Part shown: positions 1-64,000 of the stretch, in pieces
Layout of the letters: every line of letters starts with the position of its first letter
Numbering within the stretch: the stretch's first letter is position 1
Source of the DNA: Candidatus Kapaibacterium sp.
GTDB taxonomy: Bacteria > Bacteroidota > Ignavibacteria > Kapaibacteriales > UBA2268
Assembly (NCBI GenBank): GCA_937927515.1
Contig: CALBDO010000010.1
Span: 1-64,000 of the forward strand
DNA length: 64,000 bases
Direction of reading: 5' to 3'
Program-made: the position numbers and the translations under genes
The notes under the pieces: generated by a model
The model's input: the letters and a program-made list of their open reading frames with translations, nothing else
Databases searched by the model: none
Told to the model about the DNA's origin: nothing

Positions 1-169
1 CTGAATTTAAGGGGAATTCCTTTGCGTCAAATATTTCCATAAGCACAGGTTCATTATCTTTTGAGAAGTGGATTATTATCTGCCCTTCTTCCTCTGCATG
101 ATCAATTGGTTTGTCTGAAAGCTCAATAATAAGGGCATCTACATCTTTGCTATATCTAATCCTTCTCAT
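1..169 (-). CDS. DUF2283 family protein, cut by window edge
   Basis: The start is ATG at 169 on the minus strand, preceded by a strong GGAGGTC ribosome-binding site at 175-181. The 56 visible codons begin MRRIRYSKDVDALIIELSDK, which fits the DUF2283 pattern of a short acidic protein with a D-A-L-x-I-x-L-S core. The family is a small single-domain protein usually next to DUF4258, and the pair is often suspected of being a toxin-antitoxin-like module; that function is not established. The start overlaps the end of the DUF4258 reading frame (stop at 156-158), so the two genes are probably translationally coupled. The C-terminus lies outside the window. Confidence 0.75.
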   Translation of the reverse strand, partial: MRRIRYSKDVDALIIELSDKPIDHAEEEGQIIIHFSKDNEPVLMEIFDAKEFPLNS

Positions 170-412
170 ATCTTGACCTCCTTCCAGGATACATGGTTAT
201 TACAAGGATCTGTTCATTAGCTTCTTCATAGACAACCATGAGTACGTGATTTTCAGTTATCCCCTTCTGGGCAATTAACCTATTTTTGTAGCCTTTCATA
301 CTTTAACAGGATTTCTTATCGCATCTTCAACAATGCTTATAGAAATTTCTACACCGTGATTTTTCAATATTTCCATTTTTATTTTAGCATGGTCTGTAAA
401 TCTAAGGGTCAT
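156..412 (-). pseudogene. DUF4258 gene broken by a frameshift
   Basis: Two overlapping frames together make one DUF4258-like protein. The first part starts at ATG 412 (MTLRFTDHAKIKMEILKNHG) and stops at TGA 296-298 after residue 38 (...IRNPVKV). The second part continues in another frame from about 299 (MKGYKNRLIAQKG...YPGRRSRYEKD) and stops at 156. Restoring one base near 298 joins them into about 85 residues of ordinary family length. DUF4258 proteins have a RelE/ParE-like compact fold and often sit beside a DUF2283 partner, as here. Either the gene is dead, or the base was lost in sequencing or assembly. It starts 8 bases after the helicase stop and uses AGGA overlapping that stop, so it was part of the helicase operon. 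Confidence 0.7.
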
Positions 413-419
413 GTAGTCC

Positions 420-3400
420 TCAAGTTCTATTCTCTATGGCTATTATTATCTCCCTTTGCAGAGTCTTAAGCCTCTCCTTTTCTCTGTAAAGGTATTCTTC
501 GCCAAGGTCTCTTTTAAGCCTTTTTATTTCATTAAGGAGGTTGTTTCTGTTGTTGATATCAATGTTTGCAATCCTTCTTAAGGTGTAGTCTGAAAGGGTG
601 CCATAGTCAAGGATGTCTTCAAGGAGCATTCTTATAAAGTCCTTGTGTGGTATGAGTTCATCAATGCCTTCAAGTCTGAGAAGACTTTTGAGATTATTTA
701 TTGCCTTTTGCTCAATGCTCTGCTCTGTGAGGCGTAATGTGTCTCTTTCACTAAAGTCTTTTAGACTTTCATATTCATCCCAGAAACGATCGCTTAAAGG
801 CAAAGCCTCTTCGTGAGGGCTTGATGGCTTAAGCTTATCCATAACATCTTCAAGGTTTATTAGCTTTACATCAGCATCTTCATAGTCTTTATAATGGACA
901 AAGAGCCTGCCTTTTCTGATTATAACAAACAATTCATCTTTGTCTGCTCTCTTTGCTACCTTGACTCTTGGTGGGAAGTCCTTAAGCCTTTCTATGAGTT
1001 CAGGGTCGGAGTCCTTAATGTTTTCAAACTCCTTTAATATCTTTGTATAGAAGCTCTCTTCTTCAGGGTAATCAGGGTTTTGCTGTATCCGTTTGTATAA
1101 GCCTGATGGAGATGGCTCTTCATCTATGTCAAATATCTTTGAGTCTTCTCCAAGGGCATTATGGATCAGGAACATCTTATTGGCAGCAATATCTCTGCTA
1201 TGAAAAAGGTCTGCACCTTTTTCAGTGGGAAAGAAATTTATTATATAGAGGCTATCAAAGACCTTTTTGCTTATGCGATTAATTCTACCAACCCTCTGAA
1301 TGACACGAACGGGATTCCAAGGGATGTCGTAGTTAATAACCATACCGGCGCGGTTCAGGTTGAATCCTTCTGAGATCTTGTCGGTGGTCAGGAGGATGTC
1401 GTAATCATCCACTTGCTCGTGTTCTGGGAGGGAAGCATCGAAGTTTGCATAAATTTGTGTGGTTTTGGACCTTGTGAGGTCACCAGCAACAACAAGCACT
1501 CTATTGTTAAATCTCTGCTGAAGGATTGGTTCAAGGTATTTGACTGTATCGATGTACTCGGTAAAGATGATTATCTTACGCTTTTTCTCGTTTCGCTGGC
1601 TTTGTTCTATAACCTCGATGAGTTTTTCAGCTTTGGGGTCATGTTTCACTAGGTCCAATTCCTCAAGTTCCTTCAGGATGTCTTCAAAAAGTCCTCTGTC
1701 GGATTTAATGTCTGAGAGAAATTGTTCCCTGTCTTTGAACTTTTCTATTTCATAAACCTCGTGATTCTTTGGATATTCACCCTTTGTTATACTTTCTACA
1801 TATTTTTTTAGGGCTTCCTCAATCTCGTCGATATCCTTATCGTAAATCTTCTCGAGAAGTTGGCGGTCCAATATGTATCTACCGGTCCTCTGAATGAAAG
1901 AAAGAACCTTGTCTGTAATTTCTCTAAAGTTTTCGAGGCTTTGTTTGAATGCACCAAATGAACTCTCGAACCTTTTGACGAGCAGTCTTCTCATAATGTC
2001 ATATAGGTTGAACTGGTGGATATATTGAAAATTCTCTTTCTTTTCAGGACCATAGGAAAAATCAGACTCAGAATTCTTAATACCCACTTTGTATATGTAA
2101 GGTCTGTAAATTGCCCCCTTGAATAAGCCTCCCTCATCGGGTAAAGCAAAATATTCATTAATTACTCTGTCATAAAACTCCGACTGCTCCTCTGTCAACT
2201 CGAAGAAGGATTCACGCGGGTCTTCTACTTTCGAGAGTTCTTTTACTTCCTCACGATAAAGAGGATTATTTTGAAGGTCGAGGCGGTTTCTCCTAATAGT
2301 AACTGGTTCAATAGTATTCTTAATCTGCCTTGCAAGATAATGGGAGCGCCTTTTTACATCACTGAGTTCTATCTCCTCTTTCCCAAATAGTGCCTTATAA
2401 TAGGCAATTGCCCTCTGCCTTTTTCTATTATCAGAGGAGTTTGCATATCTCTTTATGAAGGACAGCTTATCAAAGATGCTTTTGTATTCAGTAAATTTGG
2501 CTTCCAGGTTATTAGTCAAAGTGATTGTGGATTTTTTGGGGGTCACAAAAAGCTTAAGAAGGGAAAAAATATCAGCAGGTCTGTTGTTAAATGGCGTTGC
2601 TGTGAGAAGAATTACAATCTTACCTCTACAGATGTTTTTGAGCAATTCGTAATCTTTTGTGTCTTGATTTCTAAATCTATGAGCCTCGTCAACAATTACC
2701 ACTTCAATGTCCTCAACATTGCGAACATATTTGAGAGTGTCTTCTAACTTTCCAAGAGAGAATGATTTCCAGCCAAGTTTTGTCAAATGGAAATCCTCGA
2801 GATATTTATTCCAGCCTTCGGTGCCAATATCATTACCGACAAGGCCGGGTGGGGCAATAACGATACCTCTTTTCTTTAGTTCAAAGGCAACAGCACAAGC
2901 AATTACAGTTTTCCCAAGTCCAACTACATCGGCAATTATTACACCATTATGCTGCTCAATAATTGATAGTGCTTGTTTGACAGCATCAAGCTGATAAGTG
3001 TATTGTTTGTAGCCTTTTTTTTGAAGAATGTCTAAAAGTAAGTTGCTTAACTTTTCTCTTTTAAAAGTATCAAGATATGTCTTTAGCACAAGAGCATAAG
3101 CTTCGTATGGTGTAATCTCTCTGATAAGAGTGTCTTTTTCTAAAAGTTCAATCAATTTGTTTTTTGTAACTTCATTTTCAGTTATTAAAGTAGCAGATGT
3201 CCATAATTTCTCGAAATATTCTTCTGCTTCCTCGACACCAAAATCACTTAACTCAACATTAAACTCATGTTGGTGGGTTAGACCAGAGGCAGTAAGATTA
3301 CTGCTCCCAGTTATAAATAATGTGTCCCTGGCAACCTGCGTTTTAGTGAATTTGAAAATATAAAGCTTTGCATGATTAGGTTTAAAAGTTTTCCTGATAA

Positions 3401-3767
3401 TAAGGCGATTTTGTTTGATGAGGTCGATAAAATACTTAACTTGTTCGTAAAAATCTTTGTTGTCAAACAGGTCTGTATTTATCGAGTTTTTGATAGATAG
3501 AAAATATCTTCTAACCCTATCATCATCTGAGGAATATTTTTCATCACTACCATGCTCGAATAAACCGTATAGTGTTCTGTCGACGTTAAGTCCTACAAGT
3601 ACCTTAAGGACAACATCTTCGTTTTCTTTTAGTCCTTTGTAAAGTTCCTTTAAGCCAGAAAAATAAAAGAAACCAACGAGAAATTTGAGCTCTTTGCTTT
3701 TCGATAGAAGTTCGAGAAGCCTATTTTTAAGGACTTTTGTTGGACTATTTGTAATAAAGTTTTTCAT
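420..3767 (-). CDS. PLD-domain SNF2-family helicase
   Basis: This 1115-residue protein joins a phospholipase D-like (HKD) domain to a superfamily 2 helicase. The N-terminal 200 residues carry a single HxK motif (H132-A-K134) followed by GSSNLTASGL, typical of COG3886-type HKD nucleases. The helicase follows: Walker A at 280-287 (DVVGLGKT), DEAH at 360-363, a TATPFNNRP motif III, then a C-terminal lobe with FTEYIDTVKYL and the arginine-finger stretch RVIQRVGRINRI. Such proteins are seen in mobile and defence-associated DNA, where they are thought to act on foreign or damaged DNA; the target here is unknown. It heads a minus-strand operon with the DUF4258/DUF2283 pair. It lies at the 3' side of tRNA-Pro and its 3' half contains GATC sites that the rest of the window lacks, both consistent with transfer. 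Confidence 0.85.
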   Translation of the reverse strand: MKNFITNSPTKVLKNRLLELLSKSKELKFLVGFFYFSGLKELYKGLKENEDVVLKVLVGLNVDRTLYGLFEHGSDEKYSSDDDRVRRYFLSIKNSINTDLFDNKDFYEQVKYFIDLIKQNRLIIRKTFKPNHAKLYIFKFTKTQVARDTLFITGSSNLTASGLTHQHEFNVELSDFGVEEAEEYFEKLWTSATLITENEVTKNKLIELLEKDTLIREITPYEAYALVLKTYLDTFKREKLSNLLLDILQKKGYKQYTYQLDAVKQALSIIEQHNGVIIADVVGLGKTVIACAVAFELKKRGIVIAPPGLVGNDIGTEGWNKYLEDFHLTKLGWKSFSLGKLEDTLKYVRNVEDIEVVIVDEAHRFRNQDTKDYELLKNICRGKIVILLTATPFNNRPADIFSLLKLFVTPKKSTITLTNNLEAKFTEYKSIFDKLSFIKRYANSSDNRKRQRAIAYYKALFGKEEIELSDVKRRSHYLARQIKNTIEPVTIRRNRLDLQNNPLYREEVKELSKVEDPRESFFELTEEQSEFYDRVINEYFALPDEGGLFKGAIYRPYIYKVGIKNSESDFSYGPEKKENFQYIHQFNLYDIMRRLLVKRFESSFGAFKQSLENFREITDKVLSFIQRTGRYILDRQLLEKIYDKDIDEIEEALKKYVESITKGEYPKNHEVYEIEKFKDREQFLSDIKSDRGLFEDILKELEELDLVKHDPKAEKLIEVIEQSQRNEKKRKIIIFTEYIDTVKYLEPILQQRFNNRVLVVAGDLTRSKTTQIYANFDASLPEHEQVDDYDILLTTDKISEGFNLNRAGMVINYDIPWNPVRVIQRVGRINRISKKVFDSLYIINFFPTEKGADLFHSRDIAANKMFLIHNALGEDSKIFDIDEEPSPSGLYKRIQQNPDYPEEESFYTKILKEFENIKDSDPELIERLKDFPPRVKVAKRADKDELFVIIRKGRLFVHYKDYEDADVKLINLEDVMDKLKPSSPHEEALPLSDRFWDEYESLKDFSERDTLRLTEQSIEQKAINNLKSLLRLEGIDELIPHKDFIRMLLEDILDYGTLSDYTLRRIANIDINNRNNLLNEIKRLKRDLGEEYLYREKERLKTLQREIIIAIENRT

Positions 3768-3925
3768 AAAATTCCCGTTTTATTAGTAAAATTGATTGAC
3801 AATTTTTATCTCATGTCTTGGTATAAACAACTTTTTGACTTTTGCTTTACTGAAAAAAGAATTTTTACAGCGTAGTTAAAGTATTGTCTGTTTAACAAGT
3901 GTTTTGATTTACTTTTTAATAGTTG

Positions 3926-3999
3926 TCGGGGTGACTGGACTTGAACCAGCGGCCCCTACGTCCCGAACGTAGTGCTCTAGCCAACTGAGCTACACCCCG
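3926..3999 (-). tRNA. tRNA-Pro (anticodon CGG)
   Basis: Read on the minus strand the sequence folds as a tRNA: acceptor CGGGGTG pairs with CACCCCG, the D-arm contains GTAGCTCAGTTGG, the anticodon stem CTACG/CGTAG encloses the loop TTCGGGA, and the T-arm contains GGTTCAAGTCC. The anticodon CGG reads proline CCG codons. No CCA is encoded; the discriminator is A at 3926. The helicase segment lies on its 3' side, the usual place for integration of mobile DNA. Confidence 0.95.
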
Positions 4000-4006
4000 T
4001 CTAGTG

Positions 4007-4038
4007 CAAATTTATAAAAATCAAATAACTTAACCAAA
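4007..4038 (-). promoter_or_regulatory. Bacteroidota-type promoter of tRNA-Pro
   Basis: On the minus strand TTTG (4038-4035) is followed after exactly 20 bases by TAAATTTG (4014-4007), which matches the Bacteroidota vegetative consensus TTTG-N19-21-TAnnTTTG. The tRNA begins 8 bases after it. The upstream element lies inside the last codons of radA. Confidence 0.65.
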
Positions 4039-5385
4039 GATAACATCGAAAGCGTCTGACACTTTTTCTACGAAAAATAGTTCTGCATTAAGCACTTCCA
4101 AGTCTTGACTTTTAGAACTATTAGGAAGAACTATTTTTTTGAAACCTAACTTAACAAGTTCTTTAATTCGTTTATCAATATGTGGAACAGTACGAACTTC
4201 TCCAGTTAAACCAATTTCACCAAAAATAGCAAATTCATTTGGAATAGTGATATCGTTTAGAGAGCTAAAAAGTGAGCCAGCAATTGCCAGGTCTAAAGAT
4301 GTATCATTGATAAAAATTCCACCAGTAATGTTGACAAAGACATCATTTTGTCTAAAATTTAAGTTCAATTTTTTATCAAGCACGGATAATATCATTTGGA
4401 CCCTTTTAAAGTCGTATCCGTTAACGTTTCGTTGAGGGATATTGTAAGACGTAAAGGTTACAAGTGATTGAATTTCAACGACAAAGCATCGTGCCCCTTC
4501 GACAAAAGAAGTAAAAGCAATACCTGGATTATTTATTGAAATATGCGACAGCAATACTTTAGTTGGTTCTTTTAATTCTAAAAGTCCAAATTGAGACATT
4601 TCGAAAAGTCCAATTTCATTTGTTGAACCAAAGCGATTTTTTAATGGACGCAACAACCTCAGCTCGGAATTCCTTTCTCCTTCCAATGTTAAAACACAGT
4701 CGACTATGTGTTCAAGAACCTTGGGCCCTGCAATGTTTCCTTCTTTGTTGATGTGACCGATAAGTATAATAACTTTATTTGTTTTTTTGGCAATTTCGGT
4801 CAAATGAATTGATGACTCCCTTATTTGGAAAAGTGAGCCTGGCGTTGTGGTACTGGATTCTGAAACTAATGTTTGTATGGAATCAATAGCTATGAAATTG
4901 GCTTTTTCATTTTCAATAACATTAGATATCGAGTCTAAATTTGTCTCGCAAAGAATTTTAATTTTCGAAGAAGCGATATTAATCCTTTTTGCTCGTAATT
5001 TGATTTGTTCATAGGATTCTTCCCCAGAAATAAAAATACATTCGGAACCAATGGCATTTAAAATTTGTAGTAAAAGAGTGGATTTACCAATTCCGGGCTC
5101 TCCGAAGATTAAAACTACTGACCCAGGAACAAAACCACCGCCCAAAACACGGTCGAATTCGTTAATGTTTGTTGGTATTCTTAAATTAGATTCAATAATG
5201 ATTTCGTTTAGAGGAATTATTAATGGTGGTTGAATTATTTTTGGACTTGTTTTCTCGCCAAGTTTGCGACTTATGATGACCTCTTCTATTGTATTCCATT
5301 CTCCACAAGAAGCACATCGACCAATCCAACGTGGAAATTTTGCCCCACAATTAGAACACTGAAAAATAGACTTTTGCTTCTCCAA
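4030..5385 (-). CDS. radA: DNA repair protein RadA (Sms)
   Basis: RadA is a RecA-related ATPase that drives branch migration in recombination and helps process stalled forks. All family landmarks are visible in 451 residues: an N-terminal zinc finger (C10, C13, C24, C27), Walker A GEPGIGKST near residue 94, the RadA-specific KNRFG motif near 250, and a C-terminal Lon-protease-like domain (GGIFINDTSLDLAIAGSL...). The start codon is TTG at 5385, directly after the stop of the HAD gene. No other start is possible because the upstream in-frame codon is that stop, and the resulting N-terminus MEKQKSIFQCSNCG is exactly what the family has. It is the last gene of the MFS-HAD-radA run. Confidence 0.95.
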   Translation of the reverse strand: MEKQKSIFQCSNCGAKFPRWIGRCASCGEWNTIEEVIISRKLGEKTSPKIIQPPLIIPLNEIIIESNLRIPTNINEFDRVLGGGFVPGSVVLIFGEPGIGKSTLLLQILNAIGSECIFISGEESYEQIKLRAKRINIASSKIKILCETNLDSISNVIENEKANFIAIDSIQTLVSESSTTTPGSLFQIRESSIHLTEIAKKTNKVIILIGHINKEGNIAGPKVLEHIVDCVLTLEGERNSELRLLRPLKNRFGSTNEIGLFEMSQFGLLELKEPTKVLLSHISINNPGIAFTSFVEGARCFVVEIQSLVTFTSYNIPQRNVNGYDFKRVQMILSVLDKKLNLNFRQNDVFVNITGGIFINDTSLDLAIAGSLFSSLNDITIPNEFAIFGEIGLTGEVRTVPHIDKRIKELVKLGFKKIVLPNSSKSQDLEVLNAELFFVEKVSDAFDVIFG

Positions 5386-5856
5386 TTATTCCCTCAAAGT
5401 GGCAATAATTTTCTGAGGATTTAAAAGTAGTGTTAAAGCATCAACAATTGAATTGCAAACTATATCTGCGTTTTGGATTGCTTTAATCGAGGCACCTTCT
5501 TTGCCAATAACCGCAATTCCAAGAGCTGATATTTTTAACATTTTCGAGTCGTTTGTTCCATTCCCAATTGCAATAGTTTTATCTGCACCTAAAATCTCTA
5601 CAAAATCGGCTTTTAATTTAACTTGGTCCTCTGCTGGCAAGATATGCAGCTCGCAATTAAGCATACTTTTAAAATTATTTACTTTTCCAAATGTATCAGC
5701 TGTAACAACATAAATTTTTAAATGTGAGGAAAGTGCGCCGAGAAGTTCTTTCACACTTTGAAGCAATTCGCCATCATTCGCAAGTGTTCCGTTATAATCG
5801 AGGACTAAATTTTCCAGTGTAAATTTCTTTAGCCCTGGAATTTCAAATTCAATCAT
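5386..5856 (-). CDS. HAD-family hydrolase, soluble P-type-ATPase-like
   Basis: A 156-residue HAD phosphatase-fold protein of the COG4087 group. The nucleophile motif reads LDYNGTL, so the second position of the usual DxD is Asn; this is normal for that group and not a defect. The later motif GNGTNDSKML supplies the Mg-binding residues. The start at 5856 is preceded by GGAGAAG, and the coding region overlaps the end of the MFS gene by 8 bases, so the longer N-terminus beginning at 5910 is rejected. The substrate is unknown; related proteins are annotated only as HAD hydrolases. Confidence 0.8.
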   Translation of the reverse strand: MIEFEIPGLKKFTLENLVLDYNGTLANDGELLQSVKELLGALSSHLKIYVVTADTFGKVNNFKSMLNCELHILPAEDQVKLKADFVEILGADKTIAIGNGTNDSKMLKISALGIAVIGKEGASIKAIQNADIVCNSIVDALTLLLNPQKIIATLRE

Positions 5857-7045
5857 TTTTCTTCTCCAATTTGAAAACAAATGCAAAATACACAAAAACA
5901 AGAAAACCAACCACTCCAGAGAGCACCAAAGCTACAGTGGAACCATAAAAATTCCAGATTAATCCAGTGAGTGAACTTGCTAAAAGAGTAGAAATGCTAG
6001 CGAAGGAATTATATGAGCCAAGTGCAGTTGCTGTTTCTTCGGGGTTAACCAAGTTTGTGATTAATGCTTTGGAAATTCCTTCGGTAGAGGCATTGAAAAG
6101 TCCATAAATCGCAAATACTACAATTAACCAAACAAGCGAGCCATTTAAATTAATAGCAAAATAAACCAGAGAAAAGACAAGCAAACCGAAAGTAAGAACC
6201 TTGCTTAAACCTAATTTGTCAGCAAGTTTTCCTGCTGGTAGAGAAAACAAAGCGTAACTCAAATTGAATAATATATAAAACATTATAACATTTTGGTCTG
6301 AAAATCCATATTCTTTGACCTTGAGCAATAAGAAAAAGTCTGAGCTATTGAAAAGGGAAAAAATCAATAATGGGATAATAACTTTTCTATAATTTTTCGA
6401 AGAATTAATCAAATATTTCCAAAAAACGAAAAAATTAACAGATGTCTTTTTGGGTACGATTTTCGGAAGCGTTTTCTTTTCTTTTAAGGTAAAGCATAAC
6501 AAGATAACAATCGTCCCTGGTATAGCCGATAATATGAACAAGTTTCGATATTCGATAGCGAGATAATTTATTAATGCGAATGTTATTAGTGGACCAACTA
6601 CGGCACCAAGCGTATCGAGACTACGGTGGAAACCGAATACTGTACCTTTTGTTTCGTTTGTCGACTCGTCTGAAAGTAATGCATCTCTAGCGGAAGTTCT
6701 TACACCTTTACCCAGTCTATCCATTGTGCGGGCAAAAAAGACCCAAACAGGATAGGGGAGTAATCCCATCAGTGGTTTTGAAATTGAACTAAGTGAGTAA
6801 CCTATTCTGATGAATGGGACCCTTTTTGAAAGGTTATCAGACCATGCACCGAAGTAACCTTTACTAAGGCCTGCCAATGATTCAGCTACACCTTCTAAAA
6901 TACCAATGAAAGCAATAGAAAATCCCAATGATTTTAAGTAAAGAGGAATTATTGGATATAGCATTTCGCTTGCAATATCGGTAAAGAAGCTAATTAATGA
7001 TAAAATCAAAACTGTCTTCGTAAAAACTCTTGCCATAAAAACCAT
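5849..7045 (-). CDS. MFS transporter
   Basis: A 398-residue integral membrane protein with about 12 hydrophobic segments. The loop after helix 2 reads GAWSDNLSKR and a later loop reads DRLGKGVRTSARDALL, a signature of a common bacterial MFS branch of unknown substrate. It is the first gene of a three-gene minus-strand operon (MFS, HAD, radA) with an 8-base overlap to the HAD gene. A second in-frame ATG at 7036 (MARVF) is an equally possible start. Nothing in the neighbours identifies the cargo. Confidence 0.85.
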   Translation of the reverse strand: MVFMARVFTKTVLILSLISFFTDIASEMLYPIIPLYLKSLGFSIAFIGILEGVAESLAGLSKGYFGAWSDNLSKRVPFIRIGYSLSSISKPLMGLLPYPVWVFFARTMDRLGKGVRTSARDALLSDESTNETKGTVFGFHRSLDTLGAVVGPLITFALINYLAIEYRNLFILSAIPGTIVILLCFTLKEKKTLPKIVPKKTSVNFFVFWKYLINSSKNYRKVIIPLLIFSLFNSSDFFLLLKVKEYGFSDQNVIMFYILFNLSYALFSLPAGKLADKLGLSKVLTFGLLVFSLVYFAINLNGSLVWLIVVFAIYGLFNASTEGISKALITNLVNPEETATALGSYNSFASISTLLASSLTGLIWNFYGSTVALVLSGVVGFLVFVYFAFVFKLEKKND

Positions 7046-7106
7046 TTAAAAAAATTAAAAATAATTTTTTTTTGACAAATTGTGAAGTATTTGTTATTTA
7101 TTTGTA

Positions 7107-7125
7107 ACATATTAAATCAATATGT
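7107..7125. repeat. Short inverted repeat in the longest intergenic gap
   Basis: ACATATT (7107-7113) and AATATGT (7119-7125) are perfect arms around a 5-base loop. They lie midway in the very AT-rich 206-base gap between the divergent MFS and secreted-protein genes, so a dimeric regulator could bind here. In such AT-rich DNA this could also be chance. I see no RNA gene or other ORF in the gap. Confidence 0.3.
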
Positions 7126-7251
7126 GTTATTATTTTGTTGTAGTAAAAATATTTGAAAAATTTTTTAAAAATGTTTTTTTATTTAATGTTTTTTCGTATA
7201 TTGTATTGTTAAATTTTGTAAATTATGTTAAACGTTTATAATGAGGGGAAC

Positions 7252-10200
7252 ATGAAAAAAAGCAACTATTTGACATCAATTCTCTCGGTGATTCTTCTTG
7301 CATTTCTGGGGTTTACAAGTATTTATTCCCAGAAAATCACTAAAGAAGATATTACCGAGGGCAAGGAATTCTGGTTTGGAATTCCTCTCTGCTGGCTGGA
7401 CCCAGTAACGCCTGATGGCATTCGCGGCGAAGGTCCGATTTGTATTTGGATTTCATCGAAAGTAGATACAAAAGGTTATCTCGAAGACCTTGAAACTGGC
7501 TCGAGAAAGAACTTTTTAATTCGAGCAAATCAAATTACACAAATTATTTTTGGCGACGTTTTGATGCACAAACCTGATGACAATGAACAAGTACGAAACA
7601 AAGGAATTCATATAGTTGCCGACGACCCCGTCTCCGTCGCTGTATATATTTCTTATTCTTGGACTGGAGAAGCATTCCGGGTTATCCCAGTCGAATGGCT
7701 TGGAAAGAAATATGTGACAACAAATCTTTATCTTGATAAAGTTGGTACACAATATTTTCGTCCCCCTCAAATTTTAATTACTGCAACCGAAGACAATACA
7801 ACAATTCGTTATCGACCCACTGCACCGACACCAAATTTAGAAGCTGGCCAGCTTTCTCAACCGATTAAGCTTAATAAAGGTCAAACTTTTCTGATTCTTG
7901 GGAGAATGGAGGAAGGTAGGGTGCAAGACAATTCCTCGGACCTTACGGGAACCTACATCGAGGCAAACAAACCAATTTCCGTACTTTCTGGTCATACCAA
8001 GGGAGCTTTTCCACGCTACCAATATACTTTTCTTGGTAGGAACGGGAGCTTCATGCGCAATATGATGATTGAAATGATTTGGCCAGTAGAAATGCTTGGT
8101 ACCCAATATGTATCGGTTCCAGTTAAGTATAATGACCGACCGAGAGGAAAAATAGCTGATGACAAAGGTGATATGATTCGTTTTGTTGCTGCCTATGATA
8201 GCACTATCATATACCAAATGCGTAAAGACGGTTCTGGATTGAAACAAATAAGTGTGATGTTGAAACGTGGACAATTCCATGAAATTACCAACCAAGAAGA
8301 CCCTGCATATTATGAATCAACTAAACCAGTACTCTGTGCTCAATACGGCAAGACTTGGTGGATTTCTCCAGTTAGTCCGAAAGTTTCAGATGGTGACGAA
8401 ATCCAAAATCCATCCCGAAATGGACAAGGAATGCTAATTATTCTTGCCCCACTTCCACAATGGACAAGCTATGCCACATTCCGTTCACCTCGAAATATTG
8501 ATAACTTTGTTGCAATTACTTTCCGAGCAAAAGATTTACCTTATCTGAAATTCGATGGCAAAACTTTTACACAAAGATTTGGTAATTCAATCAGTTATAT
8601 AGAAGGTACAGAATTTGCTTACATTGTGGAACAAGTAGCTGCTGGTGACCACTGGATAATGGGAGATACACTCCCTGGGGGTAAAGAAAAAGCTCGTTTT
8701 GCTGGTTACGTTTACGGTAACTGGGATAGAAGTAAAGACGGTTTTGCCTATGGATATCCTATAGGTGTCAATTACAGTTTAGATTGTGACGACTCTTTGG
8801 TAGTTAACGATGAGATGCTATGTGGGGATGTCGTTGGAGAAGGTATTGCTCTTCCTCCAAATTCCGATTGTGCTGGTATTTATGTCGTCCAACTTGATAA
8901 AGCCAATTCATATAACTATTCAGATGTGCAAGTCGACCCCAAATTCAAAGCAGGTGACAAAAAGGTTACTTACAAGCTATTTGTATTGAACCGAAAAGAC
9001 CCCGCAAAAGCAATTGTTACGGTTCAAACTAAGTCTGGATTGTTAATTAAGCGTGAATATGTTTACGACCCCGAACTTATATCCGTCGACCCAACTTTTC
9101 TAGATTTTGGAATGATGAATGTTGGTGAATCAAAGACTATGAAATTCAAGGTGACCAACATTGGAAAAGTTCCTGCTACTATCAAGGAGCTAAAGCTCAA
9201 ATCTGGTAGAGCAGAATTTAGCTTGGCTAGTAATCAGCTTCCCGTTACAATAGAACCACAAGAATCAAAGATATTTGATGTTGTTGCAACACCCATTGAG
9301 AATTCATCTATTCCCGTTCGGGATAGTGTCATTGCTGTCCTAAGTTGTTACGAAGAAACCATAGTAGGTCTTGAACTTAGAACTGGTGAACCAATTATAT
9401 ATGTTTCCGATGCTCACTGGGAACCTCAACCAGTTGGAAAAGAAGTACCAAGAAATGTTGAAATTAAAAACCTTGGAAATATAGATTTGGTTATAACATC
9501 TTACGATTATCCGGACAAAACTCATTTTAGGGTTGACGAGGCGACCCTTCCAATGCCATTAATTGTAAAACCAAATGGAATTCATACTTTTACGGTCTAT
9601 TACAAAGCTGATGTTCCAGGAGTTGTTCACAGTACTCGATGCGATTTTGTGTCTAATGCAATCAAAGTTAAGCCATATTCTGATTGGGATGGCTCTGGTT
9701 TGGATGCGGGTCCAACTATAACTGGATACGATTGGCATCGTAAAAGAGTAATTGACAATTTTGCTGGTACAGACAAATACGAGGGTGAAGTAATTATCAA
9801 CGCAATTGGCAATGCAAAAGTTGATGTCGTGTACATAAAAATCGAAGGTGACGTCGATGGTGTATTCTCATTCGACCAAAAAAATGCACCCACACAACTA
9901 ACACCTGATAAACCAGTCACAATGAAAGTTTGGTTTGCTCCAAAAGCCGAGAAAGAATACGAAGCAGATATAGTTCTTTTAGGCAGATTTTCCGATAAAG
10001 AGTTAGAAGTCAGAGGCAAATTACATGGCATTGGTATTCTACCCCATATTAATATTCGTGGATATACCTTCCCAGCAATTATGGTCGGGAACCAAATTGA
10101 TGGCAATGCAGAAGTATATCATGTAACAGTGAACCCATTGACTGCAATGGAGTTGACAGTATTCAAACTAAGAATAGAAGGACAAGATAAAGATGCATTT

Positions 10201-11508
10201 GAAATCCCAACCGATTATCTTAATCCAACCGCACCTAAAGTTATTCCGATAGGAGGGTCTTGGTCTATTCCAGTTAAGTTCAAGCCAACAAGACCTGGAA
10301 CATTTATTGCAAAACTTATCCCAGAAAGTGATGCTCCAGATGATGTCGCTGGTGATTTAATTGGCGAAGCTTATCAAATTGGTGTGAAAACTTCCGATTA
10401 TAACTTTGGTAAGATATTCATAACTACAATTCGAGATGGAAAGGTTTTCATTACCAACATTGGTAGCAACGATGTTACTATAACGCGTTCAATAGGACAA
10501 AGTGTAATGGGTGATATTAACGAATTCCGAATTCAAAAACTAATGATAAACAGTATAGAAATACCAGACCAACCACCATTCCGTCTAAGACCAAATGATA
10601 CTCTTTGGGTCTTTGCTCAATTTTCTCCTCCAGAAGTTAAACAATACACTATGAAGATAGAATATCAATTTGAGATGGAATCTGGTGAAACAGGGGTTGC
10701 TTATTCAACCTTAATTGGTGAAGGAATGGTGTATAAACTTATTGCCCGAATACCAAAGGGTGTTTACAATGCAAATCCTGGACAACAAGTTGAAATCGAA
10801 GTTTTGCTTGAAAAACATCCCGAAGAAACAAAAGCATTGGAGGAAACTCAAATAACTGATTTCAAGACAAGAGTTATGTTTAACACTGGTGGAAAAGTCG
10901 AAGTGCAGGAGGTTTATCCAGCAGTCAACAGCTGTACTGATATCTCGCAAGCGGGTACATTATCAGAAGGTTGGAATTGCGAATATGCTACAATTCTTGA
11001 TAATGATGTTCTTCAAGTTCATATGAATTCAAAAGATAAAGTCCTCAAAGGATTCGGCACCTTGCTAAAGTTTAAGATGAACACTTACCTAAGTGATTTG
11101 GACATTGTACCGCTCCCTGTTGAATTTCAAGTGATGAATTTGCCAGCTTCCAATTATGTTATTGTTTATAATGAGCCTGGAGATATTAGAATTAATCCAG
11201 TTTGCGTCAACACCGCACGATTGATTGAACTCTCTAACTTCCAATATTATATTAAGGAGGTTGTCCCAAATCCAGTTGAAAGCACCGCTTCTATTGAATA
11301 TAGCCTTGCATTTGAGTCGAATACAACAGTCACTTTGTGGAATTCCCTTGGAGAAAAGGTAGCCACGCTCGTTGATGAAGTTTTAAAGCCTGGAATTTAC
11401 GATTTAAAGTTTGACGTTAAACAGTTGGGCATACCTTCCGGCACATATTATTGTAAAATTGTCTCTGGCTCGTTTAGTGATATCATACCCATTAACGTTA
11501 CGAGATAA
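7252..11508 (+). CDS. Giant secreted protein: IgGFc-like N-domain, anchor-D repeats, T9SS tail
   Basis: A 1418-residue exported protein. The start at 7252 has GAGGGG just upstream and gives a clear signal peptide (MKKSNYLTSILSVILLAFLG, cleavage near YSQ). Residues 25-500 resemble the IgGFc-binding N-terminal domain found in secreted Bacteroidota proteins. From about 610 several choice-of-anchor D (ASPM/Hydin-like beta-sandwich) repeats follow, recognisable by phrases such as LDFGMMNVGESKTMKFKVTN. The last 85 residues (VVPNPVESTASIEYSL...GIPSGTYYCKIV) form a type A sorting domain of the type IX secretion system. It is probably a surface adhesin or structural protein. A strong terminator follows, so it is transcribed alone. 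Confidence 0.85.
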   Translation: MKKSNYLTSILSVILLAFLGFTSIYSQKITKEDITEGKEFWFGIPLCWLDPVTPDGIRGEGPICIWISSKVDTKGYLEDLETGSRKNFLIRANQITQIIFGDVLMHKPDDNEQVRNKGIHIVADDPVSVAVYISYSWTGEAFRVIPVEWLGKKYVTTNLYLDKVGTQYFRPPQILITATEDNTTIRYRPTAPTPNLEAGQLSQPIKLNKGQTFLILGRMEEGRVQDNSSDLTGTYIEANKPISVLSGHTKGAFPRYQYTFLGRNGSFMRNMMIEMIWPVEMLGTQYVSVPVKYNDRPRGKIADDKGDMIRFVAAYDSTIIYQMRKDGSGLKQISVMLKRGQFHEITNQEDPAYYESTKPVLCAQYGKTWWISPVSPKVSDGDEIQNPSRNGQGMLIILAPLPQWTSYATFRSPRNIDNFVAITFRAKDLPYLKFDGKTFTQRFGNSISYIEGTEFAYIVEQVAAGDHWIMGDTLPGGKEKARFAGYVYGNWDRSKDGFAYGYPIGVNYSLDCDDSLVVNDEMLCGDVVGEGIALPPNSDCAGIYVVQLDKANSYNYSDVQVDPKFKAGDKKVTYKLFVLNRKDPAKAIVTVQTKSGLLIKREYVYDPELISVDPTFLDFGMMNVGESKTMKFKVTNIGKVPATIKELKLKSGRAEFSLASNQLPVTIEPQESKIFDVVATPIENSSIPVRDSVIAVLSCYEETIVGLELRTGEPIIYVSDAHWEPQPVGKEVPRNVEIKNLGNIDLVITSYDYPDKTHFRVDEATLPMPLIVKPNGIHTFTVYYKADVPGVVHSTRCDFVSNAIKVKPYSDWDGSGLDAGPTITGYDWHRKRVIDNFAGTDKYEGEVIINAIGNAKVDVVYIKIEGDVDGVFSFDQKNAPTQLTPDKPVTMKVWFAPKAEKEYEADIVLLGRFSDKELEVRGKLHGIGILPHINIRGYTFPAIMVGNQIDGNAEVYHVTVNPLTAMELTVFKLRIEGQDKDAFEIPTDYLNPTAPKVIPIGGSWSIPVKFKPTRPGTFIAKLIPESDAPDDVAGDLIGEAYQIGVKTSDYNFGKIFITTIRDGKVFITNIGSNDVTITRSIGQSVMGDINEFRIQKLMINSIEIPDQPPFRLRPNDTLWVFAQFSPPEVKQYTMKIEYQFEMESGETGVAYSTLIGEGMVYKLIARIPKGVYNANPGQQVEIEVLLEKHPEETKALEETQITDFKTRVMFNTGGKVEVQEVYPAVNSCTDISQAGTLSEGWNCEYATILDNDVLQVHMNSKDKVLKGFGTLLKFKMNTYLSDLDIVPLPVEFQVMNLPASNYVIVYNEPGDIRINPVCVNTARLIELSNFQYYIKEVVPNPVESTASIEYSLAFESNTTVTLWNSLGEKVATLVDEVLKPGIYDLKFDVKQLGIPSGTYYCKIVSGSFSDIIPINVTR

Positions 11509-11530
11509 CTTGCTATACTATAAGTATTTA

Positions 11531-11558
11531 AACCCAGCCATTTTGGCTGGGTTTTTTA
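11531..11558 (+). terminator. Rho-independent terminator
   Basis: AACCCAGCC and GGCTGGGTT pair perfectly around a short ATTTT-type loop and are followed by a T run. It ends the giant secreted-protein gene and separates it from hydG. Confidence 0.9.
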
Positions 11559-11628
11559 TTTGTGTTCGAAGTGTTGTAATATTTTGGGACTAAAAGCGTT
11601 AATATTTTTTTAAATTATCCTTATTTCG

Positions 11629-13041
11629 ATGGAAAAATCAAGCAATTTTATCATAGAAGAGCAAATCCAACAAATTATACAAAGCAAATTAAATCCTACA
11701 CCAAAAGAGGTAAATACAATATTGGAAAAGGCATTGAAATTAAATGGCTTAACCCTCGAGGAGGCAGGTACCCTTTTAAATGTTAGCGACCCAAATTTGT
11801 TAGACAAAATGTTTGTAGTTGCAAAGGAAATAAAAGACGCAATATATGGAAACCGCTTAGTCTTGTTTGCACCTTTGTACATATCTAATTATTGTTCAAA
11901 CAACTGTCTTTATTGCGGATTTCGTATAGATAACAAGGACTTAGAAAGAAAAGTTTTATCAATTGAAGAAATTAAAGAAGAAACCAAAATTATTCTTGAA
12001 CAAGGCCATAAACGAGTACTTTTGTTGATGGGGGAAGACCACCAAAAATGTACTTTAGATTACTTTATTGATGCAATTTATGCCATATACTCCGTAAAGG
12101 ACTCTAAAGGTAGTACAATCAGGAGGATAAATGTTGAGATAGCCCCACTTAGTGAAGATGAGTTTAAAAAGTTGAGCGAAGTACCAATAGGTACTTATAC
12201 TGTTTTTCAAGAAACATATCACAAAGCTACTTACGAATATATGCATCCGAGAGGACCAAAGCATGACTACACTTGGCGACTTTTGACAATGGACCGAGCA
12301 CTTTCGAATGGGATGCACGATGTTGGTATTGGTGCATTATTTGGTTTGTACGACTACCGTTTCGAGACATTAGCTTTAATTCAACATGCTAAACATCTCG
12401 ATGAAACATACGGTATAGGTCCTCATACAATCTCCATACCTCGAGTTAAACCTGCAAAAAACGCTCCTGCATCGTACAACACCACCTATGCAGTAAACGA
12501 TTTAGATTTTAAAAAACTCGTTGCAGTGATAAGAATGAGTGTACCATACACTGGAATTATTCTATCGACGAGAGAACCAGCTTATCTAAGAAATGAGCTT
12601 TTCAATATTGGTGTATCACAAATTAGTGCTGGTTCCAAAACAAGTGTTGGTGGTTATAAACAAGCCTTTAATGCTAAGGAAGACGACACAGAGATTGGAC
12701 AATTTAAATTAAACGATTGTAGAAGCAGTGGCGAAGTAATTAAAGACCTAATAAAGATGGGATTTGTACCCTCGTTTTGTACAGCTTGCTATCGCTTGGG
12801 AAGAGTGGGAGCAGATTTTATGGAACTATCAAAGCCTGGCTTGATTAAAACTCATTGTCATCCAAATGGATTGACAACTCTCAAAGAATATCTTGTTGAT
12901 TACGCTGATGATGAAACACGATTTTTTGGAGACAAGCTAATTGAGGAGGAATTGAGTAAAATCACGCATAAAAAATTGAGAGAAAAAACAAAAGAATATC
13001 TACATCGCATCGAAAAAGGAGAAAGGGACTTATATTTTTAA
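11629..13041 (+). CDS. hydG: [FeFe]-hydrogenase maturase HydG
   Basis: HydG is a radical SAM tyrosine lyase that makes the CO and cyanide ligands of the hydrogenase H-cluster. The 470-residue protein has the radical SAM cysteines C89, C93 and C96 (CSNNCLYC). It also has the C-terminal auxiliary-cluster pattern CX2CX22C (C384, C387, C410), which separates HydG from the related ThiH. The N-terminal region and length are typical. The ATG is the only reasonable start; no clear Shine-Dalgarno is seen. It ends 4 bases inside the convergent RND gene. No hydE, hydF or hydrogenase genes are in the window, so partners must be elsewhere, or the protein has another client. Confidence 0.9.
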   Translation: MEKSSNFIIEEQIQQIIQSKLNPTPKEVNTILEKALKLNGLTLEEAGTLLNVSDPNLLDKMFVVAKEIKDAIYGNRLVLFAPLYISNYCSNNCLYCGFRIDNKDLERKVLSIEEIKEETKIILEQGHKRVLLLMGEDHQKCTLDYFIDAIYAIYSVKDSKGSTIRRINVEIAPLSEDEFKKLSEVPIGTYTVFQETYHKATYEYMHPRGPKHDYTWRLLTMDRALSNGMHDVGIGALFGLYDYRFETLALIQHAKHLDETYGIGPHTISIPRVKPAKNAPASYNTTYAVNDLDFKKLVAVIRMSVPYTGIILSTREPAYLRNELFNIGVSQISAGSKTSVGGYKQAFNAKEDDTEIGQFKLNDCRSSGEVIKDLIKMGFVPSFCTACYRLGRVGADFMELSKPGLIKTHCHPNGLTTLKEYLVDYADDETRFFGDKLIEEELSKITHKKLREKTKEYLHRIEKGERDLYF

Positions 13042-16000
13042 TTCTTTGATATAAGTTTTCCCTTTGAAAAAACATAATAAAAGGCTGGTATTACAAATAT
13101 AGTTAAAAATGTTGCTGATATCAAACCAGCGATAGAAACAATACCTAATGGGGCACGAAATTCTTTTCCAGCCTCACCAATCTGAAGTGCCATTGGAAGC
13201 ATTCCCAAAATCAAGGCAAAGGAGGACATTATCTGCGGCTTTAATCTAACCGTTGCTGCTTCGAGCACAGCATCTTTTACATTTACTCCTTTTTCCCTTT
13301 TCAGCTGATTGGCATAATCGAGAATTAAGATTGCGTTATTAACAACAATTCCAATAAGCATTATTATGCCCATCAAAGAAGAAATGTTGTATGTGGTTTG
13401 AGTAATAATCATTGCAATAAATACTCCTATTAAACCAAGTGGTAGAGTTACCATTATATAAATCGGTTGAACAAAACTCTCTAATATTGCTGACAATAGC
13501 ATATAGGTCAAAAATGTTGCTATTAAAAAGGCAACCATCATATCATTGAACATCTCTCTCATAAATTTAACATTTCCAGCCCATTTAAAAGAGTAACCTG
13601 GAGGAAGCATAATCCTATTTAATCTTTTATCAATCTCATTCGTTACTGTTCCGAGAGGAATATCTGGTGCATTTGAACCAGTAATTTGTATAGCTTTATA
13701 TTTATCTCTGTGCAAAACTCTTGAAACACTTGTACTATATTCAATGTTTGCAATTTGACTTAGTCTAAACGTACCGGTAGGAGATACAACTGTCAAATTT
13801 TTGATTTTATCAGGTAAATTTACATCTTCATCCTTTAATGTAATAAGAATATCATACTCATTGCCAGCTTCTCTAAACTTAGTTGCTTCTATTCCGTCGA
13901 CAGCTGCTCTTACTGTATATGCCAAGTCCACCAAACTTAGCCCAATCTCTGGTAGTAAATCTCTTCGAGGGAGTATAGTAATTTCTGGTTTACCTTTCCT
14001 AAAACTATTGTCTAAATTAATTAATCCCGGGATACCTTTTATAGTCTCAATTACAATGCTTTTGTAATGCTCCAATGTATCTACATCTTGTCCTAAAATG
14101 TAGAATTGAATGGGATACTGACCGCTAGAAATTACCTCACCAGGTCTGATTGCTGTTTTAATATTAGAAATATTCTCTAAATCTTTCATTAAAGTGTCTA
14201 TCATTTGATTTATAGAATATTCTCTCTTATCCGAAGGACACAAATGTATGTCTATAATTGCTAAGTTTGAACCAGTATTCAAGTTGTCTTTTTTTCCAAT
14301 ATTTCCAGTAATTGAAATTATTTCTTTATGTCTTTTAATTTTTTCTATAATTTCATTTACTTTTTTTGTCGTTGCTTCAAGATTTAAATTTTCTGGCAAT
14401 TCAATTTGAATCTGGATTAAATTGTTATCCACCTGAGGAATAAATTCGAGACCAATTCTTGGAGCAAATATAAATAAGGAAGATAAAAACATTAACAAAG
14501 TAACTATGAGAATAGCAATACTTCTTTTTTTCGAATGCAGAAGCAACTCAAGTAAAATTCTATACTTATTTTGTAAATAATTATCAATTACAATGTATAA
14601 CCTGTACAAAAGTCCCTGCTTTTCCCGTTTGGAGAAAACAATGCTAGCAAGCATTGGAGTAAGCGTAAAAGAAATCAATAGAGAAAACAATGTTGTAAAT
14701 GTTGCCGCAAGTGCTAAGTCTCGGAGGAATCTACCTACTATCGACGACATGTTTGCTATTGGTATAAATACTATGAGATTGGTAAGAGTTGAAGCTAATA
14801 CTGCAACCATAACCTCGGTTGTTCCGATGTAAGAAGCTTCTTTAGCAGATAATCCCTGGTTTTTTAACCTAAATATGTTTTCTAGAACAACAACAGAATT
14901 TGCTACCAAAACACCAATTGAAACTGAAATTCCCATAAGCGAAAGGATGTTCAAAGTCAAACCAAAGGCTTTAAATAAGATAAAAGCGGAAATTATGGAA
15001 ACAGGCATAGAAATGGCAACAACAAATGTACTTCGGATATTCAACAAGAACAAGAATAAAACCAGTCCAGTAAAAAGTATCCCTAGATAAATATTGCTCA
15101 TCGTATCAGAAAATGTAGCTCGAGTAAAATCAGCACCGTCATAAACTTTTTCAATCCTAATTCCTTTAGGAAGTGATTGTTCAATTTCAGGTAAAATGTT
15201 TGTGACAAGTTCAGAAACTTTTACAGCATTAGCATCGGATGCCTTTACTATTGACAATGTAACTACATTCTCATTTGAAAAGTTCTCTTTTAGATTAAAG
15301 TAAATCGAACGATAGCGGAGGTCTTTCCCGGTATCAGTAATTTGAGCCAATTGGTCCAATTTTTTAATTCCAAATGGAGTAGGAACCCTAAGATTTCTTA
15401 TCGTTTCCAGTACCGGAAATTCACCTTTCACTCGTACCGTAAATTCATTAACTCCTGTTTGGAAAATCCCACCCGGCAAGTCTATGTTATTAACCTTTAA
15501 GATTTGAGCCATTTGGGGCAACGAAATTGAATTTTCAAATATTTGTCTATTTTCAAACTCAATACGAATCGCTCTTTCTTGACCACCAATAATTTCAACA
15601 TTTGCGACCCCAGGAACTTGGGATAACCTGTCTTTGATAATTTTGTCACAAATTTCATAGAGTTCAATTGGATTGGCTTTCCCAAATACGACAAGCTTAA
15701 TAATTGGAAATGCTTGTATGTCTACTTTTTGAATAATAGGTTTCTTTGCATCTGCTGGAAGTCTGAATAAAATTTTCTCAACTTGGTCTTTAACCTCTCT
15801 GTTTGCAACATCTACATCTTTACCAAGCTTAAATTCAAGCAAGACAATAGATGTGTTTTCCAGGGAATAGGACTCTATTCTTTCGATACCAGAAATTGTT
15901 GCAACTTCATCTTCTATAGGCTTAGTAATTAGATTTTCAATTTCTTTAGGCCCAGCCCCTGGATAAATTGTAGTAATGGTGATAAATGGTACTTTTACTT

Positions 16001-16115
16001 CTGGAAATGTATCCAAGTTAAGTGTGTTATATGCTAAAAATCCAAAAACTATTAATACCAATATTATCGATGTCGTAAGAACTGGCCTTTTAGTTGCTAT
16101 TTTTGCAAGAAACAT
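13038..16115 (-). CDS. RND efflux pump, inner-membrane permease (AcrB-like)
   Basis: A 1025-residue RND-superfamily permease with the usual 12 membrane segments and two large periplasmic loops. It is the last gene of the tetR-outer-membrane factor-adaptor-pump operon, with GAGGAGT before its ATG. Helix 4 is unusual: the stretch around residues 400-412 reads GVLVANSVVVLEN, so the positions of the AcrB proton-relay aspartates (D407, D408) hold A405 and N406. The helix 10 lysine position is also Asn (GIVVNNAILILDY), though an acidic residue remains nearby in ILDY. The pump may therefore couple differently from AcrB. The substrate cannot be told from sequence. Confidence 0.9.
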   Translation of the reverse strand: MFLAKIATKRPVLTTSIILVLIVFGFLAYNTLNLDTFPEVKVPFITITTIYPGAGPKEIENLITKPIEDEVATISGIERIESYSLENTSIVLLEFKLGKDVDVANREVKDQVEKILFRLPADAKKPIIQKVDIQAFPIIKLVVFGKANPIELYEICDKIIKDRLSQVPGVANVEIIGGQERAIRIEFENRQIFENSISLPQMAQILKVNNIDLPGGIFQTGVNEFTVRVKGEFPVLETIRNLRVPTPFGIKKLDQLAQITDTGKDLRYRSIYFNLKENFSNENVVTLSIVKASDANAVKVSELVTNILPEIEQSLPKGIRIEKVYDGADFTRATFSDTMSNIYLGILFTGLVLFLFLLNIRSTFVVAISMPVSIISAFILFKAFGLTLNILSLMGISVSIGVLVANSVVVLENIFRLKNQGLSAKEASYIGTTEVMVAVLASTLTNLIVFIPIANMSSIVGRFLRDLALAATFTTLFSLLISFTLTPMLASIVFSKREKQGLLYRLYIVIDNYLQNKYRILLELLLHSKKRSIAILIVTLLMFLSSLFIFAPRIGLEFIPQVDNNLIQIQIELPENLNLEATTKKVNEIIEKIKRHKEIISITGNIGKKDNLNTGSNLAIIDIHLCPSDKREYSINQMIDTLMKDLENISNIKTAIRPGEVISSGQYPIQFYILGQDVDTLEHYKSIVIETIKGIPGLINLDNSFRKGKPEITILPRRDLLPEIGLSLVDLAYTVRAAVDGIEATKFREAGNEYDILITLKDEDVNLPDKIKNLTVVSPTGTFRLSQIANIEYSTSVSRVLHRDKYKAIQITGSNAPDIPLGTVTNEIDKRLNRIMLPPGYSFKWAGNVKFMREMFNDMMVAFLIATFLTYMLLSAILESFVQPIYIMVTLPLGLIGVFIAMIITQTTYNISSLMGIIMLIGIVVNNAILILDYANQLKREKGVNVKDAVLEAATVRLKPQIMSSFALILGMLPMALQIGEAGKEFRAPLGIVSIAGLISATFLTIFVIPAFYYVFSKGKLISKN

Positions 16116-16128
16116 ATACTCCTCGTAA

Positions 16129-17172
16129 TCAATTCATTACTAAGACCTTGCTACTGTCTTCCAATAAGTGGGTTCCCTCTACAATTAGACTATCGCCGAA
16201 ATTCAGACCATTTAAAATTTCAACTTCAGTTCCACTAATTCTTCCAACTTCTACATATCGCTTTATTGCAATACCATTCTCGACCACAAAAACAAAGTGT
16301 TTTCCATTCGAATCCTTATCTATTAGAGCATTTGGAATTGTTATCGAATTTGGATTTTCATAAATTTTAATTTTAATTTCCACCGTTACACCACTCTTAA
16401 GTTCAAACCTTGGATTTGCTGCCTCGAATTCAACCCGAAAACCTTTCATATAGTCATCCATTTTCATTGCCAAAGAGATAATTTTACAAGGATACTCTTT
16501 TCCAAGCCAAATAATTTTTCCTGCCATACCAATTTTTAAATTTTGAATTTCTTTTTCATTCGCCCAAGCAATTGCGTGCACTTTATCTAAAACACTTATT
16601 GTAAACAAAGGTTTACCGATGTCTATTTGTTGGCCTTCAGTTACATATATTGCTGAAATAAAGCCCGAAATAGGTGCTTCTACGAAAATAATTTGTTTTA
16701 AAGCCTCGTAATTTCTTTTGGCAACCAAATATTGTGTTTCAACATTGTCAAAATTTTGTTGGGAGGTTTCACCACTCTTAAGCAATTCTTTAAATCGGTT
16801 GTATATCTTTGAAGAGTTTTCATAGTTGACTTTCGCCTGTTGAAATTGTAAACTCGGATTATCAGTAGGAAATTGGAGAACAATTTGACCTTTTTTTACA
16901 AATTCCCCAGCTTTTACAAAAATTTTATCAATTCTATCAGAAATCAAGCTTGTTTTTGTTGTTTCAATCCTTCCCATAAGCTTGGAATAAAAGCTAATGT
17001 ATTGTTCAAATTTTCGAGGTTCGATTATTTGTACTCTTATTGGGATTGCCTTTTGGTACTTTTGTTTTGCTTCGCTATTTTCTTTATGCTTTGCTGAACA
17101 ACCAGCAAGGAAATGCACAATAATCTGGGTTAAAAAGAAATACCGAGATATGCACTTTAATTTACTATTCAT
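16129..17172 (-). CDS. RND efflux periplasmic adaptor (membrane fusion protein), lipoprotein
   Basis: A 347-residue adaptor of the AcrA/HlyD type. The N-terminus is a lipoprotein signal with lipobox LAGC and acylated Cys25. A lipoyl/barrel-sandwich region (IDKIFVKAGEFVKKGQIVLQ) is split by a short coiled-coil hairpin (about residues 105-150) and closed by EAPISGFISAIYVTEGQQI. Beta-barrel and membrane-proximal domains follow. The protein links the inner-membrane pump to the outer-membrane channel. Its start overlaps the stop of the outer-membrane factor gene by 8 bases with GGAGT upstream, showing tight coupling. Confidence 0.9.
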   Translation of the reverse strand: MNSKLKCISRYFFLTQIIVHFLAGCSAKHKENSEAKQKYQKAIPIRVQIIEPRKFEQYISFYSKLMGRIETTKTSLISDRIDKIFVKAGEFVKKGQIVLQFPTDNPSLQFQQAKVNYENSSKIYNRFKELLKSGETSQQNFDNVETQYLVAKRNYEALKQIIFVEAPISGFISAIYVTEGQQIDIGKPLFTISVLDKVHAIAWANEKEIQNLKIGMAGKIIWLGKEYPCKIISLAMKMDDYMKGFRVEFEAANPRFELKSGVTVEIKIKIYENPNSITIPNALIDKDSNGKHFVFVVENGIAIKRYVEVGRISGTEVEILNGLNFGDSLIVEGTHLLEDSSKVLVMN

Positions 17173-18574
17173 AATATATTACTCCTAAAATGTTTTCAAT
17201 ATCAATAATTGCAACGATATATTCAAAGACAGCTTGTTGATAGTTTATTTTCGCTTGCCGTAGCTCAAGTTCGGAATTTTTAAGTTCCAATTGGATTCCA
17301 GTACCTTCCTTATATCTTGTCTGTGCAATTTGATAAGCCTTTTCTGCAAGTTTAATGTTCTTTCCCTGTGCTAATATTTGTTTTTTTGACTTTTCGAATT
17401 CAAGGTATTTTTCATATAATTGTTTTTTTAAGAATGATTTCAATTGTTCAATCTGTTCTTCAGTTTCTTTGTAATTTATTATAGATTGCTGAACTCGACT
17501 TTTGGTTTGCATTCCATTAAAAAGATTAATGGATAATTGGATTCCAACAAGTGATTGGGTGTATGTTTGAAAATTAAATTTATCCGATTGTCCAGCAAAA
17601 GAAAAGTTCCCAAAAGCAACTAGGGAAGGATAGTACTCAGAACGATACAACTCAACCATTTCAAAATCTATTTTCTTTTTATACTCCAAAACTTTTAAAT
17701 CAAGATTGTTTTCTAATAATTCTATCATAGATTTTCCTAAGTTTGGAATGTCATAATCAAAGTACTCCAATTCACCAATAGGTTCAATCTCCTTTTCAAT
17801 TGGTAAATTGATAACTAATTTTAAATTTTTTAAAGAGTTCTCATAGGAATTTCTTGAATTTTCAACAATAGGTTTTAAATTTTCCACTTGAACTTCTGCT
17901 TGCAACAGTTCAAATTCCGAAACTAAGCCTTGATTGAACATGCTTTTAATTAACTGCAAATTTTCTTCAGCATTTTTTAAACTTTGCTCGTAAATTTCAC
18001 TAACATTTTTTAGTAATAAACAAGCATAGAATGCTTTCTTAATTTGTGCAATAGTTTTTGCTAAAGTTGCTTTGTATTTAAATTTGGATAAGTCTAGGTA
18101 AATTTTTGAAGCACCAATACCACGAAATACAGTAGAATTGAAAAGAACTTGATTGAACTGTAATTTGCTTTCGAATTGGTTTTGCAAAACAAATGATTGC
18201 TTAATAAGTCCCATTGGTAACAACTTGCTTTGGTCTTGAGTTAAGAGTCCTTCTCTAAAAAGTATGCCGTATGTAGAGTTATTTAGCAACGCTAAAAAAT
18301 CGGGAAAGAAGAAAATTGGCTTTTGAATATAATGGTAGAAGGAAGTAGTAAAATCTAAACTTGGGTATGCATGACCTTTGGCTTCTTTAACTGCTTTTTC
18401 AGCCTTTTCAATTTCTAATAATGAAATACGCAATTCGTTATTATTTGTAATTCCAATTCTTATTGCGGAATCAAGAGTTAAGTTAAAAGCTTTTAAATTT
18501 TCACTTAGTAAAATAAAGTAAGTAATTATAATACAAAAAATTAAAATTTGATTTTTAATAAATTTACTTTTCAT
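17165..18574 (-). CDS. TolC-family outer-membrane efflux protein
   Basis: A 469-residue outer-membrane factor. A signal peptide (MKSKFIKNQILIFCIIITYF) is followed by two TolC-type repeats rich in long amphipathic helices, for example ALKKAEENLQLI-like and EEQIEQLKSFLKKQLYEKYL segments. The second repeat ends with the common pattern RYKEGTGIQLELKNSELELRQ. It forms the exit duct of the tripartite pump encoded by the next two genes. It overlaps the end of the tetR gene by 11 bases and the adaptor start by 8, so the four genes are almost certainly one transcript. Confidence 0.9.
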   Translation of the reverse strand: MKSKFIKNQILIFCIIITYFILLSENLKAFNLTLDSAIRIGITNNNELRISLLEIEKAEKAVKEAKGHAYPSLDFTTSFYHYIQKPIFFFPDFLALLNNSTYGILFREGLLTQDQSKLLPMGLIKQSFVLQNQFESKLQFNQVLFNSTVFRGIGASKIYLDLSKFKYKATLAKTIAQIKKAFYACLLLKNVSEIYEQSLKNAEENLQLIKSMFNQGLVSEFELLQAEVQVENLKPIVENSRNSYENSLKNLKLVINLPIEKEIEPIGELEYFDYDIPNLGKSMIELLENNLDLKVLEYKKKIDFEMVELYRSEYYPSLVAFGNFSFAGQSDKFNFQTYTQSLVGIQLSINLFNGMQTKSRVQQSIINYKETEEQIEQLKSFLKKQLYEKYLEFEKSKKQILAQGKNIKLAEKAYQIAQTRYKEGTGIQLELKNSELELRQAKINYQQAVFEYIVAIIDIENILGVIYYE

Positions 18575-19208
18575 AACTGAAATCTTTAATTTGATTTAAA
18601 AAGTGAATCTTGCTTTCATTAATTAAGATGCCATCGAATAAAATCCTAAAATATTCATTAAAAAAAATTTTGACAGATATGTTTTCTTTATTGATATCAA
18701 TAAATTGCCTTAGGTTAGTTAATGTGGTATAAATTATAAAGTAAAGTATTTTATCATTTATTTCACTTTTAATTAAATTTATTTCCCGACCTTTGTTAAT
18801 GATAGAAAAAAAAGCATTTTCTATTTGTTTTTTTGTAAAATCTTTTAACTTTAAATTGATTTGTGGAAATCTTTTTTCAACTTGCGTTGTAACAACATTC
18901 GAAATTGTTTCAAAAAATTCGTTAGACTTTTTAATCATTTCAAAAAAGAAATGAAAAAAACTGTCTTTATCACTTTTTAGGATTTGTTTAATAAACTTAG
19001 AAATTTCTTTCTTAAAAGCATCTAAGTAACGGCGAATGCATTCCTCGAAAAGCAGTTCTTTCGATGGGATATATTTGTAAAATGTCGCTTTGCTAATGCC
19101 AATTTCGTTGGTAAGCTCATTAATGTTTAAATTTTTGTAGCCCTTGGAAAAGAACTGCCTCATAGCCTCTTCGATTATTGCGTTCAAAAGATGTTCCTTG
19201 TCTTTCAT
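18564..19208 (-). CDS. TetR-family transcriptional regulator
   Basis: A 214-residue regulator that opens the efflux operon. Residues 5-50 form the TetR DNA-binding domain, with the recognition region ISKATFYKYIPSKELLFEEC. The rest is an all-helical ligand and dimerisation domain without recognisable specificity. Being first in the operon and overlapping the outer-membrane factor gene, it most likely represses its own operon until a pump substrate binds. A candidate operator lies at 19219-19240 just upstream. Confidence 0.9.
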   Translation of the reverse strand: MKDKEHLLNAIIEEAMRQFFSKGYKNLNINELTNEIGISKATFYKYIPSKELLFEECIRRYLDAFKKEISKFIKQILKSDKDSFFHFFFEMIKKSNEFFETISNVVTTQVEKRFPQINLKLKDFTKKQIENAFFSIINKGREINLIKSEINDKILYFIIYTTLTNLRQFIDINKENISVKIFFNEYFRILFDGILINESKIHFLNQIKDFSYEK

Positions 19209-19218
19209 AAACTAATTA

Positions 19219-19240
19219 AACTTTTTTCGTTTGTAAAGTT
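19219..19240. promoter_or_regulatory. Possible TetR operator
   Basis: AACTTT (19219-19224) and AAAGTT (19235-19240) form a short inverted repeat centred 21 bases upstream of tetR, downstream of a TAATTTTG box on the minus strand (19248-19241). A regulator bound here would block the efflux promoter. The arms are only 6 bases and the DNA is AT-rich, so the call is tentative. Confidence 0.3.
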
Positions 19241-19304
19241 CAAAATTAATAAAATAAATTTTATTTAAAAAAAAACTATTTTTGTGTTTTATTTTAAAAA
19301 GTTT

Positions 19305-21545
19305 ATGAAAGAACTTTTATTTTCAGAAATTGAAGTAGACGAAAAAATTGCGTACAAATGTGGATTAACTAAAGAAGAGTACCAAAAAATTATAGAATTA
19401 CTTGGTCGCCAACCTACATACACCGAGATTGGAATCTTTGGGGTTATGTGGAGTGAGCATTGTTCATACAAAAACTCCATAAAGATGTTGAAAACCTTGC
19501 CTAGAACTGGACCACATCTTCTTGTTTCAGCGGGAGAGGAAAATGCTGGTGCAGTCGACATCGGTGGTGGCTATGCTATTTGTTTTAAAATTGAAAGTCA
19601 TAATCATCCATCTGCGGTAGAACCATTTCAAGGTGCTGCAACTGGTGTCGGAGGAATTTTACGGGATATTTTCTCAATGGGGGCACGTCCGATAGCTGTA
19701 CTCGATTCATTAAGATTTGGAAATATTAATTTTGACAGAACAAAATATCTTGTCAAAGGTGTTGTATCTGGAATTTCTCATTATGGCAATTGCTTCGGTG
19801 TGCCTACTGTTGGTGGAGAAGTTTACTTCGAAGATTGCTATAATGATAACCCCCTTGTGAATGTAATGGCAGTTGGTATTGTTCGTACAGATAGATTAGC
19901 ATTTGCTAAATCAAAAGGTATAGGAAATCCAGTTTGCATCGTTGGTAGTAGCACAGGACGTGATGGAATACATGGAGCCTCTCTCTTAGCTTCGAGGGAA
20001 TTCACTGAGGACAGCGAGGATATGCGACCAACTGTTCAAGTTGGTGACCCATTCGCAGAGAAATTGCTCCTCGAGGTCACTTTGGAGTTGATAAAATCTG
20101 GAGTTGTTGTCGGGGTACAAGATATGGGTGCTGCTGGGATAAGCTGTTCTACTTCAGAAATGAGTGCTCGTGGTAATGTTGGTATGAGTATTGATTTAGA
20201 CTGCGTCCCATTAAGAGAAAAAAATATGACTCCCTACGAAATAATGCTCTCAGAGTCCCAAGAACGAATGCTTTTTGTTTTCGAAAAAGATAGACTTAAT
20301 GAAGCTAAGGAAATCTGCAACAAATGGGATGTACCAATTTCTCAAATAGGCGAAGTTACAGAGGATGGAGTTCTACACATCTGGAAAGATGGTAAAAAGT
20401 TTGCAGAACTTAAAGCAAATTTTCTTGTTTTGGGTGGAATGGCCCCTCAATACGACAGATTATCTCTGGAGCCAAAATATTTAGAAACTACAAGGAATTT
20501 TGATTTCCGCAAACTACACATCGAAAAAATTAATGTAAAAGATGCTTTTATAAAGATTTTCTCATCACCTAATATTGTGTCTAAAAAATGGGTTTACGAG
20601 CAATATGATTACCAAGTTAGAACAAATACTGTCAGAATTTCTGGCGATGCTGCAGTGTTGAGATTAAAAGAGCTTCCTAATAAGGGGATAGCACTGACAA
20701 CCGATTGCAATTCTCGATATGTTTATCTCAATCCATATCGTGGCGCTGTCATCGCAGTAGCAGAGGCTGTAAGAAATGTTTCCTGTGTTGGGGCAAAACC
20801 TTTGGCTATCACCAATTGTTTGAATTTCGGTAATCCCTACAACCCAGAAGTATATTGGACGTTTAAGCAAGCAGTTATGGGAATGGGAGACGCTTGCAGA
20901 TTTTTCAACACTCCGGTCACGGGGGGAAATGTAAGCTTTCACAACGAATCACAAAATTTTGCAGTCTATCCAACGCCTGTCATAGGGATGTTGGGACTAA
21001 TTGACGATATAAACAGAACTTGTTCTCTTGAATTTAAAAATGAAGGAGACTTAATTTTCTTGATAGGGGAAAGTAAGTTAGAAGATTTGGGCGGTTCAGA
21101 GTTTTTAAAAGTAATGTATAATCTTATCGTTGGAGATGCACCATTAGTTGATTTAGAGCACGAATTAAAGCTAAGCAACTTTCTTCATTTAGCAATTAGC
21201 GAGGGTTTGATAAATTCTGCACATGATTGTAGCGAAGGGGGATTAGCTATATGTTTGGCAGAAAAATGCGTTTACTCGAAAAACCTTGGTGCCTTTATTG
21301 ATTTAAAGCTCGAACCAAAAGCAAATGTACTTTTTAATGAATCCCAAGGTAGGGTTGTAGTGACTGTCTCTTCGGATAAACAATCGAAATTTGAAGAAGC
21401 GATTACACAATTTAATTTACCATATCAGTTAATTGGTAAGGTCCAAAAAGATATTTTCGAGATACGAAACGGATTTATTTTCGAGGTAAGCTATCTGCAA
21501 GATATTTACTTCAACCAATTAGAGAGGTATTTAGAGCAATCATAA
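19305..21545 (+). CDS. purL: Phosphoribosylformylglycinamidine synthase subunit PurL
   Basis: PurL converts FGAR to FGAM using ATP and ammonia in step four of purine synthesis. The 746-residue length is that of the small PurL, which works with separate PurQ and PurS. Visible landmarks are IGIFGVMWSEHCSYKNS, the ATP-site HNHPSAVEPFQGAATGVGG and the second half GGNVSFHNES. The ATG at 19305 (MKELLFSEIE) is chosen over the GTG at 19284 because the family starts near this point. A TATTTTTG box lies at 19277-19284. The 3' end overlaps the convergent lipoprotein gene by 6 bases. No purQ or purS is in the window. Confidence 0.95.
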   Translation: MKELLFSEIEVDEKIAYKCGLTKEEYQKIIELLGRQPTYTEIGIFGVMWSEHCSYKNSIKMLKTLPRTGPHLLVSAGEENAGAVDIGGGYAICFKIESHNHPSAVEPFQGAATGVGGILRDIFSMGARPIAVLDSLRFGNINFDRTKYLVKGVVSGISHYGNCFGVPTVGGEVYFEDCYNDNPLVNVMAVGIVRTDRLAFAKSKGIGNPVCIVGSSTGRDGIHGASLLASREFTEDSEDMRPTVQVGDPFAEKLLLEVTLELIKSGVVVGVQDMGAAGISCSTSEMSARGNVGMSIDLDCVPLREKNMTPYEIMLSESQERMLFVFEKDRLNEAKEICNKWDVPISQIGEVTEDGVLHIWKDGKKFAELKANFLVLGGMAPQYDRLSLEPKYLETTRNFDFRKLHIEKINVKDAFIKIFSSPNIVSKKWVYEQYDYQVRTNTVRISGDAAVLRLKELPNKGIALTTDCNSRYVYLNPYRGAVIAVAEAVRNVSCVGAKPLAITNCLNFGNPYNPEVYWTFKQAVMGMGDACRFFNTPVTGGNVSFHNESQNFAVYPTPVIGMLGLIDDINRTCSLEFKNEGDLIFLIGESKLEDLGGSEFLKVMYNLIVGDAPLVDLEHELKLSNFLHLAISEGLINSAHDCSEGGLAICLAEKCVYSKNLGAFIDLKLEPKANVLFNESQGRVVVTVSSDKQSKFEEAITQFNLPYQLIGKVQKDIFEIRNGFIFEVSYLQDIYFNQLERYLEQS

Positions 21546-22457
21546 TTGCTGAATCATTCGTTTTGCTCTTGGAGCAAATTCACTAAAAGGGTAATCTTCT
21601 ATAAATCTTTGATATTCTTTTTTGGCTTCTTTCAATTTTCCTTGCTTTGTGTAGCATTCTGCTATCATTATTTGTGCCTCTATTCTTTTCGGTGAGTTAG
21701 AAAAAGCCAAAACTCGTTGAAAATTCTCCAACGCTTTGGAGAATTCCTTCTTGTAAAAGAGTGCTTCTCCTTTCCAATAATATAATGCGCTTATGGTTAA
21801 GATATCATTCTCCTCGGAAAGATATTTCTCCGTCAAATTTATCGCCTCGTCGTATCTTTTTGCTTTTATTAAGGAAACTACCTCTTCGATATTTTTTTTG
21901 CCTTTAACATTAATTTCAGATTCATTTACTTTAGAAATTTCTAATGAAATTTTATTATTGTCTTTTTTTGATACGTCGGTGGATTGTCTCGAAACATTAC
22001 TATTCTTATTTTGCTTCTTCTTTTGTGTATCATAGGAGAAATTTGTTTTGGTTTTATTGGCTTTAGGACTGTCTTTAAATTCAGTTTCTTTTTTATTGTT
22101 CATCAATTCAAGCAAATGATTGATTTCTAATCGGAGCATATAAATCTCTTCTTCAAGCTTTTGCATTTTAAATTTAGTGAATTCGAGGTCTTCACAAGAA
22201 ACAATTGCATAATTAGGATTGCCAGCAATAGCCTTTTCGCTTGGTAGTTGCTGCTTGGTTAGCTGAATTTGCTCTAATGTGTCGATATGGTATCCTTTTG
22301 CGATGATTTCTGTTTTTACATCAAGGGGTGGCGTTTTCTTTTGTGGTAGTCTTGAAATATTGTAACTTCCTTTCCTAACGTTTTGCATTGGTAGGCAGGA
22401 GAATAAGACCAATGCAGTGAATAAAATCAAACACTTGGTGAATATTATACTTTTCAT
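21540..22457 (-). CDS. TPR-containing lipoprotein, CpoB/YbgF-like
   Basis: A 305-residue envelope protein. The ATG at 22457 gives a lipoprotein signal with lipobox LFSC. The middle has a short coiled coil (about residues 95-125, FTKFKMQKLEEEIYMLRLEI) and a Lys/Asn/Ser-rich linker. The C-terminal 120 residues form TPR units (ALYYWKGEALFYKKEFSKAL, IMIAECYTKQGKLKEAKKEY). This coiled coil plus TPR layout is that of YbgF/CpoB proteins that link peptidoglycan synthesis and the outer membrane, but similarity is at the architecture level only. It is transcribed alone, convergent with purL. Confidence 0.7.
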   Translation of the reverse strand: MKSIIFTKCLILFTALVLFSCLPMQNVRKGSYNISRLPQKKTPPLDVKTEIIAKGYHIDTLEQIQLTKQQLPSEKAIAGNPNYAIVSCEDLEFTKFKMQKLEEEIYMLRLEINHLLELMNNKKETEFKDSPKANKTKTNFSYDTQKKKQNKNSNVSRQSTDVSKKDNNKISLEISKVNESEINVKGKKNIEEVVSLIKAKRYDEAINLTEKYLSEENDILTISALYYWKGEALFYKKEFSKALENFQRVLAFSNSPKRIEAQIMIAECYTKQGKLKEAKKEYQRFIEDYPFSEFAPRAKRMIQQL

Positions 22458-22608
22458 ATAAACCAAAAATTCTACTCTTGATTTCATAATCTTATACCAC
22501 TAAGTAAATTATGAGAAATATTTAAAATTTATCCTATCTTTAAAATGTCATAATTCTCAATCATTATGCCAGTAAAAATTTATTTAAGTAATTTTGAATT
22601 TTTTAACT

Positions 22609-23724
22609 ATGAATATTTTAATTATTAATTGGCAAGACATAAAGAACAGATTTGCTGGAGGTGCCGAAGTTCATCTTTTTGAAATCTTTAAAAGAATTTC
22701 ACAAAAAGGACATAAAATTACATTACTGTGTTCCAAATCCCCAGAGCTGATTTCTAATGAAATTGTGGATGGTATAAATGTTATAAGAATCGGAAATCGA
22801 GCTATGTTCAATTGGATTGTTCCTTATTACTATCTACGATATTTAAAAAAGGAAGATTACGACGTTGTAATAGATGACATAAACAAAATTCCTTTCTTTA
22901 CCCCCTTATACGTGAAAAAGCCAATATTATGTATCTCGCATCATTTTTTTGGAAAAACTATATTTAAGCAAGTTAATCCAATTCTGGGGGCGTATGTATA
23001 TTTTTCCGAAAAATTGATGGATTGCTTTTACAAAAAACAAAAATTTGCTGTTGTTTCCGAAAGCACTCTCCAGGAGTTTATAGATAGAGGTTACAATAAG
23101 GATAATTTTACTGTCATATACAACGCATTAGACGACAGTAAATTTCCTTTTAAAGTATTACAAAAAAATACAAGACCAACTATTACATATTTTGGCAGGT
23201 TAAAAAAATATAAAAGCATAGAACACTTACTTTATGCATTTCCAAAGGTTAAAGCAAAAATACCAAATGCACAAATTTTCATAATAGGAAGAGGCGACTA
23301 TGAAACAAAGCTCAAGTCAATTTCAGAAAAATTGGGTATTGCAAAAGATGTGGTTTTTTGGGGTTTTGTCGATGAACAAAAAAAAATTGAATTGCTTGCT
23401 CAATCGCACTGTGTTGTAAATACTTCTATTAAGGAGGGTTGGGGAATAACCAATGTTGAGAGTAACGCTTGTGGAACGCTTGTGATTTCCGCAAACGTAC
23501 CTGGTTTGAGAGATTCCGTAAAAGAAGGTGTTTCGGGTTTGCTATATGAATATGGAAATATCGAGGAACTTGCGAATAAAATAGTTAAGGTATTAACCGA
23601 TGAAACGTTATTCCAACAATTATCATCGGGTTCAATTCAATGGGCAAAGAATTTTTCATGGGATATTTCAGCTGAAAAAATGTTGGACTTGATTTATAGT
23701 TTGGCAAACAATTCCCAGCTGTAA
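22609..23724 (+). CDS. Glycosyltransferase family 4
   Basis: A 371-residue GT-B fold enzyme. The N-terminal half begins MNILIINWQDIKNRFAGGAE, with the glycine-rich acceptor-side loop. The C-terminal half has ITYFGRLKKYKSIEHLL and the donor-site E-x7-E pattern in KEGWGITNVESNACGT. Such retaining enzymes add sugars from nucleotide donors to polysaccharide or lipid acceptors in the cytoplasm. The acceptor is unknown. The ATG at 22609 is preferred to a TTG 15 bases upstream; that TTG is part of a TAATTTTG promoter-like box (22589-22596). It stands alone, upstream of gyrA. Confidence 0.85.
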   Translation: MNILIINWQDIKNRFAGGAEVHLFEIFKRISQKGHKITLLCSKSPELISNEIVDGINVIRIGNRAMFNWIVPYYYLRYLKKEDYDVVIDDINKIPFFTPLYVKKPILCISHHFFGKTIFKQVNPILGAYVYFSEKLMDCFYKKQKFAVVSESTLQEFIDRGYNKDNFTVIYNALDDSKFPFKVLQKNTRPTITYFGRLKKYKSIEHLLYAFPKVKAKIPNAQIFIIGRGDYETKLKSISEKLGIAKDVVFWGFVDEQKKIELLAQSHCVVNTSIKEGWGITNVESNACGTLVISANVPGLRDSVKEGVSGLLYEYGNIEELANKIVKVLTDETLFQQLSSGSIQWAKNFSWDISAEKMLDLIYSLANNSQL

Positions 23725-23810
23725 TGAGTATTCCGTTAATTAATATTAAATTAATTTAAACATAAAATTTTCTCAATATTGGGTCGAGATGAGATTTGGA
23801 AATTATTCTT

Positions 23811-23842
23811 TTCGTCTGAATAAAGAAAGTTTGTTAATTTTG
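23811..23842 (+). promoter_or_regulatory. Candidate gyrA promoter
   Basis: TTCG (23811-23814) is followed after 20 bases by TAATTTTG (23835-23842), close to the Bacteroidota consensus TTTG-N19-21-TAnnTTTG. The gyrA start lies 17 bases downstream. Confidence 0.4.
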
Positions 23843-23858
23843 ATATTAAAAAAATATC

Positions 23859-26348
23859 ATGGAAGAAATATTTAAAGACAAAATAATTGAGACAATCTTT
23901 GAGGACGAGATTAAAACATCGTACCTGGATTATTCAATGTCTGTAATTGTTTCCAGAGCACTTCCAGACGCAAGAGATGGATTAAAGCCAGTCCATCGCC
24001 GTATCCTTTTTGCAATGAATGAATTAGGACTATTTCCTAATAGACCTTATAGAAAGTCTGCACGCATCGTTGGCGAAGTGCTTGGTAAATACCATCCACA
24101 TGGTGACTCAGCTGTCTACGATTCGATGGTCAGAATGGCTCAACCTTGGTCGATGCGCTATCCTTTAATAGATGGTCAAGGTAATTTTGGTTCTATCGAC
24201 GGTGACTCTCCAGCTGCGATGCGCTACACAGAGGCTCGGCTTTCCTGGATTGCCATGGAAACCCTTAGAGACATCGATAAAGATACCGTCGATTTCAGAC
24301 CAAATTTCGACGACTCTTTGAAAGAGCCCACAGTGCTTCCTACTGTTTTTCCAACTCTTTTGGTGAATGGTTCGAGTGGAATCGCTGTTGGTATGGCAAC
24401 CAATATTCCTCCACATAATCTCGGTGAGATTGTGGATGGTTTAATTGCACTTATTAATAACCCCCATATTACAGTAGAGGAATTATTGAAATACGTCCCA
24501 GCTCCAGATTTTCCCACCGGAGGAATTATTTATGGTTACGATGGAGTTAAAGAAGCATATTTAACAGGAAAAGGTAAAATAATCATACGCTCGAAAGCAT
24601 TTATAGATAAGAATACAATCATTATTAAGGAAATTCCTTTTCAGGTAAGTAAATCTTTACTAATCGAAAGAATAGCAGAATTAGTGAAAAACAAAACAAT
24701 CGATGATATAACAGACATTAGGGATGAAAGCGACAGAGATGGTATTAGAATTGTCATAGAATTAAAACGAGAATCAAATCCCGATGTAGTTTTGAACAAC
24801 CTGTTTAAACATAGCCAGTTACAAGTAACCTATGGTACGATTATGCTTGCCTTGGTCGATGGTCGACCAAAGATTCTGAACCTTCTAGAATTAATGAAAA
24901 TATTTATTGAGCACAGAAATCAAATAATAGTAAGAAGAACAAAATTTGAACTTGATGCTGCTGAGAAAAGATTACATATATTAGAAGGATTTCTTATAGC
25001 ATTAGATAATTTAGACGAGATTATTCACTTAATAAAAACCTCGCCAGACCCAAAATCGGCAAACGATAGATTACAAATTCGATTTGGATTAACAGAAGTC
25101 CAAGCAAAAGCAATATTGGACATGAGGTTGCAGCGTTTGACTAATCTCGAACAAACGAAAATAAAACAGGAATATCAAGAAGTTAGTAAAAAAATTGAGG
25201 AGTTAAAAGCCATCCTTGATAGTAAAGAAATTCAACTCAATATAATTGCTGACGAATTAACTGAATTAAAACACAAATACAACGACAAGAGAAGGACACA
25301 AATTATTTACGATGCCAAAGACCTCTCGATTGAAGATATCATTGCCAATGAAGAAGTTATTGTAACACTATCTCACAATGGTTATATTAAACGCATGCCA
25401 ATTAATATGTACCGTAGACAAGGAAAGGGTGGTAGGGGAGTTACAGGAGTTAAAACCAGCGAAGATGACTTTATTGAATATGTTTTCAAAGCACAAACCC
25501 ACCACGACTTACTTTTCTTCACCGATAAAGGAAAATGCTACAAGGTCAAAGTCTACGATATACCAGAGGGTTCTCGACAGTCCAAAGGGCGCTCATTGTC
25601 GAACATAATTTCAAAGGAAGAGGGAGAGAAAGTAACCGCGTTTCTTCCGGTCGAGACCTTTGATGATAAGAAATACTTGGTTATGATTACAAAGTATGGA
25701 ATCATAAAGAAAACAGACCTAATGCAGTTTGCAAATGTTAGAAGCAATGGGATTATTGCAATAAACCTCTCAGAAAATGACAAACTCGTCGTCGTTAGAT
25801 TAACCGATGGAAATTCTGAAATTCTCATTGGAACCAAAAATGGTCTTGCCTGTCGTTTCAAAGAAGACGAAGTAAGAAGCATGGGTAGAATTGCAGGTGG
25901 AATTCGCGGAATTTCACTGAAAGATGATGATGAAGTTGTTTCTATGATTGTTACTAACGAACCAGAAAATACTCAAGTTTTGATTGTTGGTGAAAACGGT
26001 TATGGTAAAAGAACATTACTAACAGACTTTAGGCTAACACATCGAGGCGCGCAGGGCGTAATTTCTATGAAGATTACCCCGAAAACTGGTAAAGTAATTG
26101 GTATCGTCAAAGTTACAGACAATGATGATTTATTTGTTGTGACTTCAAAAGGAATAATTATCCGACAACCAATAAGCAATATAAGCCTTTTGGGACGACA
26201 TACTCAGGGAGTAAAATTAATTCGGTTGGAGCAGGGTGACACGATTGCCGACATCACAGCAGTACCAATGGACACTGAAGAAAACGAAATTTCAGAAGAA
26301 AATGAAAATGATAAAACATTTTTCGAAAATAACTTTCAAGATAATTAA
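23859..26348 (+). CDS. gyrA: DNA gyrase subunit A
   Basis: GyrA is the breakage-reunion subunit that, with GyrB, introduces negative supercoils. The 829-residue protein has the catalytic Tyr at 123 ([11 protein letters not shown]). It also has the quinolone-pocket helix [12 protein letters not shown] with Ser and the usual acidic residue replaced by Tyr-Asp order around 84-88. The C-terminal six-bladed pinwheel is present, and its GyrA box reads QGKGGRG near residue 520, a conservative variant that marks the protein as GyrA rather than ParC. The extreme C-terminus is strongly acidic ([12 protein letters not shown]), as in many gyrases. pyrC follows after 2 bases. Confidence 0.95.
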
Positions 26349-26350
26349 CA

Positions 26351-27637
26351 ATGGATATTTATTTAAAGAATATTAGGGTTGTCAACCCTTTACAAAATTT
26401 GGATGGGATTTTCAATATCTTAATATCAAATGGTATTATTTCATACTTTGGAACTGTACCATCGGATAGTATTCCACCAGAGACAAAAATTATTGAAGGT
26501 GAAAATCTGATTTGTGTCCCCGGGCTTTTTGATATTCATGTACATTTTCGGGACCCCGGACAAACTCACAAGGAGGATATTTATTCTGGGATTAAAGCAG
26601 CAGCAAATGGTGGCTTCACTGGCGTTTTGGTTATGCCTAATACCTCACCACCAATAGATAACACACAAATTGTGGAGTACATAAAATCAAAATCCGAGGG
26701 GCAAATCGTAGATGTTTTTATCTCTGCTGCAATAACTAAAGGCCTCGAAGGCAAACAAATCACCTCAATGAATACTCTTGCAAAAGGTGGAGTAGTTATG
26801 TTCACCGACGATGGATACTCAATTGTAAATTCGGAAGTTATGCGACGTGCCTTCGATTACTCTGCTCCCTTTGATTACTTGATTTCTCAACATTGTGAAG
26901 ACCATAACCTAACACAGGGTTTCTCTGCAAATGATGGCGAAGTAGCAACTAAACTTGGATTGAAAGGATATCCGAAAGTAGCCGAAGAAATAATCCTCTC
27001 TCGAGATGTGTTATTAGCAGAATATTGCAATAACAGAAGGTATCATGCCCAGCACATATCTACAAAGAACTCAGTTGAAATTATAAGGCGAGCCAAAGAA
27101 AAAGGATTGAGAGTTAGTTGCGAAGTTACACCACATCATTTCTCCTTGGATGAAACATATCTCGAAACATTTGATACAAATTACAAAATGAACCCACCAT
27201 TGAGAAGCAAGGACGATGTCGAAGGACTTATATCTGGATTGAAGGATGGAACAATCGATTGTATTGCATCGGACCATGCGCCTCATTCTGCATTCGAAAA
27301 AGAAGTTGAATTCGAAAAAGCAGCAAATGGTGTAATCGGTCTTGAAACTTCTCTTGGGGTAACTTTAACATATCTTTACCACAAAGGTCATCTTACTTTG
27401 AACCAAATAATTGAGAAGATGAGCATTAACCCAAGAAAAATTCTTGGCTTAGACCCAATAGTATTTAAAACAGGCAAATCAGCGAATATGACAATTTTTT
27501 CCTTGGACGAAGAATGGATTGTTGACAAGCAATTTTTTAAAAGTAAATCTAAAAATACACCATTCGACGGATTTAAACTCAAAGGAAAACCCAAATATAT
27601 AATCAACAAAGGTATGTTGTTTACTTCAAATCTATAG
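26351..27637 (+). CDS. pyrC: Dihydroorotase
   Basis: PyrC closes carbamoyl-aspartate to dihydroorotate in pyrimidine synthesis. The 428-residue protein is a class I enzyme of the amidohydrolase superfamily. The metal-binding motif is FDIHVHFRDPGQ near residue 58, with further His ligands in SQHCEDH and YHAQHIST and the catalytic Asp in IASDHAPHS near 305. The start lies 2 bases after the gyrA stop, so the genes are co-transcribed, and a small unknown gene follows after 4 bases. The pairing with gyrA is unusual functionally and may just be a local operon. Confidence 0.93.
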   Translation: MDIYLKNIRVVNPLQNLDGIFNILISNGIISYFGTVPSDSIPPETKIIEGENLICVPGLFDIHVHFRDPGQTHKEDIYSGIKAAANGGFTGVLVMPNTSPPIDNTQIVEYIKSKSEGQIVDVFISAAITKGLEGKQITSMNTLAKGGVVMFTDDGYSIVNSEVMRRAFDYSAPFDYLISQHCEDHNLTQGFSANDGEVATKLGLKGYPKVAEEIILSRDVLLAEYCNNRRYHAQHISTKNSVEIIRRAKEKGLRVSCEVTPHHFSLDETYLETFDTNYKMNPPLRSKDDVEGLISGLKDGTIDCIASDHAPHSAFEKEVEFEKAANGVIGLETSLGVTLTYLYHKGHLTLNQIIEKMSINPRKILGLDPIVFKTGKSANMTIFSLDEEWIVDKQFFKSKSKNTPFDGFKLKGKPKYIINKGMLFTSNL

Positions 27638-27641
27638 ACTA

Positions 27642-27866
27642 ATGGAAGAAAGTCGAAACTATAGAATAATAAAACTACTGGAAAAAGAGGTGAACGATGA
27701 TGATATACTATTTAAAAGAAATAAGTATCAAGAAGAGTTGTTGCATCGAAAACAAATTCGCCAGGAAATTCGTGACAGGATTAAACTTAGTATAGATTCG
27801 AATGACCCTGCATTTTGGAAAACACTAAGGGCACTACTTGGTAGTTCTGAGAATGAACCCTTTTGA
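27642..27866 (+). CDS. Small hypothetical protein
   Basis: A 74-residue highly charged, helical protein with no domain that I recognise. It begins 4 bases after pyrC on the same strand, and its codon use is like the neighbours, which supports it being a real gene. The C-terminal stretch SNDPAFWKTLRALLGSSENE looks like a short interaction motif after a charged helix. No function is proposed. Confidence 0.6.
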   Translation: MEESRNYRIIKLLEKEVNDDDILFKRNKYQEELLHRKQIRQEIRDRIKLSIDSNDPAFWKTLRALLGSSENEPF

Positions 27867-27974
27867 TTGAATAATCCAATGAAATATAATCCATATTATG
27901 TAAACTAAAGTATTAAACAATTTGCATATTTAACATATGATTGTTAAATTAGAATTTTGAACCAAGGGTTTAAT

Positions 27975-28526
27975 ATGAAAAGAAATCTACTGCATAACAT
28001 CGAGTACTTTTCCATTTCTTTAATTTTAATTGGTATAATTTCGCGCTTTATCCCGCACCCACCAAACTTTACCCCCATCATATCCATATCATTATTGGCT
28101 GGATATTCGTTCAAAAATAAGTTGAAATCATTCTTAATACCTCTAATTTCTATGTTTATTTCGGATTTGTTGTTAGGTTTACATTCAACAATATGGGCGG
28201 TTTATCTATCTTTTGTAATTGTTGTTTTCTTGGGATTCCTTTTAAGAAATAATTTCACTTACATAAAACTTTTTGGAATTGTCTCTGTCTCTTCATTTTT
28301 ATTTTACCTGATTACCAATTTTGCTGTTTGGGCCACTTCAGGGATGTATCCCCATACTCTGGCTGGCCTTCTGCAGTGCTATATCTTTGGTTTACCATTT
28401 TATAAACCTTCACCAATTGAGATGTTTGGATTAGCTTATCTTGGAGATTTAATTTATTCTTTTACTTTATTCTTTGTATATGAGTTTGCTGCGAAGAGAA
28501 TTTACGCACCTAATAATAATATTTGA
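27975..28526 (+). CDS. DUF6580 family membrane protein
   Basis: A 183-residue integral membrane protein with about five to six hydrophobic segments. It matches the DUF6580 pattern: RFIPHPPNFTPIISISLLAG at the N-terminus, a central FISDLLLGLH and a later NFAVWATSGMYPHTLAGLLQ. The family looks like the substrate-binding (S) components of vitamin transporters, but no substrate has been shown, so the transport role is inference. The ATG at 27975 with AAGGG upstream is preferred to a TTG at 27957. No riboswitch is visible in the 108-base gap upstream. Confidence 0.75.
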   Translation: MKRNLLHNIEYFSISLILIGIISRFIPHPPNFTPIISISLLAGYSFKNKLKSFLIPLISMFISDLLLGLHSTIWAVYLSFVIVVFLGFLLRNNFTYIKLFGIVSVSSFLFYLITNFAVWATSGMYPHTLAGLLQCYIFGLPFYKPSPIEMFGLAYLGDLIYSFTLFFVYEFAAKRIYAPNNNI

Positions 28527-28577
28527 ATTTTTTATTAATGCTGAATCTAATCGAGTATTTAAATCAAAGAAGTAACT

Positions 28578-29075
28578 CTATTCGTTTTCAAGGTCATCAG
28601 TAAGGTCCATTGCTCTTTTACCGCCAGCAATGCTAACTATTATATCGTCGTAGTGGTCACAAATAGTTGCCACGGTTGTAAGAATGAGTTTTAACGATTG
28701 TGGATTTAGTGAACTTCCAAGTATTGTATGTGAGAAAGAAATTGTGTTGTCGAAAATCAGTCCAAAGGCACCGAAATGCAACTCTGCATTCTTCCTAAGC
28801 AAGAAATGCATTAATTCTTGTGTTATATTTGCACCAGTAACCACGTTGGAGTAAAATTCAACGCAAGCCTCTGTTTTTGTATATGGTCGAACCATAATCA
28901 TTATTTGAGAGGAACCTTTTTGTATAGTAAAACTTGCATTGTCAAATTTTAGATGCTCTGGAAAATATTCATCAAGCAAGGTACTTAATTGAAGTGAAAC
29001 AGCATCTAAAATTTCTTTTGGTGTTTGAACAGTACTATCTTTTTCATTTGCTATCAAAATGTCTTTCTCTTCCAT
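28578..29075 (-). CDS. YbjN-like peptide-binding chaperone-fold protein
   Basis: A 165-residue cytoplasmic protein with the YbjN/type III secretion chaperone-like fold. The pattern of a helix, a beta-sheet (FTIQKGSSQIMIMVRPY, ACVEFYSNVVTG), the helix ELMHFLLRKNAELHFGAFGL and a further strand pair is visible. Such proteins bind peptides or partner proteins; the ligand here is unknown. GGGGAGAG stands before the ATG. It follows pspA by 11 bases on the same strand, so the two are likely co-expressed, which suggests a role in an envelope-stress response. Confidence 0.65.
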   Translation of the reverse strand: MEEKDILIANEKDSTVQTPKEILDAVSLQLSTLLDEYFPEHLKFDNASFTIQKGSSQIMIMVRPYTKTEACVEFYSNVVTGANITQELMHFLLRKNAELHFGAFGLIFDNTISFSHTILGSSLNPQSLKLILTTVATICDHYDDIIVSIAGGKRAMDLTDDLENE

Positions 29076-29086
29076 TGAACTCTCCC

Positions 29087-29782
29087 CTATTGTTGATTTT
29101 CATTGTGAGAAACTTCTGGCAATAAGCCCATTTTAGATTTCAGTTCCAAGAGCTGCTTTTCAACATCAGTTGAAGAAGTAAGTTTTTTAAATTCATCATC
29201 GAGCGAAGAACTCTCGGAACTTAACTGTTCAAAAGCACTTGCTTCTGCCTCTATCTTTTCTATTTTTTCTTCGTACTTATCGAACTTGCTAAAGGCATCG
29301 GAGCCAACCCCGCTTAAACTTTGTGCGATTTGCTTCTGAGCTTTTGCTGCTTGCGAACGAGCAATGAGAACCCCTTGCCGTGCTCTTGCTTCTTCGAGCT
29401 TTGTCTTGAGGCTGTTCAATTGAGTTCGCAACTTATTAGTAGTTTCTTTTGCTTGAATATAGATGGGTTGTAAATCTTGAATATTTTTGTCGGCTATAAC
29501 CTTCCTTTCGAGTGCAGCTTTAGCCAGGTCTTCTCTACCAGCTTGCAAAGCTTGCCTTGCTTTAAATTCCCATTCCTCGGAGTCCTTTTTTGCTTTTTCA
29601 AGTTTCCTTTCAAGAGACTTTTCATTTGCGATGGCATTTGCTACTGCTAGAGTAGCTTTGTTTACGCTCTCCTCCATTTCGAGGACCATCTGTTTTAACA
29701 TTTTTTCAGGGTCCTCGGCCTTGTCCAATGCATCATTTACATTGGCTTTGAAAATGTCTGCTATTCGACTGAATATTCCCAT
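29087..29782 (-). CDS. pspA: PspA/IM30 family membrane-stress protein
   Basis: PspA/IM30 proteins form ESCRT-III-like polymers on damaged inner membranes. The 231-residue protein begins with the amphipathic helix MGIFSRIADIFKANVNDALD and then long coiled-coil helices rich in Glu, Lys and Ala (about residues 25-220), with the family motif AEDPEKMLKQMVLEMEE. The ATG at 29782 is chosen because AAGGTGG stands upstream and this is where family members begin; a GTG 9 bases earlier is rejected. The C-terminal tail ends in a short unstructured stretch. The next gene encodes a YbjN-like protein. Confidence 0.88.
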   Translation of the reverse strand: MGIFSRIADIFKANVNDALDKAEDPEKMLKQMVLEMEESVNKATLAVANAIANEKSLERKLEKAKKDSEEWEFKARQALQAGREDLAKAALERKVIADKNIQDLQPIYIQAKETTNKLRTQLNSLKTKLEEARARQGVLIARSQAAKAQKQIAQSLSGVGSDAFSKFDKYEEKIEKIEAEASAFEQLSSESSSLDDEFKKLTSSTDVEKQLLELKSKMGLLPEVSHNENQQ

Positions 29783-29875
29783 ATAACCCACCTTTTCAAA
29801 ACAAAGAAAAACAGTATTCGTTTCTTTAATTACAAAATTAAAAATTATTATTTTAGAAAAAAATTTTTTAGCAAT

Positions 29876-30202
29876 ATGAAAATGGACTTAAAAGAACTTA
29901 TGGATGTTTTTAAAAGATTTCAAGAGGAAATGCAAAAAATTCAAAAAGAATCGGAATCCAAATTTTATTTTGGCGATAGCGGGGCTGGTTTAGTCACCGC
30001 AAAGGTTAATGGTAAACTTGAAGTAGTTAGTGTTGATATAACGAAAGAAGCCTTGGAATTGAATGATAAATCCTTGCTCGAGGATTTAATTGTTGGAGCA
30101 ATTAATAAAGCTTTAGAAAAGGCAAAAGAAGAAGGTGCAAAGCAGTTACAAAATTTTTTAGGTCCCATTTCGCCTTTTGGAAACATAAATTTCAATTTGT
30201 AA
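29876..30202 (+). CDS. ebfC: YbaB/EbfC nucleoid-associated protein
   Basis: A 108-residue DNA-binding protein with the YbaB fold: an N-terminal helix (FKRFQEEMQKIQKESESKF) and a strand pair around GLVTAKVNGKLEVVSVDI, ending in a C-terminal helix. Family members form dimers and coat DNA. It sits 3 bases before recR, the classic ybaB-recR pair, which supports the call beyond the fold. Confidence 0.9.
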   Translation: MKMDLKELMDVFKRFQEEMQKIQKESESKFYFGDSGAGLVTAKVNGKLEVVSVDITKEALELNDKSLLEDLIVGAINKALEKAKEEGAKQLQNFLGPISPFGNINFNL

Positions 30203-30205
30203 AAA

Positions 30206-30802
30206 ATGAAATTTTCTAGTAAGACTATCGAAGAAATGATTGATATACTATCAACTCTCCCAACAATTGGTCGTAAATCTGCTCAACGACTGACCCTATT
30301 TTTGTTACGCCAACCGGAAGAATTTATCCAAAAATTCTCCGAAACACTTGTAAAACTTAAAAAAGACATTAAATTATGTAGCCTATGTTTTAATTTTACC
30401 GAAACGGACCCATGCCCTATTTGCTCCTCTCCAGAACGAAACAAAGAATTAATATGTGTTGTCGAGCAACCCGATGATGTATTAGCCATTGAAAAAACTA
30501 ATCAGTATAAAGGAGTCTATCACGTCCTCCATGGTGCAATTAATCATCTAGATGGTATTTCAGTTTCAAAGCTTAAAATCAGTGAATTACTTCAAAGAGC
30601 CAAAACTGCTAAAGAAATCATTTTTGCATTGAATCCTAGCGTTGAAGGGGAAGTTACAATACATTACATTGTCAGTCTACTTAAAAATTACCCTATCAAA
30701 TTAACTAGAATAGCCCGTGGATTGCCTATTGGAATTGAAATTCAATACGCTGATGATGCTACTCTTTTAAATGCAATTGAAAATAGAACAGAGATAAAAT
30801 GA
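30206..30802 (+). CDS. recR: Recombination mediator RecR
   Basis: RecR acts with RecF/RecO to load RecA at gaps. The 198-residue protein has the helix-hairpin-helix N-terminus (LPTIGRKSAQRLTLFLL), a four-Cys zinc finger (CSLCFNFTETDPCPIC, about residues 57-72) and a Toprim domain beginning ICVVEQPDDVLAIEKT. The C-terminus (RIARGLPIGIEIQYADDATL) carries the Walker-B-like end. It follows ebfC, and the next lipoprotein gene overlaps its stop by 4 bases. Confidence 0.95.
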   Translation: MKFSSKTIEEMIDILSTLPTIGRKSAQRLTLFLLRQPEEFIQKFSETLVKLKKDIKLCSLCFNFTETDPCPICSSPERNKELICVVEQPDDVLAIEKTNQYKGVYHVLHGAINHLDGISVSKLKISELLQRAKTAKEIIFALNPSVEGEVTIHYIVSLLKNYPIKLTRIARGLPIGIEIQYADDATLLNAIENRTEIK

Positions 30803-31383
30803 AAATCATAAAATTATCCATCTGTTTGGTTTCTCTTGTTATCATAGGTTCTTGTGGACTTTTCGATACAAGAACTCCAGAAAATCCTAATGATACCAAC
30901 TTGAATTTTCCACCAGCAACTACACCTCAAATTTTATTAAATAATTTCATTAATTCTTTTAATCAGAAGAATGCAACTATCTATCAATCTTGCCTTTTTT
31001 CAGATGGTAATCTGTTTATTTTTTTCCCCAGTTACGATGCGCTTGCAATATATTCTAATATTTTTCAAAATTGGAACTTGGCATCGGAGTTCAATTTTGC
31101 TAAAAATTTGTTCAGCAAGTTTAATCCCGAAGAATTCCCCGTATTCAATATAACCCAAAATTCTTTCGCTAACTTGTCAACAGATTCAAGCATCTTCATC
31201 GGTGATTATGAAATAAGCATTTATTCAAGGGATAATTCGATAAATAATCTTTACAAAGGCAAAATACAGCTAAATCTAATTTTAGATAAAACTGGAACCT
31301 GGAAAATTATAAGATGGTATGATTATAAACAGGTAGATAATTTCCCTACTATAAGTTTTTTAAAGGCCAAATTAAATTCTTAG
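30799..31383 (+). CDS. Lipoprotein with NTF2-like domain (first of two)
   Basis: A 194-residue predicted lipoprotein: a hydrophobic signal ends in the lipobox IIGSC. After a Pro/Asn-rich linker, residues 50-190 form an NTF2/SnoaL-like pattern (TPQILLNNFINSFNQKNATI at the front, KTGTWKIIRWYDYKQVDN at the end). This fold often only binds ligands or acts structurally; no catalytic residues can be named. It overlaps recR by 4 bases, and a similar gene follows after 1 base, so the two may be duplicates. Confidence 0.6.
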   Translation: MKIIKLSICLVSLVIIGSCGLFDTRTPENPNDTNLNFPPATTPQILLNNFINSFNQKNATIYQSCLFSDGNLFIFFPSYDALAIYSNIFQNWNLASEFNFAKNLFSKFNPEEFPVFNITQNSFANLSTDSSIFIGDYEISIYSRDNSINNLYKGKIQLNLILDKTGTWKIIRWYDYKQVDNFPTISFLKAKLNS

Positions 31384-31384
31384 T

Positions 31385-31909
31385 ATGTTACCAATGATAT
31401 TACATTTAAAAAAATTTCTCAAATTCATTTTATCGATGTTTATCTTTAGTGGTTGCATCAATCCTTTTGCTCCTAAATTGATTGATGCATCTAACGATGA
31501 ATCAATTCTCACAGAGCAGAAAACCATAGATGGTGTTTTTCGAAATTTTCAGTATTCATACAATTTGAAAGATACAGTTGTTTATAGCAAATTACTCTCG
31601 GAAGATTTTGTATTTGTATATCGTAATTACGACGTTGGTGTTGACAGGAGCTGGGGAAAAAGCGAAGACGTTAAAACAACTTATGGACTATTCCAAGCCG
31701 CAACATACATTGATTTGATTTGGAACGATTCCTACATCGCAATTGGCGATTCTTTAGAAAAAAATATTCAAAGAGGCTTCTCACTAACTATAATTTTTTC
31801 TCCAAACGATGTTATTCATCTTCAAGGAAAAGGAAATTTTAAACTTCGTTTCAATACTGCTGATTCAATATGGCAAATAACATATTGGAGAGATGAAACA
31901 TATTTTTAA
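31385..31909 (+). CDS. Lipoprotein with NTF2-like domain (second of two)
   Basis: A 174-residue predicted lipoprotein with lipobox FSGC. Like its upstream neighbour it has a front helix (GVFRNFQYSYNLKDTVVYSK), a middle strand region and the same type of ending (ADSIWQITYWRDETYF). The shared architecture and 1-base spacing suggest tandem duplication followed by strong divergence. It abuts the convergent fliA gene with no gap. Function unknown. Confidence 0.6.
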   Translation: MLPMILHLKKFLKFILSMFIFSGCINPFAPKLIDASNDESILTEQKTIDGVFRNFQYSYNLKDTVVYSKLLSEDFVFVYRNYDVGVDRSWGKSEDVKTTYGLFQAATYIDLIWNDSYIAIGDSLEKNIQRGFSLTIIFSPNDVIHLQGKGNFKLRFNTADSIWQITYWRDETYF

Positions 31910-32677
31910 TTACTTTTCAAACTCTTTAAATTTCTTTTTTAGTTTCTTTAACACGAAAGAATGAATTTGAGAAATTCTACTCTCGGATAATCCTAATAAT
32001 TTCCCGATTTCTTTAAATTTCAAATTTTCATAGTAGTACAAAGTAACCACAAGCCTCTCTTTTTCTGGAAGCTTCTTTAAAAATTCATATATAATTTGAA
32101 CTTTTTCATTTTCAACAATCTCATCCAATACGGTCTTCTCTTCATTATCTGATAAGTTTTCTAAGAAAGGAACCTCGTCTCCTTCACTGTTTAATTCAAT
32201 TACATCACCGAGGAAAAAAGATTCTTGGGAGGACTGATATGCTTTTACGTATTCACTAAGCTCTTTTTCATCTACGTTCAATTTTTTCATCACATCATCT
32301 AAATCGTATCTACCCTTTTCTGCAAAAGATTTATCAGCAGTCTCGATGAATTCCTTTGCTTTCTTTCTCGAATTTCTGGACAACCAGTCTATTCTTCGCA
32401 ATTCATCGAAAATTGCCCCTCTAATTCTTTGATAAGCGTATGTTTCAAATTTGACATTTTGTCCAGGGTCGTATTTTTCAATCGATTCAATCAAACCCAC
32501 TATTCCAAAATTTATTAAGTCACTTTCGGATAAAATTGAATTTGTAGGCAGATTTATATTCCTTAAAACAAGTTTGACAAAAGGTACATACGCCAAAACC
32601 AACTTGTTTCGTAGCTCAAGAGACTTACTATTCTTGTATAACAACCACGTTTTATTTAATTCTTCTAAGGATAGCAT
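31910..32677 (-). CDS. fliA: Flagellar RNA polymerase sigma factor FliA (sigma-28)
   Basis: A 255-residue sigma-70-family protein of the FliA/WhiG type. Region 2 is seen in LVLAYVPFVKLVLRNI and YDPGQNVKFETYAYQRIRGAIFDELRRIDW; region 4 ends with the helix-turn-helix FKEIGKLLGLSESRISQIHS. FliA directs late flagellar promoters. It is the last gene of a minus-strand cluster after flhF, flhG and a small membrane gene, which supports a flagellar role. No anti-sigma FlgM is in the window. Confidence 0.9.
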   Translation of the reverse strand: MLSLEELNKTWLLYKNSKSLELRNKLVLAYVPFVKLVLRNINLPTNSILSESDLINFGIVGLIESIEKYDPGQNVKFETYAYQRIRGAIFDELRRIDWLSRNSRKKAKEFIETADKSFAEKGRYDLDDVMKKLNVDEKELSEYVKAYQSSQESFFLGDVIELNSEGDEVPFLENLSDNEEKTVLDEIVENEKVQIIYEFLKKLPEKERLVVTLYYYENLKFKEIGKLLGLSESRISQIHSFVLKKLKKKFKEFEK

Positions 32678-32717
32678 TAATTAAAAGGATTTTGTATAAA
32701 AAATTCGTTGTGTTTAC

Positions 32718-33215
32718 TTAGCTTTCTTTAGAGCTCTCCAATTGTTCACGCAATTTTCGAATTTCTTCTTCTCTTTTGTCTTGGGCTTCTTTTAGTAGCA
32801 AATCTCGCTCTAACTTCCCTTCCAAGGCGGCACGCTCTCGCTCTCGTGCAAATTCCTCTTCGATTCTTCTACGCTCCTCGGCTTCTTTCTGACGAATTTT
32901 TGCTAAAATCAAAAACCATATCAAAACTGTAATACCCAGTCCAAAATATATCACAACAAATAAAATGAAACCTTTAAGTAGCGAATTCAGTAATGTATTT
33001 GCTTCAAAATAATAGTTGTATAGTAAATAAACTATTCCACAAACTGAACCAATTAAAAATAACGACTTAAAGGGAAATGAAACTATTTTATTCAACCTTT
33101 TTCTCTCGGCTTCAAGTCTTTTCCTTAATCTTGCCTCTTGTTCTTTTTTAAGTCTTTCCCTTTCTTTAAGCTCTCTTTTATGGTCTTTTGAGGTGTCTTC
33201 TTTTGGTTTTGCCAT
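32718..33215 (-). CDS. Charged coiled-coil membrane protein between flhG and fliA
   Basis: A 165-residue protein with no domain that I recognise. A strongly basic and acidic helix (about residues 5-42, KRELKERERLKKEQEARLRK) precedes two adjacent membrane segments (LFLIGSVCGIVYLLYNYYF and GFILFVVIYFGLGITVLIWF). A second highly charged helix (KEAEERRRIEEEFARERER) ends the protein. The ATG at 33215 (MAKPKED) is preferred to an upstream TTG at 33239. It sits between flhG and fliA, so a flagellar accessory or motor-assembly role is plausible but unproven. Confidence 0.65.
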   Translation of the reverse strand: MAKPKEDTSKDHKRELKERERLKKEQEARLRKRLEAERKRLNKIVSFPFKSLFLIGSVCGIVYLLYNYYFEANTLLNSLLKGFILFVVIYFGLGITVLIWFLILAKIRQKEAEERRRIEEEFARERERAALEGKLERDLLLKEAQDKREEEIRKLREQLESSKES

Positions 33216-33245
33216 TGATATTCCCAAAGAATTTAACAAATTTAG

Positions 33246-34016
33246 TTACAATGTCTCCAATTTTTCTAATGCTGTAGAAAAAATTTTTTGACCCAAATTG
33301 TATAATGACTCAAAAAATTCCGAGGAATTGTTTACCCTTAGAAATTCTTTGATGCTGAAAAAGTATTTTCTTAGCTCTTTTTCGTATGGAATGATTGCAT
33401 AATTTGGAATTGTCAAATTAAGGAAATTCAACGTAGCTTGCTGAAATATATTTGAAACATTCATTCCGTCCTCCTCGTCAATGACATTGTTCACAACAGT
33501 TGCTATATTATTTACTCCATAATACTTAGTTAGGATTTTTGTTAAACCATAAGCATCGAGAACTGCAGTAGGCTCATCAGAGAGGAACAATAAATTTAAA
33601 GTAGAAATTTTGCTAAAATCAGCAACGGTTTTACTAAAACCAGAGTGATTATCCACAAACACAACATCAAAGTAATTTTCATCTAATAACTCTTTAAACT
33701 TCATTTGAAGAGCCTCGCTCAAGTCAATATCAATCTTATATTTATTTGTACCACCAATTAAAAAAATCTTATTTGTTACTTTTGAAAGAGCTCTGTTAGT
33801 AGGCAAATTGTTTGTTAGCACATCAATTAAATTTATGTTCAACTCTACACCATTTAAAATATGTTGAACTGGGGAATGCAAGTCGTTGTCCCAAATTAAA
33901 ATAGTTGAGAATTTCTCGGATAGAACATATGAAAGTAAAGATAGTATAGTACTTTTACCAATTGCGCCCTTTCCACTGATGAAAGAAATAATTATTGGTT
34001 TAGAATTTATTCTCAT
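33246..34016 (-). CDS. flhG: Flagellar number regulator FlhG (MinD-like ATPase)
   Basis: FlhG is a MinD/ParA-type ATPase that limits flagellar number by controlling FlhF. The 256-residue protein has the deviant Walker A SGKGAIGKST, where the usual KGG is KGA, the partner motif VFVDNHSGFSK, and an amphipathic C-terminal end. The start at 34016 overlaps the flhF stop region. The ORF begins almost directly at the P-loop, so the N-terminal FlhF-activating helix of many FlhG proteins is missing or very short. It lies 2 bases after flhF, as expected. Confidence 0.85.
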   Translation of the reverse strand: MRINSKPIIISFISGKGAIGKSTILSLLSYVLSEKFSTILIWDNDLHSPVQHILNGVELNINLIDVLTNNLPTNRALSKVTNKIFLIGGTNKYKIDIDLSEALQMKFKELLDENYFDVVFVDNHSGFSKTVADFSKISTLNLLFLSDEPTAVLDAYGLTKILTKYYGVNNIATVVNNVIDEEDGMNVSNIFQQATLNFLNLTIPNYAIIPYEKELRKYFFSIKEFLRVNNSSEFFESLYNLGQKIFSTALEKLETL

Positions 34017-34017
34017 A

Positions 34018-35121
34018 TTATTCAATAAAGTTAATTAAGTATTTTTTTAGAAAATTTGGATTTGCTGGTTCCAAAGAATTGGGTATATCAGTACCGATTG
34101 ATAAATACATCAAAGGACATTTTTGAGTAAAATCCAAAAGTGTTTCATATAAATGTCCTATTGTGCTCACTTCATCAAATTTAGTTAAGATTAAGAAATT
34201 AGGATGAAATTTCCCAAATGATACAATATTTTCTTTGAAGTTTATGCTACTTTGCGTTGTAGAAAGCACAAGGAAAACGGAGGTCCAAGGAAATACTTTC
34301 AAAACAGCCTCAAGTTCAATCAAAAAATGCTCATCCCGTGGACTACCACCACTTGTGTCAATTAATATGAAATCATCTATTATTTTATGAGCTTCGATTT
34401 GCGACAATAGCTCTTCTACGGTTTGTACATACTCACTATTTAGGTTAGAAATTGCAGAGAGTACTTGCAAATGCTCCCAACCACCAATTTTCTTACAGTC
34501 ATAAGAAATTAAAGTCACTCTTGAATTAAAGAAAAGCTTATACAAAACACCGAGCTTTACAATATTTAGCGTTTTACCTGTAGCAGTAGGACCAATGAAG
34601 ACAAATACATTTGGTCTATCTTTATTGGGATTCAACTGTGAATAGCATAATTTCTCAGCGAGTAGTTGGGTAGATGTGTTTCTTAAGTCTTCAAAATCTC
34701 TAAAATTTTGCTGCTTTAGACTTTGAATAAATGAAAGGGCAAATTCTGATGTAAAACCATTTTTTATCATAAGCTTAACCATTTCCGCTAAATCGGATGG
34801 CAAGTTAGATATAAAGGAGTAAGTAATTTTGTCAGACAAACTTAATAGAAAATTTTTTATGACATTAAGTTCCTTGAAAATATTTGTTGTAACCTCTAAG
34901 AAATCTTTAGTTCTGTCTTCCTGTGTGCGTGTGGTCCCAGGAAAATTTGGTATATCTTTCTCTGTGTCGATGGCTGCTACAAGTTCAACAAGCTCTTCGT
35001 TGTCTGGGGGCATAGGTGGAATTATACGAGTCGAAAGAATCACAGCATCTGCTCCCAATTCAGAAAGTACTAATTCCTTGCCTTCTTGAACAGTCTTTGC
35101 ACGATACTTTTTAATTTTCAT
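34018..35121 (-). CDS. flhF: Flagellar placement GTPase FlhF
   Basis: FlhF is an SRP-type GTPase that sets the site of flagellar assembly. The 367-residue protein starts with the short B domain (MKIKKYRAKTVQEGKELVLS), followed by an N domain. The G domain carries the G1 motif GPTATGKT near residue 174, G3 IDTSGGSPRD and G4 TKFD. The flhF-flhG order, with the start of flhG at the flhF stop, supports the call. The N-terminus contains ADAVILSTR, typical of the family. Confidence 0.92.
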   Translation of the reverse strand: MKIKKYRAKTVQEGKELVLSELGADAVILSTRIIPPMPPDNEELVELVAAIDTEKDIPNFPGTTRTQEDRTKDFLEVTTNIFKELNVIKNFLLSLSDKITYSFISNLPSDLAEMVKLMIKNGFTSEFALSFIQSLKQQNFRDFEDLRNTSTQLLAEKLCYSQLNPNKDRPNVFVFIGPTATGKTLNIVKLGVLYKLFFNSRVTLISYDCKKIGGWEHLQVLSAISNLNSEYVQTVEELLSQIEAHKIIDDFILIDTSGGSPRDEHFLIELEAVLKVFPWTSVFLVLSTTQSSINFKENIVSFGKFHPNFLILTKFDEVSTIGHLYETLLDFTQKCPLMYLSIGTDIPNSLEPANPNFLKKYLINFIE

Positions 35122-35244
35122 AACAAAACCGAATAATTCAACGTAAAATTAATGAAAATTTTGTGCCAAATGAATTAAATGTACACAAAATGAATATTGA
35201 AAAATTAAAATTTTATTTATTTCATAATTTTGCTTTTTTTATTT

Positions 35245-36126
35245 ATGGTAAAAATGAAAGTTATTTTTGAACAGAAAGTATATAAAAATTTTAGACGAAA
35301 GCCAGAAGAATTTTCAGAGATTGCCAAAGAGCTTCGTAGAGATGTAATAAAAAGTTTATATCTTGCAAAATCTGGACATTCTGGAGGTTCTTTAGGTACC
35401 GCAGATATTTTTGCAGTTCTCTTCTTTGGTGGCATTATGCGATATAATCCAGAAGCTCCGCGATGGAATGGAAGAGATAGATTTGTTTTAAGCGCTGGTC
35501 ATATTTGTCCCATTCTTTACGCCACGCTCGCCCGTGCTGGGTTCTTCCCAGTTGAAGAGCTTGCCACTTTGCGTAAACTTGGCTCAAGATTACAAGGGCA
35601 CCCGGCACTTGATACTGAACTACCAGGTATTGAAACTGCTGCTGGCTCCTTGGGGCAAGGTATTTCCATAGCCGTAGGTATGGCATTAAATGATAAATAC
35701 TTAGACAAGAACGATAGAAGGGTTTTTGCTTTAACTGGTGATGGCGAGCTCCAAGAGGGTTCAACTTGGGAAGCGGCGATGTGTGCTGGAAATTATAAAT
35801 TGGATAATCTATGTTGGATTGTGGATAACAACGACTGCCAAATTGACGGTCGTGTGAGAAATGTAATGAGTATTTACCCGCTGGATAAAAAGTTCGAGGC
35901 ATTTAACTTCGAAACGATTTCTATCGATGGGCACAATTACAGTCAAATAATCTCTGCATTTGATAAATTCATAGAAAACCACAACAAAAAAATCGGTAAG
36001 CCAACCGTTATAATTGCTCAAACTAAAATGGGTTACCCTATTTCATTTATGACGGATAATTATGAATGGCATGGAATTCCCCCGAATGAAGAACAAGCTA
36101 AACTTGCATTATTGGAGTTGCAATGA
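35245..36126 (+). CDS. Transketolase, N-terminal (TPP-binding) subunit
   Basis: A 293-residue protein equal to the first third of a standard transketolase. The thiamin diphosphate/Mg motif is GDGELQEGSTWEAAMCAGNY near residues 165-185 with the NN at 195-196, and the front holds LAKSGHSGGSLGTADIF. Split transketolases are common in some bacteria and archaea. The second subunit lies at 36724, separated by a lipoprotein gene that overlaps both. The ATG at 35245 is chosen; a second ATG at 35254 is also possible. A TAATTTTG box at 35225-35232 is a plausible core promoter, although no matching TTTG lies 19-21 bases upstream. Confidence 0.9.
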   Translation: MVKMKVIFEQKVYKNFRRKPEEFSEIAKELRRDVIKSLYLAKSGHSGGSLGTADIFAVLFFGGIMRYNPEAPRWNGRDRFVLSAGHICPILYATLARAGFFPVEELATLRKLGSRLQGHPALDTELPGIETAAGSLGQGISIAVGMALNDKYLDKNDRRVFALTGDGELQEGSTWEAAMCAGNYKLDNLCWIVDNNDCQIDGRVRNVMSIYPLDKKFEAFNFETISIDGHNYSQIISAFDKFIENHNKKIGKPTVIIAQTKMGYPISFMTDNYEWHGIPPNEEQAKLALLELQ

Positions 36127-36737
36127 AATTGACAGAAGTTGTTGTAATTTTGTATTTGCTTTTATTTGTATCTTGCTCTAAACGTACGGAAGAGCTTGGA
36201 CATGTTTCCAATAACAACACCTCTACTAAAAATAGAACTGAACATTTTTCATTCAATTTAGATACAATTAAACAACCTCACACAAAAATTCAACCAGTTC
36301 CATTAGAATCTTTTATTAAAGTTTTTCCTCCAAAGATTTTAGATTTCAAACTTGAAAAGACAAACAAAGGTACAATGAACTATTTGAACACACAAATTAA
36401 TATTGTTTCTGCAGAGTATCTCTCACGAAGTAGCGTGATTGTCATTTACATCTACGATTATTTAAGTTTTTCAAATCTACCATCCCATCTCAAGGCTTTA
36501 TTTGAACTATCTCAAAGGGATGAAATTGTTACAGTTAATAAAGGGATTGGCAGATTTTCATCAGATGTCCTTTCTAATGTAAATAACTTTGAATACATTT
36601 GGTATAATAGATTTCATATTAAAATTGAAGCGATTGATTTTCCTGAATTTCGCGAAAGTGTTACCGATATATTAAATAGTTTAAATTTAAACTTACTTGA
36701 GAACTCTTTAAAGGTGACGCAAAATGAAAAATTTTAA
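36123..36737 (+). CDS. Hypothetical lipoprotein inserted between transketolase subunits
   Basis: A 204-residue predicted lipoprotein: signal MKLTEVVVILYLLLFVSC with an FVSC lipobox, then a polar linker rich in Asn, Ser and Thr, and a folded C-terminal part with alternating strands (INIVSAEYLSRSSVIVIYIY) and a terminal amphipathic helix. I recognise no domain. Its ATG overlaps the N-subunit stop (ATGA), and its 3' end overlaps the C-subunit start by 14 bases, so all three are translated from one mRNA. Why an envelope protein sits inside a carbon-metabolism pair is unexplained. Confidence 0.65.
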   Translation: MKLTEVVVILYLLLFVSCSKRTEELGHVSNNNTSTKNRTEHFSFNLDTIKQPHTKIQPVPLESFIKVFPPKILDFKLEKTNKGTMNYLNTQINIVSAEYLSRSSVIVIYIYDYLSFSNLPSHLKALFELSQRDEIVTVNKGIGRFSSDVLSNVNNFEYIWYNRFHIKIEAIDFPEFRESVTDILNSLNLNLLENSLKVTQNEKF

Positions 36738-37752
36738 ATTGTTAGGCAAAAAAGCTACAAGATTTGGATTTGCCGAAGCATTGGTGGAATTAGGAGAGAA
36801 AAATCCCAATATAGTTGTTTTGGGAGCCGATGTTACAGGTTCTGTCTTAACATCGTTCTTCAAAGAAAGGTTTCCAGAAAGATTTTTTTCAATTGGAATT
36901 GCCGAGCAAAACGCAACAACAATTGCCGTTGGATTAGCCCTTTCTGGCAAAATACCTTTCTTTGCTACATACAGCGCCTTTTCTGCTTTCCGTAATGCCG
37001 ACCAGCTTCGAATTTCTGTTTGTTATAACAATGCGAATGTTAAAATTGGTGGCGGACATTCCGGTATTACAGTTGGTCCTGATGGAGCTACACATCAATC
37101 TTTAGAGGAATTATCGTTTCTTAGAACATTACCAAATATGACTGTAGTTGTTCCTTGTGATTATATCGAAACCAAAAAGGCTACAATTGCTGTAACAGAA
37201 TTTACTGGTCCTGCTTTTGTTCGATTTGGAAGAGCTCCGACACCACATTTCACTACCGAGGAGACCCCATTCAAAATTGGAAGAGCAGAGATTTTTCGCG
37301 ATGGCAGAGATATCGCAATCATCGCTTGTGGGCTAATGGTTTGGGAAGCTCTCGTTGCAGCTGATGAGCTTTACAAAAGAAAAGGTATCTCCGCAATGGT
37401 AATCAACAATCACACATTGAAACCGATAGATGTAAAAACAATTGTCGATGCCGCAAAATCTTGTGGAGCAATCGTCACCGCAGAAGAACATCAAGTTCAC
37501 GGTGGTTTAGGTGGCGCAGTAGCAGAAGTCTTAGCAAAAAATTATCCAGTGCCAATTGAATTTGTTGGCATGCCAGATACTTTCGGTATTAGTGGAGAAC
37601 CCGACGAACTTCTTGCAAAATTTGGTATGACCTGGAAAGAAATATACTCCTCTGCATTAAAGGCAATACATAGGAAGGATAAAAATATTAACACCAACCA
37701 TGTATATCGTAGTGTTAAAGAAATTGAGCCTATAGCAAAAGAATTACTTTAA
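36724..37752 (+). CDS. Transketolase, C-terminal subunit
   Basis: A 342-residue protein covering the pyrimidine-binding and C-terminal domains of transketolase. Clear features are VLGADVTGSVLTSFFKERFP, the catalytic Glu in SIGIAEQNATTIAVGLAL, DGATHQSLEELSFLRTLPNM and the C-terminal domain with EEHQVHGGLGGAVAEVL. With the 35245 subunit it would transfer two-carbon units in the pentose phosphate pathway. It begins inside the preceding lipoprotein gene. No further gene follows closely. Confidence 0.9.
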   Translation: MKNFKLLGKKATRFGFAEALVELGEKNPNIVVLGADVTGSVLTSFFKERFPERFFSIGIAEQNATTIAVGLALSGKIPFFATYSAFSAFRNADQLRISVCYNNANVKIGGGHSGITVGPDGATHQSLEELSFLRTLPNMTVVVPCDYIETKKATIAVTEFTGPAFVRFGRAPTPHFTTEETPFKIGRAEIFRDGRDIAIIACGLMVWEALVAADELYKRKGISAMVINNHTLKPIDVKTIVDAAKSCGAIVTAEEHQVHGGLGGAVAEVLAKNYPVPIEFVGMPDTFGISGEPDELLAKFGMTWKEIYSSALKAIHRKDKNINTNHVYRSVKEIEPIAKELL

Positions 37753-37782
37753 TTTTGTTTTTTTAAAAAAAGTATTTAACTT

Positions 37783-39291
37783 ATGATTTATATCATCTTG
37801 TATTTCGCATTTTTTTTAGGTGATTTTATGTTTGCACAAGATGCCCCCTCCGAAAAAGAAATTTCATATAGACCACCAACAGTTGCTGGTTCATTTTACA
37901 CTTCGGACCCAGAAACATTGAAAAATGAAATCGAAATTTACCTCGAAGCTAACTTACCTGGAAAAATTCCATCGGAACAAAAAATTTTCGGGATAATTTC
38001 TCCTCATGCTGGATATATGTACAGCGGTTTTGTCGCTGGTAAAGCTTATAAAGAATTGATTGGTAGAGATTTCAAAACTGCTATAATCATTGCTCCATCA
38101 CATCATCAATATTTCCCTTATGCATCTGTTTTTTCTGGAGACGCCTATGTAACGCCATTTGGACCAGCATTAGTTGATAAAGAGTTAGCAACTAAACTAT
38201 CCAATCAAAACAACTATGTTAGGTTATCTTTAGATGGGCACCACTGGCGAAAAGGCACCCCTGAACACTCTCTCGAAGTGCAAATTCCTTTTTTACAATA
38301 TATACATCCAAATATTAAAATTCTTCCAATTGTTATGGGAAGCCAAGAACCACAAATCATTCATTCCTTATCATTAGCAATCTATAATACATTAAAAGAA
38401 TTAAACAGAACTGAAGATGTAATTTTAATTGCAAGCTCCGACCTATCACACTACCATAGTTACAAATATGCTCAAGAAATCGACCAAAATTTCATTAATA
38501 CTTTCCGAAGGTTCGATTATTTTAAATTAACTGCTATGCAAAAAAGCAGTGAATTGGAAGCTTGTGGAGCTGGACCAGTTGCAGTTGTTATGATTGTCTC
38601 TGAACAACTTGGAGCAAATAAGCCAGTGGATATTTTTTATGCTACAAGTGGGGATTCACCTTTTGTAACTCCTATTAAAGAACGAGTAGTCGGTTATTTT
38701 GCTGGAGCTTTGGTATTTGATAGTTCATTTAATCCCGAGTATTTACCAAAATTAACAATGGAAGAAGAGCTAAAACTTAAAAATTTTGTAAAAAATGTCA
38801 TAGAAGCCAAAGTTCTTGGTAAAGAATTTGAAATTCCAGATGATTTAAAATCAACAAAGACATTCCTTTTTAACAACACAGCCTTCGTTACCATCGAGAA
38901 AAATGGAGAATTACGTGCTTGCATGGGACATATTTTCCCTACTAAACCGTTAATTTACGAACTCCAAGAAGTAGCCAAAACTAGTGCTACCAACGATTGG
39001 AGATTTGGTCCTGTAACCAAAGATGAATTACCTTTTTTAAGTTACGAAATAACTATACTTTCGAGATTTAAAAAAATTTTTTCGTTTAGTGATATTAAAA
39101 TCGGTAAACACGGTCTTTATTTACGATATAAAAACCATAGTGGTCTACTGCTTCCTCAAGTTGCAATTGAGAGGAATTGGGACGTAACAACTTTCCTACA
39201 AAATTTATGCTTAAAAGCAGGTGTCTCCAAAACAACCTTTTTAGACCCTGAAACAGAGATTTACGCATTCGAAGCCTTGATAATTCATTGA
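37783..39291 (+). CDS. Memo-AMMECR1 fusion with N-terminal signal peptide
   Basis: A 502-residue fusion of a Memo domain (about residues 33-310) and an AMMECR1 domain (about 320-500). Memo landmarks are SPHAGYMYSG with H74, PSHHQYF near 106-110, PEHSLEVQIPFLQ near 160 and SSDLSHYHSY near 218. The AMMECR1 signature, usually LRGCIG, reads LRACMG. These domains are known from the AmmeMemoRadiSam group, whose radical SAM member is not in the window. Residues 1-18 (MIYIILYFAFFLGDFMFA) look like a signal peptide, unusual for proteins normally in the cytoplasm; a start at Met16 would remove it. lpxK follows after 1 base. Confidence 0.85.
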   Translation: MIYIILYFAFFLGDFMFAQDAPSEKEISYRPPTVAGSFYTSDPETLKNEIEIYLEANLPGKIPSEQKIFGIISPHAGYMYSGFVAGKAYKELIGRDFKTAIIIAPSHHQYFPYASVFSGDAYVTPFGPALVDKELATKLSNQNNYVRLSLDGHHWRKGTPEHSLEVQIPFLQYIHPNIKILPIVMGSQEPQIIHSLSLAIYNTLKELNRTEDVILIASSDLSHYHSYKYAQEIDQNFINTFRRFDYFKLTAMQKSSELEACGAGPVAVVMIVSEQLGANKPVDIFYATSGDSPFVTPIKERVVGYFAGALVFDSSFNPEYLPKLTMEEELKLKNFVKNVIEAKVLGKEFEIPDDLKSTKTFLFNNTAFVTIEKNGELRACMGHIFPTKPLIYELQEVAKTSATNDWRFGPVTKDELPFLSYEITILSRFKKIFSFSDIKIGKHGLYLRYKNHSGLLLPQVAIERNWDVTTFLQNLCLKAGVSKTTFLDPETEIYAFEALIIH

Positions 39292-39292
39292 A

Positions 39293-40276
39293 ATGATACA
39301 CCTACTTTACAATTTTTTATCAAATCCTTTCGTAACTCTCAGAAACCAACTTTACAAGCATGGGGTTATCAAACCAATCAAGTCTAATATCCCAATAATC
39401 AGCGTTGGGAACATTTCCTTCGGAGGGACTGGCAAAACCCCTTTTATTACCTACTTAGTCAAGAAATTTAATGAATTAGGTATCAAATCATTGTTATTGT
39501 CAAGAGGTTACAAAAGTTCCCAGAAAGATGTTGGCGTATTATCAAATGTAGTCTCATTTGATGATGTTTACAAATTTGGTGACGAGGCATTTCTCGTCCA
39601 TTTAAAAACCAAAATACCTATTATAGTTTCAAAAAAAAAGTATAAAGCAATTAGTTTAATAGAAAATTATTTTGATGTAGACGTTGTCATCTTAGATGAT
39701 GGATTTCAACATAGAAAACTTCAACGCAATTTGGACATTGTATTAATTGATTCAAAAACTTTTAAAACCTTTCGTCGTGAACCCTTAGCAAGTATAGAAA
39801 GAGCTAATTTAATTTTATTGGAATTTGGAATATCGCCTACATCCATACCTTCGGGTACATACCAAATCTTTTATTATCACAAGGTTATTGATAGTTTTGA
39901 AGATTCTTTAAATATTAAATTGGAATTAAATTCTCTTAGTGCTCAGAGGGTTGCGCTGTTAAGTGCAATTGGAAACAATGATAATTTCTACAAATCTCTT
40001 CAACCAATATTTCCTAATATTGTAAAACATTATAAATTTCGCGACCACCACTGGTACACCCCGCAAGACGTCGAAAAAATTTGTGAACAACTATCAAAAA
40101 AAAATATTCATTCAATAATTACAACTGAAAAGGACAGTATCAAGTTAAGAAGATTTACTCCAATATTTGAAAAATTTAATATCAAATTAATTAGCGCAGT
40201 TATGGAATTAAGAATTGAAGAAGAAAACGCTTTGTTGGACACTGTGTTGAACTACATAAATTTTAAAGTAAAATAA
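39293..40276 (+). CDS. lpxK: Tetraacyldisaccharide 4'-kinase LpxK
   Basis: LpxK phosphorylates the lipid A precursor at the inner membrane, so this organism makes lipid A. The 327-residue protein has the P-loop NISFGGTGKTPF near residue 42, the catalytic-region VVILDDGFQHRKLQRNLDIV near 125, and the usual C-terminal TTEKDSIKLRRF. The N-terminal hydrophobic stretch anchors it to the membrane. It starts 1 base after the Memo-AMMECR1 gene, and its 3' end overlaps the convergent AlbA gene by 14 bases. Confidence 0.93.
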   Translation: MIHLLYNFLSNPFVTLRNQLYKHGVIKPIKSNIPIISVGNISFGGTGKTPFITYLVKKFNELGIKSLLLSRGYKSSQKDVGVLSNVVSFDDVYKFGDEAFLVHLKTKIPIIVSKKKYKAISLIENYFDVDVVILDDGFQHRKLQRNLDIVLIDSKTFKTFRREPLASIERANLILLEFGISPTSIPSGTYQIFYYHKVIDSFEDSLNIKLELNSLSAQRVALLSAIGNNDNFYKSLQPIFPNIVKHYKFRDHHWYTPQDVEKICEQLSKKNIHSIITTEKDSIKLRRFTPIFEKFNIKLISAVMELRIEEENALLDTVLNYINFKVK

Positions 40277-40913
40277 AGTAATCATTAGTATTATCTGTAT
40301 AAATTTGTAATACACCAACCCGAACTAATTTAACCAAAACAGCAGAAGCTCTTCTTTCGGATATATTTACAAGTTTAGCAAACTCACGAACAGTAATCTT
40401 CTGATGCTTTTCCAAATAACTAAATAACCTTTTTTCTTGCTCTCCAATATAAATTTTTACCGGCTTGGAGTTTGCATTCAGTCCAGAGAGGATTCTTTTC
40501 ATTTCTTTACTTGCAATTACAGATTTCTCACCAAGCCGAATGTACGCAAACCTTTTTTTCCTGCCTTTTTCATCTATTGCCTCTATTGTGTGGGGTTTAT
40601 TATTACTTTCTTCTATCTCAACTACAATTATTTCTTTCTTATTATAATTTATAACATCGATATTCTTAGGAATTATTGGTGGAAAGATATTAAATTGACA
40701 AGCAATTTCAATAATATCAATTTCAGATTTTTCGGAATCGACACCAACAACTTTTCTGTCGTCGTCAATACCAACAATTAAAAAACCGCCTTTTGAATTT
40801 GCAAAGGCACAGAGCTCTTTTGCAATTTTTTCGGGCGAGGTTACCTTCCTTTTAAATTCTACTGTCGAAGACTCTCCTTCGGCAATCAACAGTTTTAGTT
40901 TTTCTGTGTCCAT
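40263..40913 (-). CDS. AlbA_2/Schlafen-type ATP-binding protein with winged-helix end
   Basis: A 216-residue protein with a Schlafen AlbA_2 domain (residues 10-135: SSTVEFKRKVTSPEKIAKEL, AFANSKGGFLIVGIDDD) and a C-terminal winged-helix (VREFAKLVNISERRASAVLVKLVRVGV). Family members are putative DNA-binding transcription regulators or defence-related proteins. The ATG at 40913 has no strong Shine-Dalgarno. The gap just upstream holds four tandem DnaA-box-like sequences, so DnaA might control this gene. Confidence 0.8.
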   Translation of the reverse strand: MDTEKLKLLIAEGESSTVEFKRKVTSPEKIAKELCAFANSKGGFLIVGIDDDRKVVGVDSEKSEIDIIEIACQFNIFPPIIPKNIDVINYNKKEIIVVEIEESNNKPHTIEAIDEKGRKKRFAYIRLGEKSVIASKEMKRILSGLNANSKPVKIYIGEQEKRLFSYLEKHQKITVREFAKLVNISERRASAVLVKLVRVGVLQIYTDNTNDYFILL

Positions 40914-40934
40914 TTATATTTTTTTACTATTGCC

Positions 40935-40976
40935 TGGGGAAAACTTGTTGATAAAATGTGGAAAAATTGTGGATAA
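40935..40976 (-). promoter_or_regulatory. Tandem DnaA-box array (possible oriC or DnaA-control site)
   Basis: Read on the minus strand, four 9-mers stand in the same orientation, each 11 bases from the next: TTATCCACA at 40968-40976 (perfect DnaA box), TTTTCCACA at 40957-40965, TTATCAACA at 40946-40954 (each one mismatch from the consensus) and TTTTCCCCA at 40935-40943 (two mismatches). An 11-base period puts them on one face of the helix. AT-rich DNA lies on both sides. They fill the short gap between uvrD and the AlbA-domain gene. Confidence 0.65.
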
Positions 40977-41002
40977 GTTTAAATTTTTCCTCCATTTCCG
41001 AC

Positions 41003-43228
41003 TCAAATTTTTCTAAGTTTTGCATATTGAAGCATAAGTCTTTTACGACCAACCGATTCAAAATTTACAAGTGCCTGAGCATAGCTTCCACTACCTTCAA
41101 GATGTTCTACCCTTCCTATTCCGAAAAAAGGATGAACGACTTTATCCCCTATTCTTAAAACATTATCGTCAGTTTGGTCATATTCGTTGATTGATTCTTT
41201 TGGATGAGAAAATGAATATCGTTTTGTCGCTGTTTTTTCAAGAGAAATCTTTGGAGCTCCGTTAATCTTTAGATAGGATTTATCAATTTCTTCCAAAAAT
41301 TTTGAAGGTGCTTGGTATGATTCTTCTCCAAATCTACGCCGTATTCTTGCATATGTCAAAAATACCTTTTGCATTGCTCTTGTCAAACCCACATAAAACA
41401 ATCTCCTCTCCTCTTCTTCATCATCTCGTTCTTTACTCCAATACCTAACTAAAGGGAATAGTCCTTGTTCCAATCCAACTATGAAGACAACGGGAAACTC
41501 GAGCCCTTTTGCAGAGTGCAATGTCATCAATTTTACTTGTTCAGTGGCAATATTTTTCTCATCAATATCAGAAATTAAACTTATCTGTTGCAAATAATCG
41601 TTTAAGTCTACATCTTCATTTTGAGTTAAGAAATTATACACATCACTCAAAAGTGTATTTATATTCCCTATTCTATCATAAGCATCATCAGTTCCTATTT
41701 CTTCATACATCGAAATCAAACCACTTTCTTTTATGTAGTTTGTAATGATTTCAGAGGGATATCCAGTTCTTTTTTCTAAATGTTCTTTTGTTTCCAAGAC
41801 CCATTTATGGAAATTTTTTAAGATTTGAGCTGCTCGTGATTGTAACATGGGTATGTCTTCAATAAACCCTAAAGCATTGAACAAAGATACACTGTTTTCC
41901 TTGGAGTAGTTTAGCATGATGTTTAATGTCTTTTTACCTACTCCTCTTGGAGGTTCATTAATTACTCTTATCAAGGATTCATTATCATCAGGATTTACAA
42001 GAATCCTTAAATACGCTAGAACATCTTTGACTTCTTTTCTTTTGTAAAATGAAACACCGCCGACAACCACATAGTTGATGTTCTCTCGTCGTAGTGCATT
42101 TTCAAATTCAAGTGACTGTGCATTGGTGCGATAAAAAACAGCAAAATCACCATAAGAAAATTTTCCAGTGCTTACAAGTTCCTTGATTTTGCTAACTACC
42201 AAATCTGCTTCATCTTTCTCAGTCTCGCATTGATAGAGTTCCAAGAGGTCACCATGGGGATTATCGGTCCAGAGTTTTTTTTCAATTTGTTTTTTATTGA
42301 AACGAATAACACTATCTGCAGCTGCGAGAATACATTTTGTGGAGCGATAGTTCTGCTCTAATAAAATTATACGAGCTTCGGGGAAATCTTTTTGAAAATC
42401 TAAAATATTTCTTATCTCTGCACCTCGCCATTTATAAATACTTTGCGCATCATCACCAACAACAGTTATATTCCTGTGCTTCGAAGCCAGTTGTTTCAAA
42501 ACATAGTATTGTACCCGATTTGTATCTTGGTACTCGTCAACCAAAATAAAATTAAACTTGTCTTGATATTTTTCCAAAATCTCTGGGAATGACTTAAACA
42601 AATCGTATGTATTTACCAACAGGTCGTCAAAGTCCATGGCATTGTTTTGGTGTAAATAATCTTGATATTCTTTATAAATATCGGCGACATGCCTTTCAAA
42701 TGAGGTTGAAATGCTTTTAGCAAATTCATCTGGTGTTAGAATGTTATTCTTTGCTAGAGAAATCATGTGGTGTATTGTATCTGCAGTCAACCTATTATTC
42801 GAAATAGGATAATTCTCCATGATTCTTTTAATTATTTGCAGGGAATCATCGGCATCATAAATTGAAAAACTCGAAGTATAACCTAACAATTTGGCTTCTA
42901 AACGCAAAATCCTTGCAAATAAAGAATGAAAAGTTCCAGCCCAAATCCTTTTAGCAGCCTCAGGATTAACAAGATTAGCTATTCTATCTTTCATTACTTG
43001 AGCTGCTTTGTTTGTAAAAGTCAACGCTAAAATGTTTTGTGGAGGAATTCCAATGTCAATCAAATATGCAATTTTGTGAGTAAGGACACGTGTTTTTCCG
43101 CTTCCAGCACCAGCAATAACTAAAACTGGGCCTTCGAAAGCGGTCACAGCTTCTTTTTGGACTGGATTTAAATTTTGAAGTATTGGATTTTTATCCCAGA
43201 AATCACTTTTTTTCTCTTTATCCATCAT
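41003..43228 (-). CDS. UvrD/PcrA/Rep-family DNA helicase
   Basis: A 741-residue superfamily 1A helicase. It shows Walker A VIAGAGSGKTRVL near residue 40, motif II VDEYQDTN near 232, motif III QSIYKWRGAE, motif IV LEQNYRSTK and motif VI FYVGLTRAMQKVFL. The C-terminal Tudor-like extension (HPFFGIGRVEHLEGSGSY) is typical of PcrA/UvrD, which interacts with RNA polymerase. It acts in nucleotide excision and replication repair. Two ATGs in tandem start it. The gap downstream holds the DnaA-box array. Confidence 0.93.
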   Translation of the reverse strand: MMDKEKKSDFWDKNPILQNLNPVQKEAVTAFEGPVLVIAGAGSGKTRVLTHKIAYLIDIGIPPQNILALTFTNKAAQVMKDRIANLVNPEAAKRIWAGTFHSLFARILRLEAKLLGYTSSFSIYDADDSLQIIKRIMENYPISNNRLTADTIHHMISLAKNNILTPDEFAKSISTSFERHVADIYKEYQDYLHQNNAMDFDDLLVNTYDLFKSFPEILEKYQDKFNFILVDEYQDTNRVQYYVLKQLASKHRNITVVGDDAQSIYKWRGAEIRNILDFQKDFPEARIILLEQNYRSTKCILAAADSVIRFNKKQIEKKLWTDNPHGDLLELYQCETEKDEADLVVSKIKELVSTGKFSYGDFAVFYRTNAQSLEFENALRRENINYVVVGGVSFYKRKEVKDVLAYLRILVNPDDNESLIRVINEPPRGVGKKTLNIMLNYSKENSVSLFNALGFIEDIPMLQSRAAQILKNFHKWVLETKEHLEKRTGYPSEIITNYIKESGLISMYEEIGTDDAYDRIGNINTLLSDVYNFLTQNEDVDLNDYLQQISLISDIDEKNIATEQVKLMTLHSAKGLEFPVVFIVGLEQGLFPLVRYWSKERDDEEEERRLFYVGLTRAMQKVFLTYARIRRRFGEESYQAPSKFLEEIDKSYLKINGAPKISLEKTATKRYSFSHPKESINEYDQTDDNVLRIGDKVVHPFFGIGRVEHLEGSGSYAQALVNFESVGRKRLMLQYAKLRKI

Positions 43229-43247
43229 TCTAAACTATTAAACTACA

Positions 43248-43285
43248 AAAATAAAAAAGGGAAGGTAGTTAATTTTACCTTCCCC
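43248..43285 (-). terminator. Rho-independent terminator downstream of the zinc-ribbon gene
   Basis: On the minus strand GGGAAGGTA pairs with TACCTTCCC (43284-43259) and a T run follows at 43258-43249. It ends the FmdB-like gene just before uvrD begins. Confidence 0.8.
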
Positions 43286-43305
43286 GAGAAAAGTTGCCAG
43301 AATAA

Positions 43306-43608
43306 TTACTTTTGTTCTGTTGAGGATTTTTGACTAACCGAAGTGCCATTCTGCGGTTGTGTACCATTCTTATCGAAAGAACTTGATACAGAAGAATTTT
43401 TTCTTGCGTAATCAGTAATGTAGAAGCCACTCCCTTTAAATAGCAAGCCAACATTCCTGCTAATCATTCGATGCACCTTGCCCTTTCCGCGATGTTCGCT
43501 CGATTCGCAAATCTCTGGAGGGCAGTATTCGAGAGGTTCATCAGTTATTTTTTGCTGGAACTCGAATATTTTCCCGCAATCCTCACACTTGTATTCATAT
43601 ATCGGCAT
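43306..43608 (-). CDS. FmdB-type zinc-ribbon protein
   Basis: A 100-residue protein. The ATG at 43608 is chosen because GGAGGAGCT precedes it and the family begins MPIYEYKCEDCGKIFEF. The zinc ribbon uses C8, C11 and the later CPPEIC pair near residues 29-34. The rest is a Gly/Ser-rich low-complexity tail after GSGFYITDYARKN, as in many FmdB proteins. FmdB-like proteins are small regulators of unclear function; this one is a single-gene transcript closed by a terminator. Confidence 0.85.
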   Translation of the reverse strand: MPIYEYKCEDCGKIFEFQQKITDEPLEYCPPEICESSEHRGKGKVHRMISRNVGLLFKGSGFYITDYARKNSSVSSSFDKNGTQPQNGTSVSQKSSTEQK

Positions 43609-43652
43609 AGCTCCTCCAAAAGATAACATCAAAACTTCTTTAACGAACTTAG

Positions 43653-43682
43653 CTTGTCTTTATTTCAAATTATTTAATTTTG
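43653..43682 (+). promoter_or_regulatory. Candidate dtd promoter
   Basis: CTTG (43653-43656) is followed after 18 bases by TAATTTTG (43675-43682). The dtd start lies 14 bases beyond it, which would leave an extremely short leader. Confidence 0.4.
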
Positions 43683-43695
43683 CTTTTTTGCTTTA

Positions 43696-44139
43696 ATGCG
43701 TGCTGTCGTACAAAAAGTAAAGAGCGCAAGTGTTACAATTTTATCTACTGGAGAGAGGCGTTCGATTGGACCCGGTCTTCTTGTATTTCTTGCGATTAAA
43801 TCCACTGATACTTTAGCGGAGGTTCACTGGGTTGCTAACAAGGTAATCAATCTAAGAATTTTCCCAGACGAAAATGGAAAAATGAACTTATCTGTTCAAG
43901 ACATAAATGGGGAAATTTTGATTATTTCCAACTTTACTCTCTACGGTGATATTTCACGTGGCTTTCGTCCCAATTTCATGTATTCTGCAGAGCCCAGTTT
44001 TGCTAATAGACTATATTATGAATTTGTAAATCATATTAAGAAAATTACAACTTTGAACATAGTAACAGGTGAGTTTCGAGAAATGATGGAAGTTCAACTA
44101 ATAAACGATGGCCCTGTTACGATAATTATTGATAAATAA
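43696..44139 (+). CDS. dtd: D-aminoacyl-tRNA deacylase
   Basis: Dtd removes D-amino acids wrongly attached to tRNA. The 147-residue length and N-terminus MRAVVQKVKSASVTI are standard. The active-site motifs are SNFTLYGD (family SQFTLYG) near residue 77 and the cross-subunit motif NDGPVT near 138. It is a single gene whose stop abuts the convergent WYL regulator. Confidence 0.95.
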   Translation: MRAVVQKVKSASVTILSTGERRSIGPGLLVFLAIKSTDTLAEVHWVANKVINLRIFPDENGKMNLSVQDINGEILIISNFTLYGDISRGFRPNFMYSAEPSFANRLYYEFVNHIKKITTLNIVTGEFREMMEVQLINDGPVTIIIDK

Positions 44140-44140
44140 C

Positions 44141-45286
44141 CTAATTTTTTTTCTTCTTTTTTAATGACAATTTATACTTGACACTCGGTTCATTTACAAC
44201 TTCTTTTTGTGCTGTTTCTGGTAGAGCTTGAACCTCGGCAACTTTTTTTCCACCAGTTTCAAATCTCTCTTCCTTTACCTCCTCTAATTGAGGTTTAATT
44301 TCTGGTGAAGTTGTTTTGTAATTACTTAAAGCCTGAGACAAACGGTTAACTATCTTTTGTATCAACTCCTTGGGTTCGAGAACGACGATTGCATCACTCC
44401 AGCTTAATATCCAGTTGATTAAATCTACCCCAATTGGGACGCGCATTTCCAAAATCAAATTACCATCTTTATCAAATTTTTCAATTTGCGATATATGCCA
44501 TCGACGATTCAAAAAAAAGTGAATAAATTCTTTTTTTACAAGGAGTTTTACATCCCGAATCTCACCAGAAAAGACACCAAAACGGTAAGAGGACCACTCT
44601 CGAAAATTAAATGGAGGTGCAATATCAATGAAATCTGGATTTTCCTCTATCTTTGATATGTTGTGTATAGCGAGACTAACGTGTATTTTGTGCTTAGGCA
44701 CATAGGCAACGACGTATAAAACTCCTAAATAAGAAAAAATTGTCTCAAATCGGATGACAATATCTTTTGAAGTTAAAGTTTTCGGAGTTACATATGTAAC
44801 AGTATACCATTTCTTCGAGGCAGTGCATTCAATAACTTTTTCAAGAATGTCATTAATTTTTGAGTAATCATAATAACCAACGTTTTGGTCCCAGTATATT
44901 GTATCATCAAGAATTACTTCTTTTGGTGCATATTTTTCAAGTTTGTTATACAATCTTTCAACATCTCTTTCAATTACTGTACCTCGAAAAGTTTTCAAAT
45001 GAGCTTTGAGAAAATGAAATGCCAACAATTCATTTGTTTCAAATCGCACAACTTGTTTTGGCTGTAAAAAATATTTTGGTATTCTCCAATAGATTTCTTT
45101 CCCTTTCGGTGTTCCAACCAAAGTTGGTTCTATTTTTTGTAACAATCTAAGGTCTCTTTGAATTGTCCGTATGCTTACAATTTCTATTTCCTCTGAAATT
45201 AAGTCTTGCAACTGAGCAGAGGTTAAAGTTTCTCCAGCAAGAAACCTCTTATACATATAAAGGATTCTGTGTGGTTGTCCAGGCAT
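44141..45286 (-). CDS. WYL-domain transcriptional regulator
   Basis: A 381-residue regulator. The N-terminal winged helix (about residues 5-75) has the DeoR-like recognition helix VSIRTIQRDLRLLQ. The WYL domain (about 150-235) follows, with KWYTVTYVTPKT and later strand pairs, and then a WCX-like C-terminal region. The last 60 residues are a Lys/Glu/Thr-rich tail ending in LSLKKKKKN. WYL proteins sense single-stranded nucleic acid or small ligands, often in DNA-damage or defence control. Nothing defence-related lies beside it here, so the target is unknown. Confidence 0.85.
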   Translation of the reverse strand: MPGQPHRILYMYKRFLAGETLTSAQLQDLISEEIEIVSIRTIQRDLRLLQKIEPTLVGTPKGKEIYWRIPKYFLQPKQVVRFETNELLAFHFLKAHLKTFRGTVIERDVERLYNKLEKYAPKEVILDDTIYWDQNVGYYDYSKINDILEKVIECTASKKWYTVTYVTPKTLTSKDIVIRFETIFSYLGVLYVVAYVPKHKIHVSLAIHNISKIEENPDFIDIAPPFNFREWSSYRFGVFSGEIRDVKLLVKKEFIHFFLNRRWHISQIEKFDKDGNLILEMRVPIGVDLINWILSWSDAIVVLEPKELIQKIVNRLSQALSNYKTTSPEIKPQLEEVKEERFETGGKKVAEVQALPETAQKEVVNEPSVKYKLSLKKKKKN

Positions 45287-45341
45287 AATTAACCAATTAT
45301 TGATGTTTATTTAAAAACAAAATTAAACAATTTTAGTTATA

Positions 45342-48300
45342 TTAAAAGTCGTAACTGATTGAAAAAAGATAAAATGGTCTACTCCACGAGGAATACTCTT
45401 TTCTCCAAGCAACATCAAGCTTAATTGGTAAACCCAAAATCCAAGCTCGAGCACCTATTCCCAAACTAAGTAGTAAGCGATTTGGTTCAACATTGTATCT
45501 TCCGCTAGTATATGTTACAACGGGTGGACTAATTTTGAAATTAGAAATATCTCCTAGCCAACCACCGCCAATGTCGCAAAAGGCGACACCAAGTATATCA
45601 TTGAACAAAATAGGTATTGGACCCGGTAATAGTGCAGTAAACAAAGGAAAACGAAGTTCAATATTACTAGAAAAGAAGTGATTTCCAACAGCATCACTAT
45701 ATGCCCAACCTCGAAGCGGTGTTATCAACTCCATAAAAGCAAAATCCTCGGGGTCTTGAAATAACAAGTAGTCTGAATTGACTTCATAATTAATCCAATT
45801 GTCCACACCCCCAAGATAAAATCTTTGTGGGTTTGAACCAAAGCTAGTTGCTCCACTTGCTCGGATGGCGAGTTTTAGAAAATATCCAAAGTCCCAATAT
45901 TTTCTGTAATCGAACTTTAACGTGAAAAAATTTATCGAATTCTTAAAAATTTTGGGAACTGAGCGAAACTCTATATAATACCTACTACCTTTTACCGGAG
46001 CAAAAGAACCGTACAAAACATCATCGTAGACGTATTTTACCGACGGATAAACAATCGTTTTTGAAATACTTTCCTCATTGTAATTAGTTATGTTTTCCTT
46101 AGATGCATTAAACAGAGTTAAATTCAAATCAAAACGATTAAAAATGCTCAATGGATAAGAAGATGTAAAACTAACACCGTAATTCCTTAGCCTATAGTTG
46201 TCGTAATAATTATTTAATGAATTCTTCATTAGGAAGATAATTGAACTTTGAAAAGCAGAAAAGTGATAATCTATTGTGTTGGGTAGGTATGAATATTGCA
46301 AGAAAATGTTACTATTTTTTAAATCTAGCCACAAATTAGCAGCTAGGTAAATTTGATGGTCGCCGAGAATGTCGCTAAACAACATTTGAGCAAGTCCTTG
46401 GAAACCCCAAAAAGAGTCGTAATAAGGATTACCAAGAATTAAATCTGGTGTGAACTTTAGTTTGTACTCATAATCCACAAAATCAGTGTCTTCGAAATTT
46501 TTTCTTTGAACAAAATCTGGGGAATACACGTTTACATCCTTGTTGGGAGTTATCATATTTTGTCGCGAAAAATCAACCCGAAATTTACCATAACTCACTT
46601 TTACTGTGTCTGAATTTTCGTTAGAGAAAGTCAATAAGGTATCTCGTTCAATCCCTCCATTTTTTAAAGCTTCGAGTTGGTTAGCTCTGAATTTAGTTAG
46701 CGGTAATTTTTCTAGTTTTAAATCGACAGAGGAGGGATTCTTTATCATAAATAAATCGAAACCACCCTCTGTAAGAGCAGCAAATACTAAATCCTCTGAG
46801 ACAACTGAGTGAGACAAATGGGTAATGTTCGATAAGGAATTGGTAATTGGTTGAATTTGGTTATTTTGTATGTCAAGCCGATAGATGTTGCCTATGCCAT
46901 TTTCATCGGAAATAAAGTAGAGAAATTTGTCGTCCCCACTGATAGCCAAACCAGTTTTTCTGTAATCCGAGGAAAAGGTTATTCTATCTATTTTTTTTGT
47001 TTTAAGTTCTATTTTATAAACATCTCTTTTGCTTTGGTCGAAATTCCAAAGTTTCGAAGCTTGAATTTCTGCACCTAGCTCCGTATTGTCCAGCCTATTA
47101 GAAATAAAATAGATAAATTTCCCATCGTTCGTCCAAATTGGATGGTCATCATAAAAAAGGTCACTCGTCAACTGGGTTAATGTATTCGATTTTAAATCAT
47201 AAACGTACAAATCTCTTTTATCTAAAACAGTAGCAGAGAAAACTATCTTATCTTCAACTGGCGACCAAGCAACAGAAGATATTTGTTTAAATCCTAATTG
47301 GTATCGTGAAAACTTTTTAGTATTTACATCAACAATGTATAGGACATCCTCGCCACGAAACTTGGCTGAAATTGCAAGCTTTGTTCCAGATGAATTCCAA
47401 GAAATTCCTGGGGTTAATATGTTTAAATCCTCGAAATCTTGCTGGCGAAAACTCGAAACAATTTCAGTTTCTTTGTTCTTCTCTAAGTCAAGCACAAACA
47501 ATGAGAATAATCCATCCTTGTCTGCAATAAATGCAACTTTATCCCCTTGCGGTGAAATAGCCGGAGAAGTGTTGTAAAAATTCCCCTTTTTTTTGTGATT
47601 TGTTAGTCTAATTGCAAAATCGGATGGATAACTGAATTTGTCTATGTCGGGATAATAGTATTTTTTTAAGTATCTCTTCCATTCGGATGAAAAATCTTCA
47701 AGCTTCATATTAAAGGTTGACTTAAAGGCATTTTCAACGCTACCCGTGGATTTCAGTTTGCTCAACAATTCTGGTATTTTGTGGTTTCCATACCTTTCAA
47801 CAATATACCACCAAAATGTTTGCCCACCACGATAAGCATTATATCCATCTAGATAATTTAAATCTGGTAAATTTTCGCTTAAAGTCAAGTCTCTAATGTA
47901 TACATCAGTGGAGACGTCTAACCCGCCAATACTTTCCCATTCGCATAGACCTTCGTGCATCCAAAGTGGAATATCAATCATATTCCCTCTTGAAACAGCA
48001 GACTGAATAGTACCTCCGTAAAACCAATCATTTATCACTGCGTGTACTAGCTCGTGATGAATAACATGTCTAAACTGTTCATAATCCCCCTCGAAAGGAA
48101 CAACGACCCTATTTTTAAACAATTCAGTTACTCCACCAATTCCTTCAGGTAAAAACATATCGATTACGTTTGTTTGCTGAAATTGGTTATGACTGTTATA
48201 CACTATTATCGGAATTCTTTGGGTAATTTTATACTTTAGAGTTTTTTGAATAGACCCAAGCGAGGCTTCGGCAACTTTCCCTGCAAAGACTGCTAAAATT

Positions 48301-48452
48301 TTGTTATTGTCGTGGAAATAAACATCAAAGTGTTGTGTTTGTATGTATCGCCAGTTAAATTTTTCGTATTGTACCTTATTCTTTCCAAATTGAGCTAGAA
48401 GAGGAGGAAGCAACATCAAAAACATTAATAAAAACACAAGATGTCGTATCAT
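45342..48452 (-). CDS. Outer-membrane protein: metallopeptidase + beta-propeller + BamA-like barrel
   Basis: A 1036-residue exported protein of three parts. A signal peptide (MIRHLVFLLMFLMLLPPLLA) precedes a peptidase MA-like domain with the zinc motif H133-E-L-V-H137 and a likely third ligand Glu in WMHEGLCEWES near 167. Residues 270-620 form a TolB-type beta-propeller with repeated phrases (GDKVAFIADKDG, EDKIVFSATV, DGKFIYFISNR, DDKFLYFISDE). The last 350 residues resemble a surface-antigen barrel (GSRYYIEFRSVP, FYLGGVDNWINY). GGAGG lies just before the ATG at 48452. The layout suggests a protease-propeller anchored by its own barrel. Confidence 0.8.
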   Translation of the reverse strand: MIRHLVFLLMFLMLLPPLLAQFGKNKVQYEKFNWRYIQTQHFDVYFHDNNKILAVFAGKVAEASLGSIQKTLKYKITQRIPIIVYNSHNQFQQTNVIDMFLPEGIGGVTELFKNRVVVPFEGDYEQFRHVIHHELVHAVINDWFYGGTIQSAVSRGNMIDIPLWMHEGLCEWESIGGLDVSTDVYIRDLTLSENLPDLNYLDGYNAYRGGQTFWWYIVERYGNHKIPELLSKLKSTGSVENAFKSTFNMKLEDFSSEWKRYLKKYYYPDIDKFSYPSDFAIRLTNHKKKGNFYNTSPAISPQGDKVAFIADKDGLFSLFVLDLEKNKETEIVSSFRQQDFEDLNILTPGISWNSSGTKLAISAKFRGEDVLYIVDVNTKKFSRYQLGFKQISSVAWSPVEDKIVFSATVLDKRDLYVYDLKSNTLTQLTSDLFYDDHPIWTNDGKFIYFISNRLDNTELGAEIQASKLWNFDQSKRDVYKIELKTKKIDRITFSSDYRKTGLAISGDDKFLYFISDENGIGNIYRLDIQNNQIQPITNSLSNITHLSHSVVSEDLVFAALTEGGFDLFMIKNPSSVDLKLEKLPLTKFRANQLEALKNGGIERDTLLTFSNENSDTVKVSYGKFRVDFSRQNMITPNKDVNVYSPDFVQRKNFEDTDFVDYEYKLKFTPDLILGNPYYDSFWGFQGLAQMLFSDILGDHQIYLAANLWLDLKNSNIFLQYSYLPNTIDYHFSAFQSSIIFLMKNSLNNYYDNYRLRNYGVSFTSSYPLSIFNRFDLNLTLFNASKENITNYNEESISKTIVYPSVKYVYDDVLYGSFAPVKGSRYYIEFRSVPKIFKNSINFFTLKFDYRKYWDFGYFLKLAIRASGATSFGSNPQRFYLGGVDNWINYEVNSDYLLFQDPEDFAFMELITPLRGWAYSDAVGNHFFSSNIELRFPLFTALLPGPIPILFNDILGVAFCDIGGGWLGDISNFKISPPVVTYTSGRYNVEPNRLLLSLGIGARAWILGLPIKLDVAWRKEYSSWSRPFYLFSISYDF

Positions 48453-48499
48453 TTTTACCTCCAAAAAAAATTAAGACGATTTAAAAATGCTTAATTTTA

Positions 48500-48531
48500 A
48501 ATAAAAAACCCAGAGATTTCTCTCTGGGTTC
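48500..48531 (-). terminator. Rho-independent terminator of the ferredoxin gene
   Basis: AACCCAGAGA and TCTCTGGGTT pair perfectly around a 4-base loop (48507-48530), with a T run on the minus-strand side. It ends the ferredoxin transcript before the large outer-membrane protein gene. Confidence 0.85.
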
Positions 48532-48550
48532 TTTAAAAAGACAGAATCCT

Positions 48551-48769
<219 letters not shown>

Positions 48770-48839
48770 TTATGCCCGAAGGCAAGCAAAATTAAGAAAA
48801 AAATAAAAAATTATAACCAACTACAAGTTGTCATTTTCA

Positions 48840-49763
48840 TTAAAATGTTTTCGATTGAATATAAAATTGTTTTGAGATTTTTTTTGTTATTTCGGTAATC
48901 TCTGAATAATCTTTATTCGTTAAATAACCTCTGATATGCCAAATGAAGGAAAGTTCTTTGTAAAATATCGATTCGAGCAACATGTAAAGTTTCCCTTCAA
49001 ATTTTGAAAGATGCTTTTTACAATAAAGACTTCTTGAACTAACGAACATCGGAACAGAATTCAATGAAAGCCCTATCCTATGCTTTAAGCCTTGTCCCCG
49101 ATAATGAATAACAAAATTTCTTAAATCTATATAAGTTTTGTATCCTTGTTTGCTTAATCTTTTGCATAAATCGACCTCTTCCGAGTAAAAAAAGAAATCT
49201 TCATCAAATCCAGAAACTCTTTTAAATGCTTCCCGACTAACGCAAATTACAGCCCCATCAACATAGTCAACCCGCTTTATTCCTCCAAGTCCCAGCTTCC
49301 ATTTAACTTTCTTAATAGATGAAACAACTATCGAAACAAAAAAAACGTCGGCAATGGCATTAAGTAAGGTATGAAACTTGCCGTACGAATTTTGGTAACC
49401 TTTGTCTGGGTAAACTTGCTGAAAACCAAGTACTCCAAATTGTCCATTTAACTTATTAATGACCATGCGTAAGTGATTGAAAAATTTTTCCGGAAAGATT
49501 ACATCATTATTTGAAATCAATACATAAGGAGAATCCGTTTGAGAAAAAGCAATATTTACAGCTTTGCCATAGCCAGCGTTTTCTTGCAATGAAACCAAAT
49601 GAATTTGAGGATAATTCTGCTTCAAAAAGGAAACTGTACCATCAGAGGAATTATTATCAACAACAATTATTTTCTCTGGGGGTTCTGAATTGTTTAATGC
49701 ACTTTCAATAGCTTGTGCAGTTAATTTTAGATTATTAAACGAAACAATAATCAAATCTACCAT
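48840..49763 (-). CDS. Glycosyltransferase family 2
   Basis: A 307-residue inverting GT-A enzyme. The N-terminus VDLIIVSFNNLKLTAQAIES begins the nucleotide-sugar fold, with VVDNNSSDGTV, the metal-binding DxD-like ISNNDVIFPE near 95 and the acceptor-side GGIKRVDYVDGAVI near 165. The downstream FFFYSEEVDLCKRLSKQGYK is typical of rhamnosyl-type transferases. It probably adds a sugar to an O-antigen or exopolysaccharide; no other cell-surface cluster is adjacent. Confidence 0.87.
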   Translation of the reverse strand: MVDLIIVSFNNLKLTAQAIESALNNSEPPEKIIVVDNNSSDGTVSFLKQNYPQIHLVSLQENAGYGKAVNIAFSQTDSPYVLISNNDVIFPEKFFNHLRMVINKLNGQFGVLGFQQVYPDKGYQNSYGKFHTLLNAIADVFFVSIVVSSIKKVKWKLGLGGIKRVDYVDGAVICVSREAFKRVSGFDEDFFFYSEEVDLCKRLSKQGYKTYIDLRNFVIHYRGQGLKHRIGLSLNSVPMFVSSRSLYCKKHLSKFEGKLYMLLESIFYKELSFIWHIRGYLTNKDYSEITEITKKISKQFYIQSKTF

Positions 49764-49830
49764 ATTTTTTGAGATTTACTATGATAATTAGCGTAAATTA
49801 TTAAATTTGCAAAAAATATTGAGGATATCT

Positions 49831-51114
49831 ATGAAAACATCGAGACGAAACATCATGCAGTTACTTGCTTCTGGAAGCATTCTCATTCCATTCTCTAAGT
49901 TGTTTGGGAATTCCAATGTGAATGATGTTGTCGCACATATTGAAAAGTATTCAAGTAACTTTGCTAACGAAAATGAATTCTGGTATTGGGTGAAACAAGC
50001 TTTCACTGTCTCACCCAATATATTGAATTTAAATAACGGTGGTGTGAGCCCTCAACCCAAGACAGTTCAAGAAGCATTTGTTCGATACAATCAAATATCA
50101 AATGAAGGCCCTGCTTATTTTATGTGGAGAATATTAGACCAAGGTCGAGAACCGCTGCGAAAAAAGCTTGCCGAAATAGCTGGTTGCTCACACGAAGAAA
50201 TTGCTATTAATCGAAATACAACAGAGGGAATGAATACAATCATTTTTGGTTTGGATTTAAAACCAAACGACGAAGTAGTCCTTGCTAAACAAGATTACCC
50301 AAATGTAATTAATGCTTGGAAATTTCGCGAGAAAAGAGACGGTATCAAACTTAATTGGGTGAACTTAAATTTACCATCAGAGGACAAAGATTATCTAATA
50401 GACTCATTTGTTTCGAAATTCTCATCTAAAACTAAAGTGGTAAATCTTACCCATATGATTAATTGGAACGGACAGATTCTACCAGTAAAAGAGATAGCAG
50501 ACGAAGCAAAAAAGCGCGGGATTTTGGTTCTCGTTGATGGAGCTCATACTTTTGCACACATCGACTTCAAAATAACCGATTTGAATTGTGATTTTTTTGC
50601 AACGAGTTTGCATAAATGGTTGTGTGCTCCATTTGGCACCGGTATGCTATATATTCGCAAAGATTTAATCAAGAATATTCCACCATTACATCCGAACGAC
50701 AAACCATACGACAATGATATTAGAAAATTTGAATCTCTTGGAACCCGCTCGTTTCCGGCCGAAATGGCTATCGCCGATGCTATAAACTTCCACTTGTTGA
50801 TTACATCGAAGAGAAAAGAACAAAGACTTCGTCATCTTAAAAACTATTGGGTAGATAAACTAAGAAATGAAAATAACGTCCAGCTTTTGACTCCTATTTC
50901 CGAAAGCTTTTCTTGCGGTTTAGGTTTATTCTTGGTTAAAGACAAAAGACCCGAAGATATTTCGGAATATCTCTTCAACAAACACAAAATTTTTACTGTT
51001 GCAATAAACTGGGAAAATATACAAGGCGTTAGAGTTACTCCACATTTATATACTACCGAAGAAGATTTAGACAGATTTATTCTTGCAGTAAGAGATTATT
51101 TAAAATCAAGTTAA
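49831..51114 (+). CDS. Class V aminotransferase-fold protein with Tat-type signal
   Basis: A 427-residue PLP enzyme of the isopenicillin N epimerase/cysteine desulfurase type. The ATG at 49831 has GAGGATAT upstream. Residues 3-28 look like a twin-arginine signal (SRRNIMQLLASGSILIPFSK), so the enzyme may be folded in the cytoplasm and exported. The PLP fold is seen in NTTEGMNTIIFGL, VDGAHTFAHID and the Schiff-base Lys in TSLHKWLCAPFGTG near 257. The substrate is unknown. The archease gene starts 3 bases after its stop. Confidence 0.8.
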   Translation: MKTSRRNIMQLLASGSILIPFSKLFGNSNVNDVVAHIEKYSSNFANENEFWYWVKQAFTVSPNILNLNNGGVSPQPKTVQEAFVRYNQISNEGPAYFMWRILDQGREPLRKKLAEIAGCSHEEIAINRNTTEGMNTIIFGLDLKPNDEVVLAKQDYPNVINAWKFREKRDGIKLNWVNLNLPSEDKDYLIDSFVSKFSSKTKVVNLTHMINWNGQILPVKEIADEAKKRGILVLVDGAHTFAHIDFKITDLNCDFFATSLHKWLCAPFGTGMLYIRKDLIKNIPPLHPNDKPYDNDIRKFESLGTRSFPAEMAIADAINFHLLITSKRKEQRLRHLKNYWVDKLRNENNVQLLTPISESFSCGLGLFLVKDKRPEDISEYLFNKHKIFTVAINWENIQGVRVTPHLYTTEEDLDRFILAVRDYLKSS

Positions 51115-51117
51115 AAA

Positions 51118-51513
51118 ATGTTTAAAGAAATTCCTCACACAGCAGATGTTGCACTATATGTCGAGTCTACAACATATAAAGGGTTGTTTTATGATGCAGC
51201 ATTAGGGTTAATTGCCATTTCGGATATTGATGTTTCAAATGAAAGTTCTATTTACGAGCTTTTTTATAAAGATAAAGCATATGATAAAGAAACTTTATTT
51301 GTAAATTGGCTTAATTTTATAATTTATCAATTAGATAGCAATTTATATTTATTCGATTCTAAAATATCAATTCATAGAAATTCAATAATTTCAAGATGTT
51401 ATTTTAGGAATTATAAAAAAAGGAATTTATTAATTAAATCTGCTACTTATCATAATTTAAAAATAGTTAAACTTAAAAACCTAATACAAACTTGTATAGT
51501 TTTTGATGTTTAA
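51118..51513 (+). CDS. Archease
   Basis: A 131-residue archease, which activates the RNA ligase RtcB. The N-terminus IPHTADVALYVES is the family signature, and the C-terminus ends SATYHNLKIVKL...CIVFDV, with the metal-binding Asp. It lies between the aminotransferase (3 bases) and rtcB (17 bases). Its DNA is visibly more AT-rich than either neighbour, with many long A/T runs, which suggests a different history or relaxed constraint. Confidence 0.85.
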   Translation: MFKEIPHTADVALYVESTTYKGLFYDAALGLIAISDIDVSNESSIYELFYKDKAYDKETLFVNWLNFIIYQLDSNLYLFDSKISIHRNSIISRCYFRNYKKRNLLIKSATYHNLKIVKLKNLIQTCIVFDV

Positions 51514-51530
51514 TAAAAGCAATAAAATCT

Positions 51531-52961
51531 ATGGAAATCAATAGGATAGATGAATTTATATATGAAATTCCTCTTGATGCTAATAAAAAAATGAATGTTC
51601 CAGCAAGGTTTTTTGCCGACCCAAAACAACTTGACATAATTTCTAAAGATGAAAGCCTAAAGCAACTGGTTAATGTAGCAACGCTCCCTGGAATTATTGG
51701 TTATTCTTTAGCTATGCCAGATATTCATCAGGGTTATGGTTTTCCTATTGGTGGAGTTGCGGCTTTTGATACAGATGATGGAATAATTTCACCCGGTGGA
51801 GTTGGTTACGACATAAATTGTGGCATTCGTTTAAATATAACAAATTGGAATAGAAATGAAATAGCTAAATTTCTAAAAAATATTGTAGAGGATATTTACA
51901 ATTCTATTCCATTGGGCACGGGAAAAGGTTCACTTTTAAAACTGACCAAAAGGCAATTTGAACAACTTGTTGTTAATGGTATAGACTGGGCTATTGAGAA
52001 TGGATATGCAACTGAAAAGGATAAATACCATATTGAAGACCAAGGTCAACTACCTGTGATAGATTTAAGTGGCGTCTCTGAAAAAGCTATCGAAAGAGGC
52101 AACTCGGAAATAGGAAGCCTTGGTTCTGGAAACCACTTCATAGAAATTGGTTATGTATCAACAATTTATGATGAAGATGTAGCTAATAAACTTGGCCTGT
52201 TTAAAAACCAAATTGTTATTTGGATTCATACAGGGTCGAGAGGATATGGCCATCAAATTTGCTCCGATTTTGTACGGGACTATCAAAGTGTATCGAAGAA
52301 ATATGGAATAGAATTAGTAGACCGTGGTCTTGCTTGCGCACCGTTTAATTCTAAAGAAGGGCAAATGTATTACAACGCTATGAATTCTGCTGCAAACTTC
52401 GCATTCGTTAATAGGCAAATAATTGCACAAAAAATCGAAGAAGTCTTTCAAACCTATTCCAGAAAAATCAAACCTTTAAAATTTGAGCTATTGTATGACT
52501 TGGCACATAACATCGCAAAAGTAGAAAAGCACACAGTACAAGGAAAAAATAAAAAGTTGGTTGTACATAGAAAGGGTGCTACCCGTTGTTTGCCCCGAGA
52601 TAAAGTGAGTGGTCCATTTTCATCAATAGGACAACCTGTTTTAGTTCCTGGCTCCATGGGAACAGCTTCTTACGTACTTCTTGGAGATGCTTATGCTTTA
52701 AACTTATCGTTTGGTAGCTCTTGTCACGGGGCTGGGAGAATTCTTAGTCGTTCACAAGCAAAACGTGAAATAAACTCCAAAGAATTGAAAGAAAATCTCG
52801 AAAAGCAAGGAATAATCATCAAAACTCCAAGCATGAGTTCTCTATCCGAAGAGGCACCACAAGCATATAAAGACGTAGAAACAGTCGTTACAGTGGTCCA
52901 AAACTTAAGAATTGCCAATGTGATATCGAAATTGAAGCCACTCGCAGTGATAAAAGGCTAA
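51531..52961 (+). CDS. rtcB: RNA ligase RtcB
   Basis: RtcB joins 2',3'-cyclic-phosphate (or 3'-phosphate) ends to 5'-OH ends of RNA, using GTP and Mn. The 476-residue protein has all key motifs: GVGYDINCGIRL near 84-95 with the metal Cys, GSLGSGNHFIEIG, IHTGSRGYGHQ, HNIAKVEKHTVQGK, and the guanylate-acceptor His in CHGAGRILSRSQAKRE near 400. With archease directly upstream this is a complete RNA-repair pair. A convergent tRNA-Ser gene follows after 12 bases. Confidence 0.95.
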   Translation: MEINRIDEFIYEIPLDANKKMNVPARFFADPKQLDIISKDESLKQLVNVATLPGIIGYSLAMPDIHQGYGFPIGGVAAFDTDDGIISPGGVGYDINCGIRLNITNWNRNEIAKFLKNIVEDIYNSIPLGTGKGSLLKLTKRQFEQLVVNGIDWAIENGYATEKDKYHIEDQGQLPVIDLSGVSEKAIERGNSEIGSLGSGNHFIEIGYVSTIYDEDVANKLGLFKNQIVIWIHTGSRGYGHQICSDFVRDYQSVSKKYGIELVDRGLACAPFNSKEGQMYYNAMNSAANFAFVNRQIIAQKIEEVFQTYSRKIKPLKFELLYDLAHNIAKVEKHTVQGKNKKLVVHRKGATRCLPRDKVSGPFSSIGQPVLVPGSMGTASYVLLGDAYALNLSFGSSCHGAGRILSRSQAKREINSKELKENLEKQGIIIKTPSMSSLSEEAPQAYKDVETVVTVVQNLRIANVISKLKPLAVIKG

Positions 52962-52973
52962 ATGAAATTCTAG

Positions 52974-53062
52974 CGGAGAGGGCGAGATTCGAACTCGCGG
53001 TAGGGTTTTATCCCTACGACGGTTTAGCAAACCGTTGCCTTCAGCCACTCGGCCACCTCTCC
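52974..53062 (-). tRNA. tRNA-Ser (anticodon GCT)
   Basis: On the minus strand the acceptor GGAGAGG pairs with CCTCTCC. The anticodon stem ACGGT/ACCGT holds the loop TTGCTAA, giving anticodon GCT (Ser AGC/AGU codons). A long variable arm with CGTAGGG...CCCTACG marks it as type II. The T-arm contains GAGTTCGAATCTC, and the discriminator is G. No CCA is encoded. Confidence 0.96.
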
Positions 53063-53072
53063 CTTGAAAATG

Positions 53073-53104
53073 CAAAATTATATAAATTTTTATTAAAATC
53101 CAAA
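53073..53104 (-). promoter_or_regulatory. Bacteroidota-type promoter of tRNA-Ser
   Basis: On the minus strand TTTG (53104-53101) is followed after exactly 20 bases by TAATTTTG (53080-53073), an exact match to the consensus TTTG-N19-21-TAnnTTTG. The tRNA begins 11 bases downstream. Confidence 0.7.
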
Positions 53105-53133
53105 TCTAAAAATGAACTAAATATTTTAATTAA

Positions 53134-53165
53134 TTCGGTTTTTTGCAGTTTTTTTATTAATTTTG
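53134..53165 (+). promoter_or_regulatory. Candidate rpmB promoter
   Basis: TTCG (53134-53137) is followed after 20 bases by TAATTTTG (53158-53165). The rpmB start lies 20 bases downstream. The TTCG instead of TTTG is the same substitution as in the gyrA candidate. Confidence 0.4.
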
Positions 53166-53184
53166 TTTTTTTGGGTGAGTAAAT

Positions 53185-53412
53185 ATGTCAAGAGTTTGCA
53201 TAATCACAAAGAAAAAGCCTTTAACTGGAAATAACGTTTCGCACGCTAATAATCGTACTAAAAGAAGGTTTCTACCTAATCTTCAATGGAAAAAGTTTTG
53301 GATACCAGAGCAGAAGCGTTGGATAAGGCTCCGGGTATCTACTCATGCCATCAAGACCATTGACAAGCGCGGTATTTCCTCTGTTCTTAAAGAAGTGGGT
53401 ATTCTAAAATAA
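53185..53412 (+). CDS. rpmB: 50S ribosomal protein L28
   Basis: A 75-residue basic protein of exact L28 length and pattern: [29 protein letters not shown] at the start and [14 protein letters not shown] near the end. It is part of the large ribosomal subunit. It is a single gene with its own promoter-like box and a strong terminator; the usual rpmG partner is not adjacent. Confidence 0.95.
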
Positions 53413-53438
53413 CTAAATAAAGGAAAATTTACTGCTAT

Positions 53439-53468
53439 AAGCCCGTCAATTTTATGACGGGCTTTTTA
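53439..53468 (+). terminator. Rho-independent terminator of rpmB
   Basis: AAGCCCGTCA (53439-53448) pairs perfectly with TGACGGGCTT (53455-53464) around a six-base loop and is followed by a T run. It separates rpmB from the TPR-lipoprotein/motAB operon. Confidence 0.9.
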
Positions 53469-53515
53469 ATTCCAAAAACTTTTCATAAATTTATAATACT
53501 TAAATTGAGAATCTG

Positions 53516-55207
53516 ATGAAATTTTGTAAAAATTGCATTGTGTTAATATTAACCTCCCTCCTTTTAATCCTATTGTTTACTACTTGTTCAACAGAAAAAA
53601 AAGTAACTGATTATTTCAGTTTCAAAACAAATACTTACGAGCTTTACACAAAAGTGAATAATTTAGATTCCAACACTGTTAAGTACATCAAAAACAAATA
53701 CTTAATCGACTTATTGATAAGTGCAAAAGAAAATGAGAAATTAGAAAATTATCATGAAGCAATAATAGATTTGCTGGAAGCCCTTCGTTACGATACATCT
53801 AAAGTTATATTATTTGCCATTGCCAGAAATTTTTACAATATTGAAAAATACAATCTTGCATTTGATTACGCATTTCAATCTTTTCTATTAGATACAAATT
53901 TCATTCCCACAATCGATTTACTTGCCAGGATACTTTGTATTAAAAGAAAATTCGACCTTGCCGAGTTCTTCGCCAAGAAATTACTGACATTGTGTGGCGA
54001 AAATTTGAGCCAAGATGAAATCGATTTGAACTTAGTCATTTTGGAAGAACTAGATACCACTTATGCAAAATGTATTGACTTCTTGAAGTCAATAAATATT
54101 CCTAAATTAGATTTTGATGTAAAATTTCGTTTGGCGTATTACTATTATCAAAGGAATGACACTTCTGAAGTATTGAATTTACTTGAAAATTTTTTAGACA
54201 ATCCAGTTTATTTCCAAAAGCTGGAATATTCCCATTTACAGTATTATTTCGCAGCATTATTGAATTTAGGGGAATACGAAAAAGCAAAGAATAGATTACG
54301 TCAATTTTCCAAAAAATTTTCCACCTCCGATGCTTTATCACTTGTAGATATTTTTATTCAAAGAATCGACACAACCAACAAGACGTATATAGAATTTGTC
54401 CAAGATTTTGCAAATATGTTGGATACACTCTATCCAAATAATTATCAATTTGAATTTAAACAATTGGAAATATTCTTTAAGATTAATGATACTGCAAATA
54501 CATATAAACTATGTAAAAAAATTTTATGTAAGGAAAACATCGATTTGGAGACACTTATCGAAACGACACTTATACTTTTTTCTGAGTTAAATAAAAAGAA
54601 CGAAGCAATTAAATACTACCAAACTTTTAAGTTGATATTTTCTGAGGAACCAAATTATTATTTTTATCTTGGTTTTTTTTATCTAAACAACAAACAATAC
54701 AATTTGGCGGAGGAAGCTTACATTAGAGCAATTTCTTTGGACTCTGAAGATTATCAATCATATGCTGGACTTGGTTACCTCTATGCAGAATTGGAAGACT
54801 GGGCGAAATCCGACACTTTTTATTTAAAAAGTTTAGAAATATATCCAGATAATCCCAATGTTTTAAACAATTTCGCATACTCCCTCATTCAAAGAGATAC
54901 CAATCTTAGCTATGCATCTTTGTTGGTGGAAAGAGCTTTAGAGATGCAACCCGACGACCCAAATATTCTTGATACTTACGGTTGGTATTTTTATAAAGTC
55001 AGAAATTTTCAAAAGGCAAAAGAGCTAATACAAAAATCCATAGATATAGACTCTACGCGAGCAGAACCTTTTCTCCATTTAAGCTTGATTTTCAAAGCGC
55101 TTGGCGAAGAGTCTAATTATAGGTCATTTCTTGAAAAAGCAATTTCTATCGACCCAAACAACAAAGAAGTATTAGAATATTTAAAAGAGATGGAAAAAAC
55201 AAAGTAA
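53516..55207 (+). CDS. TPR-repeat lipoprotein upstream of motA
   Basis: A 563-residue predicted lipoprotein: a long hydrophobic signal ends at the lipobox FTTC near Cys24. The rest is alpha-helical with TPR units, clearest at the C-terminus (about residues 385-545: YYFYLGFFYLNNKQYNLAEE, YAGLGYLYAELEDWAKSD, ILDTYGWYFYKVRNFQKAKE). TPR arrays serve as protein-binding scaffolds in the envelope. It lies 9 bases before motA on the same strand, so it may help to assemble or anchor the motor, but no motor link is shown beyond position. Confidence 0.7.
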   Translation: MKFCKNCIVLILTSLLLILLFTTCSTEKKVTDYFSFKTNTYELYTKVNNLDSNTVKYIKNKYLIDLLISAKENEKLENYHEAIIDLLEALRYDTSKVILFAIARNFYNIEKYNLAFDYAFQSFLLDTNFIPTIDLLARILCIKRKFDLAEFFAKKLLTLCGENLSQDEIDLNLVILEELDTTYAKCIDFLKSINIPKLDFDVKFRLAYYYYQRNDTSEVLNLLENFLDNPVYFQKLEYSHLQYYFAALLNLGEYEKAKNRLRQFSKKFSTSDALSLVDIFIQRIDTTNKTYIEFVQDFANMLDTLYPNNYQFEFKQLEIFFKINDTANTYKLCKKILCKENIDLETLIETTLILFSELNKKNEAIKYYQTFKLIFSEEPNYYFYLGFFYLNNKQYNLAEEAYIRAISLDSEDYQSYAGLGYLYAELEDWAKSDTFYLKSLEIYPDNPNVLNNFAYSLIQRDTNLSYASLLVERALEMQPDDPNILDTYGWYFYKVRNFQKAKELIQKSIDIDSTRAEPFLHLSLIFKALGEESNYRSFLEKAISIDPNNKEVLEYLKEMEKTK

Positions 55208-55216
55208 AGGTGTAAG

Positions 55217-56071
55217 ATGTTTGTAATTATTGGAACAGTTGTAGTTCTTGTTTCAATTATCGGCGGTTTGATAATAGCCGGTGGCAATCCTCTTGCTCTT
55301 ATTGTACCAGCTGAATATATAATTATTGGTGGAGCTGCCATTGGTTCACTTTTAATCGCCAATCCTTTACCTGTACTTAAAAGAATAATATCGGGTGCTC
55401 TGGGAACAATAAAAGGAGCTAAGGTGAATAAAACTGCTTACATTGAATTGCTTCAATTATTATACGAACTGTTCCAATTTGCCAAAAGAGAAGGCTTAAT
55501 TGCAATCGAATCTCATATTGAAAATCCAGAGCAAAGTTCGATTTTTTCAAAATACCCTACCTTCCTCGCAAACAAAACTGCTGTTGAATTTTTAACCGAT
55601 ACTTTAAAAGTTGTGTTAAGTGGCGGTGTTCCAGCTCACGACCTCGAAGAACTTATGGATATTGATATTGAAAATATACTGGAAGAAGAGCAAGTCCCAG
55701 CACAATCATTGCAAACACTTGCCGAAGCATTTCCGGGGCTCGGAATAGTTGCTGCAGTTATGGGCATAATTGTTACCATGGCTTCTGTTAGTGAAGGAGC
55801 CGAAGCAGTAGGACATCACGTAGCTGCTGCTCTTGTTGGCACATTTCTTGGTGTTTTAATGTGCTATGGAATAATAGGACCCACCGCTTCTATAATGAAT
55901 AAAATTACTCAAAAAGAAATGAAATACCTACAAACTATAAAAGCCGCTTTACTGGCATTTGCAAAAGGGGCGCCTGCTTCGGTTGCAATTGAGTATGGTA
56001 GGCGCTCCATAGACCCAGAAAATAGACCATCCTTCCAAGAAACAGAACAAGCAATAAAACAGGCAAGGTAA
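55217..56071 (+). CDS. motA: Flagellar motor stator protein MotA
   Basis: A 284-residue MotA of the E. coli-like long type. It has four membrane segments: two at the N-terminus (VVLVSIIGGLIIAGG, EYIIIGGAAIGSLLI) and two near the C-terminus (GLGIVAAVMGIIVTMASV, ALVGTFLGVLMCYGIIGPTA). The cytoplasmic loop carries the charged residues that touch FliG, and the P-loop-like PGLGIVAAVMG is conserved. With MotB it forms the ion channel that drives rotation. AAAGGTG precedes its ATG, and motB follows after 15 bases. Confidence 0.95.
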   Translation: MFVIIGTVVVLVSIIGGLIIAGGNPLALIVPAEYIIIGGAAIGSLLIANPLPVLKRIISGALGTIKGAKVNKTAYIELLQLLYELFQFAKREGLIAIESHIENPEQSSIFSKYPTFLANKTAVEFLTDTLKVVLSGGVPAHDLEELMDIDIENILEEEQVPAQSLQTLAEAFPGLGIVAAVMGIIVTMASVSEGAEAVGHHVAAALVGTFLGVLMCYGIIGPTASIMNKITQKEMKYLQTIKAALLAFAKGAPASVAIEYGRRSIDPENRPSFQETEQAIKQAR

Positions 56072-56086
56072 TCGATAGGTGTGCTT

Positions 56087-56998
56087 ATGGCTGAAGAGGA
56101 AAAAAAACACAAAGAAGAACCAATAATAATAAAAAAGAAAAAAGCCCACCATGGTCATGCGGCTCACGGCGGTTCTTGGAAAGTCGCTTATGCAGACTTT
56201 GTAACAGCAATGATGGCTTTCTTTATCGTGATGTGGATTCTTGGACAAAGCGAGCAAATTCGACAAATGGTCTCTTCGTATTTTAAAGACCCTGGGGCAT
56301 TCAATTTCTTGACAGGGAAACGAACCGTTCCAATTAAAATAGACATATTTGAGCACGAAGAAACTGGAAAAGGTAAAGATAAACAACAATTTGTTTTCTT
56401 TTTACCCCCCGAACAGCAGGATACTCTAGCCGAAAAAGTTTCTGATAAATTACGAAAGCAAGCAGCGATGGATAGTGTAAAAGCTGTCGAAAGAGTTAAG
56501 TCTATCGCAGAAGAAATTAAGAATTTATTTAGCGAAAGTAGTATTCAAAATCCAAATTTGAAAAAACTAATGAATTACATTCAGTTTGAATTTACTAAAG
56601 AAGGATTGAGAATAGAACTCATAGAGTCAAGCGAATCTGTCTTTTTTGAAATAGGAAGTGCCCGACTGAAACCCGAAGCCAAAGAGTTATTAAAATTGCT
56701 TGCACAAGAAATTGGGAAATTGCCAAACTATGTGGAAGTGGAGGGTCATACAGATAGCAGACAATATTCAAAAACTTCTACTTATACAAATTGGGAATTA
56801 TCAGCAGATAGAGCAAACGCTGCCAGAAAAGTTCTCGAAGAAAATGGTCTATGGGAAGGTCAAATTATTAAAGTTACTGGTTTTGCGGACAAGAAGCTCA
56901 AAAACCCTGAGAACCCTTTTGATTTATCTAATAGGCGTGTCACCTTACTTGTAAAAAATATCAGTACAGAAGAAATTTTGAGAAACTACACAAAGTAA
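56087..56998 (+). CDS. motB: Flagellar motor stator protein MotB
   Basis: A 303-residue MotB. A Lys/His-rich N-terminus precedes the single membrane helix WKVAYADFVTAMMAFFIVMW. Asp37 is the ion-binding residue, and its context suggests proton coupling as in E. coli. A linker and plug region follow, then an OmpA-like peptidoglycan-binding domain (FFEIGSARLKPEAKELLKLL, VEVEGHTDSRQYS, LSADRANAARKVLEENG). The ATG at 56087 with AGGTG upstream is preferred to a GTG two codons earlier. It follows motA directly. Confidence 0.95.
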   Translation: MAEEEKKHKEEPIIIKKKKAHHGHAAHGGSWKVAYADFVTAMMAFFIVMWILGQSEQIRQMVSSYFKDPGAFNFLTGKRTVPIKIDIFEHEETGKGKDKQQFVFFLPPEQQDTLAEKVSDKLRKQAAMDSVKAVERVKSIAEEIKNLFSESSIQNPNLKKLMNYIQFEFTKEGLRIELIESSESVFFEIGSARLKPEAKELLKLLAQEIGKLPNYVEVEGHTDSRQYSKTSTYTNWELSADRANAARKVLEENGLWEGQIIKVTGFADKKLKNPENPFDLSNRRVTLLVKNISTEEILRNYTK

Positions 56999-57007
56999 TG
57001 ATTTGCA

Positions 57008-58201
57008 ATGGAAAATTTAAATTTTCTTGTTATTGACGACGATAAAGCCACTGTCGCTAATATTCGAGCAATACTTTCTAAAGAGTTCCCAGAGGCTGGT
57101 CTTCTAATCGCTTTTAAAGGGAACGACGCTTGGACATTAATCCAAAGAAATAAAATCGATATTGTAATTGCGGATTACGACCTACCAGAAATCAATGGGT
57201 TTGAATTGTGCAAAAAAGTCCGTCAACATCCTCAATTAAAAAGGGTATATTACATTTTATCAACTGGATATGTCAATAAAGAACTAAAAATTAGAGCTTT
57301 GGAAGAATGTGTTGACGATTTTATAAACAAACCAATTGAATACGAAGAATTTATAGCAAGAATTCGCGCTGGAATAAGAGTCCTAAATCTTCAAAATAAA
57401 TTAATCGAAGAGAACAAGCTCCTTTCAGATTTAGCAGAGGCTTTGGAGAAACAAATACAAGACACAAAGCAGTTAGCCATTCGTTTCCTTACCCTTCGAA
57501 TGCCTATTGTAAGTGAAATCTTAAAAAGAGTTGCAACCGCAGCAGTTTGGATTGCTCAACATACTGGAAACTTTGATGATGATGAACTTCAAGATATAGA
57601 ATTTGCTTCTTATCTGGCTTATGTTGGAAAATTATGTCTACCCGACGAATTTCTTGAAAAACCTGTCTTGACCGATGGAATTCCAACTAATGAACTCATG
57701 TATCAAGTACCAATTAAAGGAAAAGAATTGCTGGAAAATATTGGTACCTTCGAAAGAGTTGCAAATGTTATATTTCATATTTGGGAGAATTTTGATGGGA
57801 GCGGTATACCCAAGAAGTATCAATCCTGGCAGATACCTGCTCCATCAAGGATAATCCGAATTGCTTTGGATTTTGAAGAGCTACGTGTTTTTAAAAAAAT
57901 GAAGGCAGAAGAAGCACTGGAAACAATTAAACAAGGTACTCGAAAGCTCTACGACCCAAGAGTGGTATTATTTTTTGAACAATATCTGCTAGAATCTCGG
58001 CAACTCGAAGGAAGTTTGAATGAAAAACCTTTACAATTACAAGATTTAAAACCTGGTCTTGTTGTTTCTCGAGATGTTTATACCTATGCTGGTATGAAAT
58101 TATTGCCTGCTGGTGCAACTCTCAACGAAAGAACGATACAAATGCTAATTTCCCACAATACTACAGACCCAATTCTTGGTAGTATTTGGGTAAAATTATA
58201 G
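57008..58201 (+). CDS. Response regulator with decayed HD-GYP domain
   Basis: A 397-residue protein 9 bases after motB. Residues 1-120 are a complete receiver domain: acidic pocket D10-D12, phospho-acceptor D56 and K108. A coiled linker leads to an HD-GYP-like domain. In this domain the HD doublet is lost (LAYVGKLCLP at 203-212 where family members have LHDIGK) and the GYP motif reads GSGIP (264-268). It is therefore unlikely to break down c-di-GMP and may instead sense it or act through binding. The last 60 residues form a small beta domain (PGLVVSRDVYTYAGMKLLPA) often found after such domains. Its place after motAB suggests motor control. Confidence 0.8.
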   Translation: MENLNFLVIDDDKATVANIRAILSKEFPEAGLLIAFKGNDAWTLIQRNKIDIVIADYDLPEINGFELCKKVRQHPQLKRVYYILSTGYVNKELKIRALEECVDDFINKPIEYEEFIARIRAGIRVLNLQNKLIEENKLLSDLAEALEKQIQDTKQLAIRFLTLRMPIVSEILKRVATAAVWIAQHTGNFDDDELQDIEFASYLAYVGKLCLPDEFLEKPVLTDGIPTNELMYQVPIKGKELLENIGTFERVANVIFHIWENFDGSGIPKKYQSWQIPAPSRIIRIALDFEELRVFKKMKAEEALETIKQGTRKLYDPRVVLFFEQYLLESRQLEGSLNEKPLQLQDLKPGLVVSRDVYTYAGMKLLPAGATLNERTIQMLISHNTTDPILGSIWVKL

Positions 58202-58934
58202 CCCTATTTATATTCATTCCAAGTAATTCTTGCAATTTAATTGCATTAGGAATAGAGTACCCAAACACACCATTATTAAAAATTATGTAAGCTTCACTTA
58301 TTCTTTCACTAAATTCTTGAATCGATATTGCTATTTCCTTTAATTCGTCTTCATCATATGGTGATTTATGCAATTCATATCTTCCGTGTAATCTATAATA
58401 AAGTGTTTTGTTCGATATAATATTTTTCAAACGATATCCTGGCGAGTCTGGATTTACAAAAGTACAGTCGTTTTCAATTAAGACTTGTAAGATTTCATCA
58501 GAACGAAGAAGAGCATTACGAAACTCAACTGCTATGGGAAATTTAGTTCGAATATACTTAACTACATCTGCAAAAATATTGATATTAATGTCGAAACTTG
58601 GTGGTAACTGTAAAAGTAAAAGACCAATTTTTGTTCTTAGGATTTCAATATTGTTGCAGAAATCATCAAGTTCTGGAAAAATGTTCATCAATCTTTTTTT
58701 ATGAGAAATTTCTTGTGGAATTTTTATAATGAACCTGAAATTATCCCCAACAGACTTCAACCAATTCGAATAAGTCGATGTTTTGAAAAGACGATAGAAT
58801 GTGGAATTTACTTCTACGCAATTAAATACTTGCGAATAAAAATTCAACCACTTTTTTTGAGGTAAATCATCTGGATATAGAATCCCCACCCAATTGGGAA
58901 AAGCCCATCCAGAAGTCCCTACATAAATTTTCAT
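58161..58934 (-). CDS. DUF72 family protein
   Basis: A 257-residue TIM-barrel-like protein of the DUF72 family, with the N-terminal signature MKIYVGTSGWAFPNWVGILY, the conserved VEVNSTFYRLFKTSTYSNWL and later FAVEFRN-like (IAVEFRNALLRSDEIL) and YYRLHGR motifs. The biochemical role of the family is not established. Its 3' end overlaps the convergent response regulator by 41 bases, among the longest overlaps in the window. Confidence 0.85.
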   Translation of the reverse strand: MKIYVGTSGWAFPNWVGILYPDDLPQKKWLNFYSQVFNCVEVNSTFYRLFKTSTYSNWLKSVGDNFRFIIKIPQEISHKKRLMNIFPELDDFCNNIEILRTKIGLLLLQLPPSFDININIFADVVKYIRTKFPIAVEFRNALLRSDEILQVLIENDCTFVNPDSPGYRLKNIISNKTLYYRLHGRYELHKSPYDEDELKEIAISIQEFSERISEAYIIFNNGVFGYSIPNAIKLQELLGMNINRAIILPKYYQELGL

Positions 58935-58937
58935 AGG

Positions 58938-61900
58938 CTATTTAATGATAGGTAGAACAACCAACTTTTTAATAAATCCATTAGAGAAAACTAAAATTAC
59001 CATTGAGCTGGATAGATTTAACTTAGATTGCGTTAATTTATAACGATTTAACCCCTCTGATAGCTTGATAGTTTCTTCGCCCAAATAGTTTCCTAATACA
59101 TCGTAAACCATTGCTTTCAAACTTTGAATATTTTCAGAGAGTAAAACTAAATTGGTTCCTTCTTCATCGTTTGCAAAACCCAATATCTCAAAATTTGGTA
59201 TGAGTTCAAGATGCTTAGAGCCGATAGGAGCACATACGGGATATACTTTCAATAACCCATCAATCAAATTAAAATAAAGTTCTTTTTGTGGAGCATACTT
59301 CAAAACCTTTAATATAAGTTCAGTTGAGTCTGGATACGAGTACATACTATTGCCAACAATCGAAATTGGTAGTCCTTGTTTTATGAATTTTCCCAAGGCT
59401 TGACCCGTTAAAATTAGGTTGACTTCTCCAAAATCACAGAGACAGACTACATCTACATCATCGATTTTGCATCCTTGGGTTCTTAATAGCCATTTATCAA
59501 ATTCAATTGCTAACGCAAGAGTATCAAGATGCAAAAGAACATTTGGTGATATATTTTCAACATAAATTTCAACGCTTTTACCGGGGGCTACTATGTATTT
59601 CCCTATTTTAAGTGTAAGATGATAAATTTCTTTAGGAACAACATAATGAATAATTATACAATCATAATAGTAACATTTTTCCGATATCTCAAAGCAAAGT
59701 GTATCCCAATACTCCCCTACTGTATTTCCAAAAACGTTAAATTTAAATTCATAACTATCCAAAGGTTTTAGATAAACAGTAAAGGTATTATCGAAAATTA
59801 AATTGCTCGAGGAATTTGAGGAAAATACTTTAAATGCAAGGTCATTTCGACCATAATTTTCAAGTTTTAGACTCGAAAACTTTGATGTTCCAATCCATAT
59901 GGTATCTAATTCCACGAATTTTGGATTAATAGCAAACAATGGCTTTACAACGGAGACCAGAGCCACCAATGTATCCAGTTTTTCACAAGTGGAAAAACTA
60001 ACAATTAATGTGTCGACAAACTCTCCTGGTTCCTTTACACCACTAAATTCAATAGTCATATATGTTGTATCAGAAGAATTTGGATATAGCATTGTGTTTG
60101 AAAAATAACCACCGAAATACGGTGTATTAAATGGCTTAATTATTTTTAAAGTATCGGGAATATTTCCGAAATTTTTCAATAAACATTTTAAGGATTTTGG
60201 AAGCTCACAAAATTCTAACTCCCCAAAATCAACAAAGTTCTTTTCTATATATAATTTTGATGAGCCCCAAAAAGCAAAAATTGGGACTCTTATGTTTCGG
60301 GTGGTGTCCCCGAAAATAAATTCAACACTAGCAGTATCATAAATTAATTCAGTTGGTGTGTAGGATAAAACTATTACAACAGAGTCTTTTGGTAAAATTT
60401 CAAAAGGAAAGCTAATATTGCTTTCTATTAAAAATTGGCTATATTTCTGTTCCAGTACAATGTTGAATACGGTGTCTCTTACTTCGGATAAATTCTTAAC
60501 AATTACAGTTCTAAATTGTTTATCACTGTTGCAATAAATATTGCCAAAATCAACAAATAGAGGTACGACGGCTACATTTTTATCAATAATTTCAATAAAA
60601 ACAGGCACAGATATCACGGTATCGCAAATTCCAGAAAAGTAAAAATTGACGGTTCCATAATATTTTCCTTTTTCCCTACCAAAAATATTGAATGACAATT
60701 TCAAAGTATCAAATGAAGTAACTAAAGAATCTGAAATATTTGTAGCTAATGTTACAAATTCTGAAATAGAATCAGAAATACTAATAAACACAAGTTTATT
60801 CGTATCACCAGAAGTTGAAGAAAAACTTAAAACAATATCAGTAGAGAATCCCTTTTGTAATTTTAATTTGATACTTGTTGGAGTAGATATAATATTTGTC
60901 TTGATACCCTCCCCATAACAAACTATTCTAAAGGTGTCTTTGCAATTAAATGAAATGAGAGTAAGTGTGTCGTAGAATTTTCCCGATTTCTTTGGAACAA
61001 AGGTGAGTTCAAGTTTAAAACTACCATTAGGTTTTAGAGTTATTGGAATAGAATTGTTTACGACGAAAACACCTCTGCTACTTTGGCTTTGATAAATGTT
61101 TAAAAATAATTCTTCGAGATTGCCTTCATTATTGAAAACAACTTCTTTCTTATTAGTGTCACCAATGCAAATTTTACCAAAATCTACGTAGGAAGAAGAA
61201 TAATATATTTTAGGCATAAAAACTCTTATGTTTACTTTTATGTAAACAATGTTGCGTTTTCCATTGACCGAACGAAAATCATTGTTTTCAATGATTAAAG
61301 TTGTTGTAATTATTCCAACAAAGTTTGTATCGATATGGATGAATAATGTATCATCTGAATTAGGCAATATGTAATTATTATATAAATCCTTGCCTGATGA
61401 CCATCCTTGCAATATCAAATTAGTCGTTTTGGGATTAAATGAAATTTTTCTGAAGAAAAGTGTATCATTACCCAGATTGGCAACTCTAATTTTAATTGGA
61501 GCCAAACTGCAATATTGCTCTACTTCAATTGTTGAGTCTGTCTGAATTATTGGAGAAACAGAATATACTCGTATTTTGAGATATTGAAACGTATCGCAAG
61601 GGGAAAAACCTATTTTGTAAATTATCTCTTGCCAGCCCGTATCAATTGGAGTGCATTCGAAGTGTAAAAAATTGTTTCTCGAGGGTTCAAGTTGCATAGG
61701 TAACGAAGATGTTAGTCTAAACGATTTGTTATCAACACTTGGCTTTACATAAGAAACAATCTCACCTTGGTTATCGGAGCTAACTCTAGCGGAAATAGGA
61801 TGTGCAAAACCACATTTCGCATTGTTCAATACTATTAAAGTATCAATTAATCGTGCGGATGGCTCAATGGCGCTTCCTCTTAGTGGTATAGATATAGCAT

Positions 61901-63152
61901 CTTGATTTGGGTATTGAATATATAAAATAGCATCTTTCATACCTTTTGTTTTTGGATTGAAGCTGATGATAATTCTGATTGAATCACAAGACTGAATGTA
62001 AGCAGTGGAACCGGGACTTACAATGCTAAAATCACTTCCGCTAGGATTGATAGACAAGGAAATTGTTACATCATTAAAATTGAAGCTTTTAAACCAAAGA
62101 GTATCTAAAATCCTTTCACCAACGCAAACTTCTCCAAAGTTCAATGCATTTTTGATTGCAACACCTTTTGGATTTGAAAGTTTATATATTCCTTCACCAA
62201 CAACCCAACCGTTTGTTTCATTTATAAACCAAATGTCATCAAGATTACCAGATTGAACACCGCAATTTCTTTTCTGCCATGTAACTCCCCCGTTCGAAGT
62301 ATAATAAATTTCACGATAATAGCCGCATGCCCACCCTCTTTGTGCATCAATCAGAAAAGTACCAAACATAGGGACACCGGTGCGGAAACTGTTCCAAGTT
62401 ACGCCATTGTTTGTAGTGAACCTCATTCCACCATCATTCCCTCCACCAGTGCAAGTGGTTCCAGAAAATGGAACTAAAAATGATGAGCCGATATTCGTGA
62501 TTTCCTCTTGCCACAAACTTGGACCACTTGTAGAGAAAATTTGCCAAGTTCTGCCACTGTCCGAGGTTACCCAAATCTTCCCACTGCTACTTGCATATCC
62601 CAAACCATTAGGGTATAACATAACATCAGTCATTCCGGTATTATCTTCGTTTCCAATAAATACAGACCAATTTGCACCCCCATCGGTAGTTAGCCAAAAG
62701 TGTTGCAATCTACCATTACAGCCATCTCCAACAAGTAGACCATAGTTTTCATTTAGAAAGAAACAACCCCAGAAAAAAGTTGTGTCCCGTGTTCCCTCGG
62801 GAGTAATATCGAACCAAGTTGCACCTCCATCGGTGGATTTAAAAATACCTTCAACACCAGAGACATAACCTACTTGAAGCGTTGGGAAATGAACACTTTC
62901 GAGATGATAAGCATTAATTGTAGTGCCACGCCAAGTATTGCCTCCGTCTGTCGTGCGTAAAATCATTCCATTAAATCCGCAAATCCATCCGTAATTAGGA
63001 TTAGATGGGTGAAAGAAAACATCAAGCCAATAATTATTATGATAAGGCGCAGGTATGTTTTGTATTCTTTCCCAATATTGAGAACTACCAACAATAGTCG
63101 TGCTAAGAGCGAGACAAATAAACATAATGAGATTTAAAATAAATTTTTTCAT
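58938..63152 (-). CDS. Giant secreted protein: Ycf48-like repeats, anchor-D repeats, sorting tail
   Basis: A 1404-residue exported protein starting with a signal peptide (MKKFILNLIMFICLALSTTI). Residues 30-330 are about seven BNR/Ycf48-like beta-propeller units with phrases such as TTDGGNTWRG, TSDSGRTWQIF and TSNGGVTWQKR. From about 340 several choice-of-anchor D sandwiches follow (phrases like FGEVCVGERILDTLWFKS and FGNIYCNSDKQFRTVIVKN). The last 80 residues resemble a T9SS sorting domain (MVYDVLGNYLGEETIKLSEG). It is probably a surface or extracellular-matrix protein. It lies 3 bases after DUF72 on the same strand in reverse order, so co-transcription is likely. Confidence 0.8.
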   Translation of the reverse strand: MKKFILNLIMFICLALSTTIVGSSQYWERIQNIPAPYHNNYWLDVFFHPSNPNYGWICGFNGMILRTTDGGNTWRGTTINAYHLESVHFPTLQVGYVSGVEGIFKSTDGGATWFDITPEGTRDTTFFWGCFFLNENYGLLVGDGCNGRLQHFWLTTDGGANWSVFIGNEDNTGMTDVMLYPNGLGYASSSGKIWVTSDSGRTWQIFSTSGPSLWQEEITNIGSSFLVPFSGTTCTGGGNDGGMRFTTNNGVTWNSFRTGVPMFGTFLIDAQRGWACGYYREIYYTSNGGVTWQKRNCGVQSGNLDDIWFINETNGWVVGEGIYKLSNPKGVAIKNALNFGEVCVGERILDTLWFKSFNFNDVTISLSINPSGSDFSIVSPGSTAYIQSCDSIRIIISFNPKTKGMKDAILYIQYPNQDAISIPLRGSAIEPSARLIDTLIVLNNAKCGFAHPISARVSSDNQGEIVSYVKPSVDNKSFRLTSSLPMQLEPSRNNFLHFECTPIDTGWQEIIYKIGFSPCDTFQYLKIRVYSVSPIIQTDSTIEVEQYCSLAPIKIRVANLGNDTLFFRKISFNPKTTNLILQGWSSGKDLYNNYILPNSDDTLFIHIDTNFVGIITTTLIIENNDFRSVNGKRNIVYIKVNIRVFMPKIYYSSSYVDFGKICIGDTNKKEVVFNNEGNLEELFLNIYQSQSSRGVFVVNNSIPITLKPNGSFKLELTFVPKKSGKFYDTLTLISFNCKDTFRIVCYGEGIKTNIISTPTSIKLKLQKGFSTDIVLSFSSTSGDTNKLVFISISDSISEFVTLATNISDSLVTSFDTLKLSFNIFGREKGKYYGTVNFYFSGICDTVISVPVFIEIIDKNVAVVPLFVDFGNIYCNSDKQFRTVIVKNLSEVRDTVFNIVLEQKYSQFLIESNISFPFEILPKDSVVIVLSYTPTELIYDTASVEFIFGDTTRNIRVPIFAFWGSSKLYIEKNFVDFGELEFCELPKSLKCLLKNFGNIPDTLKIIKPFNTPYFGGYFSNTMLYPNSSDTTYMTIEFSGVKEPGEFVDTLIVSFSTCEKLDTLVALVSVVKPLFAINPKFVELDTIWIGTSKFSSLKLENYGRNDLAFKVFSSNSSSNLIFDNTFTVYLKPLDSYEFKFNVFGNTVGEYWDTLCFEISEKCYYYDCIIIHYVVPKEIYHLTLKIGKYIVAPGKSVEIYVENISPNVLLHLDTLALAIEFDKWLLRTQGCKIDDVDVVCLCDFGEVNLILTGQALGKFIKQGLPISIVGNSMYSYPDSTELILKVLKYAPQKELYFNLIDGLLKVYPVCAPIGSKHLELIPNFEILGFANDEEGTNLVLLSENIQSLKAMVYDVLGNYLGEETIKLSEGLNRYKLTQSKLNLSSSMVILVFSNGFIKKLVVLPIIK

Positions 63153-63206
63153 TATACTCCCAAAGTAAATACAGGTTGAATTTAATAAAAATTACTTAAA
63201 TTTTAG

Positions 63207-64000
63207 TTAAAGATTTTCATATAATGTTAAATAAGACATATATCTATTGTAAGAAATCTTTCCCCTTTCTACAGCCCTTTTGACTTTACAGCCAGGTTCA
63301 TGAGTATGAGAGCAAGGTTGAAACTTGCATTTTTGGAAGTAAGGTGTAAAGTCGGGAAAATAAAAAGGCAACTCATTACGAGTTATACCAAACAACTCGA
63401 ATTCACGGAAGCCAGGTGAGTCTATTATAGCAGTATTTTCATCCAAGTTAAGATAGTAACACGCAGTTGTTGTATGGCTGCCTCGCAAATTCTTTGCCAG
63501 TTTTCCAACTTTCTGAATTTCTTTTCCAAATAGTGCATTTACAAGTGTCGATTTTCCAACCCCCGAAACACCCATAAATAATGTTTCTTTATGTTGAATT
63601 TCGTTGAGTATTTGTTCCAATCCTAAGGATAGCTTTGCACTTATGAAATAAACCCGGTATCCTAGTTCAATGTATACATTGAAAGCTTCTTTGACATTTT
63701 CATCAAAAAATAAGTCGATTTTGTTTACACAAATAATTGGTGTAACCCCTCCATATTCACATGCAACAAGAATTTTGTCTAGCAACCTAAGGTTGTATTT
63801 TGGATTGTCAACTGCTAAAATAATTAAAACTTGGTCCATATTCGAAGCAATGACATCTTCTTTGCTCGAAATTACAGACTTTCTAATCAAAAAAGTTTTT
63901 CTTTCTGCAACACGCACTATTCTACCGAGACCACCAATATCATTTTTTGATTCCGGAAGCAAGAAATCACACCTATCCCCAACAGTAATTAAAACATCGT
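63207..64000 (-). CDS. rsgA: Ribosome small-subunit GTPase RsgA, cut by window edge
   Basis: The reading frame continues to 64000, so only the N-terminal end is missing. The visible part shows the OB-domain end (DVLITVGDRCDFLLPESK, GRIVRVAERKTFLIR), then the circularly permuted GTPase (G4 CVNKIDLFF, G1 GVSGVGKSTLVNAL, G3 DSPGFREFEL) and the C-terminal zinc motif with CKFQPCSHTHEPGC. RsgA matures the 30S subunit. A start at TTG 63962 is rejected because the OB domain runs upstream of it. Confidence 0.93.
   Translation of the reverse strand, partial: DVLITVGDRCDFLLPESKNDIGGLGRIVRVAERKTFLIRKSVISSKEDVIASNMDQVLIILAVDNPKYNLRLLDKILVACEYGGVTPIICVNKIDLFFDENVKEAFNVYIELGYRVYFISAKLSLGLEQILNEIQHKETLFMGVSGVGKSTLVNALFGKEIQKVGKLAKNLRGSHTTTACYYLNLDENTAIIDSPGFREFELFGITRNELPFYFPDFTPYFQKCKFQPCSHTHEPGCKVKRAVERGKISYNRYMSYLTLYENL

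Follow-up and report, generated by a model that had tools for sequence, protein, structure and literature searches.

A phased array of DnaA-box-like sequences upstream of an AlbA_2 gene in Candidatus Kapaibacterium, with candidate sites for oriC and dif

What is a row of four DnaA-box-like 9-mers doing in a short gap between uvrD and the gene of an AlbA-domain protein? The row lies in a 64,000-nt stretch of a Candidatus Kapaibacterium genome (the window), and the initial annotation offered three readings of it: a replication origin, a DnaA-titration site or a DnaA-controlled promoter for the AlbA gene. The gap and its neighbors contain the following features.

41003..43228, minus strand: UvrD/PcrA helicase gene, upstream of the array and in the same direction as the AlbA_2 gene
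40968..40976, minus strand: box 1, TTATCCACA
40957..40965, minus strand: box 2, TTTTCCACA, the commonest word of the genus clusters beside alaS (described below), except in the window's own cluster
40946..40954, minus strand: box 3, TTATCAACA, a variant present also in the alaS cluster of the relative G038
40935..40943, minus strand: box 4, TTTTCCCCA, with one mismatch to TTWTCMACA
40914..40934, minus strand: A-rich stretch of 21 bp that separates the array from the start codon of AlbA_2
40263..40913, minus strand: gene for a SLFN_AlbA_2 (PF04326) protein of 216 aa, the presumed target gene, downstream of the array

The four 9-mers were found where they had been annotated (window 40976-40935, minus strand), in the same orientation and with a period of 11 bp, leaving 2 bp between boxes. 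A perfect DnaA box is present as claimed, but the count of one was too low, since TTWTNCACA is fitted by two of the four boxes, and the placement of all boxes on one helix face holds only approximately, given a period of 11 bp and a helical repeat of about 10.5. The gap was taken as non-coding, with UvrD/PcrA encoded on one side and the SLFN_AlbA_2 protein on the other; a 66-codon plus-strand ORF, antisense to uvrD, touches it, and LpxK is encoded beyond the AlbA_2 gene in convergent orientation. Single TTWTNCACA words are not enriched in the window (11 observed, 11.6 expected), and the unusual feature is the tandem arrangement and not the single 9-mer. Besides the array, the window contains no run of at least three units at 11 bp (up to two mismatches per unit), and in 2000 rounds of dinucleotide shuffling, the 170 nt that precede the AlbA_2 gene never reached the observed run.

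Conservation of the gap in relatives had been proposed as a check, and the array passes it within the genus. Our genus set contained five genomes: G000 (the window's own genome), G036 (isolate Ch6), G037, G038 and G039. All five have the array at the same gap, with 4-5 units each and 1-6 mismatches in total, and in each of them it was reproduced by 0 of 2000 shuffles. The 11-bp register and the orientation are constant across the species, and individual boxes vary; the G037 array has only one perfect TTWTCCACA. The distance from the near end of the array to the AlbA_2 ATG varies between 17 and 35 bp, and the AT-rich stretch beside the boxes is present without its sequence being conserved. When the 23 units were pooled, it was the box core that held the information: positions 4 and 8 were invariant, positions 2, 7 and 9 carried 1.5-1.6 bits and the two spacer positions 0.8 and 0.4 bits, the box information being biased upward by the choice of units with at most two mismatches.

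A three-unit pattern with a total of at most two mismatches is present in each of the five genus genomes, at this gap only, and in 9 of the 54 genomes of the family (reversed-pattern control, 0/54); with one mismatch, 8 of the 123 order genomes have it, compared with 0 for the control. An AlbA_2 match is present in 48 of the 54 family genomes. In the 30 AlbA_2 loci that we examined, run length was 4-5 units in the five genus loci and, in the remaining 25, which come from other genera, one unit (22 loci), none (two loci) or two (one locus); the array is present in none of these 25. The array therefore belongs to the genus and not to the gene family, and it is not an ancestral control of the AlbA_2 gene.

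Three-box arrays at 11 bp were also found in G006, G009, G014, G019 and G061, beside genes other than AlbA_2. The adjoining genes, named by eye, are hemW-like, unnamed, transaldolase-like, transketolase-like and LD-carboxypeptidase-like. The arrays of G006, G009, G014 and G019 are the four in the family outside the genus; their short contigs contain no clear skew switch, and we therefore do not call them origins. The G006 array, which has opposed boxes, looks the most origin-like of the four.

Box density was recorded separately from phase. TTWTCCACA and its reversed control occur 472 and 310 times, respectively, over the five genus genomes, and 85 and 82 times in the window's own genome. Around the terminus of Ch6 (about 1.55-1.82 Mb), TTWTCCACA is about twice as dense as the genome average. 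The Ch6 array, with three boxes within one mismatch, is tied by another three-box group in the same 140 kb, and the densest of 60 sampled stretches, starting at 2,128,513, packs four boxes with at most one mismatch each into 60 bp. The array is set apart by phase and not by density, because equally dense loose groups occur elsewhere in Ch6 and a phased three-unit row occurs nowhere else.

Whether the array could be an origin was best judged in Candidatus Kapaibacterium sp. isolate Ch6 (CP058732.1), which has a closed chromosome of 2,660,650 bp. GC skew from sixty evenly spaced 15-kb stretches (34% of the genome) climbs to about 1.6 Mb and drops beyond; at finer sampling, a local maximum appears at 1.62-1.63 Mb, followed by a noisy shoulder that reaches about 1.68 Mb. 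The positions of the array and of dnaA are 1.6985 Mb and 1.138 Mb, respectively. In this sample, the skew analysis suggested by the initial annotation thus places the array on the side of the maximum and not of the minimum. On the coarse scale, the minimum spans a wide range (about 0.18-0.95 Mb), and the origin therefore cannot be placed by the minimum alone. Three TTWTCCACA words were found within 205 bp at 292 kb, in the gap between alaS and coaE.

G036, 292.1-292.4 kb, and G000, contig C22 just past 20397: two-armed DnaA-box cluster after alaS

In every one of the five genus genomes, the gap after alaS has an opposed, two-armed box cluster. Near the end of alaS are two boxes 8 bp apart; a third follows 75-78 bp on, and boxes in the opposite direction come next. 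In 320 bp, each cluster has 5-7 boxes that differ from TTWTCMACA by at most one mismatch, a count that was reached by 1, 0, 0, 2 and 0 of 500 shuffles in Ch6, G038, G037, G000 and G039, respectively. In the right arm, G038 and G037 show head-to-tail boxes at spacings of 11 and 22 bp; neighboring same-direction boxes of this arm are 65 bp apart in Ch6, 43 bp in G000, and 33 and then 21 bp in G039. The genes beyond the gap vary among the species. The coaE side was also considered as a marker of oriC and was rejected: among 30 loci, coaE has moved and has no cluster beside it outside Ch6, and it is the alaS side that keeps the cluster.

Skew switches from minus to plus at this cluster in four of the five genomes. 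With 10-kb flanks, the change is from -0.090 to +0.153 in G000, from -0.079 to +0.074 in G038 and from -0.029 to +0.081 in G037; with 8-kb flanks, it is from -0.074 to +0.038 in Ch6. In G039 the values are +0.018 and +0.085, without a turn, on a contig with just 5 kb on one side, too short to judge. When the alaS cluster is taken as the origin of Ch6 and the dif-like site described below as its terminus, skew is positive in 22 of 31 right-side stretches and negative in 27 of 29 left-side stretches. Nine of the 11 tRNA genes in the sampled third (counted by eye) run with the fork from the alaS cluster and two against it, as does the tmRNA gene. The genes at 2.53 Mb that we take, from their motifs, to encode RpoC, S12 and EF-Tu are co-directional with the fork, and long-ORF bases follow it weakly (57%; bootstrap 51-64%). 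A 16S rRNA gene was sought as an orientation marker and gave no match in any of the five genomes, in a search that was positive in just 9 of 14 controls. The dnaA loci of G000 and Ch6 (3.5 kb each) gave no box cluster, only isolated one-mismatch boxes.

These features make the two-armed cluster on the alaS side the genus's probable oriC; in Ch6, it and the array are about 1.4 Mb apart. The proposal that the array itself is oriC is contradicted by this conserved cluster at a skew switch elsewhere. The initial annotation had held that an origin would be refuted by a skew minimum elsewhere with a better box cluster near dnaA and by lack of conservation; a better cluster does lie at a skew switch elsewhere, but away from dnaA, and conservation of the array within the genus was found.

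The other end of replication appears to be close to the array. The window was scanned with what we take to be the E. coli type of dif pattern, and a site at 27879 was among the matches, ranking fifth in a tie with two others; the same type of scan gave only noise in the Ch6 stretches. The sequence at 27879 recurs with three mismatches in G038, G039 and Ch6, and a pattern was derived from it.

27879-27906, plus strand: dif-like 28-mer, ATGAAATATAATCCATATTATGTAAACT (ATGWAATATAATCYATATTATGTAAAC type), single-copy in 34 of the 54 genomes of the family

The 34 genomes include all five of the genus, the derived pattern never occurs more than once, and its control gave 0 matches; at the stringency used, it is absent from the other 20. 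The dif-like site is 13.0-13.8 kb from the array in the genus. The local cumulative skew maximum (4-kb bins over the fetched stretch) falls no more than 5 kb from it in G000, G038 and G039, and about 60 kb from it in Ch6. We therefore regard the region of the array as a putative terminus and the site as the candidate dif in much of the family, where XerC/XerD would act.

Gene order around dif (about -25 to +25 kb) is common to G000, G038 and Ch6, is largely shared by G039 and is shared by G037 over a short contig. The block with kept gene order across the genus measures about 50 kb (window about 4-53 kb); the gene beyond the oriC gap is not kept in this way. The proteins of the block in the genus species are mostly 40-90% identical to those of the window. 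Array and dif are neighbors by inheritance of this conserved block, and their proximity is therefore not independent evidence for a role at the terminus. In 20 dif-bearing genomes outside the genus, no phased row was found near dif on the fetched side (3.8-20 kb each), the largest groups having 2-3 boxes. An array near dif as a family-wide feature was rejected, given that 19 of these 20 genomes have no three-unit array anywhere and that of G014 is on another contig.

We consider that the array probably binds DnaA, whatever its purpose. All its boxes point at the AlbA_2 gene, and the kinds of words that it uses (TTTTCCACA, TTATCCACA, TT[AT]TCAACA) also occur in the alaS-side clusters. Each of the five genus genomes encodes one DnaA, with what we take to be a DHTTVLHA-type recognition motif. 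The array has the composition of a double DnaA box (at least two boxes 2-3 bp apart in one orientation), and it lies close upstream of a gene and is conserved in relatives, in this case within the genus only (5/5). The reading that we prefer, to which we give about an even chance, is that of a non-origin DnaA-binding array regulating the AlbA_2 gene 21 bp downstream. ATP-DnaA would load head-to-tail over the boxes, with boxes 1 and 2 strong and boxes 3 and 4 weak; occupancy would track how much active DnaA is present, and the oligomer on the boxes would activate or repress the AlbA_2 gene. Points against this reading are the varying distance to the start codon, the lone perfect TTWTCCACA in G037, the lack of an 11-bp register between neighboring same-direction boxes in the alaS right arm of Ch6, G000 and G039, and the absence of the array from AlbA_2 loci of other genera.

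A DnaA-controlled promoter, as initially suggested, fits the anatomy best, but a scan limited to promoters of the sigma-70-like type found none in the gap on the AlbA_2 strand, and one weak match inside the AlbA_2 gene itself. A separate AlbA_2 promoter downstream of the array, if there is one, would have to place its core or start site within the 21-bp A-rich stretch. AlbA_2 may alternatively be transcribed by read-through from uvrD. The C-terminal end of the AlbA_2 protein is probably a winged helix, as suggested by weak matches to PCI (23.4 bits; cut-off, 22) and TrmB (20.3 bits, under the cut-off of 25.6).

The boxes might instead be operators for another protein, for example in autoregulation by AlbA_2, with their likeness to DnaA boxes coincidental. 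Helix-phased direct repeats are typical operators, and the array directly precedes the gene of a putative DNA-binding protein. However, the box words and variants match those of the genus alaS-side clusters, AlbA_2 orthologues in other genera have no array, and similar three-box arrays elsewhere in the order adjoin unrelated genes, all of which makes this explanation unlikely. MraZ-type operators, which have a different word and a 10-bp period, were considered and dropped on general knowledge alone. We judge it equally doubtful that the array is a titration or nucleotide-switch site with no particular target gene, in a role like that of datA or DARS, whose doubling would be timed by late replication near the terminus. 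The DnaA-box anatomy would be the same, and in Ch6, 18 of 95 TTWTCCACA words lie within 133 kb of dif, compared with 9.5 expected and 10 around oriC (one-test uniform P 0.0096, for one genome and one window chosen after the list had been seen, with the array counted once and composition uncorrected). As a result from one genome with a post hoc window, this excess is a hint for titration only. Against it, the array has just 4-5 boxes, its position near dif is inherited with the conserved block, and E. coli boxes concentrate near oriC, described as the place useful for titration (PMC12371093, section 6).

Two further explanations are very unlikely, to a similar degree. One is that the array derives from one oriC arm, as a relic or a copy, and has lost its function. 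Its resemblance to the alaS-side right arm of G038 and G037 would fit this, but its boxes stay in phase in five species while the rest of the gap sequence changes. The other is a DnaA sensor on the terminus side, in which fork passage near dif would duplicate the array and strip it of DnaA, tying AlbA_2 expression or DnaA titration to the end of replication; this would be a genus-particular counterpart of origin-side controls. A chromosomal origin at the array, the first of the readings initially offered, is the least probable of all and has next to no chance of being correct. The clustered DnaA boxes beside an AT-rich stretch would suit an origin, but skew does not turn there (10-kb flanks of -0.048 and -0.067 in G000, +0.036 and +0.008 in G039, and +0.052 and +0.033 in G038), and the dif-like site is 13-14 kb away. 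The skew-maximum side of the Ch6 chromosome and the minus-to-plus switch at the conserved cluster after alaS (4/5 genomes) argue against it as well, as do the putative rpoC, S12 and EF-Tu genes and the 9 of 11 tRNA genes that follow forks from that cluster.

An in-phase array of DnaA boxes thus does not by itself make an origin. In this genus, an origin search on box clusters alone could choose uvrD, when the candidate supported by skew is the one after alaS. The oriC and dif assignments are testable anchors for the study of replication and chromosome segregation in Kapaibacteria. No title among the matches listed in our literature search concerned DnaA targets, oriC or dif in this group; should DnaA bind the array, its regulon would gain the AlbA_2 gene, and this in a group with no DnaA-target study among those matches.

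We take the array to be a further case of the known off-origin DnaA-box arrays, the oriC and dif assignments being by-products. ChIP-seq has shown that the preferred targets of E. coli DnaA in vivo are paired boxes separated by 2-3 bp, most of them located before genes, and binding at purH is strongly reduced when the gap is 4 bp (PMC11317965). Like the double boxes at nrdA, purH and polA, the boxes of the array are in tandem, 2 bp apart and just upstream of a gene. In contrast to these, there are four to five in a row, AlbA_2 is not among the targets reported in the portion of PMC11317965 available to us, and the array is known here from sequence. Off-origin clusters in B. subtilis allow DnaA to activate sda and, it appears, to repress other genes; one of them shows a strong preference for ATP (PMC4447404). 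The clusters of that organism (sda, ywlC, ywcI/vpr, gcp-ydiF) resemble the array in having several intergenic boxes away from oriC, some of them controlling the next gene, but the strong off-origin regions have 4-11 sites, whereas the array is short and strictly phased at 11 bp (PMC4447404).

As a non-coding DnaA-box cluster away from oriC, the array is also comparable to datA, DARS1 and DARS2 of E. coli. E. coli boxes are enriched near oriC (PMC12371093), unlike the array, which is on the terminus side, and the box density near dif in Ch6 is likewise the opposite of that pattern. A further parallel is the DnaA-oligomerization region of oriC in E. coli and Thermotoga maritima, where boxes are unidirectional and 2-bp interspaces are tolerated or preferred; T. 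maritima oriC boxes placed in one direction with a 2-bp interspace supported unwinding like that of the wild type (PMC10316083). The array differs from such a region in having no opposite arm and in lying at the wrong place on the chromosome.
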